From contig JAFAIM010000011.1 of assembly GCA_019236735.1 (NCBI GenBank), forward strand, positions 1-64,000: a stretch of DNA of 64,000 nt, read 5' to 3'. The notes under the pieces are model-generated. The model was not told where the DNA came from. It worked only from the letters and a program-made list of their open reading frames with translations, and searched no databases. The position numbers were made by a program, and so were the translations under genes. This document shows, one piece after another, positions 1 to 64,000 of this stretch (positions are counted from its first letter, which is position 1; each line of letters begins with the position of its first letter). Source of the DNA: Burkholderiaceae bacterium. Lineage in GTDB: Bacteria; Pseudomonadota; Gammaproteobacteria; Burkholderiales; Burkholderiaceae_F.

Positions 1-943
1 TCGTCTTTTGCACCAGATGCTGCGTGAGGCCGAAAAAGGTCTCGGCCGACAGCGTCAAATGCACCCAGCGCCCACCCGCCAGACGCGCCTGGATCGTCGC
101 AGACGGGTGCGAAGACAGCGCCTCTTTGGCGGCGCGCGCCTTGGCCGTCAGTGTCCGCATGTCCTCGTGGCCCGGCAGCGAAAGCTTGCTCTGCTCGAGG
201 ATCCAGCAATACACGCGGTGGTCGAAGTCGTCGCCACCCAGTGCGGTGTCGCCGCCGGTGGCAAGCACTTCGAATACGCCGCGGCTCAATCGCAGAATCG
301 ATACATCGAAGGTTCCGCCGCCCAGGTCGTAAACGGCATAGATGCCCTCGGACCCATGGTCCAGCCCATAGGCGAGCGCAGCGGCGGTCGGCTCATTCAG
401 CAGACGAAACACGTTCAGCCCGGCCAGACGAGCCGCGTCGCGCGTGGCCTGGCGTTGCGCGTCGTCGAAATAGGCCGGCACCGTGACGACCGCCCCGTCC
501 AGTGGACCGCCGAGCGACGCTTCCGCGCGTTGCCGCAAGGTCTGCAGGATCTCGGCCGAAATTTGCACCGGGCTGCGCACGCCGGCCACCGTGCGCAGCT
601 GAACCATCCCCTCTGTATCGACGAAATCGTAGGGCAGGTTCTCGACGTGCTCGACGTCGCGCAGACCGCGCCCCATGAAGCGCTTGACCGAAACGATCGT
701 GTTGCGCGGGTCCGATGCCTGATGCACCACGGCAGCCTGGCCAACTTCAGACGTGCCGTCGGCCAGCACCCGCACGACCGACGGCAACAGCGCTCGCCCC
801 TGCTCGTCCGCCAGCGCTTGTGTAAAGCCGTTGCGCACGGTCGCCACCAGCGAGTTGGTCGTGCCCAGGTCGATTCCGACCGCGAGGTGATGCGCATGCG
901 GCTCGCTAGACGTGCCGGGCTCGGCGATCTGCAGCAGCGCCAT
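1..943 (-). CDS. hscA: HscA, Fe-S cluster assembly Hsp70 chaperone (partial)
   Basis: Specialised Hsp70 that, with HscB, helps release Fe-S clusters from IscU to acceptor proteins in the cytoplasm. About 314 N-terminal residues are present; the rest lies beyond the left edge of the window. The ATG at 941-943 opens with [10 protein letters not shown], followed by the Hsp70 phosphate-binding motif [12 protein letters not shown] near residue 24. The nucleotide-binding-domain motifs [11 protein letters not shown] and [12 protein letters not shown] follow further on. The short extension before the ATPase core and the position directly after hscB (3 bp gap) identify HscA rather than DnaK. It is the last visible gene of the isc operon. 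Confidence 0.95.
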
Positions 944-946
944 TTT

Positions 947-1489
947 TCAGTCCGCGCGCACGCCGCTCGGCTCTTCGCCGAATTGCGTGAGCTCATGCAG
1001 GAATTTTTCGATGAACATCAGACGGCGCACGCACGCAGCCGCGCCGGTGAAGTCGCGATCGACGTCGATTTGCGCCTGTAGTTGCTCCATTTCCTGCTCG
1101 CGCAGCGCCCGTGCCTGCGCGAGCAGTTGATCCCGGCCGCGCATGTTGCGCTCGGCGCGGATCTGCTCCAGCGCGTGCCGCCACTGCATCTGCTGCTCGA
1201 GGAAATCGGCCGGCACCGAAGCGCCTCCCTCCCGACCCACTTCCACTCCGTGCCGCTCGCACAGGTACGCGGCGCGGCGTACCGGCGAGTTCAGCACTTG
1301 AAACGCTTCGTTGGCCAGCGTGGCCCATTGAAGCGCCGCGCGCCGTTCGGCTGCCCCGGCCGCGGCGTAACGGTCCGGATGTACGTGCGCTTGCACCGTG
1401 CGGTACGCGCGGGCGAGCTCGTCGCCGTCCAGGCCGAAGCGCGGCTCCAGGCCAAACAGAGAAAAGTGGTCCGGTGTTGGGGTGGACAC
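947..1489 (-). CDS. hscB: HscB, J-domain co-chaperone of Fe-S assembly
   Basis: J-domain protein that delivers IscU to HscA and stimulates the HscA ATPase. The translated product is about 180 residues, the usual size for HscB. It has an N-terminal J domain with the HPD tripeptide (in AHVHPDRYA) and a C-terminal helical domain thought to bind IscU. I chose the GTG at 1487-1489 because AGGA lies about 9 nt upstream; a TTG 36 nt further upstream has no such signal. It sits between iscA and hscA, with 3 bp to hscA, as in other proteobacterial isc operons. Confidence 0.93.
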   Translation of the reverse strand: MSTPTPDHFSLFGLEPRFGLDGDELARAYRTVQAHVHPDRYAAAGAAERRAALQWATLANEAFQVLNSPVRRAAYLCERHGVEVGREGGASVPADFLEQQMQWRHALEQIRAERNMRGRDQLLAQARALREQEMEQLQAQIDVDRDFTGAAACVRRLMFIEKFLHELTQFGEEPSGVRAD

Positions 1490-1595
1490 GGGCTTTGTTC
1501 CTGGCGACCTCAGCCGCAGCCGCAACTGTTGCGAGCGGCGCTTACGATCGCAGCCGCGCGCCCCTGTGGCCGGCCGAGCGGCGGGTGAGAAGGTG

Positions 1596-1919
1596 TCAGG
1601 TCCGGAACGATTCGCCGCAGCCGCAACGATCGCGTTCGTTCGGATTGGTGAACCGAAAACCCTCGCTCAACCCTTCGCGAACGAAATCCAGCTCGGTACC
1701 GTCGAGGAACGTCAGGCTCTTGGCATCGACGACGATTTTCACGCCATGCGTCTCGAACGTCTGGTCGTCCGGCTCGATGCGGTCGGCGTACTCCAGCTTG
1801 TACGCCATTCCCGAGCAGCCGCTCGGGCGCACGCCCAAGCGCAGCGCCACGCCCTTACCGCGCCGCGAGAGAAACTCCGCCACGCGCTGCGCAGCTCGTT
1901 CGGTCATCGTTACGGCCAT
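1596..1919 (-). CDS. iscA: IscA, A-type Fe-S carrier
   Basis: A-type carrier that passes Fe-S clusters or iron to target proteins. The 107-residue product has the three conserved cysteines at positions 35, 99 and 101 (contexts SGCSG and CGCGES), matching the E. coli IscA pattern. The open frame runs further upstream, but only the ATG at 1917-1919 gives a family-length protein. It lies 35 bp after iscU in the same orientation and is part of the iscR-S-U-A-hscBA unit. The related carrier ErpA is the main alternative, but the operon context favours IscA. Confidence 0.93.
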
Positions 1920-1954
1920 GATTGCGTTGTCTATGCTCTGGCGAGTCCGGCCGC

Positions 1955-2380
1955 TCAGGCCGGCACCGTTTCGTCCTTGCGCGGCGCCGCACCGGCGCCG
2001 TGCTCCATTTTGTTTCGGTAGTCGGTGATCGCCGCCTTGATCGCATCCTCGGCCAGGATCGAGCAGTGGATCTTGACCGGCGGCAGCGCCAATTCCTCCA
2101 CAATCTGCGTATTGCGGATCTGCATCGCCTGGTCGAGCGTCTTGCCCTTGACCCACTCGGTCACCAGCGAGCTGGAGGCGATTGCGGAACCGCATCCGTA
2201 GGTCTTGAAGCGCGCGTCCTCGATCACACCGTTCTCATTGACGCGGATCTGCAGCTTCATCACGTCGCCGCACGCCGGTGCGCCCACCATTCCGGTGCCG
2301 ATCGACGCGTCATTGCGGTCGAACGAGCCGACGTTGCGGGGGTTTTCGTAATGGTCAACGACTTTTTGACTGTACGACAT
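1955..2380 (-). CDS. iscU: IscU, Fe-S cluster scaffold
   Basis: Scaffold on which IscS-derived sulfur and iron are assembled into [2Fe-2S] clusters. The product is 141 residues. The ligands Cys37, Asp39, Cys63 and Cys106 are all present (contexts GAPACGD, YGCGSA and the chaperone-recognition motif LPPVKIHC). The C-terminus is slightly longer than in E. coli and ends in a charged tail. Located 43 bp after iscS, in operon order. Confidence 0.97.
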
Positions 2381-2423
2381 GGCTGTTTTCCTCGACCGTA
2401 TGTGCCAGTGCGCCGTGCGCCTC

Positions 2424-3632
2424 TCAGTGCGCCGTCCACTGTACAGTATTCAGATCAATTCCTTCGCTGTGCATTTCCCATAACGGGGACATCTCGCGCA
2501 GGCGCCCGACCTTGCGTTGCAACAGATCGATCGTGTATTCGATCTCCTCGCGCGTGGTAAAGCGGCCCACGGTAAATCGGATCGAGCTGTGTGCCAGCTC
2601 GTCGCTGCGGCCCAGAGCGCGCAGCACATAGGAGGGCTCCAGGCTGGCCGAGGTGCAGGCGGAGCCCGACGACACCGCGACCTCTTTGATTGCCATGATC
2701 AGCGACTCGCCCTCGACGAAGTTGAAGCTCACGTTCAGGTTGTGCGGCACGCGCCGGTGCATGTCGCCGTTGATGTAGACCTCCGGAATCTCCGTCAGCC
2801 CCTCGAGCAGGCGATCGCGCAACGCGCGGATCCGCTCGTTGTCCGCGCTCATGTCCTCGCGCGCGATCCGGAACGCCTCGCCCATCCCGACGATCTGGTG
2901 TGTCGGTAGCGTGCCCGACCGCAAGCCGCGCTCGTGCCCGCCGCCGTGGATCTGCGCTTCCAGCCGCACGCGCGGTTTGCGCCTCACGAACAGCGCGCCC
3001 ACGCCCTTCGGCCCGTATGTCTTGTGCGCCGAAAACGACATCAGGTCGACCTGCAGCTTCTCCAGATCGATTGGAATCTTGCCGCTCGCCTGCGCAGCGT
3101 CGACATGCAGTAGGATCCCGCGCCCTCGACAGATGCGCCCGATCGCCTCGATGTCCTGGATGACGCCGATCTCGTTGTTGACCATCATCACCGACGCGAG
3201 GATCGTGTCGGCCCGCAGCGCGGCCTCGAAGCTGTGCAAGTCGAGCAACCCGTCGGGCTGCACGTCCAGATAGGTCACTTCGAACCCGCTGCGCTCCAGC
3301 TCCCGCATCGTGTCCAGTGTGGCTTTGTGCTCCGTGCGCACGGTGACGAGGTGGCGGCCTTTGTCCCGGTGGAACTGTGCCGCCCCTTTTACCCCCAGAT
3401 TGATCGACTCGGTCGCTCCCGAGGTCCAGATGAGCTCGCGTGGGTCGGCCCGTACCAAAGCGGCCACCTGCTCCCGCGCCCGCTCCACGGCCCGCTCCGC
3501 GTCCCACCCGAACGAGTGGCTGCGCGAGGCGGGATTGCCGAACTGCTCGCGCAAGTACGGCACCATCGCGTCGACCACGCGTGGATCGACCGGTGTGGTT
3601 GCTGAGTAGTCGAGATAGATCGGAATGCGCAT
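2424..3632 (-). CDS. iscS: IscS, cysteine desulfurase
   Basis: PLP enzyme that converts cysteine to alanine and a protein persulfide, supplying sulfur for Fe-S clusters and tRNA thiolation. The product is 402 residues, normal for IscS. Lys204 in [10 protein letters not shown] is the PLP Schiff-base lysine. Cys326 in [10 protein letters not shown] is the persulfide-forming cysteine on the mobile loop. The N-terminus [13 protein letters not shown] is typical. It is the second gene of the isc operon, 37 bp after iscR. Confidence 0.97.
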
Positions 3633-3669
3633 GCGATCGCTTTCGGGAACTCGAATTCGCAGCAGGCGG

Positions 3670-4173
3670 TCAGCCCACCGTCGAACTCTCTTTCACGTCC
3701 TCGCCGCGCGCCGCCCGCCGCGCCGGCCCGTCGATGCTGGCCGTCATTGGCGCCGGCTGCGTCGCCCGCTCTTTCTGCTGCTCGACCAAATCGCGCAGCG
3801 ACACGGAGTCGAGGAAGTCGATCATCTGCCGGTTCAAGCTGGCCCAGAGCTCGTGCGTCATGCAGCGCTGGTCGTTGTCGCAGTTCTCCTTGCCTGCACA
3901 CTGCGTCGCATCCAGCGGCTCGTCGACCGCAAAGATGATATCGGCCACGCTGACCGACTCCATTGGCTTGGCGAGCCGGTATCCCCCGCCAGGGCCGCGG
4001 GTGCTTTCGACCAGCTGGTGCCGCCGCAGTTTCGCAAAGAGCTGCTCCAGGTAAGAAAGCGAAATCCTCTGGCGCTGGCTGATCCCTGCCAGCGTGACCG
4101 GGCCCCGGTGCTGCCGCAGACCGAGGTCGATCATTGCCGTTACCGCGAATCTTCCTTTTGTCGTGAGCCGCAT
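3670..4173 (-). CDS. iscR: IscR, Rrf2-family Fe-S regulator
   Basis: Rrf2-family winged-helix repressor that binds a [2Fe-2S] cluster and adjusts isc expression to Fe-S demand. From the ATG at 4171-4173 the product is 167 residues and starts [11 protein letters not shown], the usual family N-terminus. The cluster ligands Cys92, Cys98, Cys104 and His107 sit exactly as in E. coli IscR. A poly-G tract (GGGG) lies about 8 nt before the start. The C-terminal tail after residue 135 is low-complexity and probably not conserved. It heads the isc operon, and a type-1-like IscR site lies about 100 bp upstream, which fits autorepression. Confidence 0.95.
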
Positions 4174-4544
4174 CGGAAATGCCCCATGAAAGTTGAAAAT
4201 CGCCGTTTGATCGGACTTTTTAAGCCACCCGACCAAGTGGAGATCTTGGTCTCTCGTGAGGAGTCGGGCGTTATACCCGACTAAGACAGTTGGGAATGAT
4301 ACCGGTTCCCGACGGACATGGTCAACTTTTGGGATCGTTTCGCAGTTGCATCGATGCTCGAAATACCCGCATTGAGGTAGCCGGAAATGGGCGTGCGGCC
4401 CCCATTTTGAACCGTGACACCAGTTTTCGGGGAAGCCTCACGTCGCGCTAGGGTAAAGACCCCTAACGGCGAAAAAACAGGGTTATGCCGAGAGGGAAAA
4501 GACTTCTCTGCGCTCTGCCTGTTTTTCTTCTCTGCTCTTCTTCT
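4174..4544. other. Intergenic region between phosphatase gene and iscR
   Basis: This 371-bp stretch contains no credible gene. It holds the isc operon promoter and IscR operator near 4270-4297, the leader inverted repeat at 4232-4250, and a weak hairpin around 4449-4467 (TAGGG and CCCTA arms). The latter may lie downstream of the phosphatase gene. A pyrimidine-rich run is visible at about 4516-4555. I see no other regulatory element here. Confidence 0.6.
4270..4297 (-). promoter_or_regulatory. IscR type-1-like operator and -10 box of the isc operon
   Basis: Positions 4273-4297 form an imperfect 25-bp palindrome. It matches the known type-1 IscR consensus (ATASYYGACT-N5-AGTCRRSTAT) at most positions: one half reads ATACCCGACT, the other CAGTTGGGAAT. 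On the minus strand the sequence TATAAC (plus-strand 4270-4275) overlaps its edge and could be the -10 box, which would place transcription start near 4262. No convincing -35 hexamer was seen; that is common for activator- or repressor-dependent promoters. A second inverted repeat, ACCAAG-N7-CTTGGT at 4232-4250, lies in the predicted leader and is unexplained. Confidence 0.7.
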
Positions 4545-5033
4545 TTACGCAGCCGCGTACATCGTTGAGCGCCGGCGCACGACTTCGAGCAGTCCCTGGC
4601 AAGCGTCTTCGACGTAGTCGAGCACAGTGTTGAATCCCTCCGGCCCTCCGTAATACGGATCCGGCACAGTGGCTGCGTCGTGCTCCCCGGCAAAGCGCAT
4701 CAGCAGATGCAACTTGTGTTTGTGCGCGCGCGGGCATTGCTGCTGCAACAATGCAAGGTTTTCCCAATCCATCGCAAGGATCAGGTCGAAATTGCGAAAG
4801 TCCTCCTGCGTGATCTGGCGCGCCCGTAGATCGCCGATCTCATAGCCGCGCCGCTTGGCAGCCTGCTGCGCGCGCGCGTCCGGTGCTTCGCCCACGTGAT
4901 ACGCATGGGTACCAGCCGACTCGATCACGACCAACCCTTCCAGGCCGGCGTCGGCGACCATCTTGCGGAAAACGCCCTGCGCGCTGGGCGAGCGGCAGAT
5001 GTTCCCCATGCATACGAAAAGAACCTTTGTCAT
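4545..5033 (-). CDS. Low-molecular-weight protein tyrosine phosphatase
   Basis: Cytoplasmic phosphatase of the LMW-PTP/arsenate-reductase fold. The product is 162 residues from the ATG at 5031-5033. The N-terminal P-loop C-x5-R is clear: Cys8 to Arg14 within VCMGNICRS. The general-acid loop is VPDPYYGG. An upstream in-frame extension exists but has no family similarity. The neighbour order uvrB, LMW-PTP, iscR on one strand is familiar from Burkholderiales, but the physiological substrate cannot be read from the sequence. Confidence 0.93.
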   Translation of the reverse strand: MTKVLFVCMGNICRSPSAQGVFRKMVADAGLEGLVVIESAGTHAYHVGEAPDARAQQAAKRRGYEIGDLRARQITQEDFRNFDLILAMDWENLALLQQQCPRAHKHKLHLLMRFAGEHDAATVPDPYYGGPEGFNTVLDYVEDACQGLLEVVRRRSTMYAAA

Positions 5034-5242
5034 CTGAGACGCGCCTTTCTCGCTCGGGTGCGCGCTCCGCGACCCGTCATCGCGGCCGGCCCGCAGCCTG
5101 CCGCCAACCCTTTCTCCCAGATCTGCATCCATGATTCCGACCACCCACAGAAGACTAACTACACAGCAAGAAGTTCAAGATCCCCGGTTCTAGCGACACG
5201 AATCTCCGTAGACCAAACAGCCGCGGAGTGGCGTGTCCGACC

Positions 5243-7315
<2,073 letters not shown>

Positions 7316-7440
7316 TACTGCGGTGCAATATGCGCGTTCAAGCGGGCAATGCTATCACCGGAGGCGCTGAACTTCTAGCCCCGCGGATTGTTTGTTACAT
7401 ATAGTAATCAATAACTTACAGGCGCCTACGGCGGTAACGC

Positions 7441-8655
7441 ATGTCTTCCCCTTCCCTATTCGGACAGGTCGAACTGGCTCCGCGCGATCCGATCCTCGGG
7501 TTGACCGAGGCCTTCAACTCGGACCCTCGGCCGGGCAAAGTGAACTTGGGTGTCGGCGTGTACTACGACGAGCAAGGGCGCATCCCGCTGCTCGAATGCG
7601 TGCGGGCCGCCGAGCGTGCCCGGCTGCAAGCGCCCTCGCCGCGCGGCTACCTTCCGATCGAAGGGCCGCCGGCATACGCCGCGCAGGTTCAGCCCCTGCT
7701 GTTGGGAGCGGACTCCGAGGCGATTGCTTCGGGTCGCTGCGTGACCGCCGAGGGGCTGGGCGGGACCGGTGCGCTGCGAATCGGCGCAGAACTGGTCAAG
7801 CGGCTGCGCCCGGCTACAAAAGTGCTGATCAGCGAACCGAGCTGGGAAAACCACCGCGCCCTTTTCGAGGCGGCTGGCTATGCGGTGAGCGCCTATCCGT
7901 ACTACGACGCGGCCACCCACGGTCTGAACCTGACGGGAATGCTGGCCGCGCTTTCGGCCGCCCAACCCGGCACGCTGGTAGTGCTGCACGCTTGCTGCCA
8001 CAACCCGACCGGAGTCGATCCGGACCCGGGCCAATGGCGCCGGATCGTCGATACGGTGCGCGAGCGCGACCTCGTTCCGTTCCTCGACATCGCCTATCAG
8101 GGCTTCGGCGAGGGGTTGGAGCCCGACAGCCTTGCCGTTCGCCTGTTCGAGGCCGCGCGGATCGACACACTCGTCGCCAGCTCCTTCTCCAAGTCCTTTT
8201 CGTTGTACGGAGAGCGAGTCGGGGCGCTGACGATGCTGACGGCCTCGCGCGACGCCGCCGAACGGGTCCTCAGCCAGATCAAGCGGGTGATCCGCGCGAA
8301 CTACTCCAACCCCCCGACGCACGGCGCCGCGCTGGTGACCGCAGTGTTGGCGAGCTCCGAGCTGCGCGATCAGTGGGCGCGGGAGCTTGGTGCGATGCGC
8401 GAGCGAATCCGTTCGATGCGTGAGCGCCTGGTCGACGGACTGGCAAAGCGCGGCGTCGCCACCGACTTCTCGTTTGTGCGGCGGCAGCGCGGCATGTTCT
8501 CGTACTCCGGACTGACTGCTGCACAGGTCGAGCAGTTGCGCGAACGCTTCGCCGTATACGCTGTCAGCACCGGCAGGATCTGCGTCGCCGCCCTGAACTC
8601 AGGCAACATCGACGCGGCATGCGACGCGATTGCCGCGGTACTGAAACCACACTGA
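7441..8655 (+). CDS. tyrB: Aromatic amino acid / aspartate aminotransferase
   Basis: Class-I PLP aminotransferase, probably transferring the amino group between tyrosine, phenylalanine or aspartate and 2-oxo acids. The product is 404 residues. The N-terminus (PRDPILGLTEAFNSD, then KVNLGVGVYYD) and the motif HNPTGVDP are typical of the AspC/TyrB subgroup. Lys251 in SSFSKSFSLYGERVG is the PLP lysine. Which substrate dominates cannot be settled by eye; AspC is the alternative. The gene is separated by 15 bp from the small endonuclease gene that follows on the same strand, so the two may share a transcript. Confidence 0.88.
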   Translation: MSSPSLFGQVELAPRDPILGLTEAFNSDPRPGKVNLGVGVYYDEQGRIPLLECVRAAERARLQAPSPRGYLPIEGPPAYAAQVQPLLLGADSEAIASGRCVTAEGLGGTGALRIGAELVKRLRPATKVLISEPSWENHRALFEAAGYAVSAYPYYDAATHGLNLTGMLAALSAAQPGTLVVLHACCHNPTGVDPDPGQWRRIVDTVRERDLVPFLDIAYQGFGEGLEPDSLAVRLFEAARIDTLVASSFSKSFSLYGERVGALTMLTASRDAAERVLSQIKRVIRANYSNPPTHGAALVTAVLASSELRDQWARELGAMRERIRSMRERLVDGLAKRGVATDFSFVRRQRGMFSYSGLTAAQVEQLRERFAVYAVSTGRICVAALNSGNIDAACDAIAAVLKPH

Positions 8656-8670
8656 CCCGAACATCCGGCG

Positions 8671-9093
8671 ATGGATTCGCGGGTCAAGGGCCTCAATCCA
8701 AAGTTCGTTGGAGACATCTCGCAGTCGATGATCATGGCGGCGCTGCTCAGGAACGGGTATCGCGTTTTGATGCCGTTCGGGGATAACTTTCGCTACGATC
8801 TCGTCGCGGAAGCCGACGGTGTTTTCCGTCGTATCCAGTGCAAGACTGGCCGAATTGCAGCGGGAGCCGTACGCTTTCCAGTGGCCTCGTCGCAATATCA
8901 CCGCGGTGGTAAGCGCGAGGACTATCGAGGGCAAATCGACGCGTTCGGAGTCTTCTGCCCGGATAACAACAAATGCTATTTGGTGCCGATTGGTGACCTT
9001 CCTCTCGTGCGCCAGGCCCACCTTCGAGTGACGCCAAGCCGCAATCGTCAGTCGAAAGGCGTGCGCTGGGCCCAAGAGTATGAACTGCAGTAG
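8671..9093 (+). CDS. Group-I-intron-associated PD-(D/E)XK endonuclease (homing type)
   Basis: A 140-residue protein resembling the PD-(D/E)XK family that includes I-SspI, the homing endonuclease in the tRNA-fMet group I intron of a cyanobacterium. Visible features: KFVGDISQS near residues 11-19; YRVLMPFGDNFRYDLV with candidate metal ligand Asp43; RRIQCKTGR with Gln56 and Lys58 forming the Q-x-K core; and a C-terminal KGVRWAQEY. Family members often have Glu in the first helix; here that place appears to be Gln18, so activity needs testing. It is freestanding, not inside an intron. It ends 12 nt before a tRNA-Asn gene that carries a group I intron, which is why I read it as the intron's mobility partner (inference). 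Confidence 0.82.
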   Translation: MDSRVKGLNPKFVGDISQSMIMAALLRNGYRVLMPFGDNFRYDLVAEADGVFRRIQCKTGRIAAGAVRFPVASSQYHRGGKREDYRGQIDAFGVFCPDNNKCYLVPIGDLPLVRQAHLRVTPSRNRQSKGVRWAQEYELQ

Positions 9094-9105
9094 AATGATT
9101 TCTCT

Positions 9106-9406
9106 TCCCCGATAGCTCAGTCGGTAGAGCGACGGACTGTCAAATGGCAGCACTGTGAGGAAACTCGCAGACGAAAAATCGGGTGAACTCAGGGAATGCC
9201 CCGCAAGGGAGAATCCTGAGCCAAGCCTGCCGAAGGACAAGCAGCGAGTAGGCAGGAAGGTGCAGAGACTAGAGGGTGAGCAGTCCGAGCAATAAACCTC
9301 GTCAGCGCCCGACACCCTAACAGGTCAAGCTGAGGGTGATGAGATAGTCCAGCGCGCGTGCGCTGTAATCCGCAGGTCCCTGGTTCGAGCCCAGGTCGGG
9401 GAGCCA
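9106..9406 (+). tRNA. tRNA-Asn(GUU), interrupted by a group I intron
   Basis: Exon 1 is 9106-9140 and exon 2 is 9366-9406; joined they give a 76-nt tRNA with encoded CCA. The acceptor stem pairs TCCCCGA with TCGGGGA. D-loop (AGCTCAGTCGGTAGAGC) and T-arm (CCTGG-TTCGAGC-CCAGG) are canonical. The joined anticodon loop reads CTGTTAA, so the anticodon is GUU. The gene is broken between the second and third anticodon bases. A likely -10 box, TAGAAT at 9091-9096, overlaps the stop codon of the upstream endonuclease gene. Splicing is required for a functional tRNA. Confidence 0.95.
9141..9365 (+). ncRNA. Self-splicing group I intron in tRNA-Asn (IC3-like)
   Basis: 225-nt intron. The 5' exon ends in U and the intron ends in G, as group I chemistry requires. 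P1 can form between exon CTGT (9137-9140) and internal guide GCAG (9147-9150), giving the U-G wobble at the splice site. P2 is CTGTGAG/CTCGCAG (9153-9170) with a GAAA tetraloop. P4 pairs CTCAGG (9188-9193) with CCTGAG (9215-9220). The R and S core elements GCAGAGACTAG and GAGATAGTCC form P7 through GACTA (9267-9271) and TAGTC (9345-9349). P9 is CAGCGC/GCGCTG (9350-9365), ending at the terminal G. The small size and layout resemble the Azoarcus tRNA-Ile intron. It contains no open reading frame of its own. Confidence 0.95.
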
Positions 9407-9613
9407 TATTCCAGAAGTCGCCCGCGCGGTGGCGCTCGTCCCGCGGCGCCTGGCCGGCCGTCGGCAGCGGCCAACCACGGCGCCGCCAGGCGCTCGCCAG
9501 GCGGATGCGTTCGGAGTATGGTTTTTCGGTTCACTCGGATTTGCGACGCAGCGCACTTTTCTAGCGCCGCAAAACATCCGTCCGACCAACAGGTAAAAGA
9601 GGGGTGGCAATCC

Positions 9614-11017
9614 GTGGCAGTCCGGCCTGTTCCCGGCAAGCGGCTCGCGGTCGCGGAAGACTCGGTGGCGCCGCGCGATCTCGATGCGCTGCTGGAATCG
9701 GGCCAGATCTGGCGTGCGCTGTACGAGAACTCCGCGGTCGGGATCGCGCTGCTCGACACCGACGGACGCTTCGTCGCCGCGAACCCGTTTCTGCAAAGGA
9801 TGCTTCGCTACACGGAGCGGGAGCTCCGACACCTGTCCGTCTTCGAAGTGATGCCGGAGGAGGATCGCGCAGCGGGCCGCTCGGCGTTCGTCGAGCTGCT
9901 TTCGGCAGGACCGCACGAATACCATCGCGAGCGACGCTACCTGCGCAAGGATGGCGCGCTGGTTTGGGCGAACGTCAGCGTCTCCGTGATTCCCGCCACG
10001 CCGGAGCGGCCGACGATGATCGTCAAAGTCATCGAGGACCTCACCGCGCAGCAGCGGATGGCGGAGGCTCTGCAAAAGAGCGAAGCCAGGTTCCAGGCGA
10101 TCCTCGACCACAGCCCGGCGATGATTTTTCTCAAAAATTTGGCGGGTCGGTACCTGCTGTGCAACCGCGAGTTCCAGAAGATCGCTCCCGGGTCATACTG
10201 GCATGTCATCGGCAAGAACGACCATGAGCTTTTCCCGCCCGACCAGGCTGCGGCGTTCCGCGCCAACGACCGTCTGGTGGTGGAAAGTGGCGAACCGATG
10301 CAGTTCGAGGAGGTCGCTCTTCACAGCGACGGCCGCCACACCAGCCTCGTCGTGAAGTTTCCGCTGCGCGATGCTGCCGGCAACATCTACGCGATCGGAG
10401 GAATCGCAACCGACATCACGCGGCGCAAACGCGCGGAGGAGCAAACCCTTGCGCTCAAGGATGAGCTGGCTGTCGACGCCGCAGCGCTGGTCTCGCTGCA
10501 CGAGCTGAGCACGCGGCTGCTCGCGACCGGGAAGTTGCAGCCGATGCTCGAGGAGGTACTCGATGCGACGATCGGCTTGTTGCATGCGGACTTCGGCAAC
10601 GTTCAGTTGTACCGACCCGAATCCTCCGTGCTCGAGATCGTCGCGCATCGCGGCTTCCGCCAGGACTTCCTCGACTACTTCGCCACCGTGCGCACCGGCA
10701 TCGCGACTTGCGGAGAAGCGATGAAACGGGGTGAGCGGGTGATCGTCGAGGACGTTCTGACCGATCCGCTCTTCGCGGCACACCTGGCGATCGTCACCTC
10801 CGCGGGCTATCGCGCGGTCCAGTCGACGCCGCTGGTGAGTCGCAGCGGAGACTTCCTCGGGATGATCTCGACGCATTTTCGCCAGCCGCACCGCCCGTCC
10901 GAGAAGGACCTGCGACTGATGGATCTGTATGCGCGTCAGGCGGCCGAGCTGATCGAACGCGAGCAGATTCGGGCGGGGAGCCGCCGCGAGCGTACCGAGC
11001 GCAGCCGCAGCGAATAG
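9614..11017 (+). CDS. PAS-PAS-GAF sensory protein without output domain
   Basis: 467-residue soluble sensor. PAS domain 1 spans about 32-145 (ALYENSAVGIALLDTDGRF, with a PAC-type end VIEDLTAQ). PAS domain 2 spans about 155-270 (ILDHSPAMIFLKN, ending GIATDITRRKRAEE). A GAF domain follows at about 295-447. The chain then stops in a basic tail at the place where a histidine kinase, GGDEF or HD domain usually begins. No transmembrane segment is seen. I chose GTG 9614 because AGAGGGG lies about 9 nt upstream; an ATG at 9518 in the same frame has GGAG only 1 nt away. Ligand and partner are unknown. Confidence 0.8.
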   Translation: MAVRPVPGKRLAVAEDSVAPRDLDALLESGQIWRALYENSAVGIALLDTDGRFVAANPFLQRMLRYTERELRHLSVFEVMPEEDRAAGRSAFVELLSAGPHEYHRERRYLRKDGALVWANVSVSVIPATPERPTMIVKVIEDLTAQQRMAEALQKSEARFQAILDHSPAMIFLKNLAGRYLLCNREFQKIAPGSYWHVIGKNDHELFPPDQAAAFRANDRLVVESGEPMQFEEVALHSDGRHTSLVVKFPLRDAAGNIYAIGGIATDITRRKRAEEQTLALKDELAVDAAALVSLHELSTRLLATGKLQPMLEEVLDATIGLLHADFGNVQLYRPESSVLEIVAHRGFRQDFLDYFATVRTGIATCGEAMKRGERVIVEDVLTDPLFAAHLAIVTSAGYRAVQSTPLVSRSGDFLGMISTHFRQPHRPSEKDLRLMDLYARQAAELIEREQIRAGSRRERTERSRSE

Positions 11018-11057
11018 GCTTTCGCCGAGGAGGATTGCCCCGCCGCGCGCTCCAGCG

Positions 11058-11537
11058 TCAATCGCGATGGCCGCGATCGTGCTCTCCGCGATCGTGTTCC
11101 TCTCCTTCGTGCCCCTTTGGCCCGTGCTCCTTAGGCCCGCGCTCCTCGCGGCCCCGTTCCTCGGGGCGTCCTTCGTGTCGTTCCTCGGCGCGGCCACGGT
11201 TTGCCATTACGTGCTCGCGGTACCACACGTGGTTGACGAAATAAACCGGAACGCCACAAGCGTGGTACTGACCGCAGTACCGGTCCCAGTGCTTGCGATG
11301 CTCCAGCGGCACCCACAAATAGACCGGCTCCGCCGGAGCAACCGCGGCTGGCGGCCGGGCGATCACCACGGGCTGCGGCACGATCACCTGCGGCTGTGGG
11401 AACTGCCCGATGTCGACACGTCCGTATGCACCTGGCTGGCTGAACTGGATCGAAATTCCCACGTCTGCCGCCCACGCAGCGGATACCAGCCCGGCGTACC
11501 CGATTGCGACTGCGGTCATCGCCAACATTCGTTTCAT
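11058..11537 (-). CDS. Secreted hypothetical protein with charged C-terminal tail
   Basis: 159 residues with a clear signal peptide (MKRMLAMTAVAIGYAGLVSA, cleavage probably after AWA near residue 23). The mature part has a proline/valine-rich stretch and then a compact conserved-looking module, with LEHRKHWDRYCGQYHACG containing two cysteines and then PVYFVNHVWY. The last 45 residues are almost only Glu, Arg, His, Gly and Lys in short repeats (RGREERGPKEHG type). I recognise this layout from uncharacterised periplasmic proteins of Burkholderiales but can assign no function. Convergent with the PAS gene; 20 bp separate... the two ends by about 40 bp. Confidence 0.75.
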   Translation of the reverse strand: MKRMLAMTAVAIGYAGLVSAAWAADVGISIQFSQPGAYGRVDIGQFPQPQVIVPQPVVIARPPAAVAPAEPVYLWVPLEHRKHWDRYCGQYHACGVPVYFVNHVWYREHVMANRGRAEERHEGRPEERGREERGPKEHGPKGHEGEEHDRGEHDRGHRD

Positions 11538-11601
11538 CGTCGCGCTTCCTCACAAAAGTAAGAACATTCGCCCGTAGCAGCCGACCCCAGGCATGGCGGC
11601 C

Positions 11602-13623
11602 TCAAGCCGCCGCGTCCCACCCGGCGCCGCCCGCAGGCACCTGTTCGCGTGACACTACCAGTTCGGCAAGGGGCGCGGGGATCCCGATCGCGAAACCCTG
11701 TGCGTAGTCGACGCCGATCTCTCGCAGCAATGCCAGCACCGCGTCGCCTTCGACGTGTTCCGCTACTGTGCGCAGACCCATTACGCGCGCGATCTGGTGC
11801 ATCGAGGCGACGATGGCACGCTTGACCGGATCCTTGTTCATCGCTTGGACGAACTCACCGTCGATCTTCACGTAGTCGATCGGCAGACGGCGCAGGTATC
11901 CGAAAGACGACATACCGGAGCCGAAATCGTCCAAACCGATCGAACAGCCGAGCTTTCGCAAACTCTCCAGCAGCAATTCGGCAGCAGCGAGCTCGCTGAT
12001 CGCGGCGGTCTCGGTGACCTCAAAACCGAGGCGGTGCGGCGCCACCTCGTGCTCGCGCAGGCGGCTCGAGATGAAACCGAGCAATTCGCCGTCGCCCAGG
12101 GACGCCGCCGACAAGTTGACCGCAAGCCGCGGCATCGTAGCGACGTCACGCACAGCTCCGAGCCTCTGGATCGTCCGCTCGATGACCCATCGATCCAATC
12201 GTTTCATCAGACCGTAGCGCTCCGCCGCCGGAAGGAACTCCATCGGTTCGATCAGTCGGCCGTCCTTGTCCCGCAACCGCAACAGGATCTCGTAGCTGGT
12301 GTCGAGTCTCGGGCCGGCAATCGGTCGAATCTCCTGCGCGAACAACTCGAAGCGGGAATGCTCCAGTGCATCCTCGAGGCGAACGACCCAGTTCATCTCC
12401 TCGGCGCGCACCTGGATCTGCCGATCCTCCTGACGGAACACCTGCACCCGGTTGCGGCCGCTGTCCTTGGCCAGATAGCAGGCACTGTCGGCTGCGCTCA
12501 ACGCTTCCGCGACGGTCCCGAAGCCGCGCTCCAACATCACGACCCCGATGCTGGCGCCGACCAGGAACGTACGGCCTCCCCACGAAAACCGAAGCTCGGT
12601 AAGGTTCGAGCGGATCGTCTCGGCGATCGAAAGCGCTGCTGCCGGCGCACATGCGGGCAGCAGCAGGCCAAACTCGTCGCCACCGAGCCGCCCGATCGTG
12701 TCGCTACTGCGCACCGCGGCCCGGATCGTATCGGCGACCCGGCGGATCAGCTCGTCGCCCGCATGATGGCCACAGGTGTCGTTGACGATTTTGAACTGGT
12801 CCAGATCCAGGTACAGCAGCGCCCCCGGTTCGCGCTGATCGGGAAGCGGCGCAAGTGCAGCCGACAAGCGCCGCTCGAATTCGCGCCGGTTTACCAGGCC
12901 GGTCAGCTCGTCGTGGCTTGCCTGGTGTCGCAGCGCCAGCTCCATTGAATCGGCTCTCGCCAGTATCGAACCGGACAACGCGATCCCGATCCCGAGGAAC
13001 ACCAGTGAGGACAAGGCCGCCGTCCACGCCAGGATGACGGTCGTCAGCCGTGAAGAGGCCCCGAGCGTGCTGCTGAACTCGTCCTCCAGCGGGCGAAGTC
13101 GGAAGTCGATTGCGTTGATTTGCGACAGCAGCGCCGCACGCCCGGAGGGGTCCAGGCGGGCAGCCGTCACCTCGTCCAGAAGCTGATCGGCGACGTCGTC
13201 GAGACGGTCGATCAGCCCATCGCCCTCGGCCCAGATCTGCAGGACACGCTGCATGTATGGCACGTGCTCGGCCACGCGAAACAGCCGGATCATTCCCGGA
13301 ACATCCTTGGGGTCATTTCCTCCCGCCAGGAATCCCGCAGAGGCGACGGCAAAGTCCGGCGCCGGCTTCAACAGCTCCAGCCGCGCCGCACGATCGCCCA
13401 TCGGAATGGAGAGCGCTTGGCGAAAACGCGCGAACTCTTCGATGTCGCCGTCACGTGCAAACTGGCGCAAATGCGTGACGGCATCCTTCTGCGCCTTCGA
13501 CCATAGGCTTTCGCCGCCGACGTAGGCGCGCATCGACGAAAGAATGGACATGCACAGGAAGCAGATCGCGAGCATCAGCAGATTGCTCGCAAGCAGCGGC
13601 CAGATGCGCCGCAGAAGCTTCAT
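11602..13623 (-). CDS. Membrane-anchored GGDEF-EAL protein (cyclic-di-GMP turnover)
   Basis: 673 residues from ATG 13623, which has AAAGG about 8 nt upstream. TM1 is at about 7-31, a periplasmic sensor region without recognised domain at 32-194, and TM2 at about 195-217. The GGDEF domain keeps its signature at 314-318 and an RxxD inhibition site (RSSD) five residues before it. The EAL domain has EILLR at about 444-448 (Ile in place of Ala), the DDFGSG metal motif at about 565-570 and YVKIDG. Both active sites look complete, so it could make or degrade cyclic-di-GMP; which activity dominates is not readable. The upstream in-frame extension has no domain. Confidence 0.93.
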   Translation of the reverse strand: MKLLRRIWPLLASNLLMLAICFLCMSILSSMRAYVGGESLWSKAQKDAVTHLRQFARDGDIEEFARFRQALSIPMGDRAARLELLKPAPDFAVASAGFLAGGNDPKDVPGMIRLFRVAEHVPYMQRVLQIWAEGDGLIDRLDDVADQLLDEVTAARLDPSGRAALLSQINAIDFRLRPLEDEFSSTLGASSRLTTVILAWTAALSSLVFLGIGIALSGSILARADSMELALRHQASHDELTGLVNRREFERRLSAALAPLPDQREPGALLYLDLDQFKIVNDTCGHHAGDELIRRVADTIRAAVRSSDTIGRLGGDEFGLLLPACAPAAALSIAETIRSNLTELRFSWGGRTFLVGASIGVVMLERGFGTVAEALSAADSACYLAKDSGRNRVQVFRQEDRQIQVRAEEMNWVVRLEDALEHSRFELFAQEIRPIAGPRLDTSYEILLRLRDKDGRLIEPMEFLPAAERYGLMKRLDRWVIERTIQRLGAVRDVATMPRLAVNLSAASLGDGELLGFISSRLREHEVAPHRLGFEVTETAAISELAAAELLLESLRKLGCSIGLDDFGSGMSSFGYLRRLPIDYVKIDGEFVQAMNKDPVKRAIVASMHQIARVMGLRTVAEHVEGDAVLALLREIGVDYAQGFAIGIPAPLAELVVSREQVPAGGAGWDAAA

Positions 13624-13853
13624 GCCTGTGCCTTTCGATTCGCGCCGCGCCAGAAAAAATCCTAGTGAAGCGCTGCCTACAAGAGCCGCAAGAATACCTG
13701 TCCAACGGCCGCTTATTTCGCAGACGTGCGGGATGTCGCTACCATGTCCCCCTGCCGCAGCAAGCGTTGGCCCTGATGCGGGCGCGCCGATGCGATTCGG
13801 CTGGCGGGCCCGTTCGACGGGCCTGCCTCCCAACCAAGTTGATGGAGGTTGCG

Positions 13854-14513
13854 ATGAGCCTGAGAATTGGCGACGAGGTCCCCGATTTCACCGCCCAGAG
13901 CACGGACGGCGAGATCAGTTTCCACCACTGGATCGGCGACAAGTGGGCGATCCTGTTTTCGCACCCGAAGGATTTCACTCCGGTGTGCACGACCGAACTT
14001 GGCTATCTGGCAAAGCTCAAGCCGGAGTTCGACAAGCGCAACACCAAGGTGATCGGTTTGTCGATCGACAGCGTCGATGATCATCGGCGCTGGGCGAAGG
14101 ATATCGCCGAGACCCAGGGTGCGGCACTGAACTACCCGCTGATCGGCGACACCGACCTCAAGGTGGCGAAGCTGTTCGACATGATCCACCCGAACGCGAG
14201 CGGCAACGCATCGAGTCGGACGGCTGCCGACAATGCGACGATTCGCTCGGTGTTCGTGATCGGTCCGGACAAGAAGCTCAAGCTGTCGATCCTGTATCCG
14301 ATGAGCACCGGCCGGGACTTCAACGAGGTCCTGCGCGCTCTCGACTCGCTGCAGTTGACCTCTCGCCACAGCGTGGCGACGCCGGTGAACTGGCGTCCGG
14401 GCGAAGACGTGATCATTCCGCCGTCGGTTTCGGACGACGCCGCGCGCGCCAAATTCCCGGGCGGCTGGAAGACTCTGAAGTCCTACCTGCGCATCGTCCC
14501 GCAGCCGAAGTAG
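13854..14513 (+). CDS. 1-Cys peroxiredoxin (Prx6 type)
   Basis: Thiol peroxidase reducing hydrogen peroxide and organic hydroperoxides. The product is 219 residues; GGAGG lies 6 nt before ATG 13854. The peroxidatic Cys45 is in FTPVCTTELG, with the catalytic Thr and Pro of that motif present. No other cysteine is visible in the chain, so this is a 1-Cys enzyme needing an external reductant. The long C-terminal extension (NWRPGEDVIIPPS, GWKTLKSYLR) is typical of the Prx6 subfamily. It stands alone between convergent and divergent neighbours. Confidence 0.95.
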   Translation: MSLRIGDEVPDFTAQSTDGEISFHHWIGDKWAILFSHPKDFTPVCTTELGYLAKLKPEFDKRNTKVIGLSIDSVDDHRRWAKDIAETQGAALNYPLIGDTDLKVAKLFDMIHPNASGNASSRTAADNATIRSVFVIGPDKKLKLSILYPMSTGRDFNEVLRALDSLQLTSRHSVATPVNWRPGEDVIIPPSVSDDAARAKFPGGWKTLKSYLRIVPQPK

Positions 14514-14536
14514 CCATCCTTCGAGCTTCGCGCTAC

Positions 14537-14588
14537 GGAGGGTAAGCCCAACCCTCCTTCGCGCCCGGCTCGCTCAACGCGCCGGGCG
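14537..14588. terminator. Two tandem hairpins between convergent genes
   Basis: GGAGGGT (14537-14543) pairs with ACCCTCC (14551-14557) across a 7-nt loop. CGCCCGGC (14562-14569) pairs with GCCGGGCG (14581-14588). They fill the gap between the peroxiredoxin stop and the end of the symporter gene, which converge. Neither is followed by a clear T-run, so termination is inferred from position and stem strength only. Confidence 0.45.
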
Positions 14589-14620
14589 CTAGGGATCCGG
14601 GAGCGCTCGACGCTCGCCCG

Positions 14621-16183
14621 CTACGCGGTGGGCGCAGGGGCCAGCTGGTAGTCGGAGGCGCTCGTCTCGTCCTGGTCTGCGCCGAGCTTGGCGGCGCGGA
14701 ACAGCAAGGTCAACACCACCACAACCGCGATGTTGATCACCAGCGTGTACAACGCGGTGTACCCGGGCAGTCCGTACCCGGCAAGCGTCAACTGCCAAGT
14801 CGGCTTGAGTCCGGCCTGGTAGGCCACGACGGTCCCGATGACGGTACCGACCACCCAGCCGATCAGCAGGGCCCACGAGTTGAACCAGCGCGTATAAAGG
14901 CCCAGCACGACCGCCGGCAGCGTCTGAATGATCCAGATTCCGCCCAGCAGCTGCAGCTGGATCACGTACTGCTGATTGACGAAGATGATGAAGAACAGCG
15001 CCCCGGCCTTGACGATCAGCGAGACCCATTTCGCCATTCGCGACTCCTGCAGATCGGTGCACTCCCGGTGCAAGAATTCCTTGTAGATGTTGCGCGTGAA
15101 AAGATTGGCCGCGGCGATCGACATGATCGCGGCCGGAACCAGCGCACCGATGCCGATGGCCGCAAAAGCGATTCCAGCAAACCAGGACGGAAACATGTTC
15201 AGCACGAGCGCGGGCACGGCAAAACTCGCCTTGTACTGTTTGAACCCCGCCGCATACTCCGGAAGCTTGTCGACGCCGGCGGCGATCGCCATGAAGCCGA
15301 GCAGCGCAAGCAAGCCGAGCATGAACGAATAGGCTGGGAGCATCGCCGCGTTGCGCCGGACCGCGTGCCCGCTGTTCGCGCTCAAAATCCCGGTGACCGA
15401 ATGCGGATACAGCAGCAGCGCAAGCGCCGAGCCCAGCGCGAGCGTCCCGTAGATCCCGTACGATCCGAACGAGTTGGCCGGCGGCGGCGCCAGCAGCAGC
15501 TTTTGCGCGGGAACCGCGGAAAAAATGGCCCCGTACCCTCCGAGCTTCAGAGGGACGATGATGACGACTGCGAACACGGTCAAAAAGATCAGCGAATCCT
15601 TGACGATTGCGATCGCCGTCGGCGCCCTTAGCCCGCTCGAGTAGGTGAACGCTGCGAGGATCACGAATGCGATGATCAACGGCAGGTCGCCGAGCAATCC
15701 CTCGCCGACCACTCCCATCGCGCCGATCACGACCTGCAGCCCGACCAGCTGCAGCGCGATGTACGGCATCGTCGCAACGATTCCAGTCAAGGTGATTGCC
15801 AGCGCCAACCAGCGGTTCCCGAAACGACCCCGCACGAAATCGGCCGACGTGATGTAGCCGTGCCGGTGCGCGACGCTCCAGAGCCTGGGAAACACAACGA
15901 ACAGGATCGGATACACGACGATCGTGTACGGCACTGCGAAGAACGCGAGTGCTCCGGCGCCGAAAGCCAGCGCCGGCACTGCGATGAAGGTGTAGGCGGT
16001 GTACAGGTCGCCGCCGATCAGAAACCAGGTGACCAGTGTTCCAAAGCGACGGCCGCCCAGCCCCCACTCGTGCAGCTGATCCAGGTCACCGCGGCGCCAG
16101 CGCGACGCCGCAAAGCCCAACCAGGTGATGAACCCGAAGAGAAGCACGAATACGATGAGCGCCGTCCAGTTGATTCCCTCCAT
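14621..16183 (-). CDS. Sodium:solute symporter (monocarboxylate-type)
   Basis: 520-residue inner-membrane permease with about 13 hydrophobic segments from residue 8 onward, matching the SSS family. Family-type segments include GGRRFGTLVTWFLIGGDLYTAY near the second helix and SADFVRGRFGNRWLAL. The preceding gene encodes a DUF3311 protein, and such pairs often go with MctP-like uptake systems for lactate, pyruvate or other short organic acids. The substrate is therefore inferred from the pairing, not from binding residues. Confidence 0.88.
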   Translation of the reverse strand: MEGINWTALIVFVLLFGFITWLGFAASRWRRGDLDQLHEWGLGGRRFGTLVTWFLIGGDLYTAYTFIAVPALAFGAGALAFFAVPYTIVVYPILFVVFPRLWSVAHRHGYITSADFVRGRFGNRWLALAITLTGIVATMPYIALQLVGLQVVIGAMGVVGEGLLGDLPLIIAFVILAAFTYSSGLRAPTAIAIVKDSLIFLTVFAVVIIVPLKLGGYGAIFSAVPAQKLLLAPPPANSFGSYGIYGTLALGSALALLLYPHSVTGILSANSGHAVRRNAAMLPAYSFMLGLLALLGFMAIAAGVDKLPEYAAGFKQYKASFAVPALVLNMFPSWFAGIAFAAIGIGALVPAAIMSIAAANLFTRNIYKEFLHRECTDLQESRMAKWVSLIVKAGALFFIIFVNQQYVIQLQLLGGIWIIQTLPAVVLGLYTRWFNSWALLIGWVVGTVIGTVVAYQAGLKPTWQLTLAGYGLPGYTALYTLVINIAVVVVLTLLFRAAKLGADQDETSASDYQLAPAPTA

Positions 16184-16231
16184 ACCGGAACCCTCCCCTC
16201 GATGCGAGATCCGTTTTGCGGAGCCTTACGG

Positions 16232-16438
16232 CTACCGCTCAGTGGCGAAATACACGATCGCGGTGAGCGCGGCGCCGACTAGAACCATCAGCATTTGGTA
16301 CCAGTAGAAAAATGGCACCCCGCTCAGAGTCGGCTCGACCTTGTTGTAAAACGGCACGCACAGGGCGAGGATGAACTGGAGCAGCAGCAGTATGTACCAG
16401 CCCTTTTTCGCTTTGCGGCCGCTGGGACGTTCCGACAT
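16232..16438 (-). CDS. DUF3311 small membrane protein, symporter partner
   Basis: 68 residues from ATG 16438, with GGAGG 5 nt upstream. A basic N-terminus (RPSGRKAKKG) precedes two transmembrane helices, about 14-33 and 44-64. The motif CVPFYNKVEPTLSGVPFFYWYQ between them is typical of DUF3311. It ends 48 bp before the symporter gene in the same orientation, so the two are almost certainly co-expressed. The function is not established; an accessory role in the transporter is inferred. Confidence 0.88.
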   Translation of the reverse strand: MSERPSGRKAKKGWYILLLLQFILALCVPFYNKVEPTLSGVPFFYWYQMLMVLVGAALTAIVYFATER

Positions 16439-16560
16439 GGTGTCCTCCCGCACGAGGCTGCCGCAGCATCACGGCGCTTCGCGTTCTGATGGATGTTCAC
16501 ACGAGCCGCGTTCGATTGTAGCGGCCCGCCGCACAACAGCATTGTGCGATGCGGCGCGCC

Positions 16561-17346
16561 TCAGTCGACGAGACCGTAGGCGACAAAGGCCGAATTGACG
16601 AAACCCGGTTTGCCGTAGCGCAGCTCGCCGCCGTCGATGTCCGCGACCCGCCCGCCGGCCGCCGACACGATCGCGTGCCCGGCCGCGGTATCCCACTCCC
16701 AGGTGCGTCCCGTGCGCGGATACGCGTCCGCCTCGCCGGCGGCGATCAGTCCGAACTTCAGCGACGAGCCCGCCGTCAACCGCGACGCCACCGCCCTTGC
16801 GCCCAGCAGCGCGCGCCACGCCGATGGGTCCTGGTGCGAGCGGCTCGTTACCACTGCCAAACCCTGCGGCGAGGGCAGTCTGCACGCGATTGGCCGACGT
16901 TGCGCGGCGATCTCAGCGTACGCGCCCAAACCCGCCGAGCCTGCATAGAGGCGGTCCAGCGCAGGTGCGTAGATCACTCCCAAAATTGACCGACGATTCT
17001 CGATCAAGGCAATATTGACGGTGAATTCGCCGTTGCGACGTACGAACTCGCGCGTTCCGTCGAGCGGATCGACCAACCAGAACCGCGCACCAACCTCCGG
17101 TGAGGACGATTCCGAGGCGGCCTCCTCCGAGACGATCGGGATATCCGGCGTCAACAAGTGCAGGCCCGACACGATCGCGCGCTCGGCGCGCAGGTCCGCA
17201 TCGGTGACCAACGACCGGTCCGCTTTGCGTCGCACGTCGAAGTCGGTTGCGTACACGCGCAAGATCTCGCCGCCGGCTTCGCGAGCGACCTGTCCCAAGG
17301 GTGTCAGCAGGGAATCGAACGGCATCGTGCAATGCGGGCGCGTCAT
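16561..17346 (-). CDS. cysQ: CysQ-type 3'(2'),5'-bisphosphate nucleotidase
   Basis: Metal-dependent phosphatase of the inositol monophosphatase superfamily, probably hydrolysing 3'-phosphoadenosine 5'-phosphate formed during sulfate assimilation. 261 residues. The catalytic motifs are SEEAA, WLVDPLDGTREFVRRNGEFT (the TREF type of CysQ), and the C-terminal WEWDTAAGHAIV. ATG 17346 has GAGG about 10 nt upstream; a second ATG at 17325 is possible. Divergent from folE, with about 108 bp between them. Confidence 0.9.
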   Translation of the reverse strand: MTRPHCTMPFDSLLTPLGQVAREAGGEILRVYATDFDVRRKADRSLVTDADLRAERAIVSGLHLLTPDIPIVSEEAASESSSPEVGARFWLVDPLDGTREFVRRNGEFTVNIALIENRRSILGVIYAPALDRLYAGSAGLGAYAEIAAQRRPIACRLPSPQGLAVVTSRSHQDPSAWRALLGARAVASRLTAGSSLKFGLIAAGEADAYPRTGRTWEWDTAAGHAIVSAAGGRVADIDGGELRYGKPGFVNSAFVAYGLVD

Positions 17347-17454
17347 CCGTGTGCGCCTCGCGCAGCCCGATCATCGCACGTCGAGTCGGCCGCCGCTGGC
17401 GCCCCAGATGTACTCGCGTAGACTTGGAAGCGGTGCAAGAAACAGAGGCTCGCG

Positions 17455-18186
17455 ATGAGTGCCGTTAAGCTCGCTAGCGTTTCCACTACACCCGACGCGG
17501 AAATACCGGACTCGGTGTCGCAACGGATCCGCGAGCGGCTGACCAAAGCCGGCGTGCGCTTTCACGCCAACGACAACATTGCGCGCCACCTCGAACCGGG
17601 AGAGCTGGAGCAGCTGCGTGCCGAGGTCGAGGGGCGCGTGCAGGATCTGCTCGAATCGCTCGTGATCGACACAGCAGGCGACCACAATACCCGGGACACC
17701 GCCGAGCGCGTGGCGCGGATGTTCGTCGACGAGGTGTTCCGCGGGCGCTATGTGCCGGAGCCGCGCCTCACCCAGTTCCCGAATGTCGAGCATCTGAACG
17801 AACTGATGATCGTGGGGCCGGTGATCATCCGCAGCACCTGCTCACACCACTTGTGCCCGATCTTCGGCAAGCTGTGGGTCGGCGTGATGCCGAACGAACA
17901 CTCCAACCTGATCGGCCTGTCGAAATACGCGCGCCTTGCCGACTGGATCATGAGCCGGCCGCAGATCCAGGAGGAGGCGGTCGCGCGCTTGGCCGATCTG
18001 CTGCAGGAACGGGTCCAGCCCGATGGCCTGGCGCTCGTGATGGAGGCCGACCATTTTTGCCTGCACTGGCGCGGAATCAAAGACACCGAGTCGAAAATGA
18101 CCAACAGCGTGATGCGGGGCTCGTTCTTAAAGGACGTCAACCTGCGCAGGGAATTCCTTTCTTTGATCGGCAGCGACCATCACTAA
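17455..18186 (+). CDS. folE: GTP cyclohydrolase I
   Basis: First enzyme of tetrahydrofolate/pterin synthesis, converting GTP to dihydroneopterin triphosphate. 243 residues; AGAGG precedes ATG 17455. Zinc ligands are in CSHHLCPIFGKLWVG, and later motifs NLIGLSKYARLADW and HFCLHWRGIKD belong to the active site. There is an N-terminal extension of about 50 residues before the catalytic core. The next gene, 17 bp downstream, encodes a BLUF blue-light receptor, so the two are probably co-transcribed. Confidence 0.96.
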   Translation: MSAVKLASVSTTPDAEIPDSVSQRIRERLTKAGVRFHANDNIARHLEPGELEQLRAEVEGRVQDLLESLVIDTAGDHNTRDTAERVARMFVDEVFRGRYVPEPRLTQFPNVEHLNELMIVGPVIIRSTCSHHLCPIFGKLWVGVMPNEHSNLIGLSKYARLADWIMSRPQIQEEAVARLADLLQERVQPDGLALVMEADHFCLHWRGIKDTESKMTNSVMRGSFLKDVNLRREFLSLIGSDHH

Positions 18187-18203
18187 GCGTTCGCCGAAAA
18201 GCC

Positions 18204-18638
18204 ATGCTGGTTCGTCTCTTGTACGCAAGCAAGGCCGCTGAGGCGCCCCACGATGGCCTGATCGAGGCGATCCTGCAGCAAGCACGCCGCAACAACCCCG
18301 AGCTGGGTATCACCGGGGTGTTGTGTCATGGCGGCGACGTCTTCCTGCAAGCGCTGGAGGGCGGGCGCGACTCGGTCAACACGCTGTACAACCGCATCGT
18401 ATGCGACCGACGCCATCGGCGCGTGACGCTGCTCGCGTACGAAGAGATCGCCGAGCGCCGTTTCGGCGGATGGACGATGGGGTTGGTGAACCTGGCGAAA
18501 GTCAACTCTTCTACTCTGCTGCGGTACTCCGAGCGGGCGACGATCGATCCCTACACGGTTTCCGGCCGCACTGCCGCGGCACTGACCGACGAGCTGGCCG
18601 CAACGGCTTCCATCGCAGGGCGCTGCGAGCGTACCTAG
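18204..18638 (+). CDS. BLUF-domain blue-light photoreceptor
   Basis: 144 residues from ATG 18204. The N-terminal 95 residues are a BLUF domain that binds FAD: MLVRLLYAS contains the photoactive Tyr, FLQALEG contains the Gln that rearranges on illumination, and RRFGGWTMG holds the conserved Trp region. The remaining 45 residues are a short helical tail with no output domain, so it must act on a partner. It follows folE by 17 bp. Its stop codon lies inside a 26-bp repeat (18634-18659) that recurs at 24994. Confidence 0.92.
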   Translation: MLVRLLYASKAAEAPHDGLIEAILQQARRNNPELGITGVLCHGGDVFLQALEGGRDSVNTLYNRIVCDRRHRRVTLLAYEEIAERRFGGWTMGLVNLAKVNSSTLLRYSERATIDPYTVSGRTAAALTDELAATASIAGRCERT

Positions 18639-18659
18639 TGGCATGTAACCACCCGATTC
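18634..18659 (+). repeat. Copy 1 of a dispersed repeat (left arm only)
   Basis: CCTAGTGGCATGTAAC followed by CACCCGATTC. It is identical to 24994-25018 apart from one extra C. Here only one arm is present; the matching inverted arm seen at the second copy is missing. The repeat begins at the BLUF stop codon. Confidence 0.8.
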
Positions 18660-18693
18660 CTCGCGGGCCAAGCCAAACGGGCCAGCCGAGCGG

Positions 18694-20049
18694 TCAGGAG
18701 ATGCGCGCCCCCAGCAGGAAATCGGGAAACCACATCGCGATCCGCGGCGCCACGCACAGAACGACCACCGCCAGAGTCATCAGCGCAACAAATGGCAGCA
18801 CCCCCAGTACGACATCGCGCAGCGGAATGTCCGGTGCCACGTTGCGGATCACAAAAATGTTCAGCCCGACCGGTGGATGGATCAAGCCCATTTCCATCAC
18901 GATCGTCATTACGACGCCGAACCAGACCAGATCGAAGCCGGCAGAGTGCAACGGCGGAAGGATCACTGGCGCGGTCATCAGGATGATCGATACCGGCGGC
19001 AGGAAGAAACCCAGAACAACGACCATCAGCAGGATCAGAGTCAGCAGCAGCCATCGCGACGCGTGCAGCCCGACAATCCACTGCGCTGCCGATTGGCTGA
19101 TGTGCAGATAGCTCATCACGTACGCGTACAACAGCGACATGCCGATGATGAACATCAGCATCGTCGACTCGCGCAACGTTGCCGCCAGGATCGGCGCCAC
19201 CTGGCGTGGCCGCCAGACTTTATAAATGGTCCCCACCAAGGCCAATGCGAGCAGTGCGCCCAGGCCGGCCGTCTCGGATGGCGTGGCGAGCCCGCCGTAC
19301 AGCGCCACCATCACGCCGGTCAGCAGCAGCAGAAACGGAAGCACCCGCGGTAGCAGCCGGAAGCGCTGCGCCATGGTGACGGGCTCATAGTGCAGGATCG
19401 CCGAGGAGATGCCCTGGCGGCGCTCCGCCTTCTGTGCGCGCTGAAATTCCAGCCGGAAGCGCCACGCGCAATAGGCACAGAACAGGCCTACCAGCAGCAA
19501 GGCCGGGCCGACGCCCGCCAGGAACAGACGCCCGAGCGATTGCTCGGCAACGACCGCGTAGATGATCATCGTGATGGAAGGCGGCAGCAGGATCCCAAGC
19601 GTGCCTCCAGCGGCGATGATCCCCGAGGCGAATCCTCCGGAGTACCCGCGCGAGCGCATCTCCGGGATGCCCATCGATCCGATCGCCGAGCAGGTGGCGG
19701 GGCTGGAGCCGGCCATCGCAGCGAACAGCGCACATGCGAACACGTTGGCCATTCCCAGACCACCCGGGATCCGGTGCATCCATGCGTGTACCGCTCCATA
19801 CAGGTCCGCTCCGGCGCGTGTGCGGCCAATCGCCGCGCCTTTGAGGATGAACAGTGGAATGGACAGCAGGGTGATGCTGGCCAGCTCCTCGTACACGTTC
19901 TGCGTGACCACGTCGAGAGCCGCCATCGGCATCAGCGCCAGCATAAACACGATCGCGGTAGCGCCAAGCGCGAAAGCGATCGGCATGCCGGTGAACATCA
20001 TCAGCAGCGTAACCACGCCGTAGGCCGTGCCCACGGCACCCGTGCTCAT
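18694..20049 (-). CDS. dctM: TRAP transporter large permease (DctM)
   Basis: Large membrane subunit of a tripartite ATP-independent periplasmic transporter, driving uptake with an ion gradient. 451 residues, nearly all hydrophobic, with about 12 helices. Typical DctM segments are present: SIPLFILKGAAIGR, ATCSAIGSMGIPEM, GGTLGILLPPSI, and GLIHPPVGLNIFVI near the C-terminus. It is the last gene of a dctP-dctQ-dctM operon. The substrate is unknown. Confidence 0.95.
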   Translation of the reverse strand: MSTGAVGTAYGVVTLLMMFTGMPIAFALGATAIVFMLALMPMAALDVVTQNVYEELASITLLSIPLFILKGAAIGRTRAGADLYGAVHAWMHRIPGGLGMANVFACALFAAMAGSSPATCSAIGSMGIPEMRSRGYSGGFASGIIAAGGTLGILLPPSITMIIYAVVAEQSLGRLFLAGVGPALLLVGLFCAYCAWRFRLEFQRAQKAERRQGISSAILHYEPVTMAQRFRLLPRVLPFLLLLTGVMVALYGGLATPSETAGLGALLALALVGTIYKVWRPRQVAPILAATLRESTMLMFIIGMSLLYAYVMSYLHISQSAAQWIVGLHASRWLLLTLILLMVVVLGFFLPPVSIILMTAPVILPPLHSAGFDLVWFGVVMTIVMEMGLIHPPVGLNIFVIRNVAPDIPLRDVVLGVLPFVALMTLAVVVLCVAPRIAMWFPDFLLGARIS

Positions 20050-20107
20050 AGGTTAGGGGAAAAGACCCGAACGATTCGCGCTGACGCGCGGGGGCCATGA
20101 GCTTCGG

Positions 20108-20605
20108 TCATGGGTGCTCGCCTTCGTGGGGGCTATTGCTCACCAGCTGTAGCGCAAGCTGTACGGACAGAACGGTCATTCCCACCGCCATCAGCCCGTA
20201 CGGGATCCATAGGGATGGAGCCCACGTCGAATCGGTGGTCCGCCCGTCTTGCCAGGCTTCCAGCCACAGGGCCCAGGACTTCCACGTGAAGAACCCGCAG
20301 AACAGCAGGCTCAGACAGTCGCACAGCCGAGCGCGAATGCGGTTCCAGCGCGCCGGCAGCAAACCGGCCAGCAGGCCGATGCCGATGTGGCCGCGCTGCG
20401 CTTGCACGTATGCCCCGCTCAGGAACGTCGCACCGACGAGAAGGAAAATGGACGCTTCGTCCTGCCAGTCGGTCGGCAGCTTGAAGAAGTAGCGCGTCGC
20501 AACGCTGCTCGTCAGGATGCCGCCAGCGGTCAGCATCGCCAGCATGGAGACGCCGGCGAACAGACGGTTGATCCACTCCAACCCGCGCGACAGCGTTCCG
20601 AGCAA
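20108..20605 (-). CDS. dctQ: TRAP transporter small permease (DctQ)
   Basis: Small four-helix membrane subunit that joins the binding protein to DctM. From a TTG at 20603-20605 the product is 165 residues, a normal DctQ length. GAGGGGG lies about 6 nt before that TTG, whereas no ATG or GTG start fits upstream. The motif ATRYFFKLPTDWQDEASIFLLVGATFLSGAY is the family core (helix 2). It lies between dctP and dctM. Confidence 0.88.
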   Translation of the reverse strand: MLGTLSRGLEWINRLFAGVSMLAMLTAGGILTSSVATRYFFKLPTDWQDEASIFLLVGATFLSGAYVQAQRGHIGIGLLAGLLPARWNRIRARLCDCLSLLFCGFFTWKSWALWLEAWQDGRTTDSTWAPSLWIPYGLMAVGMTVLSVQLALQLVSNSPHEGEHP

Positions 20606-20657
20606 CGGAACCCCCTCAGGTATCCGGCGCCCGTCCGGGACGCGGGCCGGAGCAGTG

Positions 20658-21686
20658 TTAGGCGAGTGTCTGTTCTGCCAGCTTGAGCATGTGCGCGCAG
20701 CTGTCGGAACGGGCGGCGAAGTCTTTCCACGCCGTCTCGCGCGCCAGCGCCCGCCAGCGCTCCACGGTCGCCGCCGACAGGTCGTACGCCTTGCCGCCGG
20801 CACGCTCGTATGTGGAGGCCACTTTCTGGTCGTCCGCCTTGGCTCCCTCGACTGCGAACTTCTCGAGCTCGCCTCCCACTTTCACCAACACGTCTTGGTG
20901 CGCCTTCGGAAGCGAATCGAACACGGTTCGCGACATCATCAGCGGCTCCAGCATGAACCAGTACGCCTTGCCTCGGCCTGTGGTCAGTTGCTTGGCCACT
21001 TCCTCCAGCCGGAACGAAATCAAGCTGGTCGACGAGGTCATCGCGGCATCCAGGGCTCCAGTTTGCATGTTCGCGTAGATCTCGTCGGACGGGATGTTCA
21101 TCACAGCCGAACCGGCCGCTTTCAGCACCATGTCCATTTCACGGCTGCCGCCGCGAACCTTCAGTCCCTTCGCGTCCTCTGGCTCGACGATCGGCCGGGT
21201 GCGGCTTGCGACCCCACCGGCCTGCCAAATCCAGCTCAGTATCAAGATGCCCTTGTCGCGCAGAAGATCCGACATCGCCTTACCGATCTCAGCGGTCTTC
21301 CAACGTGCGCCTTGCTCGTACGACGTTACGACGCCAGGCATCAGGCCCAGTCCCGTCTCCGGCACCTCCCCGCCTGCATACGACAGCGGAACCAGCGATA
21401 GATCGAGGGCGCCCTTGCGCATTGCGCTGAACTGCGCATTGGTCTTCATCAGCGAAGAGTTGGGATAGACCGTTCCCTTGAGCGCGCCCCCGGTGAGTCG
21501 TTCCACCTCGACAGCGAACTTGCGACACAGCCGATCGCGAAAATCGCCTTCCTCGATCGTTCCACCAGGAAACTGGTGGGAAATGGCCAGTGCGCGCGGC
21601 TCCGCAGAAAAGCTCGCGCGCAACGGCAACGCGACGGTCGACGCGGCAGCGGCCGCCTTTACCAGAGTGCGCCTCGTACGATCCAT
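20658..21686 (-). CDS. dctP: TRAP transporter substrate-binding protein (DctP)
   Basis: Periplasmic solute receptor. 342 residues with an export signal that begins MDRTRRTLVKAAAAA; the paired arginines before the hydrophobic stretch suggest Tat export, but Sec is possible. The DctP fold is supported by YPNSSLMKTNAQFSAMRKGALDL and GGSREMDMVLKAAGSAV, which contains the conserved Arg that usually binds a carboxylate. First gene of the operon. The ligand is probably an organic acid, not readable further. Confidence 0.93.
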   Translation of the reverse strand: MDRTRRTLVKAAAAASTVALPLRASFSAEPRALAISHQFPGGTIEEGDFRDRLCRKFAVEVERLTGGALKGTVYPNSSLMKTNAQFSAMRKGALDLSLVPLSYAGGEVPETGLGLMPGVVTSYEQGARWKTAEIGKAMSDLLRDKGILILSWIWQAGGVASRTRPIVEPEDAKGLKVRGGSREMDMVLKAAGSAVMNIPSDEIYANMQTGALDAAMTSSTSLISFRLEEVAKQLTTGRGKAYWFMLEPLMMSRTVFDSLPKAHQDVLVKVGGELEKFAVEGAKADDQKVASTYERAGGKAYDLSAATVERWRALARETAWKDFAARSDSCAHMLKLAEQTLA

Positions 21687-21809
21687 CTTGGTGTCTCCTC
21701 TACCGGCCGGACGAAAAAATTGGGGACTTGCGTCTAGGGAGCGCGCTGAGGTCTTGCGTCGGGACAGCGCCTGCTAAGCGCGCGCATTCTAACGGCGCGC
21801 AGCTGTCGT

Positions 21810-22103
21810 TCAAAGCGATCCCTGGGGTTTTCCCTCTCGTGCTAGCAGGTGTTCCCCCGAGTCGTTGGCAGCAACCCCCGAGCGATCCTCGAACAGCAGG
21901 CTTTGGGCGGTGATGCGGATCCGAACTCGAACCCGGTGCGGCCGCCCCAGCATCTTTTGCACCGCCGGGTCGTCGACCTCGATGTCGCGATAGATGTCGA
22001 TCCGGTGCTCAAGCCCCGCTCTCGTGAGCGCCCTGGCGGCCCGGCGAGCCAGGTCACCAAGTTTGACGTCGTCAGAGACTTTGCCCACGTTCAGGCAGCA
22101 CAA
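21810..22103 (-). CDS. Small hypothetical protein, doubtful
   Basis: A 97-residue open frame in the otherwise empty 570 bp between dctP and metZ. The composition looks protein-like: LGDLARRAARALTRAGLEH, then RIDIYRDIEVDDPAVQ, then an alternating RVRVRIRIT that could be a beta strand. The only upstream start is TTG at 22101-22103 and no ribosome-binding site is evident. I recognise no family. The rest of the gap (21687-21809 and 22104-22256) shows nothing I can name. Confidence 0.35.
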   Translation of the reverse strand: MCCLNVGKVSDDVKLGDLARRAARALTRAGLEHRIDIYRDIEVDDPAVQKMLGRPHRVRVRIRITAQSLLFEDRSGVAANDSGEHLLAREGKPQGSL

Positions 22104-22256
22104 GCTTTATAGCCTGTCCATCGCATACCGCCGCAGGTTAACCTGCCGCATCCTGTGGCACCATCATCGACCGATCCCCCCGATGCGCTAGTGCTCGTCG
22201 AGCGAAGCGACCGACATCGGTCGCGTGTGCGGCTTGCCCGACGCAGGGCCGCCCGA

Positions 22257-23453
22257 CTAGGCCCCAAGTGCGCGCGCGAGGTCGCGCCGCAGATCTTCGG
22301 TGTCCTCGAGCCCAACGGCGATCCGGATCAGCGACTCGGTGATCCCCGCCTTCTGGCGCATCTCCGCTGTCAGTCGGCTGTGCGTCGTGCTGGCGGGGTG
22401 CGTGATCGTGCTGCGGGTGTCGCCGAGGTTGGCCGTGATCGACAGCAGGCGCACCGCATTGATCACACGCCAGGCACGCTGGCGGGCCTCGCCTTCGGCC
22501 ACTTTCAACTCGAAGGCCACGACGGCTCCGAAGCCGCTTTGCTGGCTGCGCGCGAGCACGTGCTGAGGGTGCGACTCCAATCCGGTGTACTGGACACGGG
22601 CAACCGCCGGGTGCGACTGCAGCCAGCGCGCCAGCTGCAGCGCCGACCGGGACTGAGCGTCGATTCGCAGCGACAGCGTCTCCAGCCCTTTGAGGAGCAC
22701 CCACGCGTTAAACGGCGACAAACTGGGACCCGTCGTCCGCAGCACCGGCAGCAAGGTCTCCCGCACAAAGGCGGCACGCCCCACCAGAGCTCCCCCCAGC
22801 ACTCGTCCCTGTCCGTCCAGATACTTGGTACCCGTATGCATCACGAGGTCGACGCCGTATTGCAGCGGCTGCTGTTGCGCCGGCGTGCAGAAACAGTTGT
22901 CCACCACCGTCAGCCCTCCCAGCTCGCGCCCGATGGCCGCGAAGGAACGAAGGTCAGTGACCTCCATTAGCGGGTTGGACGGCGTCTCGCAGAACAGCAG
23001 TCGGGTGCGAGGGCGCGCCGCCGAGCGCCAGGCTGCCGGATCGGAACCGGAGACGTACGTCGTCTCGATTCCGAAGCGCCCCAACACGTTCGAGAACAGC
23101 TGCACCGTCGCGCCGAACACGTTGGATCCGCACAGAATGTGGTCTCCCGCGGTCAAATGCGCCAGGCACAGCGTCAGGATCGCCGACATTCCGGAGGCGG
23201 TGGCCAGGCAATCCTCGCCACCCTCTAGCGCGGCAAGCCGCTGCTCGAACATCCGCACGGTCGGATTGGAGAAGCGCGAGTAGACGTACCCCTCCTCCTG
23301 ACCTGCGAACCTGCGGGCCGCCTGCTCGGCGTCGTCGAACAGGAAGCTCGAAGTCAGGAACAAAGCTTCGCTATGTTCGTGGAACTGGCTTCGCAGGGTT
23401 CCCGCGCGGACCGCCTGGGTCTGCGCGGACGGGGGAGGATCGCCGCCGCTCAC
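22257..23453 (-). CDS. metZ: O-succinylhomoserine sulfhydrylase (MetZ)
   Basis: PLP enzyme forming homocysteine directly from an activated homoserine and sulfide in methionine synthesis. 398 residues. Motifs: YSRFSNPTVRMFE, ATASGMSAI, VVDNCFCTPAQQ, and the PLP Lys210 in MHTGTKYLDGQGR. The TKYLDGQGRVLGG stretch is characteristic of MetZ rather than cystathionine gamma-synthase. It follows purF by 10 bp, the usual tail of this betaproteobacterial gene block. Confidence 0.93.
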   Translation of the reverse strand: MSGGDPPPSAQTQAVRAGTLRSQFHEHSEALFLTSSFLFDDAEQAARRFAGQEEGYVYSRFSNPTVRMFEQRLAALEGGEDCLATASGMSAILTLCLAHLTAGDHILCGSNVFGATVQLFSNVLGRFGIETTYVSGSDPAAWRSAARPRTRLLFCETPSNPLMEVTDLRSFAAIGRELGGLTVVDNCFCTPAQQQPLQYGVDLVMHTGTKYLDGQGRVLGGALVGRAAFVRETLLPVLRTTGPSLSPFNAWVLLKGLETLSLRIDAQSRSALQLARWLQSHPAVARVQYTGLESHPQHVLARSQQSGFGAVVAFELKVAEGEARQRAWRVINAVRLLSITANLGDTRSTITHPASTTHSRLTAEMRQKAGITESLIRIAVGLEDTEDLRRDLARALGA

Positions 23454-23463
23454 CGGAGCTGTC

Positions 23464-24981
23464 TCAGTCGGCCGATTCGATCGCCAAACTCAACTGCGAC
23501 AACCCGCCGCCCTCGGAAAGTTGGGGGGCCAAACGGGAGCGCTCGATCCGGTCCAGGTACGCCGGCGTTACGTCGCCCGTGACGTAAACGCCGTCGAAGC
23601 ACGAGGCTTCGAACCCATCCAAGTGCGTGGTGCCGTCGCGCACGGCGCTCTTCAGGTCCTCGATACTCTGGTAAATCAGCGCATCGGCGCCGATCACGCG
23701 ACGAATCTCATCGTCGGTGCGCGAAGCGGCGATCAACTCGGCGCGAGTCGGCATGTCGATTCCGTACACGTTGGGGAAGCGCACCGGCGGAGCCGACGAA
23801 GCGAAGTAGACCCGGTTGGCTCCGGCTTCGCGAGCCATCTGAACGATTTCCTGGCTGGTCGTGCCGCGCACGATCGAATCGTCGACCAGCAACACGTTCT
23901 TTCCCTTGAACTCCACCCCGATCGCATTGAGCTTCTGGCGCACCGAACGCTTGCGCACCGCCTGCCCCGGCATGATGAACGTACGCCCGATGTATCGGTT
24001 CTTGATGAATCCCTCGCGATAGTTCAGGCTCAGCCGGTTGGCGAGCTGCATCGCAGCCGGCCGGCTCGAGTCCGGGATCGGCATCACCACATCGATGTCG
24101 CCGCAACGCAGTTCGCGCTCGACACGCGCAGCCAGGTATTCGCCCAGGCGCAGCCGAGCGCCGTACACCGAGATGCCGTCGATCAGCGAGTCGGGGCGCG
24201 CTAGATAGACGTATTCGAACAGGCACGGATTGCGGCTTGGGTGTTCGGCGCATTGGCGGCTGAAGAAACGGCCGTCAAGATCGACGAAGACCGCCTCACC
24301 GGGCGCAACGTCGCGCACGAACCGGTATCCCAGGCCTTCCAGCGCCACTGATTCGGATGCGACCAAGTACTCCGTGCCCAGGTCGGTTTCCAGCACACCG
24401 AAGCAAAGAGGCCGTATGCCAAAAGGGTCGCGGAACGCGAGCAGCCCGTAGCCGGCAATCTCGGCAACGACTGCGTACGAGCCGCTCGCGCGTCGATGCA
24501 GCGCGGATACGGCCGCGAAGATCGCGTCCGGGTCCAACGACAGACCGTTGCTGGCAATCTGCAGCTCGTGCGCCAGCACGTTCAGCAGAACCTCGGAGTC
24601 CGAATTCGTGTTGATGTGGCGCCGGTCACGCCGGAACATCTCCTCTTTCAGCGTGTCCGTGTTGGTCAAGTTGCCGTTGTGCGCCAGCGCGACGCCAAAC
24701 GGCGCGTTCACGTAGAACGGCTGCGCCTCCTCCGAGTCGCTGGCCGAGCCCTGGGTCGGGTAGCGCACCTGGGCGATCCCGGACTTGCCCGGAAGCGAGC
24801 GCATGTTGCGGGTGCGGAACACGTCGCGCACCTGGCCCGCGCCCTTGAACATGTGGAAGCGGTTGCCGTGCACCGTCGCGATCCCTGCGGCGTCCTGGCC
24901 GCGGTGCTGCAGCAGCAGCAGCGCGTCGTACAGCAGCTGGTTGACTGGGGCCGACGAGACCACGCCGACGATTCCGCACAT
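23464..24981 (-). CDS. purF: Amidophosphoribosyltransferase
   Basis: First committed step of purine synthesis: glutamine plus PRPP to phosphoribosylamine. 505 residues; start ATG 24981 gives MCGIVGVV, so Cys2 becomes the N-terminal nucleophile of the glutaminase domain. Supporting motifs are LLQHRGQDAAGIAT, AHNGNLTN, and the PRPP-binding loop VLLVDDSIVRGTTS. No Fe-S-binding extra cysteine cluster was checked in detail. It starts 5 bp after the cvpA stop, with a strong hairpin just upstream inside cvpA. Confidence 0.97.
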   Translation of the reverse strand: MCGIVGVVSSAPVNQLLYDALLLLQHRGQDAAGIATVHGNRFHMFKGAGQVRDVFRTRNMRSLPGKSGIAQVRYPTQGSASDSEEAQPFYVNAPFGVALAHNGNLTNTDTLKEEMFRRDRRHINTNSDSEVLLNVLAHELQIASNGLSLDPDAIFAAVSALHRRASGSYAVVAEIAGYGLLAFRDPFGIRPLCFGVLETDLGTEYLVASESVALEGLGYRFVRDVAPGEAVFVDLDGRFFSRQCAEHPSRNPCLFEYVYLARPDSLIDGISVYGARLRLGEYLAARVERELRCGDIDVVMPIPDSSRPAAMQLANRLSLNYREGFIKNRYIGRTFIMPGQAVRKRSVRQKLNAIGVEFKGKNVLLVDDSIVRGTTSQEIVQMAREAGANRVYFASSAPPVRFPNVYGIDMPTRAELIAASRTDDEIRRVIGADALIYQSIEDLKSAVRDGTTHLDGFEASCFDGVYVTGDVTPAYLDRIERSRLAPQLSEGGGLSQLSLAIESAD

Positions 24982-24986
24982 CGGAT

Positions 24987-25532
24987 TCAGGCTCCTAGTG
25001 GCATGTAACACCCGATTCGCTGGGTGCGGGTGCTACATGCCACTAACGCTACCACCGGCCGATGCGCCGATGGTGCCAGATCAGGCGATATCCATCGTAG
25101 CGCGGCCTCGAGTGAGGGCGCCAGACGAGAAGAGGTCCAGAACGCGCGCTCCGACAAACCGACGCGGACCACGACCAACGCGACCAGAAGCCACACCGCC
25201 GCCGCCCGCCCGACCCCGAGCAGCGCTCCCAGCGCCCGGTCGGGTCCCGCCAGGTGTGCAGCCGTGACGACCGCGCGCAGCGCGCGGCCGATCAAGTGCG
25301 CAGTCAGTACGCATCCGAGCACGATCAGGATCGCCGCGACAGCGGTTCGAACGCCATCCGAGCCGATCTGCCCCGGCAAGCGGTGTCCCAGAGCGACCGC
25401 GTAGTTCAGCGTGAGCACAACTGCGAGCACCCAGCCCGCAAGAGCGGCCGTCTCTTTGACGAAACCGCGAATGGCGCCAACCAGCACCGATACCAGCGCG
25501 ATCCCCAGCAAAGCAGCATCGAACAGATTCAT
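24987..25532 (-). CDS. cvpA: CvpA family membrane protein
   Basis: Inner-membrane protein of the colicin V production family, commonly next to purF. 181 residues with four hydrophobic segments (about 4-22, 26-46, 63-85, 100-122). The family core RGFVKETAALAGWVLA is present. The last 17 or so residues (from CSTRTQRIG on) are encoded by a palindromic repeat and look foreign, so the ancestral C-terminus was probably different. Its start overlaps the SPOR gene stop by 4 bp (ATGA). Confidence 0.9.
   Translation of the reverse strand: MNLFDAALLGIALVSVLVGAIRGFVKETAALAGWVLAVVLTLNYAVALGHRLPGQIGSDGVRTAVAAILIVLGCVLTAHLIGRALRAVVTAAHLAGPDRALGALLGVGRAAAVWLLVALVVVRVGLSERAFWTSSRLAPSLEAALRWISPDLAPSAHRPVVALVACSTRTQRIGCYMPLGA
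24994..25045. repeat. Copy 2 of the dispersed repeat, a long palindrome in cvpA
   Basis: TAGTGGCATGTA (24996-25007) is perfectly complementary to TACATGCCACTA (25034-25045). After one mismatch, CACCCG (25009-25014) pairs with CGGGTG (25027-25032), leaving a 12-nt loop. The left arm repeats 18634-18659. The element lies at the 3' end of cvpA, immediately before purF, and could attenuate or stabilise the transcript there. Confidence 0.85.
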
Positions 25533-26245
25533 CGCTCGCCCTGCTCGATCCGTATGACGTTCGAGCCGACGCCCAGCGAGCGCAGGTGGCGCCGAGCCCG
25601 TACCGCGGCGTCGCGCGATGAAAATGGCCCCAGGCGCACGCGATAGAGCACCCCATCTGCGGCGGCCGCACGCTCCACGAACGGTGCCATGCCGGCACCG
25701 GATAGGCGCTCGGAGAACGACTGCGCGGCCGCCTCAGTCGAAAGAGCGGCGGCCTGCAAAAACCAGTGCCCCTCCTGAGCATGCGGTGCGGAGGCTTTTT
25801 GCGGCGACGAGCGCCCGCTACCTGTGGTGCTCCCCGTATCGGGTGCCGGTGCAGGCGGTGCCGGCGCCGTCTCTCCGGCCGCAGGCTTAGCGGGCGCCGC
25901 ATCGGTCGACGTTGCCGCCGCTGGAGCGTTCGCGTCGGTCGTGCTGGGTCGGCTCGAGTCCGCCGGAAGCGACAAGCGCGGAGCAAACGGCGTACGTTCG
26001 CTGGGAATGTCGATCGGAATATTGTCGGGAAGAGGTCGCGGCGCCTGATCCAGAATCATCGGAACCACCACCGCAGTTCCCAGCAGCAGCGCAGCAGCCC
26101 CAATTAAGCGGTGACGCAGTCGCATGCGAACTCGCGCCACCCCGCCGTCACCTTCGCCGGCGTCCTCGAGATTCAGCGCCTCGCTGGGTCGTTGGCTGGT
26201 CGCGCGTGGCTTCCGGCGCCGCCAGAACGCCCATTTCATTGCCAA
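25529..26245 (-). CDS. SPOR-domain protein (DedD-like)
   Basis: 238-residue bitopic membrane protein. A basic cytoplasmic N-terminus is followed by one TM helix (about 47-65, LIGAAALLLGTAVVVPMIL). A long Pro/Ala/Thr-rich periplasmic linker (about 85-155) leads to a C-terminal SPOR domain (about 158-236, HWFLQAAALSTEAAAQSF, then YRVRLGPFSSRDAA). SPOR domains bind denuded septal peptidoglycan, so a role in cell division is likely. It lies between folC and cvpA, the standard position of DedD. Confidence 0.9.
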   Translation of the reverse strand: MAMKWAFWRRRKPRATSQRPSEALNLEDAGEGDGGVARVRMRLRHRLIGAAALLLGTAVVVPMILDQAPRPLPDNIPIDIPSERTPFAPRLSLPADSSRPSTTDANAPAAATSTDAAPAKPAAGETAPAPPAPAPDTGSTTGSGRSSPQKASAPHAQEGHWFLQAAALSTEAAAQSFSERLSGAGMAPFVERAAAADGVLYRVRLGPFSSRDAAVRARRHLRSLGVGSNVIRIEQGER

Positions 26246-26253
26246 CCGGGCCC

Positions 26254-27546
26254 CTATGTGCCGCGCAAAGCGCGAATTGCGTCCGCAATCGTCACGAACG
26301 AACCGAACACAAGAATTCTATCATCTGGCGCTGCAGCGCAGCGAGCTGCAGACAGCGCTGCGGACACGGATTCAAAGCAGCTCAGGCTGCTCCCACGGGA
26401 TGCGGCAGCAGTCCGCTGCAGGATGGACGCTAGCGCTGCCGCGTCCATCCCGCGCGGCCCGCCGGTAGGCGCGATGTACCAATGGTGGATCTGCGCCGCC
26501 ATCTGCTCGGCGACGCCAGCGGCGTCTTTGTCCCGCAACATCGCGAACACGGCGTGCGTACTGCCTTGGCATGGGTGCTGCTCAAGCGTTTGCGCAAGCG
26601 CCTGCGCCGCCTGTGGATTGTGCGCGACGTCGAGGATGACTGCTGGACGCCCCGCTAAGACCTGGAAGCGGGCATCGATCCGAACCCGCAACAGCCCTTC
26701 CCGCACCGCCTGTTGACTCACCGGCAGGGCTTGCTCGAGCGCCTCCAACACCGCCAGCGCCCCCGCCGCATTCCGCAACTGATGCGGTCCTCGCAGTGCA
26801 GGAGCCGGCAGCGCTGCGCGCCGCAGCGAGCGCCCCTGGTAGGTCCACTGCTGGATCGGCTGCCGCGGTCCGCCCTGTACAAGCGGGACGGCGTCGAAAT
26901 CGATCCCGAGGATTCGCAGATCGGTCCCGATCGAACGAGCGTACTGCACGAGCGAATCCGGCGGAGCTGGATCGGAGCAGACCGCCGGTCGACCGGCGCG
27001 ATACACGTGGGCCTTTTCGAACGCCACGCTCTCCCGAGTCGAGCCGAGGAAGTCGGCATGATCCAGTCCGATCGAGGCAACGATTGCGCAGTCCGCATCG
27101 ACCAGGTTCACGGCGTCGAGCCGGCCGCCGAGGCCGATCTCCAGCACGGCCGCGTCCAATCGCCGCGCGGCGAACAGCCGCAGCACCGCCAGCGTCGTGA
27201 ACTCGAAATACGTGAGCGAGACCTCGCCGCGCGCCCGTTCGACCGCTTCGAATTGCTCGATCAGATCCTGGTCGACGGCCGGCGTACCGTCAATGATGGC
27301 TCGCTCGTTGAAGCGCAGCAGGTGCGGGGAACTGTAGCGGCCGACCCGATAGCCTGCGGCGCGCAGGATGCTGTCCAGCATCGCACAGGTCGAGCCCTTG
27401 CCGTTGGTGCCGGCCACGACGATGGACGGGCAATTCAACTCGAGCGGCAAGCGCTCGGCCACCTGACGCACACGCGCCAAGCCCATCTCGATGGGCCGAT
27501 GGTGCAGCTGTTCGATGCGCTGCAGCCACGCTTCGAGTTCGGTCAC
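26254..27546 (-). CDS. folC: Dihydrofolate synthase / folylpolyglutamate synthase
   Basis: Mur-ligase-family enzyme that adds glutamate to dihydropteroate and to folates. 430 residues from a GTG at 27544-27546. The P-loop VVAGTNGKGSTCAMLDSIL is near residue 43, the SPHLLRFNERAIIDG segment follows, and DVAHNPQA marks the C-terminal domain. It starts 6 bp after accD and ends 8 bp before the SPOR gene, consistent with one transcript. Confidence 0.95.
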   Translation of the reverse strand: MTELEAWLQRIEQLHHRPIEMGLARVRQVAERLPLELNCPSIVVAGTNGKGSTCAMLDSILRAAGYRVGRYSSPHLLRFNERAIIDGTPAVDQDLIEQFEAVERARGEVSLTYFEFTTLAVLRLFAARRLDAAVLEIGLGGRLDAVNLVDADCAIVASIGLDHADFLGSTRESVAFEKAHVYRAGRPAVCSDPAPPDSLVQYARSIGTDLRILGIDFDAVPLVQGGPRQPIQQWTYQGRSLRRAALPAPALRGPHQLRNAAGALAVLEALEQALPVSQQAVREGLLRVRIDARFQVLAGRPAVILDVAHNPQAAQALAQTLEQHPCQGSTHAVFAMLRDKDAAGVAEQMAAQIHHWYIAPTGGPRGMDAAALASILQRTAAASRGSSLSCFESVSAALSAARCAAAPDDRILVFGSFVTIADAIRALRGT

Positions 27547-27552
27547 CCGGTC

Positions 27553-28419
27553 TTATGCAATCGCATCGCTAGGCTGGCGCAGCAGCAGCGCGAGCAGGCG
27601 AGCCAGCTCATCGCGCATTTCCCGGCGATCGACAATTCGGTCGATGGCGCCATGCTGCAGCAGAAATTCGGCGCGCTGGAAACCCTCCGGCAGCTTCTCG
27701 CGGACGGTCTGCTCGATCACACGCGGGCCGGCGAAGCCGATCAGGGCTTTCGGCTCCGCGATCACGATGTCGCTGATGAACGCGAAGCTGGCCGACACCC
27801 CTCCCGTGGTGGGATCCGTCAGAACGGTCACACACGGCAGCCGCGCTTCCGCCAGTTTCGCCACCATTGCGGCAGTCTTGGCCATTTGCAGAAGCGAGAG
27901 CAAGCCCTCCTGCATGCGTGCCCCACCACTTGCAGTGATGCAGATAAAAGGTACCTTCTGCTCCAGGGCTGCTTGCGCCCCGCGCGCGAATCGCTCCCCT
28001 ACGACCGATCCCATCGAGCCTGCCATGAATTCGAACTCGAAAGCGGCCACCACCACCGGGATCGCGCGGATTGCGCCACCCATCACGACCATCGCATCGG
28101 TCTCTCCGGTCGACTGCATCGCCTCTTGGATCCGCTCCGAATACTTGCGGCTGTCCTTGAAGCGCAGCGTGTCCACCGGAACGATCTCCTGCCCGATCTC
28201 GTAGCGCCCCTCCGGGTCCAGCAGCGCATCAAGGCGTTCGCGCGTGCGGATCCGCAAATGATGCGAACAGGTCGGACAGACCTGCAAAGTGCGTTCCAGC
28301 TCTGCGCTGTACAACACCGCTTCGCACCCCGGGCACTTGGTCCATACCCCCTCGGGGACGGTCTTGCGCGATGCGCCCTGTTTGATGCGGGGTGGAAGGA
28401 GTTTGTCGATCCAGCTCAT
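27553..28419 (-). CDS. accD: Acetyl-CoA carboxylase carboxyltransferase subunit beta
   Basis: Beta half of the carboxyltransferase making malonyl-CoA for fatty acid synthesis; needs AccA, not in this window. 288 residues. The N-terminal four-cysteine zinc ribbon is visible in [12 protein letters not shown] and VCPTCSHH. The carboxyltransferase core includes [12 protein letters not shown] and GGVSASFAF. It overlaps trpA by 4 bp (ATGA). Confidence 0.97.
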
Positions 28420-29225
28420 TTTTTTTCAACCCGATCCAAGGCGGCACGAATCGATGCCACGAATGCGGCCGCCGCGCCCACCGCCTCCGCTTCGCCGGCC
28501 TGCTCCATCGTCTCGATCACGCGGCTGCCGATTACGACCGCATCGGCGACGCGCGCGATCGCCTGTGCGCTCGCCGCATCCTTGATTCCGAAACCGACCC
28601 CGACCGGCAAGCGAACGCGCTCGCGGATCGCAGGAATGCGTGCTGCCACTGCAGCTACGTCCAAGTGGCCCGCTCCGGTGATCCCCGTAAGGCTGACGTA
28701 ATACACATAGCCCGACGCGATCTGCGCGATCTGCCCGACCCGCTGCTCCGTCGACGTCGGCGCCAGCAGGAAGATCGGGTCGATGCGTCGTTCGCGCAGA
28801 CGCCGAGCGAGCTCCGTGCATTCCTCGGGCGGATAGTCGACGACCAGCACGCCGTCCACGCCCGACTGAGCCGCCAGTTCGACGAAATGCCCGACGCCGA
28901 GCTGCTCGATCGGATTGGCATAGCCCATCAACACGATCGGAGTGGCGCCATTTTCGCGGCGAAACTCGGCGGTAGAACGCAAACACTGTTGTAGGTCGAC
29001 GCCGTTGCGGATCGCTCGCTCCGCTGCTCTTTGGATGACGGGTCCGTCGGCCATCGGGTCGGAAAAGGGCACACCCAGCTCGATCACGTCGGCCCCGGCG
29101 CGAGCGAGCGCGTGCAGCAATCCAACGGTGGTGCGCTCGGTCGGATCGCCGGCCATCACGTAGGGGATCAGGCCGGTGCGGCCTGCCGCCCGCAGCGCTG
29201 CAAAACGCTCGTCGATCCGGGACAT
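28416..29225 (-). CDS. trpA: Tryptophan synthase alpha chain
   Basis: Cleaves indole-3-glycerol phosphate to indole, which is channelled to TrpB. 269 residues from ATG 29225. The catalytic Glu49 ([11 protein letters not shown]) and Asp60 (MADGP) are at the classical positions. The loop [13 protein letters not shown] is also conserved. Start overlaps the trpB stop (TGATG), and the end overlaps accD, indicating translational coupling. Confidence 0.97.
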
Positions 29226-30475
29226 CAACGCTTTCCGAAGTGGGCGAGACTGGCCTCGCGGCACGACGGCCGGCAGAAGAACTCCAGTCCACCAGCCTGC
29301 GACACGATGTGCAGGTCCTTGTCGCCGCGTCCGCTCAGATTGACCAGAACGATCCGGTCTTTTGCCAACGTCGGCGCCAGGCGCGATGCGTATGCGAGCG
29401 CGTGGCTCGATTCGAGCGCCGGGATGATGCCTTCGATCCGGCAGCAGTCGTGGAACGCCTGCAGCGCCTCTGCGTCGGTCGCTCCCACGTATTGGGCGCG
29501 TCCGGTGTCCTTCAGCCAGGCGTGTTCGGGACCGACACCCGGATAGTCCAGTCCCGCGCTAACGCTGTGGGTCGCCTGGATCTGGCCGTGCTCGTCCTGC
29601 AACAGATAGGTCCGGTTTCCATGGAGTACTCCCGGGCGGCCGCATTGCAGGCTCGCAGCATGCTGGCCGCTTGCCAATCCATGTCCGGCCGCCTCGACTC
29701 CGATCAGCTGGACCTGCTCGAGCCCGATATAGTCATAAAAAATGCCCATCGCGTTGCTCCCGCCACCGACGCACGCGATCACGTGGTCGGGCTGCCGACC
29801 CGCGATCTGCGGCATCTGCTGCAGGCATTCGCGGCCGACAACCGAGTTGAAGTCGCGCACCATCATCGGATACGGGTGCGGACCGGCGACGGTGCCAATG
29901 ATGTAAAACGTGTCCTCGACGCGCGTGACCCAGTCGCGCAAGGCTTCGTTCAGCGCGTCCTTCAGCGTGCGCGAGCCGCTCTCCACCGGCACCACCTCGG
30001 CCCCGAGCAGTCGCATCCGGTACACGTTGGCGGCTTGCCGGCCCATGTCCTCCGAACCCATGTAGACGACGCATTGCATCGCGTAGCGTGCCGCCACGGT
30101 CGCGGCGGCCACGCCGTGCTGGCCCGCGCCCGTTTCGGCGATCACGCGCCGCTTGCCCATGCGCCGCGCCAGCAGGGCCTGGCCGACCGTGTTGTTGATC
30201 TTGTGGGCACCGGTGTGGTTCAGGTCTTCCCTTTTCAAGTAGATCTGCGCGCCACCCAGTTCCTGGCTCCAGCGGCGGGCGTGGTAAATGGGGCTCGGGC
30301 GGCCAACGTAGTGCGTCAGTTCGCTCTGCAACTCGTTTTGGAATTGCGGATCGCCGCGGCACTCCTCATATGCCGCCCGCAGTTGCTCCAGCGCATGCAC
30401 TAGCGTTTCGGCGACGAAAACGCCCCCATAGGGGCCAAAGTGCCCCTGCGCGTCCGGCAGATCGTAGGGTTTCAT
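29225..30475 (-). CDS. trpB: Tryptophan synthase beta chain
   Basis: PLP enzyme condensing indole with serine. 416 residues. Lys92 in [13 protein letters not shown] is the PLP lysine; [11 protein letters not shown] and the phosphate-binding [10 protein letters not shown] are intact, and [10 protein letters not shown] closes the core. The C-terminus is about 15 residues longer than usual ([18 protein letters not shown]), a tail with two cysteines of unknown meaning. Confidence 0.97.
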
Positions 30476-31146
30476 TGTTGATCCGTTCCCGCGTCCATCG
30501 GGGCAGAGTCGGCATCGGCGGCGCGCACCGCGGCCACGAACTCCCGCATCAGCGCCTCGCTTTTAACCCCCGCCTCCTGCTCGACGCCGCTGCTCACGTC
30601 GACCCCGTACGGCGCGGCGGCGCGGATCGCCGAGCCTACGTTTGAGGCATTCAGCCCTCCCGCCACGATCAGCGGCAGGAACCGGCGCTGCAGCACCGGC
30701 AGCTTGCTCCAGTCGAAGCGCTGGCCGCTGCCGCCAAACACCGCGCTGGGAGCGTCGGCGAGCAGTGCACAGGCACTCGGATAGCGTCGTTCCCAGTCTA
30801 GCAAATCGACCCCTGCGCCGATCGCGACTGCTCGCACATAGGCGCGCCCGAACGAACCGCAATCGACCTCGGACTCGTCGCCGTGAAACTGCAGCAGCGC
30901 ATGCGGAACCGCTTCCAGCGCCCTCTCCACTTGTCCGGAAGCTGCGTTCACGAACAGCAGCACGGGCGAGACAAAGGGAGGCAGTTCCGCAGCCAGTTCG
31001 GGCAGGCGCTCCGCTGGTACGTATCGTGGGCTGCGCTCGTAGCACACGAAGCCGACCGCGTCGACCTCGAGGCGACAAGCGTTTTCGACGTCCTGCGGAC
31101 GCGTCATGCCGCACATCTTGATTCTGGTTCGCGTCACGGTGCGCAA
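30472..31146 (-). CDS. trpF: Phosphoribosylanthranilate isomerase
   Basis: Third step of tryptophan synthesis, an Amadori rearrangement on a beta-barrel. 224 residues, with catalytic Cys in [11 protein letters not shown] and catalytic Asp in the C-terminal third of the barrel. LLQFHGDES and [13 protein letters not shown] are family motifs. It overlaps trpB by 4 bp and truA by 13 bp. No trp leader or TrpR-like site was seen; the gene is embedded in a larger transcript. Confidence 0.95.
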
Positions 31147-31919
31147 GGTGCGGCCGCGTCAGCTCCATCCGGCAGGCCGAGCGCCCGATCGTACTCGACC
31201 TGCACCAGATACAGGCCGCACGCGGCCAAGGTGGGCGCGGCCGCAGCCCGCTCTCGCCCGGCAAGCACCTCGGCGACCCATTCTTGACGGTGGCGTCCCA
31301 TTCCCACATACACAAGAGTTCCCGCAATGTTGCGCACCATGTGGTGCAGGAACGCATTGGCCGACACCTGCATTCGAACCATGCGCCCACTGCGCTCGAC
31401 GATGAAACGTCGTACGTCGCGCACCGGCGTAGCGGCCTGGCACTCCGCCGAGCGGAATGCCGAGAAGTCGTGGGTTCCGATCAGCAGCTGAGCCGCCTTG
31501 TGCATCGCTCCCGCCTCCAGCGGCTGGAACACCCAAGCGGCACGCTTTTCGTGCAAAGGCGAGCGCACGGGATCGTTCAGGATCCAGTACTCATACGTGC
31601 GGTTGCGAGCGCTGAAACGGGCGTGAAAATCGTCCGGGACTTGACGCGCCCAGCGGATGGCGACGTTCGGCGGCAGATAGCGGTTGACGCCACGAACCCA
31701 CGCCTGCTCATCGCGCAGCACCGGGCTATCGAGGTGAACGACCTGCCCGCTGGCGTGCACGCCGGCATCGGTCCGCCCCGCGCACACCGTCGCCACCGGT
31801 TGTCCGATAAACGAAGCCAGCGCCGCTTCGACAGCGTCCTGAACTCCCGAGCCGTCCCTTTGCGTCTGCCAACCCGCGAACAGGGCCCCGTCGTATTCAA
31901 GGCCCAGGGCGATGCGCAC
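31134..31919 (-). CDS. truA: tRNA pseudouridine(38-40) synthase
   Basis: Converts uridines 38-40 in the anticodon arm of many tRNAs to pseudouridine. 261 residues. Catalytic Asp51 lies in CAGRTDAGVHASGQV, the TruA signature. RTYEYWILND and the C-terminal FLHHMVRNIAGTL are also family marks. It overlaps the trpF start by 13 bp and lies 55 bp after fimV, as commonly found in betaproteobacteria. Confidence 0.96.
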   Translation of the reverse strand: MRIALGLEYDGALFAGWQTQRDGSGVQDAVEAALASFIGQPVATVCAGRTDAGVHASGQVVHLDSPVLRDEQAWVRGVNRYLPPNVAIRWARQVPDDFHARFSARNRTYEYWILNDPVRSPLHEKRAAWVFQPLEAGAMHKAAQLLIGTHDFSAFRSAECQAATPVRDVRRFIVERSGRMVRMQVSANAFLHHMVRNIAGTLVYVGMGRHRQEWVAEVLAGRERAAAAPTLAACGLYLVQVEYDRALGLPDGADAAAPCAP

Positions 31920-31974
31920 GAAACCCTCCAGCCCCGTGGTCAGGCCGCCGCGGCCCGACCACGGGGCCGGGGCA

Positions 31975-34900
31975 TCAGGCCTCGACCATCTTGATCAGCT
32001 CGACCGCCTGCTGGCGCTGTTCGCGCGTTCCGTCGCGCATCACTTCTTCGAGCAACTCGCGAGCGCCGTCTTTCACGCCCAGGTCGATGTATCCACGCGC
32101 GAGATCCAGCTTGGTGGCCATTTGCGAGGCAAGCGGAGTACCGGCCTGCGTTTCGGTGCGCCGCCCGGTCAGCGTCGACTCGCCGCCTGACAGGTCGAAG
32201 TCGATCAACGGCACCGTCGCCTGGTCCGTATTGGAGCTCATGCGCGTGGCCTGCTCGTCTGGCAGCGCGCCGACGGCACCCAGCAGTGTCGGGCGGGAGA
32301 GCGCCTCTTCCAGCGACGATGGCGCCGCCTGTGCTGCACGCGCTCCTGCACCTGCGGCCGGCAGGTTCAGATCGATCTCCGGCATCGGAGCTGATCCGGC
32401 CGCCGTCGCGGACCCCTTCCGTGCCGACTGTCCGGGCGGTTCGAACATCAGGTCAACTGTCGGCACAGTCGGCGCTTCCTGAGTACTCGAGGACCGGGGC
32501 GCAACTGTCGCTTCCTGTGACGGCAGGCGCGCAGGCGGTACCAGACCGTCGGTGTCGACCCTCGCGGGACCCAGGTCGAAGTCGAGGGCTCCGAAGTCGA
32601 TCCCACTGATCTTCTTGTTCGCGTCGCCGCGCGCCGCTGCGGCGGCGGCCGCCGCTTGGCTAGGGTTTGTGGACCCCGGACGCGTGTTCGGACTCAGTTG
32701 CGAGTCCACCGGAAGCTTGGTGTCGCCAATCCGGGAGCTCGCAGGCTGTGTCGTGCCTTGCGTCATTCCGAGCACCGATCCGGGCTGCGTCGACGCCGCC
32801 TCTTCGGCGAGCGGCTGGGTTGGCACCCCAATCGAGTCGTGCTCGCCCATCGACGACGCCGTGAACCCCGCCTGCCCGGTTCCCGCCGCGGCGAGCCGAA
32901 GCTCGGTGATCGGTCCATGACCCGACTCGACCGTTGCCGGAGCACCGCCGCTGAACAGCGGATTGCTCGGATCCAGTGCGCGTCCCAACTTGGCCGCGCG
33001 CTCCCACTCCTCGCCGGCACCGCCGCTGCGATTATGCAGGTCCTGCGCCAACGTGCCGAAGGCCGCTTTGTCGCCCCGCCGCGAATAGATTTCGAGCAAC
33101 TTGACGCGCACGCCGACGCGGTCTGGTTGCAGGCGCAGCGCCTCTTTCAGGATCTCCTCGGCCTGTTCCTCGCGGCCGTACGCGATGTACACGTCGGCCT
33201 CTGCTACCGGATCGACCTCGTTCGAATCCAGCTGCGAGGCGGCAGGGATGAAGCTCGAGTTGAACGTGCTTGTCGCGCCCGTGTCGACGCTTTGCCCGCC
33301 GGTCGCTCCAAACAGAGAATTGGCCCGCATGCCATCGCCGGTGGCTTTGAACTGATCCGAGCCCTCGACCCTGCGCTTGCGGTAGAAGTTGAAACCGAGC
33401 AACCCTAGCAGAACGACCGCTGCAATGCCGCCGAGCACCGGTAGCGACGTGAGTTGATCGAATAGGCTACGGCCGCCTGCTGCGGTCGGCGCAGGCTGTT
33501 CCGGCTTCGGTGCCGGTGCCTCGGTAACCGTCGCCGGTGCGGCGGCCGTCACCGGTGCCGTTTCGGCAACGGGCGCCTTCTTGCCCACTCTTTCGGCCTC
33601 AGCTCTGACGCGCGCGGCTGCTTCGGCATCCGCCTTCGCCTTGGTCGCGGCCGCGGCATCGGCTTGCGCCTTCGCGCGTGCTGCCACCTCGGCGTCCGCC
33701 TTCGCTTTGGTCGCATCGGCCTTCGCCTTGGCGGCATCGGCTTCCGCCCGCGCCTTGGCGGCCGCCTGCTCGGCCCTCAGTTGCTCGGCGTCCGCCTTCG
33801 CCCTGGCCTGCTGCTGCGCTAGCGCCGCGGCTTTGCTGACAACCTCGAGCTCTTTGGCGAGCTTCTCGTTGGTCTTCTTCAACGCTTCCGCGCGCGCTTG
33901 CTCCTCGGCCATCATCCGCTGGCGCATCCGAGCTTCATCGGACGCCTGAGATGCCGAGGAAGCTGCAGCTTCGGCCTTCGCGATCTTCAGCTGGTCGCCG
34001 GTCTTGGGCGGAGCGCCCTTTTCCTCGACCTTCGCAACGATCTTGCCCTGAGCCGCCGCCTTGGGCGCAGCAGGCGCCGGAGCGGGAGCAGCCGCAACCG
34101 CCTGCGCAACCCGATTGCGATAGGCGTCGAAGTCCGCGCTTTGCGCGACCACCTCGTGCTGCGCATCGGCACGATCGATCGCAAGGGCTTCGCTCTCGGA
34201 CGGAATCGACAAGGTGCGCCCGGCCAGAACGAGGTTCACATTTTTGTTGATGAACGCGTCCGGGTTGGCTCGGAGCAGCGCAACCAGCATCTGATCGAGC
34301 GAGACGTTCGCAGTCTTGTGGTCGAGTGCGATCTGCCCAAGCGTGTCGCCGGCCTTGACGCTGTAGGTCCCGCCCGCGGACGCTGGTGCCGCGGCAGGCT
34401 GTGGTTTGGGCGCAGCAGCCACTCCGACCGGCGCGGACCCGCCGCGACGGCGCGTCGGCGTCGGGGCCTCAGCAGCAGCCTGTGCCGGGGGCGGAGCTGC
34501 CACGGCCGGCGCCGGCTGCGGCGCCGCCGCTGGTTCGGGAGCCGCTTCTGGAGCCGACCGCGCGGGTGCTGCCGCCACCGGTGCCTCCGGCGCTTGCACG
34601 GGAGCGGCGGGCGCGGGCTGGGCGGGACTCGCCGCGGCCACAGGTGCCACCGCTTCGGGCTCGGCGGCCACCGGCGGAACGACGTCCGGAGCGAGCTTCA
34701 GCCCCGGCGGATCGAGCAATACCGTGTATTCGCGCAGCACGCGGCCAGTCGACCAGCTCAGCTCGAGCAGCAGGTCGAGGAAAGGTTCGTTGACCGGCTG
34801 CGCCGAGCTCACGTGCACGACATAGCTGCCGTCGCCGCGGGGCTTAAGGTCGAAGCGCAGCTGGGTCAGCGCCGGGTTGAATTCGAGATTGGCCTGGCTA

Positions 34901-35133
34901 AAGGCCGACTGAGGCGCCAGCCGCACCTGAAGCGTAGGTGCCTCGTCCTGCCCCACTGCGGGCACATCGACGTCAGCGCTCAAAGGCTGCCCGAGCGCCG
35001 ACTGCACATGCAGGCGACCGAGCCCGGCCGCGTATGCGCCGGTCACGCTTAACGCCAAACCCAAAGTGAGCGCTACTACGAGGCCGGCTCGCGCGAAGCG
35101 ATCATGCACTGCCAGAGTTCTGTCCGACGGCAC
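31975..35133 (-). CDS. fimV: FimV-type polar hub protein
   Basis: Large peptidoglycan-associated inner-membrane protein linked to type IV pili, twitching and polar organisation. From GTG 35133 the product is 1052 residues. Order: signal peptide ending near ALSVTGAYA; the FimV N-domain (LGRLHVQSALGQPLSADVDV); a Pro/Ala-rich linker; a LysM domain (about 265-330, TYSVKAGDTLGQIAL); a long Ala/Lys/Glu coiled coil (about 400-545); one TM helix (VLGGIAAVVLLGLLGFNF); TPR-like segments; and the C-terminal FimV domain (KLDLARGYIDLGVKDGARELL). I chose GTG because GAGGGGG lies 7 nt upstream and the predicted transcript begins downstream of the alternative ATG at 35178. Confidence 0.9.
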   Translation of the reverse strand: MPSDRTLAVHDRFARAGLVVALTLGLALSVTGAYAAGLGRLHVQSALGQPLSADVDVPAVGQDEAPTLQVRLAPQSAFSQANLEFNPALTQLRFDLKPRGDGSYVVHVSSAQPVNEPFLDLLLELSWSTGRVLREYTVLLDPPGLKLAPDVVPPVAAEPEAVAPVAAASPAQPAPAAPVQAPEAPVAAAPARSAPEAAPEPAAAPQPAPAVAAPPPAQAAAEAPTPTRRRGGSAPVGVAAAPKPQPAAAPASAGGTYSVKAGDTLGQIALDHKTANVSLDQMLVALLRANPDAFINKNVNLVLAGRTLSIPSESEALAIDRADAQHEVVAQSADFDAYRNRVAQAVAAAPAPAPAAPKAAAQGKIVAKVEEKGAPPKTGDQLKIAKAEAAASSASQASDEARMRQRMMAEEQARAEALKKTNEKLAKELEVVSKAAALAQQQARAKADAEQLRAEQAAAKARAEADAAKAKADATKAKADAEVAARAKAQADAAAATKAKADAEAAARVRAEAERVGKKAPVAETAPVTAAAPATVTEAPAPKPEQPAPTAAGGRSLFDQLTSLPVLGGIAAVVLLGLLGFNFYRKRRVEGSDQFKATGDGMRANSLFGATGGQSVDTGATSTFNSSFIPAASQLDSNEVDPVAEADVYIAYGREEQAEEILKEALRLQPDRVGVRVKLLEIYSRRGDKAAFGTLAQDLHNRSGGAGEEWERAAKLGRALDPSNPLFSGGAPATVESGHGPITELRLAAAGTGQAGFTASSMGEHDSIGVPTQPLAEEAASTQPGSVLGMTQGTTQPASSRIGDTKLPVDSQLSPNTRPGSTNPSQAAAAAAAARGDANKKISGIDFGALDFDLGPARVDTDGLVPPARLPSQEATVAPRSSSTQEAPTVPTVDLMFEPPGQSARKGSATAAGSAPMPEIDLNLPAAGAGARAAQAAPSSLEEALSRPTLLGAVGALPDEQATRMSSNTDQATVPLIDFDLSGGESTLTGRRTETQAGTPLASQMATKLDLARGYIDLGVKDGARELLEEVMRDGTREQRQQAVELIKMVEA

Positions 35134-35168
35134 GGGTGCCCCCTCAACTTCGCAAGAAAAGGTTTTCG

Positions 35169-35197
35169 AAAATAACATCAGACACTTACGCGCGCAA
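35169..35197 (-). promoter_or_regulatory. Predicted sigma-70 promoter of fimV
   Basis: On the minus strand TTGCGC (plus 35192-35197) and TATTTT (plus 35169-35174) are separated by exactly 17 bp. Transcription would start near 35162, giving a leader of about 29 nt before GTG 35133. It lies in the 148 bp between the asd end and that start, the largest gap within this block. Confidence 0.4.
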
Positions 35198-35281
35198 GTT
35201 TAGAACTACCCGCAACAAGTGGTCCCAGAGTATGCGAGCGCCCCTACCGTCTGGTACCCCGATCAACGTCCCCGCAGCCCG

Positions 35282-36430
35282 CTAATCCTGAAGATCTAAC
35301 AACATCCTAAGCATACGGCGGAGCGGCTCGGCCGCGCCCCACAACAATTGGTCTCCCACTGTGAACATGGAAAGGTAGCCCGCTCCCATTGCCAGCTTGC
35401 GCAGCCGCCCCACTGCAATCCGCAGGCGTCCGCTTACGTGCGCCGGCGCCAGGCGCGCGATCGTATCGTTGCGCGTATTCGGGACCACCTCGACCCACTC
35501 GTTCGCGCCTGCGATCAGATCCTCGATCTGACTCAGCGGCAAATCTTGCGAAAGTTTGATCGTCAGCGCCTGGCTGTGGCAGCGCATTGCTCCGATACGA
35601 ACGCAGATTCCCTCGACGATCAACGACCCCGGAGTCCCCATCGCAGGGCGCCCGAGGATCTTGTTGGCCTCGGCACCCGCCTTCCACTCCTCTCGGCTGA
35701 CGCCGTCGCCAAGATCGCGATCGACCCAGGCGATCAGGTTGCCCGCCAGTGCGGTTCCGAAGTTTTCGTGCGGCAGGGCGGCCGACCGAAGCGCCTCGCT
35801 GACCACGCGATCGATTTGCAGAATCGGCGACCCGGGATCGGCCAGCTGGTCCCGCACGGACTCGTACGCATACCCCATCTGCTGGAGCAGCTCGCGCATG
35901 TGCTGGGCGCCTGCGCCGGAAGCGGCTTGGTAGGTCATCGCGCTGACCCACTCGACCACCCCCGCCTTCAAGAGGCCGTGCATCGCCAGGAGCATCAGGC
36001 TGACCGTGCAATTGCCGCCGATGCAGTCGCGCACCCCGCGTGCAACAGCGGAACGGATCAGATCCCGGTTCAGCGGGTCCAGGACGATCACGGCGTCTTC
36101 GTTCATCCTCAGCGTCGAGGCCGCGTCGATCCAGTAGCCGCGCCAGCCGGCGCCGCGCAAGCGCGGGTGAACCGCCGCCGTGTAGTCGCCGCCCTGGCAG
36201 GTGACGATCGCATCGCACTCGCCCAGCGTTGCGAGGTCGTTCGCATCGTGCAGGCGCGCCTCTCCTCCCTGCACTGCCGGCGCGGTTGCACCCTGGTTGG
36301 ATGCGCTGAAAAAGCGCGAGCGAAACAGATCGAAGTCGCGCTCGCTCGCCATCCTCTCCATCAGGACCGAGCCCACCATGCCGCGCCATCCGACGAAACC
36401 GACCTTCATCGCTTTGCGCATCCCGTTCAT
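35282..36430 (-). CDS. asd: Aspartate-semialdehyde dehydrogenase
   Basis: Reduces aspartyl phosphate to aspartate semialdehyde, the branch point to lysine, threonine, methionine and diaminopimelate. 382 residues. The NADP-binding start is [19 protein letters not shown]; catalytic Cys141 is in GGNCTVSLM; a later GAEANKIL is also conserved. ATG 36430 overlaps the leuB stop by 4 bp; an internal ATG at 36409 would remove seven residues. Confidence 0.96.
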
Positions 36431-37512
36431 GCTCGGCCGTCGAGCGCGGCGATGACCAGATCGGCCATCGCCCGCGTACCGACCGCAGCACCCGTGCCGC
36501 CTTCCAGATCCGCGGTGCGGGCACCCGATCGCAGCACGTCGGCAACAGCCCGCTCAATTCGCGCGGCCTCGCTGCCGCAACGCAGGGAGTGCCGCAGCAT
36601 CATCGCGGCCGACAAAATGGCTGCCAACGGATTCGCGATCCCTTTGCCGGCGATGTCCGGGGCCGATCCGTGGATCGGCTCGTACAGCCCCTTGCCCGCC
36701 TCGTCGAGCGATGCCGAAGGCAGCATTCCGATCGAACCGGTCAGCATCGCCGCTTCGTCGGACAGGATATCGCCGAACATGTTTCCCGTCAGCATCACGT
36801 CGAACTGGCGCGGCTGTCGAACCAGCTGCATCGCTGCATTGTCCACATACATGTGGCTCAACTGCACGTCCGGATAGCCGCGGCCAACTTCGCTGACGAT
36901 CTCACGCCAAAGCTGCGTTGTCTCCAGCACGTTGGCCTTGTCGACCGAGCACACGCGCGACGAGCGCCTGCGCGCGGCCTCGAACGCCACCCGCGCAATG
37001 CGGCGGATCTCGCTCTCGGTGTAGCGCATCGTGTCGAAGCCCTCGCGCTCGCCGCCCGCAAGCTCTCGGATCCCGCGCGGCTGGCCAAAGTAGATGTCGC
37101 CGGTGAGTTCGCGCACGATCAGGATGTCCAGCCCTTCTACGACGTGCGGCTTCAGCGTCGAGGCATGCTCGAGGCCGGGAAACACGGTCGCCGGCCGCAA
37201 ATTTGCGAACAGTGCGAGCTCCTTGCGCAGGCGCAGCAGTCCCTGTTCCGGCCGCTTGGCGCGCGGGGCCGAATCGAACCGCGGTTCGCCCACTGCCCCG
37301 AACAGCACTGCATCGGCGCTGCGAGCGGTGTCGAGCGACTGCGGTGGCAAAGGATCGCCGTAGGCATCCAAGGCTGCACCGCCGATCGGAGCATGCTCGA
37401 ATTCGAAGCGAAGGTGCGCAAACGCGGGGGCCTTTAACAACCGAAGTGCCTCGGCGACGACCTCTGGGCCGATGCCGTCTCCGGCCAGTACCGCGATCCG
37501 CCACGCCCTCAT
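36427..37512 (-). CDS. leuB: 3-isopropylmalate dehydrogenase
   Basis: NAD-dependent oxidative decarboxylase of leucine synthesis. 361 residues from ATG 37512 ([18 protein letters not shown]). Substrate and metal residues lie in [22 protein letters not shown] and [12 protein letters not shown], and the NAD site in [17 protein letters not shown]. It overlaps leuD by 4 bp and asd by 4 bp. Confidence 0.97.
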
Positions 37513-38177
37513 GGTTGGCCGGCATCGTCTCGCTCGGCCGGAGCGAGCCACGGCATACGTGCCAGCCGCTCGTTCTCGAATGTGCGGATTCGCTCGGCGT
37601 GGCGCAGCGTCAGCGATATATCGTCCCACCCGTTCAATAGGCACTGCTTCCGAAACGGGTCGATCTCGAAATGGAACAGCTGCCCGGCCGGCGTCGCTAC
37701 GCTCTGATCGACCAGATCGACTGTTAGCCGGTATCCCTCCTGCGCCCGCACTTCGTCGAACAGGCGATCGACCGCAGATTCGGCCAGCACGACCGGCAGC
37801 AAGCCGTTTTTCAGGCAATTGCCGTAGAAGATCTCAGCGAAATCGGGCGCGACCAGCACCCGGAAGCCGAACTCGCGCAACGCCCACGGTGCGTGTTCGC
37901 GGCTCGAGCCGCATCCGAAGTTGCGTCGGGCAAGCAGGATCGAGGCTGCCCGATAGCGCGGCAAGTTCAGCACGAAGTCGGGCTTGGGGCGACGCAGCGC
38001 CGGATCCTGTCCCGGCTCGCCGCGATCCAGGTAGCGCCACTCGTCGAATAGGTTGGGGCCGAAACCGGTGCGTCCGATCGACTTCAGGAATTGCTTCGGA
38101 ATGATCTGATCCGTATCGACGTTGGCGCGATCCAACGGCGCGACCAACCCGATGGTGCGGGTGAACGGCTCGAGCAT
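37509..38177 (-). CDS. leuD: 3-isopropylmalate dehydratase small subunit
   Basis: Small subunit of the isomerase converting 2- to 3-isopropylmalate. 222 residues from ATG 38177. Conserved stretches are [16 protein letters not shown] and [15 protein letters not shown], which contribute to the active site. It overlaps leuC with the TGATG arrangement. Confidence 0.97.
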
Positions 38178-39601
38178 CAGTGCGCCATCCGCCGTACGTC
38201 GACGAAACGGCCGGCCAGCGCGGCCGCGGCGGCCATCGCAGGGCTGACCAGGTGCGTGCGGCCGCCCTGCCCCTGGCGGCCTTCGAAGTTGCGATTGGAA
38301 GTGGAGGCGCAACGCTCGCCCGCGCCCAAGCGGTCCTCGTTCATTCCCAGGCACATCGAACAGCCCGGTTCGCGCCATTCGAAACCGGCTTGCACGAACA
38401 CCTGATCCAGCCCCTCGGACTGCGCCTGTGCCTTGACCTGTCCGGAACCCGGAACGACGAGCGCCTGTTTCACCGACGGCGCCACGTGCCGCCCCTGCAC
38501 CACTCGCGCCGCCTCGCGCAGATCCTCAATGCGCGAGTTGGTGCACGATCCGATAAAGACCTTGTCGATCCGGATGTCGGTAATCGGCTGCCCCGGGGCC
38601 AATCCCATGTATTGCAGTGCCCGTTCCATCCCGGCACGCCGCACCGGATCGGACTCGCGCGCCGGATCGGGAACGGCACCCCCTACCGCGCACACCATCT
38701 CGGGCGAGGTGCCCCACGTCACTTGCGGCTCGACGCCCGCCGCGTCGATCGGGACCACGCGGTCGAACTGCGCTTGCGGGTCCGAATGCAGCGTTCGCCA
38801 GTGCGCAACCGCCGCATCCCAATTTTCGCGCCCCGGAGCAAGCGGACGGCCGCGCACATACTCGATCGTGTGATCGTCGACCGCAACCATTCCTGCGCGC
38901 GCTCCCGCCTCGATTGCCATGTTGCACAAGGTCATTCGTGCCTCGAGCGACATCGCCCGCACCGTGCGGCCGCCGAATTCGATTGCGTAGCCGGTGCCGC
39001 CCGCTGTCCCGATGCGGCCGATCAACGCGAGCACGAGGTCCTTGGCGCCCACTCCGGCGCCGAGCTCGCCGTCGATGCTCACGAGCAGGTTGCGCGCCTT
39101 GCGGGACAGCAGCGTTTGGGTGGCGAGCACGTGCTCGACCTCGGAAGTTCCGATCCCGAACGCCAGCGCCCCCAGCGCCCCGTGTGTGGCCGTGTGCGAA
39201 TCGCCACAGACGACGGTCATTCCGGGAAGCGTCGCTCCCAGTTCCGGGCCGATGACGTGCACGATGCCCTGGCGACGGTGCCCGAACGGAAAATAGGCCG
39301 CAGCGCCAAAGTTGCGGATGTTGGCGTCGAGGGTCACGATCTGCGTGCGCGAAACCGCGTCACCGATGCCTTCGAGGCCCTTTTCCCAGCCGCGCGTCGG
39401 CGTATTGTGATCTGCGGTGGCGACGATCGACGAAACGCGCCACGGCTGCCGCCCCGCCAAGCGCAGCCCCTCGTACGCCTGCGGGCTGGTGACTTCGTGA
39501 ATCAGATGGCGGTCTATGTACAGCAGCGTGGTGCCGTCGGGCTCAGCGTGAACGACGTGTTCATCCCACAGCTTGTCATAGAGGGTGCGCGGACCTGCCA
39601 T
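38177..39601 (-). CDS. leuC: 3-isopropylmalate dehydratase large subunit
   Basis: Aconitase-family large subunit carrying the [4Fe-4S] cluster. 474 residues. The cluster cysteines are in FIGSCTNSR and [10 protein letters not shown]; the substrate-binding [11 protein letters not shown] motif is also intact. A possible extended -10 (TG-G-CATAAT, plus 39631-39639) lies about 30 nt upstream with no clear -35, so the leu block may start here. Confidence 0.97.
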
Positions 39602-39692
39602 GCGCGAGCGGACCTTGGCGGAAACGAGTAATTATGCCATGCGTGTTCGCGCACGGCGAAGCGTCGGAGTCGAAACTGGTGTCACTCGGGAT

Positions 39693-40796
39693 TCACTCGG
39701 GGATCGAACCGGGCAACGGCGCCAGGTCGTGCCGCACCTCGGCGTTTTGGGCACGCTGCAACAGCGCCTGGTCCATCAGAACGAGCGCAAGCATTGCTTC
39801 GGCGATCGGGGTCGCACGGATGCCGACGCACGGATCATGCCGCCCCTGCGTGGAGACCGTCACGGCTCGGTATTGCAAGTCGACCGAACGGCGTGGCAGC
39901 CGGATGCTGGAGGTCGGCTTCAGCGCGAGGCGAACCTCGATGTCCTGCCCGCTCGAGATGCCGCCGAGCATTCCGCCGGCGTTGTTGGAAGCAAAACCAT
40001 CCGGCGTCAGTTCATCGGCATGCGTGCTGCCGAGCTGGCTTGCCGCCGCGAACCCAGCGCCGATCTCGACGCCTTTGACTGCGTTGATCCCCATCATCGC
40101 GTATGCGATGCGCGCGTCCAGCTTGTCGTACAACGGGCTGCCCAGGCCCGCCGGAACACCAGATGCGACCACGCGTATGACCGCTCCGCACGAATCACCG
40201 CTGCGGCGCAGAGCGTCCAGTTTCTCCTCCAGCAGCGGCACGCACTCCATGTCGGCGGCAAAGAACGGGTTGGCGTCGACGACGTCCCATGATTCGAACG
40301 GAACCGTGACGTCGCCCAATTGCTGAAGGTGCCCGCGGATGCGAGTGCCGAAACTTTGCGCAAGCCATTTGCGGGCGATTGCGCCGGCAGCAACCATCGG
40401 CGCTGTCAGCCGCGCTGACGAGCGGCCCCCTCCGCGCGGGTCGCGAACTCCGTACTTGCGCCAGTATGTGTAGTCCGCGTGCGACGGACGAAAGGTTTCC
40501 GCCAGATCCGAGTAATCGGAGCTGCGCGCATCCTCATTGCGGATCAACAGCGCGATCGGAGTCCCGGTGGTGACCCCTTGATACACGCCGGATAAGATCT
40601 CCACGCGGTCGGACTCGCGCCGCTGCGTCACGTGGCGCGACGTTGCAGGCTTGCGCCGATCCAGGTCCGGCTGCAGATCCCCCGCGGAGAGCGGCAACCC
40701 GGGCGGGCAACCGTCCACGACGCAGCCGATCGCCGGCCCATGCGACTCGCCGAAGTTGGTCACGCACAAGAGCTGACCGAAGGTAGAACCCGCCAT
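39693..40796 (-). CDS. aroC: Chorismate synthase
   Basis: FMN-dependent last step of the shikimate pathway, supplying chorismate for aromatic amino acids and folate. 367 residues from ATG 40796. Signatures: [37 protein letters not shown] with the FMN-binding region; and [11 protein letters not shown]. Located upstream of leuC on the same strand with a 91-bp gap. Upstream lies a gene-free, repeat-rich stretch. Confidence 0.97.
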
Positions 40797-40941
40797 GGAC
40801 GCAAGCTTACCGCGCGCATACCGCGCATACCGCAGGATGCGTCGTGGCCGTTGGCGGACGACGCCGTTCGCGTCCGAGCCGTCGCCTAGCCGCGCCGTTG
40901 ACGTCCGTAGCCGCGGGCCGGCCGGGCCTACCGGATCGGAG

Positions 40942-41149
40942 CCGTTGGCCTGCGGCCTAGCGCCGGCCCTTGCCGCTGCGCGGGCGCCGGCGACATCTAG
41001 TCGTCGCTGTGCGCACATAGCGCGCGGCGGAAGCATCGCAGCGGTTCAGAGCACCTCGGCCGGCAACGGGCCTGTACCGCCGCGCTGTGAGCAAGGGTCG
41101 CCGGCGCCTGCTCGCGTTCGAGGGCCGACGCTCTCCGTCAGGCCAACGG
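40942..41149 (-). mobile_element. MITE-like element A (208 bp), diverged copy
   Basis: Its ends are imperfect inverted repeats: CCGTTGGCCTG at 40942-40952 and the complement of CCGTTGGCCTGACGG at 41135-41149. Read in reverse, its interior matches element B in patches (GCGAGCAGGCGC, GCGGCGGTACAGGC, GATGCTTC, CCCGCGCAGC). It therefore looks like an older, inverted copy of the same non-coding element. No transposase is present. The rest of 40797-41554 holds no gene; CCGTTGGC at about 40848 may be a remnant of a third end. Confidence 0.65.
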
Positions 41150-41267
41150 ACACCCGCGATCGCCGTGCGACATCTCAACCGCGGTGTTGTAGGTCATCGT
41201 GGATCGTTCAGGAGCTGCGATGACCTCCAGCACTGCGCTGGAACGGGAGCGTTGCGATGATCGTTTT

Positions 41268-41471
41268 CCGTTGGGCTGACGGGAGAGCCTTGGCCCTGGA
41301 TGCGAGCAGGCGCGCGGCCATTGCGGGAGCGCGGCGGTACAGGCTGACTGCCCGCCCGGATGCTTCGAACGGCTGCGCTGTGCCCGCCGCGCGAAGCCGA
41401 AACACTGCGGCAACCAAATGCCGCGCGCCCGCGCAGCAGACAGGGCCAAGGCTCTCCCGTCAGTCCAACGG
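41268..41471 (+). mobile_element. MITE-like element B (204 bp) with 31-bp terminal inverted repeats
   Basis: The 31-bp segments 41268-41298 and 41441-41471 are inverted complements with a single mismatch. Each starts CCGTTGG, then CTGACGGGAGAGCC. The 142-bp interior is GC-rich and non-coding; open frames running through it merely reflect the inverted ends. No obvious target-site duplication was found. Such a structure is typical of a miniature inverted-repeat element moved by a transposase elsewhere. Confidence 0.75.
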
Positions 41472-41554
41472 CCACGATCTGCCAGGCCGAGCGGTCGACG
41501 GCCACGTATTCGGAATGGCAGCCCGGCCAAGAGCTGCGATGGTGCGGGGCAGCG

Positions 41555-43444
41555 CTAGCGCCAGGCGCCGCGCAGCGCGGCAACCTGCTCTTGCAGCAGC
41601 GCAGGCGTGGCGAGCACCGGATCGACCGGGGCGCCTACCTCGATGCCGAGCGGCGAGAAAATCCTGCGAACGATCCGCAGCGGCCATGCAGGCCCCGGCG
41701 CGCGGCTGAACACCGAGCCCCACAAACCCCGCAGCGCCACCGGTATCACCGGCACCGGGTCGCTCTCCAGCACGCGCGTCACGCCCGGACGAAATGGGTA
41801 CAAATCGCCGGTGTCGGTGATGCGGCCCTCGGGAAAGATGCATACCAGCTGGCCGTCGCGCAGCGCCTCGGACACCTGCTCGAAAGCGCGCTCCATCACT
41901 TGTTCGTCGACCCGGCGCGAAGCGATCGGGATCGCGCGTGCGTCCCGGAACAGCCACGACATCACCGGAATGCGGAAGATCGTCACGTCCATCACGAAAC
42001 GGATCGGTCGAGGGCTGACCGCCATCAGCAGCAGCGCATCGACATACGAAACATGGTTGGACACGATCAGTGCCGCTCCGCGCTCCGGAATGTGCAGCGC
42101 GCCATTGGCCTGGATCCGATACAGCGTGTGCACCAGCAGCCACGACAGGAAGCGCAGCAGGAACTCCGGCATCAGTCCGTAGATGTAGATGGCCACCGCC
42201 GCATTCAGCAGCGCTGCTGACAGCAGCAGCTCCGGCACTCCCAGCCGCGCGAACCCCAGCAGCACGGCTGCGTACGCCGCTGCAACAATCATGAACAGCG
42301 CGTTGATGATGTTGTTGGCCGCGACAATGCGGGCGCGGTGCGTCGGGGCGCAGCGCGTCTGGATCAGTGCGTACAAAGGCACGCTGTACAGGCCGGCGCA
42401 GGCCGACAGCAGGAACACGTCGATCAGCACGCGCCAATGGCGGGCGTGTCCGACGAACTGCCCGAATGTCTGCATCGAGGCAACCGGCAGGCCCCGGCAT
42501 GCGAAGTACATGTCGATGCCGAACAGCGTCATTCCGATCGATCCGAACGGCACCAGCCCGATTTCGAGCATCCGGTGCGACAAGCGCTCGCACGCCAGCG
42601 AACCGATCGCAATACCGAGAGTGAACGCCGCCGCCAGCAGATTCGCCACCTGCGGACCTCCGCCCAGGGTTCCCTTGGCGAACAGCGGGAACTGCGTCAA
42701 GAGCAAGAAGCCGTAGAACCACAGCCACGAGATCCCGAGCAGCGACAGAAACACGGCCCGGTTTTCGCGAGCGACCTGAACGCTGCGCCAGGTGACTCGA
42801 AAAGGATTCAGATCGATTTTCAGGTCCGGTGCGGGTGCCGGTGTCGCCGGGATCCATTGACTCGTCGTCACGCCCGCGCACGCGAGGGCGACGCACGCAA
42901 ACGCGCTGTACAAATGGCCGTTGGGGCCGCTATCGATCAGAACCCCGCCCGCCAGGGTTCCCAACAGGATCGCGACGAAAGTCCCCATCTCGACCATGCC
43001 GTTGCCGCCGACGATCTCGGCGCGGTCCAGGTGCTGCGGAAGGTAGGCGTATTTGGCCGGTCCGAACAGCGTCGAATGCGTTCCCATCAGCAGCACGCAG
43101 ACCAGCAAGGTGCTGAAGCTATGGACCGCGAAACCCCAAGCACCAAGCAGCATGATTGCCAGTTCGAGCCATTTGACGGCGCGCATCAGGCTCGCCTTGT
43201 CGAACCGGTCCGACAACTGCCCGCTGGTGGCGGACAACAGGACGAACGGCAGGATGAACACGGCACCGATCAGATTGATCGCGGTCGCGGCTGGGATCTG
43301 CGAGTAGGCAGCTCCCTGATAGGTCACCAGCAGCGTGAAGGAGAACTTGAATACGTTGTCGTTGGCAGCGCCTAGGAACTGAGTCCAGAAAAACGGCGCG
43401 AAACGGCGCTGCCGCAGCAGGGTGAACTGGCCGCCGCCGATCAC
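41555..43444 (-). CDS. MFS transporter fused to 1-acylglycerol-phosphate acyltransferase
   Basis: 629 residues in two parts. Residues 1-425 are a 12-helix major facilitator resembling the lysophospholipid flippase LplT (start RFAPFFWTQFLGAANDNVFK). Residues 430-629 are a PlsC-type acyltransferase with the catalytic NHVSYVD box (His464, Asp469) and FPEGRITDTG (from 537). This resembles the LplT-Aas pathway but without the acyl-ACP synthetase part. The inferred role is flipping lysophospholipid inward and re-acylating it. Confidence 0.9.
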   Translation of the reverse strand: MIGGGQFTLLRQRRFAPFFWTQFLGAANDNVFKFSFTLLVTYQGAAYSQIPAATAINLIGAVFILPFVLLSATSGQLSDRFDKASLMRAVKWLELAIMLLGAWGFAVHSFSTLLVCVLLMGTHSTLFGPAKYAYLPQHLDRAEIVGGNGMVEMGTFVAILLGTLAGGVLIDSGPNGHLYSAFACVALACAGVTTSQWIPATPAPAPDLKIDLNPFRVTWRSVQVARENRAVFLSLLGISWLWFYGFLLLTQFPLFAKGTLGGGPQVANLLAAAFTLGIAIGSLACERLSHRMLEIGLVPFGSIGMTLFGIDMYFACRGLPVASMQTFGQFVGHARHWRVLIDVFLLSACAGLYSVPLYALIQTRCAPTHRARIVAANNIINALFMIVAAAYAAVLLGFARLGVPELLLSAALLNAAVAIYIYGLMPEFLLRFLSWLLVHTLYRIQANGALHIPERGAALIVSNHVSYVDALLLMAVSPRPIRFVMDVTIFRIPVMSWLFRDARAIPIASRRVDEQVMERAFEQVSEALRDGQLVCIFPEGRITDTGDLYPFRPGVTRVLESDPVPVIPVALRGLWGSVFSRAPGPAWPLRIVRRIFSPLGIEVGAPVDPVLATPALLQEQVAALRGAWR

Positions 43445-43469
43445 GCTCGATCTCGCATCCGGCCCGCCA

Positions 43470-44492
43470 TCATGCAGCGATCATCTGCGCCAGCGAGGCG
43501 CCGGAAAGATAGGCCCCCTCTACGCGCGGGCCACCGCACCAGTCGCCCGCCAGCCCGAGCCCTTGTTCGGCATCGAATAGGAACGGTTCCGGCAGCGGAT
43601 TAATGGGCAACGCGAGGCGCCAGCGGTGGGCGATTGCGACCCCCTGTGCAAGGGGCCGACCCACGCGCGCAGCAAACGCGCGTTGCAGCCAGCGCGAAAC
43701 CTCGGACTCTTCCATCTCCAGGTAGGTCCGCGACCAGGCAGGGTGCGCCTGCAGAATCCAAGCCTCGGCGCAGTTGCCCGAACGCGAAGGCTTGCTGCTT
43801 TCACGCGCGGCCCACCCCAGGATCGGATCGTCACGGAGGAATGCCGCATCGAAATCGGCCGAGCTCGGACGCGCCAGCGTCAGCATCACCGACCAGCAGG
43901 AGTCCCACGTCACAGCTTGCACGCGTGGCGACAGCTTCGAGTCGGCGGGAAGCAGGTGCGCCGCCACCGGCGACGGCACCGCCAGTACGACTCTGTCGAA
44001 GCCGGCGTCGTCGATGGGAGCACCTTGCCGGTCGAACAGCGTCCAAAGACCTCCGCGCCGATCGAGCCGACCCACGTCGGAACCGAAGCGCACGTCCAGG
44101 CCGCGCGCCATGTGGTCGGCGACAGCCTGCATCGTCGGCACGCCAACGTAACGGAACTGGCGCGGCAGCTCCTCGACCTGACCGTGCGCCGCGAGCACCT
44201 TGGTGCGGGCGGCCCAGGGAACGACGACTCCCGCGGACAACCAGCCGCGAACCACCGGCTCGAAACGGGAGTCGAGCGTTGTGAAGAACTGAACGCCGTG
44301 ATCGAAGCTCAGCCCGTCGAGGCGGCGCGACCCCAGGCGTCCGCCCGGATGGGCCTCCCTCTCGAACACCCGGACTGCCAGACCTCTTTCAGCAAGCGAG
44401 CGAGCACAGGCCAGCCCGGCCACGCCGGCGCCGACCACCGCAATGTGCGCTCGACGCGGATTCGGGCCGCCTGCCCGAGGAGATGCCGGCAT
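43470..44492 (-). CDS. FAD-dependent amine oxidase-like protein (renalase type)
   Basis: 340 residues from ATG 44492. The N-terminal Rossmann motif is IAVVGAGVAGLACARSLAERG followed by an acidic FERE; GGRLGSRRLDGLSFDHGVQFFT is typical of the NAD(P)-binding FAD proteins related to renalase. The C-terminal FAD motif is LAGDWCGGPRVEGAYLSG. The substrate is unknown. The start overlaps the CBS gene stop (TGATG), so the two are coupled. Confidence 0.88.
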   Translation of the reverse strand: MPASPRAGGPNPRRAHIAVVGAGVAGLACARSLAERGLAVRVFEREAHPGGRLGSRRLDGLSFDHGVQFFTTLDSRFEPVVRGWLSAGVVVPWAARTKVLAAHGQVEELPRQFRYVGVPTMQAVADHMARGLDVRFGSDVGRLDRRGGLWTLFDRQGAPIDDAGFDRVVLAVPSPVAAHLLPADSKLSPRVQAVTWDSCWSVMLTLARPSSADFDAAFLRDDPILGWAARESSKPSRSGNCAEAWILQAHPAWSRTYLEMEESEVSRWLQRAFAARVGRPLAQGVAIAHRWRLALPINPLPEPFLFDAEQGLGLAGDWCGGPRVEGAYLSGASLAQMIAA

Positions 44493-44944
44493 CAACCGCT
44501 AACGCTCTCCTGCTCAGGCCAATCGCCGATGTACGCCTTCAGCATCTGGTTCTCCTGCCCCTGCTCCTCCAGAACGGCTTTGGCGACGTCGTAGAAAGAG
44601 ATGACTCCAGCAAGCGTTCCGCCGTCCAGGACGGGTATGTAGCGAACGTGCCGCTCGATCATCACCCGCCGCACCTCGTTCACGTCGGTCTGCGGCTTCA
44701 CGGTCTGCGGAGCGTTGTCCATCGCCGATCGGATCGTGCCGTTTCCGATCTGCCCGCCGTTGTGGTGGATCGTGTTGATGATCTCGCGAAAAGTCAGGAT
44801 GCCGACCAGCTGGCCGTTTTCCATCACGACGACTGAGCCGATGTCGTGCTCAGCCATCGTCTGCACCGCTGCCCAAAGCGCATGCTCCGGCCCCAGCGTG
44901 TACAGCACATTGCCCTTCACCCTCAGGATGTCGCTGACTCTCAT
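44492..44944 (-). CDS. Tandem CBS-domain protein
   Basis: 150 residues from ATG 44944 (MRVSDILRVKG). Two CBS domains, about 8-60 and 72-130, form one Bateman module that usually binds adenine nucleotides; HDIGSVVVMENGQLVGILTFREI and RHVRYIPVLDGGTLAGVISFYDV are the two cores. There is no other domain. It is the first gene of a two-gene unit with the FAD oxidoreductase. Confidence 0.92.
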   Translation of the reverse strand: MRVSDILRVKGNVLYTLGPEHALWAAVQTMAEHDIGSVVVMENGQLVGILTFREIINTIHHNGGQIGNGTIRSAMDNAPQTVKPQTDVNEVRRVMIERHVRYIPVLDGGTLAGVISFYDVAKAVLEEQGQENQMLKAYIGDWPEQESVSG

Positions 44945-45178
44945 CGCCGTACCCCCTGCGCCAGCCACTCGGACCTAGCGTCATCGTAGACCAAGGCGCC
45001 CGCCGAGTGAACACCCTACCCCCCATGTTTGGGTCTTGGCTAGCCCTGCGTGAGCCGGACCCTGATCGCAAATTGCAAGCTGTGGGGGCCAAGCCGGCAT
45101 AATCCGGCGAGCGGGCCGGCTTCCGCGTCCAGTCGGTTGCGCCCGCGACTGCAGGATCGACTGAACGGTTCTTAATCC

Positions 45179-46171
45179 ATGGATGCCCGCGCAGACCTGT
45201 ATGCCCCGATCGAGCCGTACGACAGCGGCATGCTGGCGCTCGACGACATCCACACGATGTACTGGGAGGTCAGCGGCAACCCGAGGGGAGTTCCGGTCGT
45301 GTTCCTGCATGGCGGACCGGGCGGCGGCTGTTCGCCCGAGCACCGTCGTTTTTTCGATCCGGATTTCTTCCGCATCGTTTTGTACGACCAACGAGGAGCA
45401 GGTGCTTCCTCGCCGGTGGGCGAAATCACCGGCAACACGACGCAGCACTTGATCCAGGATCTGGAGTGTCTGCGCGAGTATTTGGGAGTGCGGCAGTGGC
45501 TGCTGTTCGGCGGCTCCTGGGGCAGCACGCTGGCGCTTGCGTACGGGCAGACGGTGCCGCAGCGCTGTCTGGGATTCATCCTGCGCGGAGTTTTTCTCGG
45601 ACGACCCAGTGAGGTCGAATGGTTCTTCCACGGCCCTCGCCACATATATCCCGAGGCCTGGCGCCGCTTCGTCGAAATGCTCCCGGAGCGCGAGCGCGGC
45701 GACGTTCTGCGCGGTTATGTGCGGCGGCTGTTCGATCCCGACCCACGCCTGCATCTGCCGTTCGCGCGTGCCTGGAGCGAGTACGAAGGCAGTTGCTCGA
45801 CGCTGGTTCCCAATCCGGAGCTGATACGGCAGTTCGCGGACGATGCACTCGCATTGGCTCGACTGGAGGCGCATTTTTTCGCGCACAAGTGCTTCCTCGC
45901 GCCAAACCAGCTACTGTCGAACATGTATCGGATTCGGCATTTGCCGGCCTCGATCGTGCACGCACGCTATGACATGGTGTGCCCGATCGTCAGCGCGGAC
46001 GATCTGGCCCGGGCTTGGCCAGGCTGCCGCTACATTGTCGTACCCGAAGCGGGTCATTCCGTGTGGGAGCCGCCGGTGCGCGCCGCGGTTGTCAGCGAAG
46101 TGGAGCAGTTCAAGCGCCACCTGTCCAAGCAAGCCACGGCGCCGGCCCGCCGCTCGCAGCGCGCCTCTTGA
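45179..46171 (+). CDS. pip: Proline iminopeptidase
   Basis: Alpha/beta hydrolase releasing N-terminal proline from peptides. 330 residues. The oxyanion segment HGGPGGGCSPEHRRFFDP and the nucleophile Ser113 in GGSWGST are typical of peptidase family S33. Asp in VHARYDMVCP and His in EAGHSVWEP complete the triad. The stop overlaps the TTG start of the next gene. Confidence 0.95.
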   Translation: MDARADLYAPIEPYDSGMLALDDIHTMYWEVSGNPRGVPVVFLHGGPGGGCSPEHRRFFDPDFFRIVLYDQRGAGASSPVGEITGNTTQHLIQDLECLREYLGVRQWLLFGGSWGSTLALAYGQTVPQRCLGFILRGVFLGRPSEVEWFFHGPRHIYPEAWRRFVEMLPERERGDVLRGYVRRLFDPDPRLHLPFARAWSEYEGSCSTLVPNPELIRQFADDALALARLEAHFFAHKCFLAPNQLLSNMYRIRHLPASIVHARYDMVCPIVSADDLARAWPGCRYIVVPEAGHSVWEPPVRAAVVSEVEQFKRHLSKQATAPARRSQRAS

Positions 46172-47697
46172 CCCGATCCGAGCCTCGCTCCGCGGCTTTT
46201 GCGCTCGCTGTCGTTTTGGCAAGCGCCACGGTCTGGACCGCGATGCCGGCCGTTCTTTTGACAGCCCCACACGGCGACAACGTCGAACAGCTGAACTGGT
46301 CGCACGCGCTGCAATGGGGATACTTCAAGCACCCGCCGTTGCCCACTTGGCTGCTGCATGCGGCCATCGGCGTCTTTGGGCCCAGTGCGACGCTGACGTA
46401 CGCGCTGGCGATGGCATGCGTTGCGGTAGCACTGCTGCTGCTTTGGCGCTGCGCATCCGAGGTGATGGAGCCTCGCAAAGCACTGGTCGCGTTGCTCGTG
46501 TCGAGCGCGAACTATTACCTGATGGGACGTGGTTCGTTCCTGAACCACAACACCGTGATGCTGCCGTTTGTCGCGCTGAGCGCGTGGGCGGTGCTGCGAA
46601 TCGCACGGGGTGGCGGGTGGCAAGCGTGGCTCATTCTCGGGTTGGCGCAGGCGCTTGGCCTGCTGACGAAGTACCAGATGGGGCTGGTGATGTGCGCCAA
46701 TGGCGCCGCGCTGCTTGCGGCGGGAGCACATCGGCAGCCGCGCTTTGGTGCGCATCTGCTGCTGGCATCCGCAGCGACGCTGCTGCCGTTGATCCCGCAC
46801 GCACTGTGGGCGGCTGATCACGGCTTCAGCACGTTCGAGTACGCAGGCCACAGCCTGCTCGCCGATCTGACTGCGGTTCAGCGCGCGACCGCCTGTGCCA
46901 GTTTCCTCGGCCAGCAGCTCTCGCGCCTCGCCCCGGCGCTGCTCGCACTGGCGCTGGCGCACTGGCTTGCGCGCCCCTCCCGGCCCGTGCCACAGGCGCA
47001 ACCGCCAGAGACATCGCCGGCGCCGCCCGGAACCGACGCAGCCGACGCGGCTGACACGGTCGGGTCCGAACAGGCCAAACGCGCTCTGGTGTGGCTGGCT
47101 CTGGTGCCGCCCGCCGGCATTGTGCTGCTGGTACTGATCGCGGGTGTCGCACCGCAAAATCACTGGGGAGCGAGCACCACGCTGTTGATTCCGCTGCTAC
47201 TGGTCAGTCGCATGCGCCCGAGCGTGGAGATCCCGCTCGGCAAAGCACTGGCGGCGACCGTCCTGTGTCACGCGGGCGCGATCGCCTGGAATATCACGGC
47301 GGCGCAGATTCACCCTGGACCACACCATCGCTTCGCCGCCCGATCGCTCGCCGCGCTGGCGCAACAGCACTGGTCTCAACACCAGGCTGGACCGATCCGC
47401 GTTGTGCTCGGACCGGATTGGGAGGCCGGCTCGATCGCCTTGTATCTGCCAGATCGTCCGGCCGTGTTGCCCAACGGGAACTGGCGCGAGGCCCCGTGGA
47501 TCGACCCGGACATGATCCGGCGCTGTGGCGCGCTGGTGATCGCGCGGACCGGTGCACCATTGCGCGACCAGCTGCCCGCGTCGTTCGTCGACTCCGCGAC
47601 CGATGTTGCCATGCTGACTGCTCCCGCGCGTGGCGGCAGTTTGTCGAGCGTACAAGCTGCTCGGATCGCCCCCACACCGGGATTGCACTGCCCCTAA
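46168..47697 (+). CDS. GT39/ArnT-type membrane glycosyltransferase
   Basis: 509 residues from a TTG that overlaps the pip stop (TTGA). About ten hydrophobic helices, then a soluble C-terminal domain from about 385. The N-terminal loop after helix 1 contains GDNVEQLNWSHALQWGYFKHPPLP, which fits the acidic-residue and HPP pattern of lipid-linked-sugar transferases. A Pro/Ala-rich linker splits the helices near residue 290. The sugar donor and acceptor (lipid A or protein) are unknown. The TTG start lacks a clear ribosome-binding site. Confidence 0.82.
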   Translation: MTRSEPRSAAFALAVVLASATVWTAMPAVLLTAPHGDNVEQLNWSHALQWGYFKHPPLPTWLLHAAIGVFGPSATLTYALAMACVAVALLLLWRCASEVMEPRKALVALLVSSANYYLMGRGSFLNHNTVMLPFVALSAWAVLRIARGGGWQAWLILGLAQALGLLTKYQMGLVMCANGAALLAAGAHRQPRFGAHLLLASAATLLPLIPHALWAADHGFSTFEYAGHSLLADLTAVQRATACASFLGQQLSRLAPALLALALAHWLARPSRPVPQAQPPETSPAPPGTDAADAADTVGSEQAKRALVWLALVPPAGIVLLVLIAGVAPQNHWGASTTLLIPLLLVSRMRPSVEIPLGKALAATVLCHAGAIAWNITAAQIHPGPHHRFAARSLAALAQQHWSQHQAGPIRVVLGPDWEAGSIALYLPDRPAVLPNGNWREAPWIDPDMIRRCGALVIARTGAPLRDQLPASFVDSATDVAMLTAPARGGSLSSVQAARIAPTPGLHCP

Positions 47698-47829
47698 AAG
47701 GCGTCTGATCGCTGGGCAGTTCGGCCAATCGGCCCGCCTGCTTGCCGGTAGTTTGTAAGGAGTTCCCGTCTCCGTCCCCAACGTCGGACGGCGGGTTCGC
47801 ATTGGATTTGCTCGGCCGACGAAAACGCA

Positions 47830-48861
47830 GTGCACGCGATTTCAAAACTGATCGAGACGTTCGCGCTGACCACGGCGCAGCGCGATCGCGACCAGATCGA
47901 CGTTTCGATGGCCCGGCTGCTGCACGACTTTGTCGGGGCGGAAAAGGTCACCGTGTACCGCCTGATCGACGACAACGGCACGCATCGGGTGGAGCAGCGG
48001 ATCTGCATCGACGCCTGCGGGCGCGAGCACGCACCCCCCAAGCAGTCGCTGGGCGAATTGCCGGCGTTGCGCGGCCATGCGCACTGGTACGAGTGCAAAC
48101 TGACGCTCGACCCGGTCCATTATCAGATCGGCTCAACCGACCGGATGGGGACGGTGTTTGCGCTTCCAGGCGAGCAGGCAGCCGCCGGTTTGATCGAGGT
48201 CGAATTGGGACCCAACCGCGAGTGCCTGCAACCGCGCGACGTGCGAATGATCAACGGCGTATTGAAATTGCTGGGCAACCATCTGGCGATCCTCGACTAC
48301 GGCGAGCGCGACACACTGACCGGGCTTCTGAACCGCCGCACGTTCGACCAGAGCTTCGGCAGGATCGTCGAGCACAATCGCATCGTCGGTCGCGAGGGCG
48401 GCGCCGGTCGTCCGGCCTGGTTCGCCATCGCTGACATCGATCTGTTCAAGTCGATCAACGATCGCTACGGGCACCTTTTCGGCGACGACGTTTTGCTGCT
48501 GGTGGCGCGCTTGATGCGCCAGACGTTCCGCGACTCCGATCAGCTGTTCCGCTTCGGAGGCGAGGAGTTCGTGATCGTTCTGGAGGGGATGCAGGCCGAA
48601 GGCGCCGAGGCGGCTCTGGAGCGCTTGCGGCGCCGGATCGCCGAGTATTCGTTTCCGCAGGTCGGACAAGTGACCATCAGCATCGGCTATACGCGAATCG
48701 GGCCAGCGGACCCGCCGGTAACGTGTTTCGATCGCGCCGACGCGGCCCTGTATTACGCCAAGCAGCACGGGCGCAACCAGGTGCGCTGCCACGAGGCCCT
48801 GATCAGCGGCGGCCAACTCGAGAAACGCCCCGAGTCGGCCGCCGACGTCGAGCTGTTCTAG
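47830..48861 (+). CDS. Diguanylate cyclase with N-terminal GAF-like sensor
   Basis: 343 residues from GTG 47830. Residues 1-150 look like a GAF-like sensor (ARLLHDFVGAEKVTVYRL). The GGDEF domain spans 160-320; its signature is GGEEF at 243-247, an active variant. The RxxD inhibitory site (RDSD) stands five residues before it. There are no TM helices, so it is cytosolic and probably produces cyclic-di-GMP in response to an unknown ligand. Confidence 0.92.
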   Translation: MHAISKLIETFALTTAQRDRDQIDVSMARLLHDFVGAEKVTVYRLIDDNGTHRVEQRICIDACGREHAPPKQSLGELPALRGHAHWYECKLTLDPVHYQIGSTDRMGTVFALPGEQAAAGLIEVELGPNRECLQPRDVRMINGVLKLLGNHLAILDYGERDTLTGLLNRRTFDQSFGRIVEHNRIVGREGGAGRPAWFAIADIDLFKSINDRYGHLFGDDVLLLVARLMRQTFRDSDQLFRFGGEEFVIVLEGMQAEGAEAALERLRRRIAEYSFPQVGQVTISIGYTRIGPADPPVTCFDRADAALYYAKQHGRNQVRCHEALISGGQLEKRPESAADVELF

Positions 48862-48917
48862 CCGTCGGTAGAGCTGTAATTTCAGGAGCTGTAATTGAGC
48901 CCGGCGGCTTGCGCCGG

Positions 48918-49274
48918 TCAGTGGCCGATTTCGCGGCTGACCTGGTTCTCCTGTTGATTCAGCGCGCGTTGTTCGGACTTCGTGATGTGCCCGTTGTTCG
49001 TGCTGGCCATCGTGCGCTCTTCCTTCCGGATCGCGCGGTCCTGCTGATGCAGCTTGGCGGCTTGCTGGTGGGTCATCTCGCCTTCGCGCACTTCCTGCTT
49101 GATGCGGCGGTTCTGGTTGGCGAGCCGGTCATTGACCTGGTCGCGCCGCGGGTGGGACTTGGCCCACTGCCCGTCCGCGCCCGCAGCCGGAGCATCGGCA
49201 AACGCCGCGGAGGCGGCACCGGCAAACATAACGGCGATCAGCGCGCGCTGGCTCATGCGTGTGACTTGACTCAT
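48918..49274 (-). CDS. Small secreted hypothetical protein
   Basis: 118 residues with a signal peptide (hydrophobic ALIAVMFAGAASAAFA, cleavage near residue 27). The mature part is highly polar and helical, rich in Gln, Arg, Asn and Glu: VNDRLANQNRRIKQEVREGE, then MTHQQAAKLHQQDRAIRKEE. The repeated NQ and HQQ patterns suggest a helical hairpin. Similar proteins are common and uncharacterised in Burkholderiales. It converges with the cyclase gene. Confidence 0.75.
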   Translation of the reverse strand: MSQVTRMSQRALIAVMFAGAASAAFADAPAAGADGQWAKSHPRRDQVNDRLANQNRRIKQEVREGEMTHQQAAKLHQQDRAIRKEERTMASTNNGHITKSEQRALNQQENQVSREIGH

Positions 49275-49492
49275 GACGAAGATCCTCCAGATTCTGTGGT
49301 TTGCGGCCCGTTGCGCGGACCGCCGGCGCCAATCGACGCCTGATCACTGTAACGATGGGGGCGGCAATCCGTCCGCTACGGCCGTGTCACTGGCGTTACG
49401 GCATGTAAATCGGCCGCAGTTGCCGCGCCCATTTCGTTCCAGGCCAGCCAGTATTTCAGCGGGCAACGGCCCAAAGCGCGGGAAATGGGGTG

Positions 49493-49523
49493 AAAAAAGG
49501 GTGCGCCGAATCGATTCGGCACG
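49493..49523 (-). terminator. Rho-independent terminator of the LytTR operon
   Basis: On the minus strand, just after the response-regulator stop, a perfect 16-bp palindrome GCCGAATCGATTCGGC (49505-49520) extends into a GTGC/GCAC stem. It is followed by CC and six T (plus-strand A-run 49493-49498). Confidence 0.85.
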
Positions 49524-49526
49524 CTC

Positions 49527-50282
49527 CTACATCTGGCGGAACAGATGAGCGTAGCTGTCGGACACCAGCAGCGTATCCGCGCGCCCCTTCACGTGAACCA
49601 GCATGCGACCGCGCATGTCCCGCGCGATGCGGTCGATTGCGGCCGCGTTCACGAGCGTGGAGCGGTGGATCTGCCAGAACTGCTGCGGATCGAGCTCGTC
49701 GACCAGGTCCTTCAGAGATTTGCGAATTAACGCTTCACCCTGTCCGGTCACCACCCGCGTGTACTTGTTGTCGGCCTGAAAGTACAGCACCTCGTCGACG
49801 GTAATCACGCGCAAATTCTGGCCCACCGATGCGTTGATCCAGCGCAGCGCGCTTCGCGCGGGCGAAGCACCAATTTGCCCGATCACCGACTCCATCGCAT
49901 CGCTGTCGATCGGCGCAGCGCCAATCCGCTCTTTCAATCGGCTGACCGTTGCGAACAGTCGCGCGGGCATCACCGGTTTGAGCAGATAGTCGACCGCACC
50001 CTGCTCGAATGCCTCGACCGCGTGCTGGTCGAACGCCGTCACGAATACGATGTGACAGCGTCCCGCAGCCGCCCTTGCCACCTCGCGCCCGGATGCACCC
50101 GGCATCTGGATGTCGAGGAAAAGGATGTCCGGCTGGTGCTCCTCAAGCAGGCGCAACGCCTCGACGCCGTCGGCGGCTGCGCCGGCGATTCTCAGTTGCG
50201 GCCATAGCGCGCGCAGCTGCTCGATCAGCTGTTCGCGAAGCGCCGGCTCATCCTCAGCGACGATCGCGCTCGGCTCTTTCAT
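49527..50282 (-). CDS. LytTR-family response regulator
   Basis: 251 residues. The receiver domain (1-120) has acidic pocket AEDE and phosphoacceptor Asp57 in ILFLDIQMPG, with Lys in YLLKPV. The LytTR DNA-binding domain (about 150-250) includes QADNKYTRVVT and FWQIHRSTLVN. It overlaps the upstream degenerate kinase by 29 bp. The operon has a strong terminator after this gene. Targets are unknown. Confidence 0.95.
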   Translation of the reverse strand: MKEPSAIVAEDEPALREQLIEQLRALWPQLRIAGAAADGVEALRLLEEHQPDILFLDIQMPGASGREVARAAAGRCHIVFVTAFDQHAVEAFEQGAVDYLLKPVMPARLFATVSRLKERIGAAPIDSDAMESVIGQIGASPARSALRWINASVGQNLRVITVDEVLYFQADNKYTRVVTGQGEALIRKSLKDLVDELDPQQFWQIHRSTLVNAAAIDRIARDMRGRMLVHVKGRADTLLVSDSYAHLFRQM

Positions 50283-51468
50283 CGGGCCAACAAACCGTAA
50301 CCATGTCGCCGGACGCGTCTGCGGCGCTGTTCACAGCCGGCACGCATTCGCAGTTCAGAACAGCCGCTTCTCCATAGATCGCCTGCAGACGTTCGCGCAA
50401 GCGCTGCGGCTGAGTTTCGTCGGCACTGCAGGCCCGGCCCGGCTGCACCTGCAGCCGGGCCGTCAGAGCCCCGGCTCCTTCACCGGACAGCTTGCCCACC
50501 TGAAGCCGTACTTGCGACGCCGGCCGCGCGCCATCGCCGACGGCCCATTGCACGAGTGGCAACAGAACCGTGGCTGGAAACGGCGCACCGGCGCAATCCG
50601 GTTCGATCTCGATGCTGCGCGCCGGCACACCGTTGCGGCGGGCTGCGAGCACTGCGAGCCAGGAATCCAGCAGCGCAGCTTCGGCGCCAATCGTCGAACC
50701 CTCGGTCCGCAGCCGCGGCAACGCGGTGCGCAAATAGACGATCAAGCTGTCGAGCGCCGCCGCGCCGCGAGCCGCGTCCGTGCCGTACAACGCCTGCACA
50801 TCGGCCAAGCTCTCGAACAAAAATTGCGGATCCACCTGCGCACGCATCGCGGTCAAGCGCGCGTCCAGGGCGCTGCGCTGCAGGCTGGCCCGCTCCTGCT
50901 GAGATGCAAGCAGGCGCCGTTCGATCTCGCAATTGCGCCGGCGCGCTTCGAGCCATGCAAACGCTAGCGACCCCAAGATCAGCATTCGCCCGCTCGCCTC
51001 CGAGTACATCAGCCACGAGGGCACTTTCGACATGTCCTTGTGGTCGCATTCGTAGAACACGCACGGATCGATTCGTCCGATCATCAGGTCGCTCAGCGCC
51101 GACACCAGCGCTACTTGCGCCAGGACCGCGATCACCAAGGCGATCGCGAGCCACGCCGCCCGCCGTTCGGTTGGGACCGCCGAGCGGTCGACAATCGCCC
51201 ATGCGCACAAACCAAGACAGACCTGCGTGATCCAGCTGATCACGGCCTGTTCGAACACCGGAATCAGATCTAACGTCGGGATCGACGGTTTGCTCTCGCC
51301 GAGCATCAACGCACATTGAACCAATATTCCGAACAGCGCGATCAGCAGCGCCCACGTCCATTCAGCGGAACGGATCGAAACAATCGCATTCCAGCCGGCA
51401 CCGATCGTTGCTCGCGCTGAGCGGAAGTGGAAGCCGGAGGAAGGCGCCTCGTGCGCAGCGACGTTCAT
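50254..51468 (-). CDS. Degenerate LytS-type histidine kinase (pseudokinase)
   Basis: 404 residues from ATG 51468. Four or so N-terminal TM helices are followed by a LytS-like catalytic region. The family motif NPHFLFN reads DPQFLFE (213-219), so the phosphoacceptor His is Gln215. The ATP-binding N-box (normally ENAIxHG) reads VQWAVGDG, and the glycine-rich GxGL box is absent before the surviving RLRERLQAIYG. The protein should be inactive as a kinase. It overlaps both neighbours, so it is co-translated with an intact LytS kinase and a LytTR regulator. Confidence 0.9.
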   Translation of the reverse strand: MNVAAHEAPSSGFHFRSARATIGAGWNAIVSIRSAEWTWALLIALFGILVQCALMLGESKPSIPTLDLIPVFEQAVISWITQVCLGLCAWAIVDRSAVPTERRAAWLAIALVIAVLAQVALVSALSDLMIGRIDPCVFYECDHKDMSKVPSWLMYSEASGRMLILGSLAFAWLEARRRNCEIERRLLASQQERASLQRSALDARLTAMRAQVDPQFLFESLADVQALYGTDAARGAAALDSLIVYLRTALPRLRTEGSTIGAEAALLDSWLAVLAARRNGVPARSIEIEPDCAGAPFPATVLLPLVQWAVGDGARPASQVRLQVGKLSGEGAGALTARLQVQPGRACSADETQPQRLRERLQAIYGEAAVLNCECVPAVNSAADASGDMVTVCWPDERAERDRR

Positions 51469-52628
51469 ACTGGGTAGAGTTCGGGAGCTGCTTGCACGCG
51501 GTCGGCCGGCAAGCGCACTTCGACGACAACCCCACGTGGCTCGTTCGAGCGCAGCTCGAGGCTGGCAGTACCGCCGAACCGTGCCGCCAGGCGGGCGCGC
51601 GTGTTCGCCAAGCCCACGCCGGAGCCGGACGTGCCTTGGAAGCCGGCGCCATCGTCCGCCACGCTCACGAGCACCTGATCGCCTTCCCGGCACGCCCGCA
51701 CACGAATGGTGCCGCCTTCCGGCAGCGGTCCGAGGCCATGGCGAATCGCGTTCTCCACCAGCGTCGGCAGGATCAGCGGCGGAATCTGCACTTCACCCAG
51801 TCGATCCGACAGCTCCAATTCAAAGCGCAGCCGCTCTCCCATACGCTGCTGCAGCACGGACAGGTATGCACGGACCAGATCGAACTCCTGAGCCAGCGCC
51901 GTCGATGAGCGACGCATTGCCGGCAGCGCGGCGCGCAAGTATTCGAGCAGGCTTCCCAGCATGTTGCGGCCGCGCTCGCGATCGACCTCGCATAGGCGCC
52001 GAACGTTCGCCAGCGTGTTGAACAGGAAGTGCGGCTCGATCTGCGCCTGCAACACTGTGAGGCGCGCCTCCAGTGCGGACGCCGCCAGCGCGCTGCGCTC
52101 TGCGATCTGTTGTCCGAGGCGGCGCCGTGCGGCGGCCTGGCGTCCGATCGAGCCGATCAGCCCGTAAGCCATTACTCCGATCACCGTCCACAGAACCACT
52201 ACGTCCACGAACCACGACGCCGTCTCGCGCGGACTCGTCATCGGATAACGGGACATCCACAGGCGTACGAAAGCCGACAAGCTCGAAGCGATCACCAGCA
52301 ACACGACCATCGCCGGCCAGCGCACCCGCGGCCCGAGCCGCTCGGGCAGAAGTGCGCTGCCAAGCGCGGTCGCAGCGAGCGCCAGCAGGCCGCTGGCCAG
52401 AAACTGGCGAGTCAGGTAGGCAACCATGAACAGCCACTCTTCCAGGCTCATGACCGCCAGCAGCTTCAAAAGAGACGCGACGACGAACGTGAAACACAGC
52501 CAGAACACCAGTGCGACCGTGGTGAAGTTGAAGATTCGCCGGAACTTGCGGGCGAAAGTCTCGGCCGGCGTTGATTCGGCGGCCTGGGAAGGTGCGGCCG
52601 GCTGCGTAAGGGCGGTCGTCATTTCCAT
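51465..52628 (-). CDS. LytS-type sensor histidine kinase
   Basis: 387 residues from ATG 52628 (MEMTTALTQPA); no strong ribosome-binding site decides between this and an ATG 6 nt downstream. Four TM helices (about 37-60, 66-95, 105-122, 140-162), then the catalytic domain: His200 in IEPHFLFNTL is the phosphoacceptor, VENAIRHG the N-box and GSGVGLANTRARL the G-box. All catalytic parts are intact. First gene of the operon; the phosphate recipient is presumably the LytTR regulator. Confidence 0.93.
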   Translation of the reverse strand: MEMTTALTQPAAPSQAAESTPAETFARKFRRIFNFTTVALVFWLCFTFVVASLLKLLAVMSLEEWLFMVAYLTRQFLASGLLALAATALGSALLPERLGPRVRWPAMVVLLVIASSLSAFVRLWMSRYPMTSPRETASWFVDVVVLWTVIGVMAYGLIGSIGRQAAARRRLGQQIAERSALAASALEARLTVLQAQIEPHFLFNTLANVRRLCEVDRERGRNMLGSLLEYLRAALPAMRRSSTALAQEFDLVRAYLSVLQQRMGERLRFELELSDRLGEVQIPPLILPTLVENAIRHGLGPLPEGGTIRVRACREGDQVLVSVADDGAGFQGTSGSGVGLANTRARLAARFGGTASLELRSNEPRGVVVEVRLPADRVQAAPELYPV

Positions 52629-52805
52629 GATCGACGGGATCGATTCAAGCCGAATGATGATGCGCATTGTCGCTCGGCGAGCGGCTGCCCGCCACGGGTT
52701 GCGACGCAATCACACCCGCGCGCGACGAAGGGGCTCCCGGATGCGACGAAAGCGGCGGGCCCGTCCCCTTGCCCGTCAGGGCTGTCGGCCTCCGCAGCTG
52801 CGGGG

Positions 52806-54077
52806 CTACGGACCTGGGTAGCTCACCCGCCAGATCGAGTTGGAAGCGTCGTCACTGACCATCAGCGAGCCATCGGCCGCCTCGGTAACGCCGACCGGGC
52901 GGCCCCATACGTGGCCATCGTCGACGACGAATCCGGTAAGGAAGTCCTCGTATCCGCCGCGGGCCCTCCGCTCAGGATCCACCGGCACTCGAACCACTTC
53001 GTAGCCGGTGCGCACAGAGCGGTTCCACGAGCCATGCGAGGTGGCAAAGATATCGCCTCGGTATTGCGACGGAAACTGAGTGCCCTGATAGAAGGTCAGC
53101 TGCAGCGGCGCGTCGTGCGGCTGCAACAGCACGTCGGGGACGATCGCCAAGCGCGCCAGTTCCGGCCGCTTGCCCGCCAGGCGCGGGTCCTGATGCCCGC
53201 CTATGTACCACCAGGGCCAACCGTAGAACCCGCCGGCTTGCACGTGCGTGATGTAATCGGGCACCAGGTCGTCGCCCAGGCCGTCGCGCTCGTTCACAGC
53301 GCACCAAAGCTGGCCGTTGGCAGGGTCGATCGCGAGGCCGGAAGGATTGCGGATGCCCGAGGCATAGACGCGCAGATGCGAGCCATCGGGCTCGAGGGCG
53401 AGGATGTTGGCGCGCTGGGCTTCCCCGGCCGTGGTATCGGGATCGTCGATGTTGGATGCAGATCCCACCGCAACGAACAGAGTCGCTCCGTCCTGCGAGA
53501 ACTGCAGGTCGCGGGTCCAGTGCCCACCGGTGGGTAAAACGGCGATGCGTTGGCCCGGCGCCCCAGCGCGCAACTGCCCGTTGCGGTATGCGTATCGAAC
53601 GACCGCGCCCGTGTCGCCGACGTACAGCCATTGCGGATTTGGCCCCGGGGGGTAGAACGCGATGCCGTACGGGCGCTCGAGCCCATCGGCGAAGATCTCG
53701 CTGCGCTGCGGCTTGCCATCGGCTCCGATTCCGCGCAGCAAGCGGATCCGGCCCGCCCCGCTCTCCGCCACGAAAAGGTCTCCGTTGGGCGCCTTGCGCA
53801 GTACGCGCGGCTCCGCCAGAGCGCTGGCGAATAGCTCCACCTTGAAGCCGGCGGGCGCCTTCGGCCAGGCATTTTGCGGGCGCGGCACGATCGACGCCGC
53901 GTTGGCGGCCGGGTGGGTAGCGTACGGAGCGGGAAGATCTGCGACCGTGATCCTGTGCACGTTGCCCGGCGCCTCGGAGCGATAGTCCGTGAACGGCCCT
54001 GAGGCTTGCGCTGCAGCAACGACTCCACACAGGAGCACACAAACGACCAGAGCAAGCCAGCGACGGGGTATGGTCAC
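52806..54077 (-). CDS. PQQ-dependent sugar (sorbosone-type) dehydrogenase
   Basis: 423-residue exported protein. I chose GTG 54077 because GGAG followed by AAGG stands just before it; a GTG at 54113 overlaps the emrB stop. Signal peptide: RRWLALVVCVLLCGVVAAAQA. The rest is a six-bladed propeller typical of soluble glucose/sorbosone dehydrogenases (LYVGDTGAVVRYAYRNG, ASGIRNPSGLAIDP, GDIFATSHGSWNR). PQQ use is inferred from the family; no PQQ synthesis genes are in the window. Confidence 0.85.
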   Translation of the reverse strand: MTIPRRWLALVVCVLLCGVVAAAQASGPFTDYRSEAPGNVHRITVADLPAPYATHPAANAASIVPRPQNAWPKAPAGFKVELFASALAEPRVLRKAPNGDLFVAESGAGRIRLLRGIGADGKPQRSEIFADGLERPYGIAFYPPGPNPQWLYVGDTGAVVRYAYRNGQLRAGAPGQRIAVLPTGGHWTRDLQFSQDGATLFVAVGSASNIDDPDTTAGEAQRANILALEPDGSHLRVYASGIRNPSGLAIDPANGQLWCAVNERDGLGDDLVPDYITHVQAGGFYGWPWWYIGGHQDPRLAGKRPELARLAIVPDVLLQPHDAPLQLTFYQGTQFPSQYRGDIFATSHGSWNRSVRTGYEVVRVPVDPERRARGGYEDFLTGFVVDDGHVWGRPVGVTEAADGSLMVSDDASNSIWRVSYPGP

Positions 54078-54102
54078 ACCTTCTCCCGAGAAAGGTCCGT
54101 TG

Positions 54103-55647
54103 TCAGTGAGCACCGGCGGCCGCCGCGCCCGCTGCCGCGGCAGTTTGCGCCGGCCGGGCTAGCCACACCACCGCGATCAGCAGCAGGAACAGTAGCGCGC
54201 ACGCGTAGAAGATGTCGTCTGCGGACGCCATGAAGGCCTGCTGATCGACGATTCGGTTCAGCAGCGCCCTGCCCTGATCGGACTGCAGCCCCAGCGAATG
54301 CAAAGCCTGCAGCGAGTGCTCAGTCGGTGCGTTGCCTGCCGTCAGATGCTCGATCAGCTGCGAATGGTGCAGCGTCGCGCGCCGATCCCACAGGGTCGTA
54401 ACGATCGAGGTTCCGAACGAGCCCGCCGAAATCCTGGCGAACTGCAGCAGGCCGGACGATGCCGGCACGCGATCGGCCGACAGACCCGACAGAGACAGAG
54501 AAACCAGCGGAACAAAGAAGCACGCCACGCCGGCGCCCTGGATGATGGTCGGAACCAGCAACACGGCGATCGAGGCATCCGTATCGAATTGTGCCCGCAT
54601 GTAGTTGGTCAGAGCGAACGTCAGGAACGAGGCTGTCACGAACAAGCGTGGGTCGATCCGGTTCACGTTCCGCCCCACCAGCGGCATCAGCAATATCGCC
54701 AGCACTCCGACGGGCGCGAGCACCACTCCAGCGAGCGTTGCCGTGTAGCCCATGTATTGCTGCAGCCACAGCGGCAGCAGCACGACGCTGGCGAAATACA
54801 TCGCGTACCCGAGCGAGATGGCAAGAGTGCTCGTCCAGAAGTTGCGCAGGCGGAACAGGCTCAGGTCGACGATCGGATGCGTCTCGGTCAGCTCCCAGAT
54901 CAGGAAGAACACAAAACCCACAACCGTGACCAACGCCAACGTGACGATCACACCGGAGTTGAACCAGTCCAGGTCCTTGCCCTGGTCGAGCATGACCTGC
55001 ATCGCCCCAACCCAGATCACCAGCAGCGCCAGGCCCACCTTATCGATCGGCAGCCTCTGGGTCGGCGTCTCGCGCTGGCGGTAAATGATCCAGGTCGCCA
55101 AGCCGGCGACGATTCCGACCGGAACGTTGATGTAGAAGATCCACGGCCAGGAGATGTTGTCCGTGATCCAACCACCGAGGACCGGCCCAACCACCGGCGC
55201 CACCAGCGTCGTGATGGCCCAAATCGCCAGGGCCGATCCAGCCTGTTGCTTCGGATAGCTCGACAGCAGCAGCGACTGCGACAGTGGGATCATCGGCCCG
55301 GCCACAGCGCCTTGCAGAACACGAAACAGCACGAGCGTCTGCAGCGACGGCGCCAGTCCGCACAGAAATGACGCCACGACAAAAAGCGCCACGGAGGCGG
55401 TGAACAGCCGGACCTGACCGTAGCGGCGCGTGAGCCACCCGGTCAGAGGCAGCGAGATCGCGTTGGCGACGCCGAACGAAGTGATCACCCATGTGCCCTG
55501 GTCGGGCGAAACGCCGAGATCGCCTGCGATCGAAGGAATCGACACATTGGCGATCGACGTGTCCAGCACGTTCATGAAGGTCGCGAGCGACAGCGCGACC
55601 GAGCCGACCAGCAGCCGGCGCCCCACCAAGGGTTGGGCGGCGTCCAT
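54103..55647 (-). CDS. emrB: DHA2-family multidrug efflux transporter (EmrB type)
   Basis: 14-helix proton-drug antiporter, 514 residues. The DHA2 motifs are intact: LDTSIANVSIPSIAGDLG in helix 1 (motif D), GWLTRRYGQVR (motif A), and GPVLGGWITDNISWPWIFYINVP (motif C region). It directly follows emrA (2 bp gap) and an outer-membrane factor gene, so a three-part pump across both membranes is expected. Confidence 0.95.
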   Translation of the reverse strand: MDAAQPLVGRRLLVGSVALSLATFMNVLDTSIANVSIPSIAGDLGVSPDQGTWVITSFGVANAISLPLTGWLTRRYGQVRLFTASVALFVVASFLCGLAPSLQTLVLFRVLQGAVAGPMIPLSQSLLLSSYPKQQAGSALAIWAITTLVAPVVGPVLGGWITDNISWPWIFYINVPVGIVAGLATWIIYRQRETPTQRLPIDKVGLALLVIWVGAMQVMLDQGKDLDWFNSGVIVTLALVTVVGFVFFLIWELTETHPIVDLSLFRLRNFWTSTLAISLGYAMYFASVVLLPLWLQQYMGYTATLAGVVLAPVGVLAILLMPLVGRNVNRIDPRLFVTASFLTFALTNYMRAQFDTDASIAVLLVPTIIQGAGVACFFVPLVSLSLSGLSADRVPASSGLLQFARISAGSFGTSIVTTLWDRRATLHHSQLIEHLTAGNAPTEHSLQALHSLGLQSDQGRALLNRIVDQQAFMASADDIFYACALLFLLLIAVVWLARPAQTAAAAGAAAAGAH

Positions 55648-55649
55648 GG

Positions 55650-56957
55650 CTACATCGCCCGGCCGGCCGGAACGATTTCGATCGCCGGGATCGGCAGCAG
55701 CACCGCAGAGCGGTTGGTCGCAGCCAGGCGATCGGCGCTTCTTTCGACCGTTCCGTCGGCCGCCGTGCGGTTTGCGCCGCCGGTAGGAGCGCTGCCACCT
55801 TGATTCAGCGCGATGATTTGTCGGACCGTCTGATCGGCCAGCTTATCGGGCGAACCGAAGACGTCGGTCGAATAGGACCGGACGTTTTGCGCCAGCTCGG
55901 GCAGCCTGGCTCCGGAGCGATCATGTGTGTCGACTTGTGCCTGCATCGAAAGACCGATCTGCAGCGGGTGAGCCGCCAGCTCGGTCGGGTCGAGTGCAAC
56001 ACGCACGGCCACGCGCTGGATGATCTTGATCCAGTTGCCGGTTGCGTTCTGCGCCGGCAGCAGCGAGAACGCCGAGCCGGTTCCGGCGTTGAAGCCGGCG
56101 ATCCGACCGTGGTAGGTGACGCTGCCTCCGTACAGGTCAGCGGTCAGCTTCACCGGCTGTCCGACCCGCATCGATGCGAGCTGCGGCTCCTTGAAGTTGG
56201 CGTCGACCCAGACCTGATCGAGCGGAACGACCGCCATCAGCGGCGCGCCCGGCCCGACGCGCTCGCCGAGCTGCACATTGCGCTGTGCGACAAAACCCGA
56301 GACAGGTGCGGGCAGATTGGTGCGCGCGTAATCCAAGTACGCCGCGTGCACGGCCGCCGCCGCATTGCGCACGTCCGGATGATCCTCGATCGTGGTGCCG
56401 TCCACGCGCGCGCGATTGGCAGCCAGCTCCTCGCGTGCCGCGGCGACCGCGGCTTGCGCTTCCTGATACACGTCGCGAGCGTGCTGCAGCTCTTCGCCCG
56501 AAATCGCCCCGGTGTCGCCCAAGCGTTCGCGTCGCGCCAGATCCTGACTCGCGTTCGCGAGCTGCGCCTCGCGCTGGTGCAAAGTCGCCTGTAGCTGGCC
56601 CGTGGTCGCGAACAGGTTGCGCACTTCGCGCACCGCGCGAGCGAGCTGTGCTTCGGAGCGGTCGAGCACGACTTTTTCGTCGGCGCGGTCCAGCTGCACC
56701 AGCGTCTGCCCGGCGTTCACGAACTGTGTGTTGTCGGCGTCGATCCCAACCACGGTCCCCGAGATTTGCGGCGTGATTTGGACGACGTTGCCGCCGACGT
56801 AGGCGTCATCGGTGATTTCTTCGAAACGCAGCGCCAGCGCCCAGTATGTCCCGTACGCGATCGCCGCCAGCGCGACCGCTCCGCTCGCCAGCATCAGCCA
56901 GAGCTTGCGCCGGCGCGACATCGTTTCCAGCTTTGCGGAGTTTTGTTCAGCGTTCAT
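55650..56957 (-). CDS. emrA: Efflux pump periplasmic adaptor (EmrA type)
   Basis: 435-residue HlyD/EmrA family membrane-fusion protein from ATG 56957. A TM helix at about 20-37 (LMLASGAVALAAIAYGTYW) precedes a lipoyl-like half (ITDDAYVGGNVVQITPQISG), a long coiled-coil hairpin (about 90-200), and the second half (APVSGFVAQRNVQLGERVGPG). The C-terminal tail past 400 is variable. Located between the outer-membrane factor and emrB. Confidence 0.95.
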   Translation of the reverse strand: MNAEQNSAKLETMSRRRKLWLMLASGAVALAAIAYGTYWALALRFEEITDDAYVGGNVVQITPQISGTVVGIDADNTQFVNAGQTLVQLDRADEKVVLDRSEAQLARAVREVRNLFATTGQLQATLHQREAQLANASQDLARRERLGDTGAISGEELQHARDVYQEAQAAVAAAREELAANRARVDGTTIEDHPDVRNAAAAVHAAYLDYARTNLPAPVSGFVAQRNVQLGERVGPGAPLMAVVPLDQVWVDANFKEPQLASMRVGQPVKLTADLYGGSVTYHGRIAGFNAGTGSAFSLLPAQNATGNWIKIIQRVAVRVALDPTELAAHPLQIGLSMQAQVDTHDRSGARLPELAQNVRSYSTDVFGSPDKLADQTVRQIIALNQGGSAPTGGANRTAADGTVERSADRLAATNRSAVLLPIPAIEIVPAGRAM

Positions 56958-56970
56958 GGCAATGCTCCTC

Positions 56971-58467
56971 CTAGCGAGATCCGGAATCACGCGAAACCGC
57001 TGCGAGCGGGGCGGAAGGTTCCAGCCCGCCTCCCAGCGCGCGATTCAATTCGATCGATGCGTCCAGCGCGCGTACGCGCAGGTCGACTTCGAGTCCTTCC
57101 TGTTCCAGCAGCGGCGCCTCGGCGCTCAGGACCTGCAGGTAGTTGCCGATGCCTTCGCGATAGCGCAGCAGCGCCAGGTCGTAGGCCTCTCGCGACGACG
57201 CGAGCGCCCGCTGTTCCTCGATGCGTTGGTGCGAGACGCTGCGCAGCGTATCGAGCTGATCCACAACCTCTCGCAACGCGTCGGCAAGCGTCTGGTTGTA
57301 TTGCTCGACCGCCTCGTCGTACTGGGCGTCCGCGCCAGCCAGCTGGGCCCGCCGCTGGCCAGCGTCGAACAGCGGCAAACTGAGCGCCGGCCCAGCCCCC
57401 GCTTCGCGATTTTCGAGGGCGAGAAGACTCGAGCCGCCAAGGCTCTGAAAGCCGATGAACGCGGTCAGGTTCACGTCCGGGTAAAAGCGCGCCTTTGCCA
57501 CGTCAATGCCCCGGCGCGCCGCCTCCACGCGCCAGCGCTGCGCCACGACGTCCGGACGGTGTCCCAGCAGTTGCGACGGCACGCGCGACGGCAGCGCGCC
57601 GGCTTCAGGCTGGCGGTCCGTCATCGCGGCTGGCCGCTCGATTGCGGCGCCCCGATCGGGGCCTTGTCCCATCAGCGCCGCGATCTGGTTGCGAGCCAGC
57701 GCGATGCGCTCTTCCCACTGGGCGACTTGCTCGCGCGCTGCCGGCACGGCCGCTTCGGCCTGTTTCAGTTCGAGCTTCGAGTCGATTCCCGCGGCGTTGC
57801 GGTCACGCGTCAGCGCCAGCGTCCGCTCGCGCTGCTCGACGGTCGCTTGCGCCACGTCCAGCTGCTGGTAGCCGCGCATCAGTTGCACGTACGCGTGTGC
57901 GATGCTGCTCGAGAGTGCCAGTTTCACCGCCTGCTCATCGACTTCGGCGGCGCGCGCTTGCCCCAGAGCTTGTTCGAACGCGGCGCGGTTCTTGCCCCAT
58001 ACATCGAGGTCCCAACTTAGCGTCCCCTGCACGTCGCCCAGAGTCCCCCAGCCGCCTGCGAATGGCGGAGGGATGAGTCCGTTCGCCGAGAAGCGTTCGC
58101 GCGTGGCGGACAGCGAGGAATCCACTCTCGGGCTGCGTGCAGCGCCGCTCTCGTTCGCGAGGGCCCCCGCTTGCCGCACTCGCGCTGCCGCCGCTCTCAG
58201 ACTCGGGCTGTCTTTCAGCGCCTCGTCGATCAGCTGATCAAGCTGTGGATCGCCGAAGCCTGCCCACCAGTTTTCCGCGGGCCAGAGCGCAGGATCGAGT
58301 GGCGTTTGCCCGAGCGCTTTGTCAGCGGCAAGAAGATCGGCGCTGCGAAGCGATGCGTCGGTGTGCAGACCGCCGGTGCTTGCGCAACCCGCCAATAGGA
58401 ACGCCAGCGCCGCAGCGGCGGCGGGAAGCGCTTTGCTCGAAATTCGGCGTCGCATCGGCGTCGTCAT
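56971..58467 (-). CDS. Outer-membrane efflux lipoprotein (NodT/OprM family)
   Basis: 498 residues from ATG 58467, with AGGAG about 9 nt upstream. The lipobox LLAGC places the lipidated Cys at 28. The two repeated TolC-like halves are visible, with NWWAGFGDPQLDQLIDEAL at the start of the first and HRPDVVAQRWRVEAAR at the start of the second. First gene of the efflux operon; its upstream region holds a CTGCCTAGGCAG palindrome like the marR operator. Confidence 0.94.
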   Translation of the reverse strand: MTTPMRRRISSKALPAAAAALAFLLAGCASTGGLHTDASLRSADLLAADKALGQTPLDPALWPAENWWAGFGDPQLDQLIDEALKDSPSLRAAAARVRQAGALANESGAARSPRVDSSLSATRERFSANGLIPPPFAGGWGTLGDVQGTLSWDLDVWGKNRAAFEQALGQARAAEVDEQAVKLALSSSIAHAYVQLMRGYQQLDVAQATVEQRERTLALTRDRNAAGIDSKLELKQAEAAVPAAREQVAQWEERIALARNQIAALMGQGPDRGAAIERPAAMTDRQPEAGALPSRVPSQLLGHRPDVVAQRWRVEAARRGIDVAKARFYPDVNLTAFIGFQSLGGSSLLALENREAGAGPALSLPLFDAGQRRAQLAGADAQYDEAVEQYNQTLADALREVVDQLDTLRSVSHQRIEEQRALASSREAYDLALLRYREGIGNYLQVLSAEAPLLEQEGLEVDLRVRALDASIELNRALGGGLEPSAPLAAVSRDSGSR

Positions 58468-58507
58468 TTGGTCTTCTCCTGCCAAAGCCCACACTGCCCT
58501 AGCTGCC

Positions 58508-58521
58508 ACTGCCTAGGCAGA
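58508..58521. promoter_or_regulatory. Predicted MarR operator before the efflux operon
   Basis: CTGCCTAGGCAG at 58509-58520 is a perfect 12-bp palindrome, about 40 bp before the outer-membrane factor start. It differs from the marR promoter operator by one central base. The gap between marR and the efflux genes is only 71 bp. Confidence 0.75.
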
Positions 58522-58538
58522 TTGAAAGGCAAAAAAAA

Positions 58539-59000
58539 TCAAGTATTTGCCAAAATCTTCTGCAGCGTCTTCTCCAGTTGCTGCACTTCCTGCTGGCTCA
58601 GCCCGACCAGGAATCGGTTCTGCACCTGCATCGAAAGTAACTTCATCTTTGGAAACAAAGCCTTGCCGGATTCCGTGAGTTCCAAATTCACCAAGCGCCG
58701 ATCTTCCGAGTCGCGCTCGCGCCGCACCAAGCCTTTAGCCTCCAGGCGGTCCACCATTCTCGTCATCGCGCCTGCGTCATAGGAGAAGAACTTGCACAGC
58801 TGCGCGGAGGAGAACGCCTCCTGCTCTGCCAGCGTCGCGATGATTACGTACTGCGCCGCAGTGACTTCAAGGGCAGAGACTTCTGGGTCCTTCGCCAACT
58901 CCTCCTCAAGCGCGGCGAGCGCTTCGGTTTTGACCCTCGAGATCAAGCGGAAGACGTTGCGCGTGGCCGTGAAAGTTTCGGCTGTGTAGAAAGCACCCAT
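58539..59000 (-). CDS. MarR-family transcriptional repressor of the efflux operon
   Basis: 153-residue winged-helix regulator. The DNA-binding helix-turn-helix is around SSAQLCKFFSYDAGAMTRMVDRLEAKGLV, and the wing carries RRERDSEDRRLVNLELTESG. The C-terminal dimer helix ends LEKTLQKILAN. It is transcribed towards the efflux genes, and palindromes before both genes suggest autoregulation and control of the pump. No Shine-Dalgarno-like signal is seen before ATG 59000. Confidence 0.93.
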   Translation of the reverse strand: MGAFYTAETFTATRNVFRLISRVKTEALAALEEELAKDPEVSALEVTAAQYVIIATLAEQEAFSSAQLCKFFSYDAGAMTRMVDRLEAKGLVRRERDSEDRRLVNLELTESGKALFPKMKLLSMQVQNRFLVGLSQQEVQQLEKTLQKILANT

Positions 59001-59039
59001 CGGAGGGCTTTAGTGTGGCTGGAACTATGTGCCAACGCG

Positions 59040-59069
59040 AGTATATACTGCCCAGGCAGTAATTGTCAA
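59040..59069 (-). promoter_or_regulatory. marR promoter with embedded operator
   Basis: On the minus strand TTGACA (plus 59064-59069) and TATACT (plus 59040-59045) are 18 bp apart. The 16-bp palindrome TACTGCCCAGGCAGTA (59046-59061) fills the spacer, so a bound repressor would block RNA polymerase. Transcription is expected to start near 59033. Confidence 0.85.
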
Positions 59070-59075
59070 GGCTGT

Positions 59076-59092
59076 ATTGGCGGAGAGAGAGG
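59076..59092 (+). repeat. att-like duplicate of the tRNA-Ser 3' end
   Basis: ATTGGCGGAGAGAGAGG is identical to 60340-60356, the 3' end of tRNA-Ser(GGA). Similarity fades after that (TTTTCAA versus GATTCGAA). Between this repeat and the toxin gene (59093-59395) I see no gene or named element. Confidence 0.8.
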
Positions 59093-59395
59093 TTTTCAAG
59101 GCCAGCTCCGATCACGGCGAGCCGGCCCCTGTTAGTTCGATTCGTCGCTCGCGGGGGATACGAGTCGCGGAAACGGTCCAACCGTGGTGTTGATTTCTTT
59201 CCCGATCCTCTTTCCCGATCCGCATCGGACGGCCGACGCTGGGCGCAAATGGGTAGTTCGATCTTTCCAAGGCAATGCAAAGGTCGCCGGGCAAGGGTAA
59301 CAGCGTGACCTCATTCCTCTCGCCAAGTGCCCGTCCATGGTCCCAAAATACATACTTGAAGAAAACTAGGCGTGCCGGACGATCAACGGTGCGGC

Positions 59396-59740
59396 TCACG
59401 CCGGCGGGCGTGTGCTTGCGGGAATCCCGAGCGCGACGAGCAAGGCATCGTCGAGATCACGCAGCTTATCGCCCGCAAGTTCGCCGACGTAATCGGTCAA
59501 TCTTGATTTCTCAAGGCTCATTAGACCGTCGCACTGGATTGCGCTTTCGTGCTTGAGGCCTTCGCCGGTGCCTACAGCGACCTGCGTCGGTAGCCCGTGC
59601 CACTGCGTGAACACCGGGGCACAGATTACAGTCGAGTACGTCGAATCGATTAGGGGCTGACGGCTCACGACAACGAATACGCGGGCCGGCTTCGGGTCAC
59701 CGGGCGGCCGCCGCACCCGGTACAACTCTCCCCGCTTCAT
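59396..59740 (-). CDS. PemK/MazF-family toxin
   Basis: 114-residue likely mRNA interferase. The start [28 protein letters not shown] and the core [21 protein letters not shown] match the PemK/MazF fold; the C-terminal [10 protein letters not shown] is the usual final helix. It follows the antitoxin gene with a 4-bp overlap, so translation is coupled. It lies inside the region bounded by the tRNA-Ser repeats. Confidence 0.9.
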
Positions 59741-59976
59741 TCATCCGCCGAATTGGCCTGAAATGTCAGGGCATCGCTCATTTCGGCATTGAGCTCTGCC
59801 GCATGGCGGTTGATTGCCGCAACCTCTCTGGCGTCTCTCTGGGCCTGGGAACGACGATTGACGAATTCTCGCAGGATCTGCTCGATATACGCAGAACGGG
59901 AGAGCTTCGGGCCCGCCATTTTGTCTATGCTTGCGACGAGGTCCTCGGATAGGGTTAGGGAAGTCTTAGCTTTCAT
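59737..59976 (-). CDS. Ribbon-helix-helix antitoxin
   Basis: 79 residues. The N-terminal [22 protein letters not shown] is a ribbon-helix-helix DNA-binding fold, followed by [14 protein letters not shown]. The C-terminal polar region after residue 45 probably wraps the toxin. Typical autoregulating antitoxin; an operator-like palindrome sits in its promoter. First gene of the pair. Confidence 0.88.
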
Positions 59977-59982
59977 CCCACC

Positions 59983-60011
59983 TTTATACTACCGTAGTGG
60001 GATCTTGGCAA
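59983..60011 (-). promoter_or_regulatory. Promoter and operator of the toxin-antitoxin operon
   Basis: On the minus strand TTGCCA (plus 60006-60011) and TATAAA (plus 59983-59988) are exactly 17 bp apart. The palindrome ACTACGGTAGT (59988-59998) covers the spacer. The -10 box ends only 6 nt before the antitoxin ATG, so the mRNA would start at or near the ATG. From here to 60339 there is no gene that I can support. Confidence 0.65.
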
Positions 60012-60339
60012 TCATTGGCGGAGATAATCGGGAATCCGGAAAAAGCGATCTCCAGCGTCAACCTGGGTACCATCCCGAGTGAGGCAGGCCGCCAACCTTT
60101 CTCCGGTGAGGCGATACGCCCGGAAAATCTAATTGTCGCCGCGCAAGCGCCACCGCAGCCGGCCGTGTTAGCGTGCGGTCGGCGTTATTTCCTCGCAGGG
60201 TCCGTGATCTGGAGGGCCTGATCCGCTCGGCGAGAGCCCGACACGGGCTGCGAGGCGGCCTGTCCGCCGATCAACCGCCGATGCGCCCAGCGGCGCACCT
60301 TCGCGAGTGTTCAGTAACCTATTGAATTAAAACGATAAA

Positions 60340-60356
60340 ATTGGCGGAGAGAGAGG
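60340..60356 (+). repeat. att-like repeat at the tRNA-Ser 3' end
   Basis: Second copy of the 17-bp direct repeat at 59076-59092. It spans the encoded CCA and the acceptor-stem 3' strand of tRNA-Ser, the usual integration target of tRNA-specific integrases. No integrase gene is present between the copies. Confidence 0.8.
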
Positions 60357-60432
60357 GATTCGAACCCTCGATAGGCTGTTGACCTATACACGCGTTCCAG
60401 GCGTGCGCCTTCAACCGCTCGGCCACCTCTCC
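60342..60432 (-). tRNA. tRNA-Ser(GGA)
   Basis: 91 nt with the long variable arm of a class II tRNA and encoded CCA. It begins GGAGAGGTGGCCGAGCGG and has the anticodon loop CTGGAAC (anticodon GGA). The T-arm is GAGGGTTCGAATCCCTC. It lies 14 bp after the acs stop on the same strand, so it may be read from its own or the acs transcript. Confidence 0.97.
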
Positions 60433-60446
60433 GGGAAATCGGGAGA

Positions 60447-62429
60447 CTACTGGACCACTCTTAGCTGTTCCAGGATGGCGGGATTTTCCAGCGTCGACAC
60501 GTCCTGCTTGATCTCTTCTCCCTTGGCGATCGAACGCAGCAAGCGCCGCATGATCTTGCCGGATCGCGTCTTGGGCAGGTTGTCGCCGAAACGAATGTCC
60601 TTGGGCTTGGCGATCGCGCCGATTTCCTTCGCGACCCAGTCGCGCAACTGCTTCGCGATCGCCGGCGCCTGTTCTGCGTTCGGACGGGTCTGTTTGAGCA
60701 CGACGAAAGCACACACGGCCTCGCCGGTCAGTTCATCCGGCCGGCCGACGACAGCGGCCTCCGCCACCATCGGATGGGCCACCAGCACCGATTCGATCTC
60801 CATCGTTCCCATCCGGTGGCCGGAGACATTCAACACGTCGTCGATCCTCCCGACGATCGTGAAATACCCGGTGGCTTTGTCGCGAATCGCGCCGTCGCCT
60901 GCCAGGTACAGGTGTCCACCCAGCTCGCCCGGGTAGTACGCTTGCTTGAACCTCTCCGGATCGCCCCAGAGCGTACGGATCATCGCCGGCCAGGGGCGTT
61001 TGACCACCAGCAGGCCGCCCTGTCCGTTCGGAACGTCGTGCCCGGCCTCATCGACGATCGATGCATCGATTCCCGGCAATGGCAGCGTGCATGACCCCGG
61101 GACCAGCGGCGTAGCGCCCGGCAGCGGTGAAATCATGTGCCCGCCGGTTTCGGTCTGCCAGAACGTATCGACGATCGGGCAGCGCGAAGAGCCCACGTTC
61201 TTGTAGTACCACATCCACGCTTCCGGATTAATGGGTTCTCCGACGGATCCCAGGATCCGCAGGCTGCGCAAGTCGTACTTGGTCGGATGCGTGGCAGGGG
61301 CCACGTCGTTGGCTTTGATCAGCGAGCGGATCGCGGTCGGCGCCGTGTAGAACACACTGACTTTGTGATCCTGGCACATGCGCCAGAAGCGGCCCGCGTC
61401 GGGGTACGTCGGAACGCCCTCGAAGAGAATCTCGGTCGCTCCGGTTGCCAGAGGTCCGTAACACACATAGGTGTGGCCGGTGACCCAGCCGACATCGGCC
61501 GTGCACCAGAACACGTCGGACGGCTTGATGTCGAACACCCACTTCATCGTGAGCATCGCCCACAACAGATAGCCGCCGGTGGAGTGCTGCACCCCCTTGG
61601 GCTTGCCGGTCGATCCGGAGGTGTAGAGCACGAACAGCGGGTGCTCGGCGCCGACCCATTCGGGTTCGCACGCAGTCGGCTGCTTTGCCATCAATTCGTG
61701 CATCCACACATCGCGGCCTGCCGTCCAGCCGACCTTGCCGCCGGTGCGCCGGTGCACGACGACCTTGCGTACGGCTTCGCAACCACCCTCGCCCAAGGCC
61801 TCGTCGATCGCCGGCTTCAAGGCGATCGGTTTGCCGCCGCGCATTTGCTCGTCGGTGCAGATCACCAGCGAAGCGCCCACGCCGACGATCCGTTCGTGCA
61901 CCGACTTGGCCGAGAAACCACCGAACACGACCGAGTGGATCACGCCGAGGCGCGCGCACGCCTGCATCGCGACCACCGCTTCGATCGACATCGGCATGTA
62001 GATAATGGCGCGGTCGCCCTTTTTGTAGCCGAACGACCGCAAGCCATTGGCCAGCTGGCACACGCGCGCGTGCAGGTCGCGGTAGTTGATCCTCGTCACT
62101 TCTCCGCCGTCGGCTTCGAAGATGATCGCCGTCTTTTCCGCGTTGCCGTTGGTCAGGTTGCGGTCCAGGCAGTTGTAGGAAGCATTGAGCTCTCCGTCCT
62201 CGAACCAGCGGTAAAACGGAGGGTTGCTTTCGTCCAGCACGCGGGTGAACGGCTTGCGCCAAAGCACGTTTTCCTTCGCCAGGCGACTCCAGAATCCGTT
62301 CGGATCGCGCTGCGCCTCGGCACACAGCGCGCGGTAGGCATCCATGCCGGAGATGGCGGCATTGCGAACCATTTCGGAACTCGGTTCGAAGACCCGCGTT
62401 TCCTGCAGTACGGATTCGATGTTGCTCAT
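60447..62429 (-). CDS. acs: Acetyl-CoA synthetase (AMP-forming)
   Basis: Activates acetate to acetyl-CoA through acetyl-AMP. 660 residues from ATG 62429 ([14 protein letters not shown]). Motifs: P-loop [23 protein letters not shown], the hinge [17 protein letters not shown], and the acetylation-site lysine in [13 protein letters not shown] (Lys625). The length is normal. The in-frame extension upstream overlaps the cobA end and is unlikely. Confidence 0.97.
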
Positions 62430-62501
62430 GGCGCGACGCTCCCTGCGTTGGATTTGCAGCTCGTGCAGTTGGGGCTTGGTGCTTTCGGCTGATGCTAGCA
62501 C

Positions 62502-63266
62502 TCAGCGTTCGAGCCACGCCAGCCGTTCCCTCAAACGAACGACCTCGCCGATGATCACGATCGCCGGAGATTGGAGCTGCGCACGCGCGATGCGCGCCGG
62601 CAAATCCGCTAGCGTACCGACCACCGTCCGTTGCGACGCGACCGAAGCATTGCGGATCGCTGCCGCCGGCGTGCCGGCGTCGAGGCCATGGGCAATCAGG
62701 CGTTCGCAGATGATGCCGATCGCTCCGATTCCCATGTATACCGCGATCGTCTGTCCCGGCCGCGCCAGTGCCTCCCAGTCGACATCGACCTGGCCGTCTG
62801 TCAGGTGGCCGGAAACCAGCATGCAAGCGCGCGCCAGACCGCGATGGGTCAGCGGCATTCCGGCATACGCTGCGGCTGCGCTGGCGGCCGTGACGCCTGG
62901 GACGACCTCGAACGGCACTCCGGCCGCTGCCAGCTCGATGATTTCTTCCCCGCCGCGGCCGAACACGAACGGATCGCCGCCTTTCAGCCGCACGACGCAC
63001 CGGCCCGCACGCGCGCGCTCGATCAGCAGGCTGTTGATGCTTTCCTGCGGCAACTCATGGCGGCCCGGCTCCTTGCCCACATAGATTCGCTCGGCTTCGG
63101 CGCGAGCAAGATCGAGCACAGCCTCGCCAACCAGATGGTCGTAGACGACGGTGTCGGCAGCTGCCAGAAGGCGGGCACCCTTGCGCGTCACCAGTTCCGG
63201 GTCGCCGGGTCCCGCGCCGACCAGGAATACCTTGCCGGCGCCGCGATTCCGATCGCCCGATTTCAT
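62502..63266 (-). CDS. cobA: Uroporphyrinogen-III C-methyltransferase (SUMT)
   Basis: SAM-dependent methylation of uroporphyrinogen III at C2 and C7 to precorrin-2, for siroheme or cobalamin. 254 residues. Signatures: VFLVGAGPGDPELVTRKG, VVYDHLV, RLKGGDPFVFGRGGEE, and VPGVTAASAAAAYAGMPLTHR. It lacks the CysG dehydrogenase/chelatase half. The divergent gene at 63417 is separated by 150 bp with no obvious riboswitch. Confidence 0.93.
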   Translation of the reverse strand: MKSGDRNRGAGKVFLVGAGPGDPELVTRKGARLLAAADTVVYDHLVGEAVLDLARAEAERIYVGKEPGRHELPQESINSLLIERARAGRCVVRLKGGDPFVFGRGGEEIIELAAAGVPFEVVPGVTAASAAAAYAGMPLTHRGLARACMLVSGHLTDGQVDVDWEALARPGQTIAVYMGIGAIGIICERLIAHGLDAGTPAAAIRNASVASQRTVVGTLADLPARIARAQLQSPAIVIIGEVVRLRERLAWLER

Positions 63267-63416
63267 GCCCTAGCCACGCTTGCGCAGCCCGACGAGTCCG
63301 TGACCGCACAATCATGCCAGTTCAATTGCGACACGCAAGCTTCACGCAGTGGTGCGCACGATTCGGTAAGCTATTGGCCTTGCAGCTTGCGAAGAAGCAT
63401 TTGCGAGGAAAAATCG

Positions 63417-64000
63417 ATGGGCGTTTGCATCGTTGGCTGGGCCCACGGCCAGTTCGGCCGTCATGACGGACTCGACCTGGAGGGGTTGATCGATTCGGTG
63501 GGCCGGCGTGCGCTCGACCATGCGGGCGTCTCGGGACAGGACGTCGATGCGGCCTGGCTGGGCAATCTGAACGGCGGCTTCATCCCCGACAGTTTCTGCT
63601 CGTCGTTCGTGCTCAACACCGATCCGGCACTGCGATGGAAGCCCTCCACACGGGTCGAGAACGCATGCGCGTCGGGTTCGGCTGCGATCTACTCCGCATG
63701 CGACGCGATCGAGGCGGGGCGTGCGCGCATCGCGCTGGTGGTCGGTGCCGAGAAGATGACGGCGGTCAGCGGCGACGATGTCACGCGCGCGCTCGCCAAC
63801 TGCTCCTACGTGAAGGAAGAGGCCAATTCCGGAATGACCTTCCCCGGCATCTTCGCCAAGATGGCGCGCGAATACTTCGAGCGCTATGGCGACCACCGCG
63901 CGACGCTGGCCAAAATTGCCGCCAAGAATCACCGCAACGGCGTGCGCAATCCGTACGCGCAGCTGCGCAAAGATCTCGGATTCGACTTCTGCAACATCGT
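63417..64000 (+). CDS. Thiolase / SCP-x type acetyl-CoA acyltransferase (partial)
   Basis: The first 194 residues of a thiolase-family protein cut by the right edge. It starts MGVCIVGWAHGQFGRHDG. The active-site cysteine is in RVENACASGSAAIYSA, followed by the family segment IALVVGAEKMT. The early layout and later GMTFPGIFAKMAREYFERYG are typical of the SCP2/SCP-x thiolase subfamily. Substrate not readable. Confidence 0.88.
   Translation, partial: MGVCIVGWAHGQFGRHDGLDLEGLIDSVGRRALDHAGVSGQDVDAAWLGNLNGGFIPDSFCSSFVLNTDPALRWKPSTRVENACASGSAAIYSACDAIEAGRARIALVVGAEKMTAVSGDDVTRALANCSYVKEEANSGMTFPGIFAKMAREYFERYGDHRATLAKIAAKNHRNGVRNPYAQLRKDLGFDFCNI

Follow-up and report, generated by a model that had tools for sequence, protein, structure and literature searches.

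Introduction

The closest described relative of the system reported here is I-Ssp6803I (also I-SspI), a PD-(D/E)XK homing endonuclease encoded in a group I intron of a tRNA-fMet gene (PMC1995217). Group I introns are also described in the tRNA-Ile2 genes of Acidovorax and Burkholderia (PMC8450103), and a free-standing GIY-YIG endonuclease, SegB, is described in association with phage tRNAs (PMC13096335). Collaborative homing, which pairs a free-standing endonuclease gene with a linked ORF-less intron, is described for two phages in a review (PMC3984707). How endonuclease genes and self-splicing introns came to be joined is an open question, and collaborative homing is a proposed intermediate. 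The cyanophage psbA gene with its free-standing endonuclease is reportedly an example of such homing in trans. A literature search that covered few subscription journals returned no example of an intron in a bacterial tRNA-Asn gene that has a free-standing endonuclease gene next to it. Here we describe such an arrangement in a 64,000-nt stretch of DNA from a Burkholderiaceae bacterium (contig JAFAIM010000011.1), hereafter the window.

Results

Layout of the tRNA-Asn locus

The forward strand of the window carries an ORF that starts with ATG at 8671, ends with TAG at 9093 and encodes a product of 140 aa. The ORF begins 15 nt after the stop codon of an aminotransferase gene (7441-8655, forward strand), which is the customary upstream neighbour of tRNA-Asn in the family (61 of 67 genomes) and whose product is, by resemblance, presumably of the aspartate/aromatic type. 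On the other side, 12 nt separate the ORF end from the start of a tRNA-Asn(GUU) gene at 9106. A -10-like hexamer read from the sequence, TAGAAT (9091-9096, forward strand), overlaps the ORF stop codon. As a consensus promoter scan of the ORF end yielded this -10-like match alone, with neither a full promoter nor a consensus -35, the hexamer was regarded only as a possible promoter element of the tRNA gene.

The tRNA-Asn gene is interrupted in the anticodon, between tRNA positions 35 and 36. Its 5′ half (positions 1-35; 9106-9140, ending in GGACTGT) and its 3′ half including CCA (9366-9406, starting with TAATCC) flank a 225-nt ORF-less group I intron (9141-9365), all on the forward strand and with bounds taken from the exon sequence. 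The Rfam model RF00028 (group I intron) matched positions 9131-9365 with 58.2 bits (E = 3.5e-12, gathering score 50). ARAGORN did not report the tRNA-Asn at 9106, because its anticodon is split by the intron. In predicted folds, exon CUGU and the first intron base are paired with GGCAG as P1, which places U.G at the 5′ splice site. When three genes with the intron were aligned, six pairs were changed on both sides, and five of these six belong to the intron itself. The window intron is putatively self-splicing. With 47 nt between its end and the start of the intron, the ORF lies outside the intron, and the locus does not have the composite, intron-encoded layout. The free-standing position of the ORF just ahead of the tRNA had been correctly read in the preliminary description. 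The locus thus links a free-standing endonuclease gene (see below) to an ORF-less intron, the arrangement expected of collaborative homing. Elsewhere in the window, on the reverse strand at 42665-42786, the Rfam family Bcj11 (Burkholderia RNA 11) was matched with 49.9 bits against a gathering score of 49.

Protein family and predicted fold of the ORF product

The ORF product was assigned to PDDEXK_5 (PF11645) by the Pfam profile with E = 1.9e-39 and a score of 135.3 bits, far over the cut-off of 26.1. The only PDB sequence match of the protein was 2ost, the structure of I-Ssp6803I (E = 8.8e-9 with the single sequence and 2.9e-13 with a profile). An AlphaFold2 model based on a 29-row alignment reached a pLDDT of 88.4 and replaced a model from a 2-row alignment that had reached 40. 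The predicted fold aligned with 2ost_A over 131 of 140 residues (Z 15.2, rmsd 2.6), the runner-up entry scoring Z 9.6. NCBIfam profiles gave no match to the ORF, and its match in PHROGs, phrog_5018, is annotated as function unknown. In comparison with the ORF of a separately found MAG (locus L001), pN was 0.23 and pS was 0.82, which indicates that the window ORF is under purifying selection. These results confirm, at a level well above chance, that the ORF is a real gene of the I-Ssp6803I-type (PDDEXK_5) family; a likeness to I-SspI had been noticed earlier from the letters alone, and both the Pfam search proposed at that time and the structural comparison bore it out.

Chromosomal distribution of the ORF and the intron

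Within the family, the ORF was present in one of 67 genomes, the window's own. In an order-wide sample it was present in 4 of 399 genomes. The same 399 were searched for tRNA-Asn genes with an intron by means of a pattern that would overlook introns with different P1 sequences, and six genomes matched; two of these were chance matches outside tRNA, and the remaining four were exactly the four genomes with the ORF. The chance of two identical sets of four is 1e-9, or 1e-7 when genomes G241 and G411, which belong to one genus, are counted once. The four genomes with both ORF and intron rest on few lineages, about three. In wider sampling, the window's own genome was the only one to match the intron pattern in the class sample (1 of 369) and the only one to match PF11645 in the phylum sample (1 of 299). 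A search of plasmids with the split tRNA gave partial matches only, covering at most 26% of the query; one Halorubrum plasmid contained a short protein match to the ORF.

Sites lacking both elements are common in the family. Setting aside the window and G066 (a sister species in the same genus), an uninterrupted tRNA-Asn gene was found 3′ of the aminotransferase gene at 27 of 28 family loci, the exception being a locus (L041) where the script found no tRNA-Asn downstream. ORF and intron were jointly absent from the empty alleles, in the order sample and at the family loci alike, as collaborative homing would have it. Searches of five intron-bearing genomes (G000, which is the window's own, G066, G129, G241 and G411) with the exact pattern, with up to 3 mismatches and with BLAST detected no uninterrupted tRNA-Asn gene, a result limited by the incompleteness of draft genomes, G000 included. 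Eleven other loci matched by BLAST were checked and proved to be different tRNAs, the one exception being an intact tRNA-Asn in a genome outside these five, G761.

The surroundings of the paired elements vary. The L001 locus has the same layout as the window up to a contig end that cuts off the intron. In the window, L005 and L006, the ORF is preceded by the aminotransferase gene; in L001 and L004, other sequence stands upstream. As the upstream genes differ in L004 and L001, the ORF plus the split tRNA-Asn gene form the constant unit.

Intron types and decay of the ORF

The tRNA-Asn introns are compact (214-254 nt) and fall into two types. Type 1 introns (window, L004 and L026) are 83-93% identical to each other, and the type 2 introns of L005 and L006 are 85% identical. 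Both types have the same insertion site and ORFs of this family next to them, and the identity between the types is only 54-59%; this is level with the 48-59% identity of the tRNA-Asn introns to introns of tRNA-Ile, tRNA-Leu and tRNA-Arg. Such low identity fits independent arrival of the two introns at one site, and a single origin of the tRNA-Asn introns was not rejected by the AU test (p = 0.27). In the ORF tree, the window and L001 grouped with L005 and L006 (support 94/93), away from L004. Set against the intron types, this branching suggests that ORFs and introns may have been reassorted; in AU tests on the ORF tree, neither a tree holding the window, L001 and L004 together (p = 0.29) nor the other alternative (p = 0.22) was rejected.

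At several loci the ORF is damaged. In G066 the intron is kept and the ORF is reduced to a 17-codon in-frame relic, the end of which (QEYELQ-stop, translated by eye) is identical in protein sequence to the window ORF. In L005 the frame is open, but the residue equivalent to Lys58 is Arg and the usual stop codon is missing, and in L006 the ORF is truncated at the 5′ end. A second, ORF-less group I intron, apparently in tRNA-Leu(UAA) as judged by eye, was observed in G000 (L064, contig C15, 2838-2986) and G066 (L063, contig C61, 12665-12865), with scores of 33.5 and 37.1 bits, respectively, below the gathering score.

Relatives in phages

No relatives were recovered from viruses with single proteins as queries, whereas a scan with four close proteins yielded 33 loci. 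After removal of the near-identical loci L094, L107, L108, L112 and L115, 28 non-redundant phage loci remained, including one (L117) that is a 43-aa fragment; the ORFs of L086 and L109 were read from a start after the tRNA and not from the longest start given by the script. The identity of the phage relatives is 37-54%. A tRNA gene lies at most 50 nt away from 25 of the 28 ORFs. At the local frequency of tRNA-Asn (0.10; 19 of 190 tRNAs), the probability of at least 14 of 25 ORFs being next to tRNA-Asn is 1.5e-8. Among named phage records, 46 contained a match; seven were examined, and six had a tRNA within 350 nt. The directly adjoining tRNA is tRNA-Asn in HSTV-4 and FKP10, and HATV-2 has no tRNA. 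The phage regions have other features of their own: one ORF (L096, 1501-2172; 223 aa) joins the endonuclease to a C-terminal extension that by eye resembles a zinc finger or HTH, and the tRNA regions near the ORF contain RNase P RNA class A (L091, 2438-2770), GOLLD (L085, 2467-2907) and ROOL (L014, 2430-3016).

None of the 33 phage loci contained a match to Intron_gpI at the gathering score. The preliminary description had held that finding the ORF conserved next to intronless tRNA-Asn genes would speak against its proposal, and this is the situation at 14 of the 28 non-redundant viral loci. Its question whether relatives with intronless tRNA-Asn also lack the ORF was answered in the affirmative by the empty chromosomal sites and in the negative by the phages. 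As the phage relatives stand beside intact tRNA-Asn, the ORF lives and spreads there without an intron; the intron is not needed for the persistence of the ORF, which counts against collaborative homing. The intronless phage form makes the endonuclease an independent tRNA-associated selfish gene and not a part of the intron. As half of the phage relatives are beside other tRNAs or none, specificity varies.

All 30 family copies of tRNA-Asn share one 15-base anticodon arm, CGGACTGTTAATCCG, whereas the arm of the ORF-adjacent phage tRNA-Asn differs from the bacterial arm by 2-7 bases in 16 of 16 genes. This divergence would fit self-immunity of the phage genes, though the set compared consists of ORF-adjacent genes only and other causes may set phage tRNAs apart from those of bacteria.

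These data also bear on the strongest competing explanation, namely that the ORF is solely a phage-derived free-standing tRNA endonuclease practising intronless homing, the intron being independent and the linkage a product of shared ancestry. The phage relatives, free-standing by intact tRNAs, speak for it, the chromosomal lineages are few, and the tree tests leave a single inheritance possible. It is harder to reconcile with the exact co-occurrence of ORF and intron in 399 genomes, with the three different upstream contexts and with the presence of two unlike introns at one site alongside ORFs of this family, and we consider it unlikely. The co-occurrence and the empty sites support collaborative homing, the mechanism put forward earlier for this locus, on bacterial chromosomes, and the phages depart from it.

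The tRNA-Arg branch and an island copy

Relatives of the ORF were found in 6 of 369 genomes of the class sample, the window's own included. One of them (L020, 47-48% identical) resides on a chromosomal island next to tRNA-Arg(ACG); the tRNA-Asn gene of its genome is intronless, and this counts against collaborative homing. The genome of this island copy, G761, has two group I introns (L059 and L062, host genes read by eye), one in tRNA-Ile(CAU) and the other seemingly in the tmRNA T arm.

The remaining four copies are associated with tRNA-Arg and include a distant, intron-borne branch (the tRNA-Arg branch). In L023 and L024, the ORF lies within an intron of a tRNA-Arg gene (UCU by exon reading), and in L021 it lies in a similar intron, the 5′ half of the tRNA being missing. 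The introns of these three loci reached no Rfam match and were recognised by eye and by similarity (similarity for two). In L021 (1240-2000), the intron lacking the 5′ tRNA-Arg half is fused to a damaged tRNA-Pro. In L022, the ORF is free-standing before an intronless tRNA-Arg(UCU) and the equivalent of Gln56 is Ser. L022, L023 and L024 represent one tRNA-Pro/Arg/His locus, at which the ORF is free-standing in one species and inside the tRNA-Arg intron in others. A general restriction of the ORF to intron-bearing loci was ruled out by the phage loci and L022.

The intron-borne copies in L023 and L024 raise the question of whether the window gene, too, was formerly within its intron and escaped to the flank. 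Such an origin is very improbable, given that, beyond bacteria, its nearest relatives are free-standing phage genes, that the tRNA-Asn introns are so compact, and that the intron-borne branch shares merely 27-31% identity with the window ORF.

Candidate catalytic residues

Asp43, Gln56 and Lys58, named as candidate catalytic residues in the preliminary description, were unchanged in all 29 aligned proteins. Position 18, where a possible change from Glu to Gln had cast doubt on activity, is Glu in 23 of these proteins, Gln in 4, Thr in 1 and a gap in 1. Besides the window protein, Gln18 occurs in L001, L004 and the phage loci L090 and L109, and the tRNA-Arg branch has valine or leucine at this position. 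The solved 2ost chain likewise has Gln at the equivalent position, which we take to be possibly an engineered change. The recurrence of Gln in other relatives rules out the substitution as a sign of a dead enzyme and, together with purifying selection on the gene, leaves the earlier doubt unsupported. An inactive or domesticated protein (such as a regulator that binds the DNA of the tRNA gene) that lost catalysis through Gln18 is hardly credible: Glu does prevail at this position, in 23 of the 28 rows without a gap, but Gln, Val and Leu are found there in relatives, the D-Q-K set is intact and serves as the catalytic residues of the structurally related DREN nuclease domain (PMC12205087), and the window ORF is under purifying selection.

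Discussion

Taken together, the best explanation of the locus is collaborative homing by an I-Ssp6803I-type endonuclease and a group I intron at tRNA-Asn, with cleavage of that gene as predicted activity; we put its probability at roughly two in three. In phages, the ORF lineage is a free-standing selfish gene by tRNA genes, most often tRNA-Asn, and entry into chromosomes would have been from phages, movement running in that direction. The predicted target of the PDDEXK_5 enzyme is the anticodon arm of uninterrupted tRNA-Asn genes. The intron would destroy this site in a carrier, and the carrier chromosome would therefore be immune. When an intronless tRNA-Asn allele is met, it would be cut and repaired from the intron-bearing copy, the aminotransferase gene (7441-8655) could serve as a homology arm, and repair would transfer the intron and the flanking upstream ORF together. 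Only 47 nt separate the ORF end from the insertion site, so that limited resection would be enough to bring the ORF along. After fixation, the ORF would decay and the intron would remain, and the relic of G066 would represent this stage.

An extension of collaborative homing, which we offer tentatively and hold to be possible but not probable, is that the chromosomal endonuclease and its intron form an addiction pair, much like toxin and antidote, on the only tRNA-Asn gene, seeded by phage ORF-tRNA cassettes, and that the family displays every step, from the free endonuclease of phages, via pairing with two different introns at this locus and its kin, to residence inside the intron in the tRNA-Arg branch. 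If so, and with an active endonuclease, an allele that lost the intron would be cut in an essential gene, so that precise loss would be punished.

In related species, this bacterial tRNA gene is met in nature as empty, paired and decayed alleles; the finished composite form, with the endonuclease inside the intron, occurs in the same family at another tRNA. Through the series free, beside an intron and inside an intron, the origin proposed for mobile introns becomes open to testing in bacteria, and directly so, as one small enzyme and short DNA targets would suffice.

In comparison with known systems, the window protein shares with I-Ssp6803I of the Synechocystis tRNA-fMet gene a PDDEXK_5-type sequence and fold and the association with a tRNA group I intron, at an identity of about 22% over the matched part. 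I-Ssp6803I is described as encoded inside its own intron (PMC1995217), whereas the window ORF is outside and upstream, and the tRNA is tRNA-Asn. The collaborative homing covered by the review takes place in phage genomes (PMC3984707), whereas the window case is chromosomal, in a bacterium, and concerns a tRNA gene. SegB, as described, is likewise a free-standing tRNA-adjacent selfish endonuclease of phages (PMC13096335), but it is a GIY-YIG enzyme, whereas the window family is PD-(D/E)XK and also occurs in chromosomes beside introns. The ORF-less group I introns of bacterial tRNA genes belong to the same ribozyme class as the window intron, which differs from those of tRNA-Ile2 in its tRNA-Asn host and in having an endonuclease gene next door.

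Follow-up and report, generated by a model that had tools for sequence, protein, structure and literature searches.

A P7.1-bearing group I intron inside the anticodon of tRNA-Asn(GUU) in a Burkholderiaceae bacterium, next to a free-standing PD-(D/E)XK endonuclease gene

The tRNA-Ile(CAU) intron of Azoarcus is a small, ORF-less group I intron of subgroup IC3 that lies in the anticodon loop. Subgroup IC3 is without a P7.1/P7.2 hairpin between P7 and P3, a feature that is usual for subgroup IA. Bacterial tRNA group I introns have been listed for cyanobacteria and for alpha- and beta-proteobacteria (PMC4033280), and the tRNAscan-SE 2.0 paper places them in tRNA-Ile2 of Acidovorax and Burkholderia (PMC8450103). 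To judge from the title of Bonocora and Shub (2001; in PMC1995217), the type member of the I-Ssp6803I endonuclease family targets the anticodon region of tRNA-fMet. Collaborative homing has been described in cyanophage psbA and T7-like phages (PMC3984707, PMC10448857). The intron studied here resembles those of Azoarcus tRNA-Ile(CAU) and cyanobacterial and plastid tRNA-Leu(UAA) in that it is small and ORF-less, sits in the anticodon loop and has a short P5, a GNRA loop on P2 and the same style of P7-P9 core, but its host is tRNA-Asn, which it splits at 35/36, and it carries an added P7.1 hairpin; the direct comparison set comprised plain tRNA-Ile introns (L009, L012) and tRNA-Leu introns. With the tRNA-Ile2 introns of Acidovorax and Burkholderia (PMC8450103) it shares the bacterial order, a tRNA host and the property of being missed by tRNA finders, whereas those introns occupy a different tRNA at position 36|37 and use another internal guide sequence (IGS). 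The tmRNA T-loop group I introns (PMC11915505) follow the same boundary rules, and a P7.1 region occurs in that class, but their host is tmRNA and they hold LAGLIDADG nuclease genes inside the intron.

Within the window, by which we mean the whole 64,000-nt stretch analysed, the tRNA-Asn(GUU) gene on the plus strand consists of a 5′ exon (9106-9140; tRNA positions 1-35, last base U35), a 225-nt group I intron too small to encode a protein (9141-9365), and a 3′ exon that begins with U36 and encodes the CCA (9366-9406). The 5′ exon equals the first 35 nt of the intact tRNA-Asn of six relatives, and the 3′ exon is likewise identical to that of the intact relatives. Joined, the exons give a tRNA of 76 nt whose 7-nt loop, CUGUUAA, contains the anticodon GUU; its sequence is 100% identical, junction included, to intact tRNA-Asn in six genomes of the same order. 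The insertion point is thus between anticodon bases 35 and 36, and because the empty site is identical in six genomes, the boundaries are fixed independently of the rules for intron ends. In group I introns, the U before the intron pairs with a G in P1 and the last intron base is a G (PMC11915505); here U9140 ends the 5′ exon and pairs with G9147, and the intron ends with G9365. Rfam model RF00028 covers 9131-9365 with 58.2 bits (gathering score 50, E 3.5e-12). A sequence-only reading of this DNA had proposed that a group I intron with boundaries at exactly 9141-9365 separates the second and third anticodon bases of tRNA-Asn(GUU), and had named a covariance-model search as a check. The RF00028 match and the empty site confirm the intron and its host, and the identity of the empty site together with the U and G rules confirms the boundaries to the nucleotide. 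Without intron detection, ARAGORN reported a tRNA-Ser as its only call in the window. A weak -10-like box, TAGAAT, lies at 9091-9096 (plus strand) in front of the tRNA, its TAG being the stop codon of the endonuclease gene described below; TATAAT stands at the same place in the intact relatives compared and TAGAAT in G129, and a promoter scan returned no full sigma-70 site for the interrupted tRNA-Asn.

All the helices expected of a group I core could be drawn. P1 pairs CUGUC (9137-9141) with the IGS GGCAG (9146-9150), with the wobble pair U9140.G9147 at the 5′ splice site. P2 (9153-9170) is capped by a GAAA loop, and P3 comprises 7 bp (9179-9185 with 9306-9312). P4 (9188-9193 with 9215-9220) is continued by a short P5 without P5abc, a 3-bp hairpin (9199-9201 with 9207-9209), and P6 (9221-9222 with 9259-9260) by P6a (9226-9231 with 9251-9256). 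P7, the guanosine-binding helix, joins GACUA (9267-9271) to UAGUC (9345-9349); P8 spans 9313-9338, and the P9 hairpin with the terminal guanosine (omega-G, 9365) spans 9350-9365. P1, P2, P4, P7 and P9, which had been named from the letters alone, were all recovered, and P3, P5, P6, P7.1 and P8 were found in addition. Over the four tRNA-Asn introns of this kind, 99.1% of the helix cells were paired, and pairing fell to 35-42% when the partner strand was slid by 1-3 columns. Nine pairs were changed on both sides, against a shuffle mean of 4.5 and none of 500 shuffles as high. The compensatory changes back P2 (two-sided in 5 of its 7 pairs), P5, P6a, P7.1 and P9, and the exons, the core and the P1 pairing are conserved in the four genomes.

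P7.1, formed by GAGG (9272-9275) and CCUC (9297-9300), belongs to a 32-nt insertion between P7 and P3 (9272-9303). In 24 of the 28 lineage members the helix is kept despite an altered sequence, as GAGG/CCUC, GGGG/CCCC, GCGG/CCGC or CCUG/CAGG; four tRNA-Ile inserts were cut short by the P7.1 parser and were left out of this support. The total P7.1 helix length was matched by none of 500 shuffles. No P7.1 was present in the tRNA-Leu introns examined, in two plain tRNA-Ile introns or in the intron of G241. The intron had earlier been labelled IC3 by its resemblance to that of Azoarcus. The short P5 without P5abc agrees with this label, which is nevertheless incomplete because the intron has the 32-nt P7.1 hairpin and groups with other P7.1 introns in a clade of their own (100/100). 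It is therefore an IC3-like intron with P7.1 rather than a plain IC3 intron.

The same intron occupies the same site in G001 (same genus; contig VBCK01000123), in G129, which belongs to another family of the same order, and on MERI01000180/MESE01000068. Searching with a model of the P7-P7.1-P3-P8-P7 segment revealed the P7.1 lineage in 23 of 369 genomes of the class. Its other hosts, with exons read by eye, are tRNA-Ile2(CAU), tRNA-Thr(UGU) and tRNA-Lys(CUU), all interrupted after position 36. The tRNA-Ile2 cases with P7.1 come mostly from the class outside the order, those within it being G226, G233 and G436. The guide tracks the host (GGUG for CAU, GCAA for UUGU, GGCAG for CUGU), although a clear U.G pair is not evident in the single tRNA-Lys case; in most lineage members, then, the guide sequence is rewritten for each host. 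The odd 35|36 site may reflect a guide that reads U-G-U: the last base of this triplet is position 36 in tRNA-Thr(UGU) and position 35 in tRNA-Asn. Among the individual loci, L077-L093 and L065-L067 represent the class-wide P7.1 introns of tRNA-Ile2(CAU), several of which lie downstream of a sequence that resembles the 3′ end of rpoD; L072, L073, L075 and L076 are lineage introns after position 36 of tRNA-Thr(UGU), and L074 is one after position 36 of tRNA-Lys(CUU).

In the tree, the four P7.1 tRNA-Asn introns form one clade (99/95) inside the P7.1 clade (99/96; 100/100 without L130). Descent of the tRNA-Asn introns from tRNA-Thr introns was considered because their guides differ by one base, but the tree sets the Asn clade apart from a Thr+Ile+Lys group, a placement that is only moderately supported, so the jump may have gone in either direction. 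That all five tRNA-Asn introns share one origin is disfavoured by an AU test (p 0.023, with L130 on a long branch). The intron pattern had no match in viral contigs, and the pattern match at L029 was a chance coding match. Other group I introns were seen along the way: the genome under study has a second one, without P7.1, in tRNA-Leu(UAA) (L062, 2659-3011 on contig C15), G001 likewise has a tRNA-Leu(UAA) intron (L019), and one contig of G122 carries two group I matches with no tRNA around them (L007, L020).

The draft of the host genome (3.32 Mb, 95 contigs, 95.4% complete) yielded 38 standard tRNA matches, none of them tRNA-Asn; its tRNA-Asp(GTC) is intact. In this draft the spliced sequence matched its own two exons; the only other matches were weak ones to a tRNA-Lys and to chance stretches. 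No intact tRNA-Asn was found in G000, G001, G129 or G241, and three GNCTGTTAANCC matches in G001 and G129 proved not to be tRNAs. Draft genomes could miss a second tRNA-Asn; G129, however, is a complete one-contig genome with the same intron. The search for an intact copy elsewhere, proposed with the original reading, came back empty both in the 95.4% complete draft and in the complete G129. The draft yielded no tRNA-Asn besides the interrupted gene, whose splicing should therefore be essential.

Directly upstream lies a gene on which the sequence-only reading was silent. At 8671-9093 (plus strand), a free-standing gene for a 140-aa PD-(D/E)XK homing endonuclease of I-Ssp6803I type ends 12 bp before the start of tRNA-Asn. 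Its product matches PF11645 (PDDEXK_5; E 1.9e-39) and PDB 2OST (E 8.8e-9), the only solved structure matched, whose entry names the molecule just 'putative endonuclease' and which we take to be I-Ssp6803I. D43, Q56 and K58 align to 2OST, keeping the D...QxK positions, and are presumably equivalent to its catalytic residues; in the homologue of G241, R replaces the active-site K. Compared with I-Ssp6803I, which is encoded within the tRNA-fMet intron of Synechocystis, the family (PF11645) and the D and QxK positions are the same, but here the gene stands outside the intron, upstream of the tRNA.

The next gene upstream encodes an aminotransferase (7441-8655, plus strand; PF00155). Synteny shows its position ahead of intact tRNA-Asn to be conserved among relatives: in many family members the intact tRNA-Asn directly follows this same gene and the nuclease is absent. 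The nuclease was found in only 3 of 300 genomes of the order (our genome, G129 and G241), and in all three it stands beside an interrupted tRNA-Asn; our genome was the starting point of the search, which leaves two independent cases. The pair occurs at two different loci. In G129 the nuclease precedes the interrupted tRNA-Asn among other neighbours, whereas G241 has it at the aminotransferase locus, with a reading frame that continues into the tRNA 5′ exon. The tRNA-Asn of G241 is likewise split at 35|36, but by another group I intron, which lacks P7.1 and has an altered P7 yet shares the IGS GGCAG (RF00028 49.9 bits, E 6.6e-12). Remnants of the nuclease were seen in other carriers, namely a 41-aa tail in L026/L023 and, in G001, only QEYELQ followed by a stop, at the tRNA.

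Beyond the order, three further genomes of the class have members of the nuclease family with E values no higher than 1e-6. Two of them carry the gene within an insertion of about 660-675 nt that splits tRNA-Arg(UCU) (L150, 415-1165; L151, 1161-1895) and has no Rfam group I match at the gathering score; in the third, a free-standing copy closely precedes an intact tRNA-Arg(UCU). Among five tRNA-Arg(UCU) introns of Omnitrophota/Elusimicrobia (L022, L024, L025, L028, L030), three hold a PD-(D/E)XK gene, and in some Omnitrophota the nuclease family is found within tRNA-Arg introns. The loci that a pattern scan had returned from these phyla were rejected as tRNA-Asn cases, being tRNA-Arg(UCU) introns with GTAATCCG inside the intron. 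A nuclease search of viral contigs and plasmids gave no match. Homologues from phages are free-standing beside tRNA-Ile (My1), tRNA-Val (Sf-FR1) and tRNA-Asn (HSTV-4, and SM5 by ARAGORN, which calls Asn(GTT) for a tRNA that the record labels tRNA-Met); the homologue of HATV-2 has no tRNA near it. In the phage loci L131, L144, L145 and L147, PD-(D/E)XK genes lie directly beside or overlap tRNA genes.

From the intron anatomy, the empty site, the gene count, the nuclease adjacency and the series of decaying nuclease genes that we observed, we infer splicing, a cleavage target and homing, and consider it highly probable that a self-splicing tRNA-Asn intron and homing by the adjacent nuclease together explain this locus. 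As to mechanism and ALTERNATIVES, the anatomy makes it nearly certain that the intron would remove itself from the pre-tRNA. Transcription would yield a precursor tRNA in which the intron separates U35 from U36 in the anticodon loop; at the 5′ splice site the guide GGCAG would pair with CUGU(C), an exogenous guanosine bound in P7 would cleave after U35, and U35 would then be joined to U36 past the terminal G of the intron, giving a normal tRNA-Asn. The intron, having no protein of its own, would have arrived by homing via the neighbouring free-standing endonuclease. The latter, to judge from its position, probably recognises the uninterrupted anticodon region of tRNA-Asn, which the intron destroys; it would cut intronless alleles, and repair would copy the nuclease gene and the intron in together. 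After fixation the nuclease would decay, and the remnants in L026/L023 and G001 are what decay after homing would be expected to leave, although an intron without a working nuclease in L026 and G001 fits a nuclease without a role as well.

The use of this 35|36 site by a second, different intron, together with the position of the nuclease beside an interrupted tRNA-Asn in three of three genomes, suggests that the nuclease may target this site and mobilise whichever intron sits there ('collaborative homing'). As in the phage systems, a free-standing nuclease gene adjoins an ORF-less intron, but here the setting is a bacterial chromosome and a tRNA gene, and cleavage at the intron site is putative. 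The chances seem evenly balanced for a wider scheme of tRNA-based bacterial collaborative homing, in which the nuclease would fix the 35|36 target, at least two unrelated introns would have used it independently, and the lineage would move between tRNA-Ile, tRNA-Thr, tRNA-Lys and tRNA-Asn by rewriting its guide. Reverse splicing may be the source of the jumps between tRNA species.

The main competitor concerns the nuclease, which might be an unrelated neighbour, the intron having come by reverse splicing or by transfer of a whole tRNA gene and the adjacency being coincidence or old hitch-hiking. Two of the four P7.1 carriers have nuclease remnants only, no such nuclease was found within about 1.5 kb of the tRNA-Ile, tRNA-Thr and tRNA-Lys introns of the lineage, and the changed IGS between hosts fits reverse splicing as the route from tRNA to tRNA. 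Such a coincidence would nevertheless have to account for a nuclease that is so rare in the order yet accompanies an interrupted tRNA-Asn each time, and does so at two distinct loci, for the exact site common to two unrelated introns, and for remnants exactly at the tRNA in other carriers. We regard this explanation as unlikely, though it deserves to be kept in mind.

The remaining alternatives concern the tRNA itself. ARAGORN with intron detection did find the locus but called it tRNA-Asp(gtc), and in tRNA-Ile, tRNA-Thr and tRNA-Lys the introns of this lineage follow position 36; an intron after position 36 here would make the product tRNA-Asp(GUC), with the loop CUGUC|AA. This would require the 5′ splice site to carry a C and the last intron base to be U rather than G, and the 218-nt intron drawn by ARAGORN leaves an 83-nt molecule. 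Exons joined at 35|36, by contrast, reproduce intact tRNA-Asn genes, and the genome has an intact tRNA-Asp(GTC) elsewhere and no tRNA-Asn. Contradicted by both splice-site rules and by the empty-site identity, the tRNA-Asp product is very improbable. That the insertion is decayed and non-splicing, in a dead tRNA gene, is extremely improbable, given that this is the only tRNA-Asn gene found and that exons, core and P1 are conserved in four genomes with compensatory changes. An assembly or binning artefact could be suspected in a draft of 95 contigs, but the same arrangement recurs in contigs of other assemblies, a one-contig genome included, and we consider its probability negligible.

A self-splicing tRNA-Asn intron thus remains our preferred reading, and what is new here is the host gene tRNA-Asn with its insertion site, the P7.1-bearing sublineage and the free-standing nuclease partner. 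The earlier suspicion that no tRNA-Asn group I intron had been described held in the literature searched, in which few subscription journals were represented; in the same literature we found no report of a tRNA-Thr group I intron and reports of tRNA-Lys introns from cyanobacteria only. Hence tRNA-Asn joins the tRNAs interrupted by group I introns, and the relatives add tRNA-Thr and tRNA-Lys for the proteobacteria. Because the site inside the anticodon is unusual and the gene is the only tRNA-Asn found, annotation tools give a missing or a wrong tRNA, in this case tRNA-Asp. The loci also make up a series provided by nature: members of one nuclease family are free-standing, decayed or inside tRNA introns, and two unrelated introns share one target. 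Such a series lends itself directly to testing how endonucleases become associated with group I introns. Elsewhere in the window, on the minus strand at 42665-42786, there is a match to the Bcj11 sRNA family (49.9 bits against a cut-off of 49).
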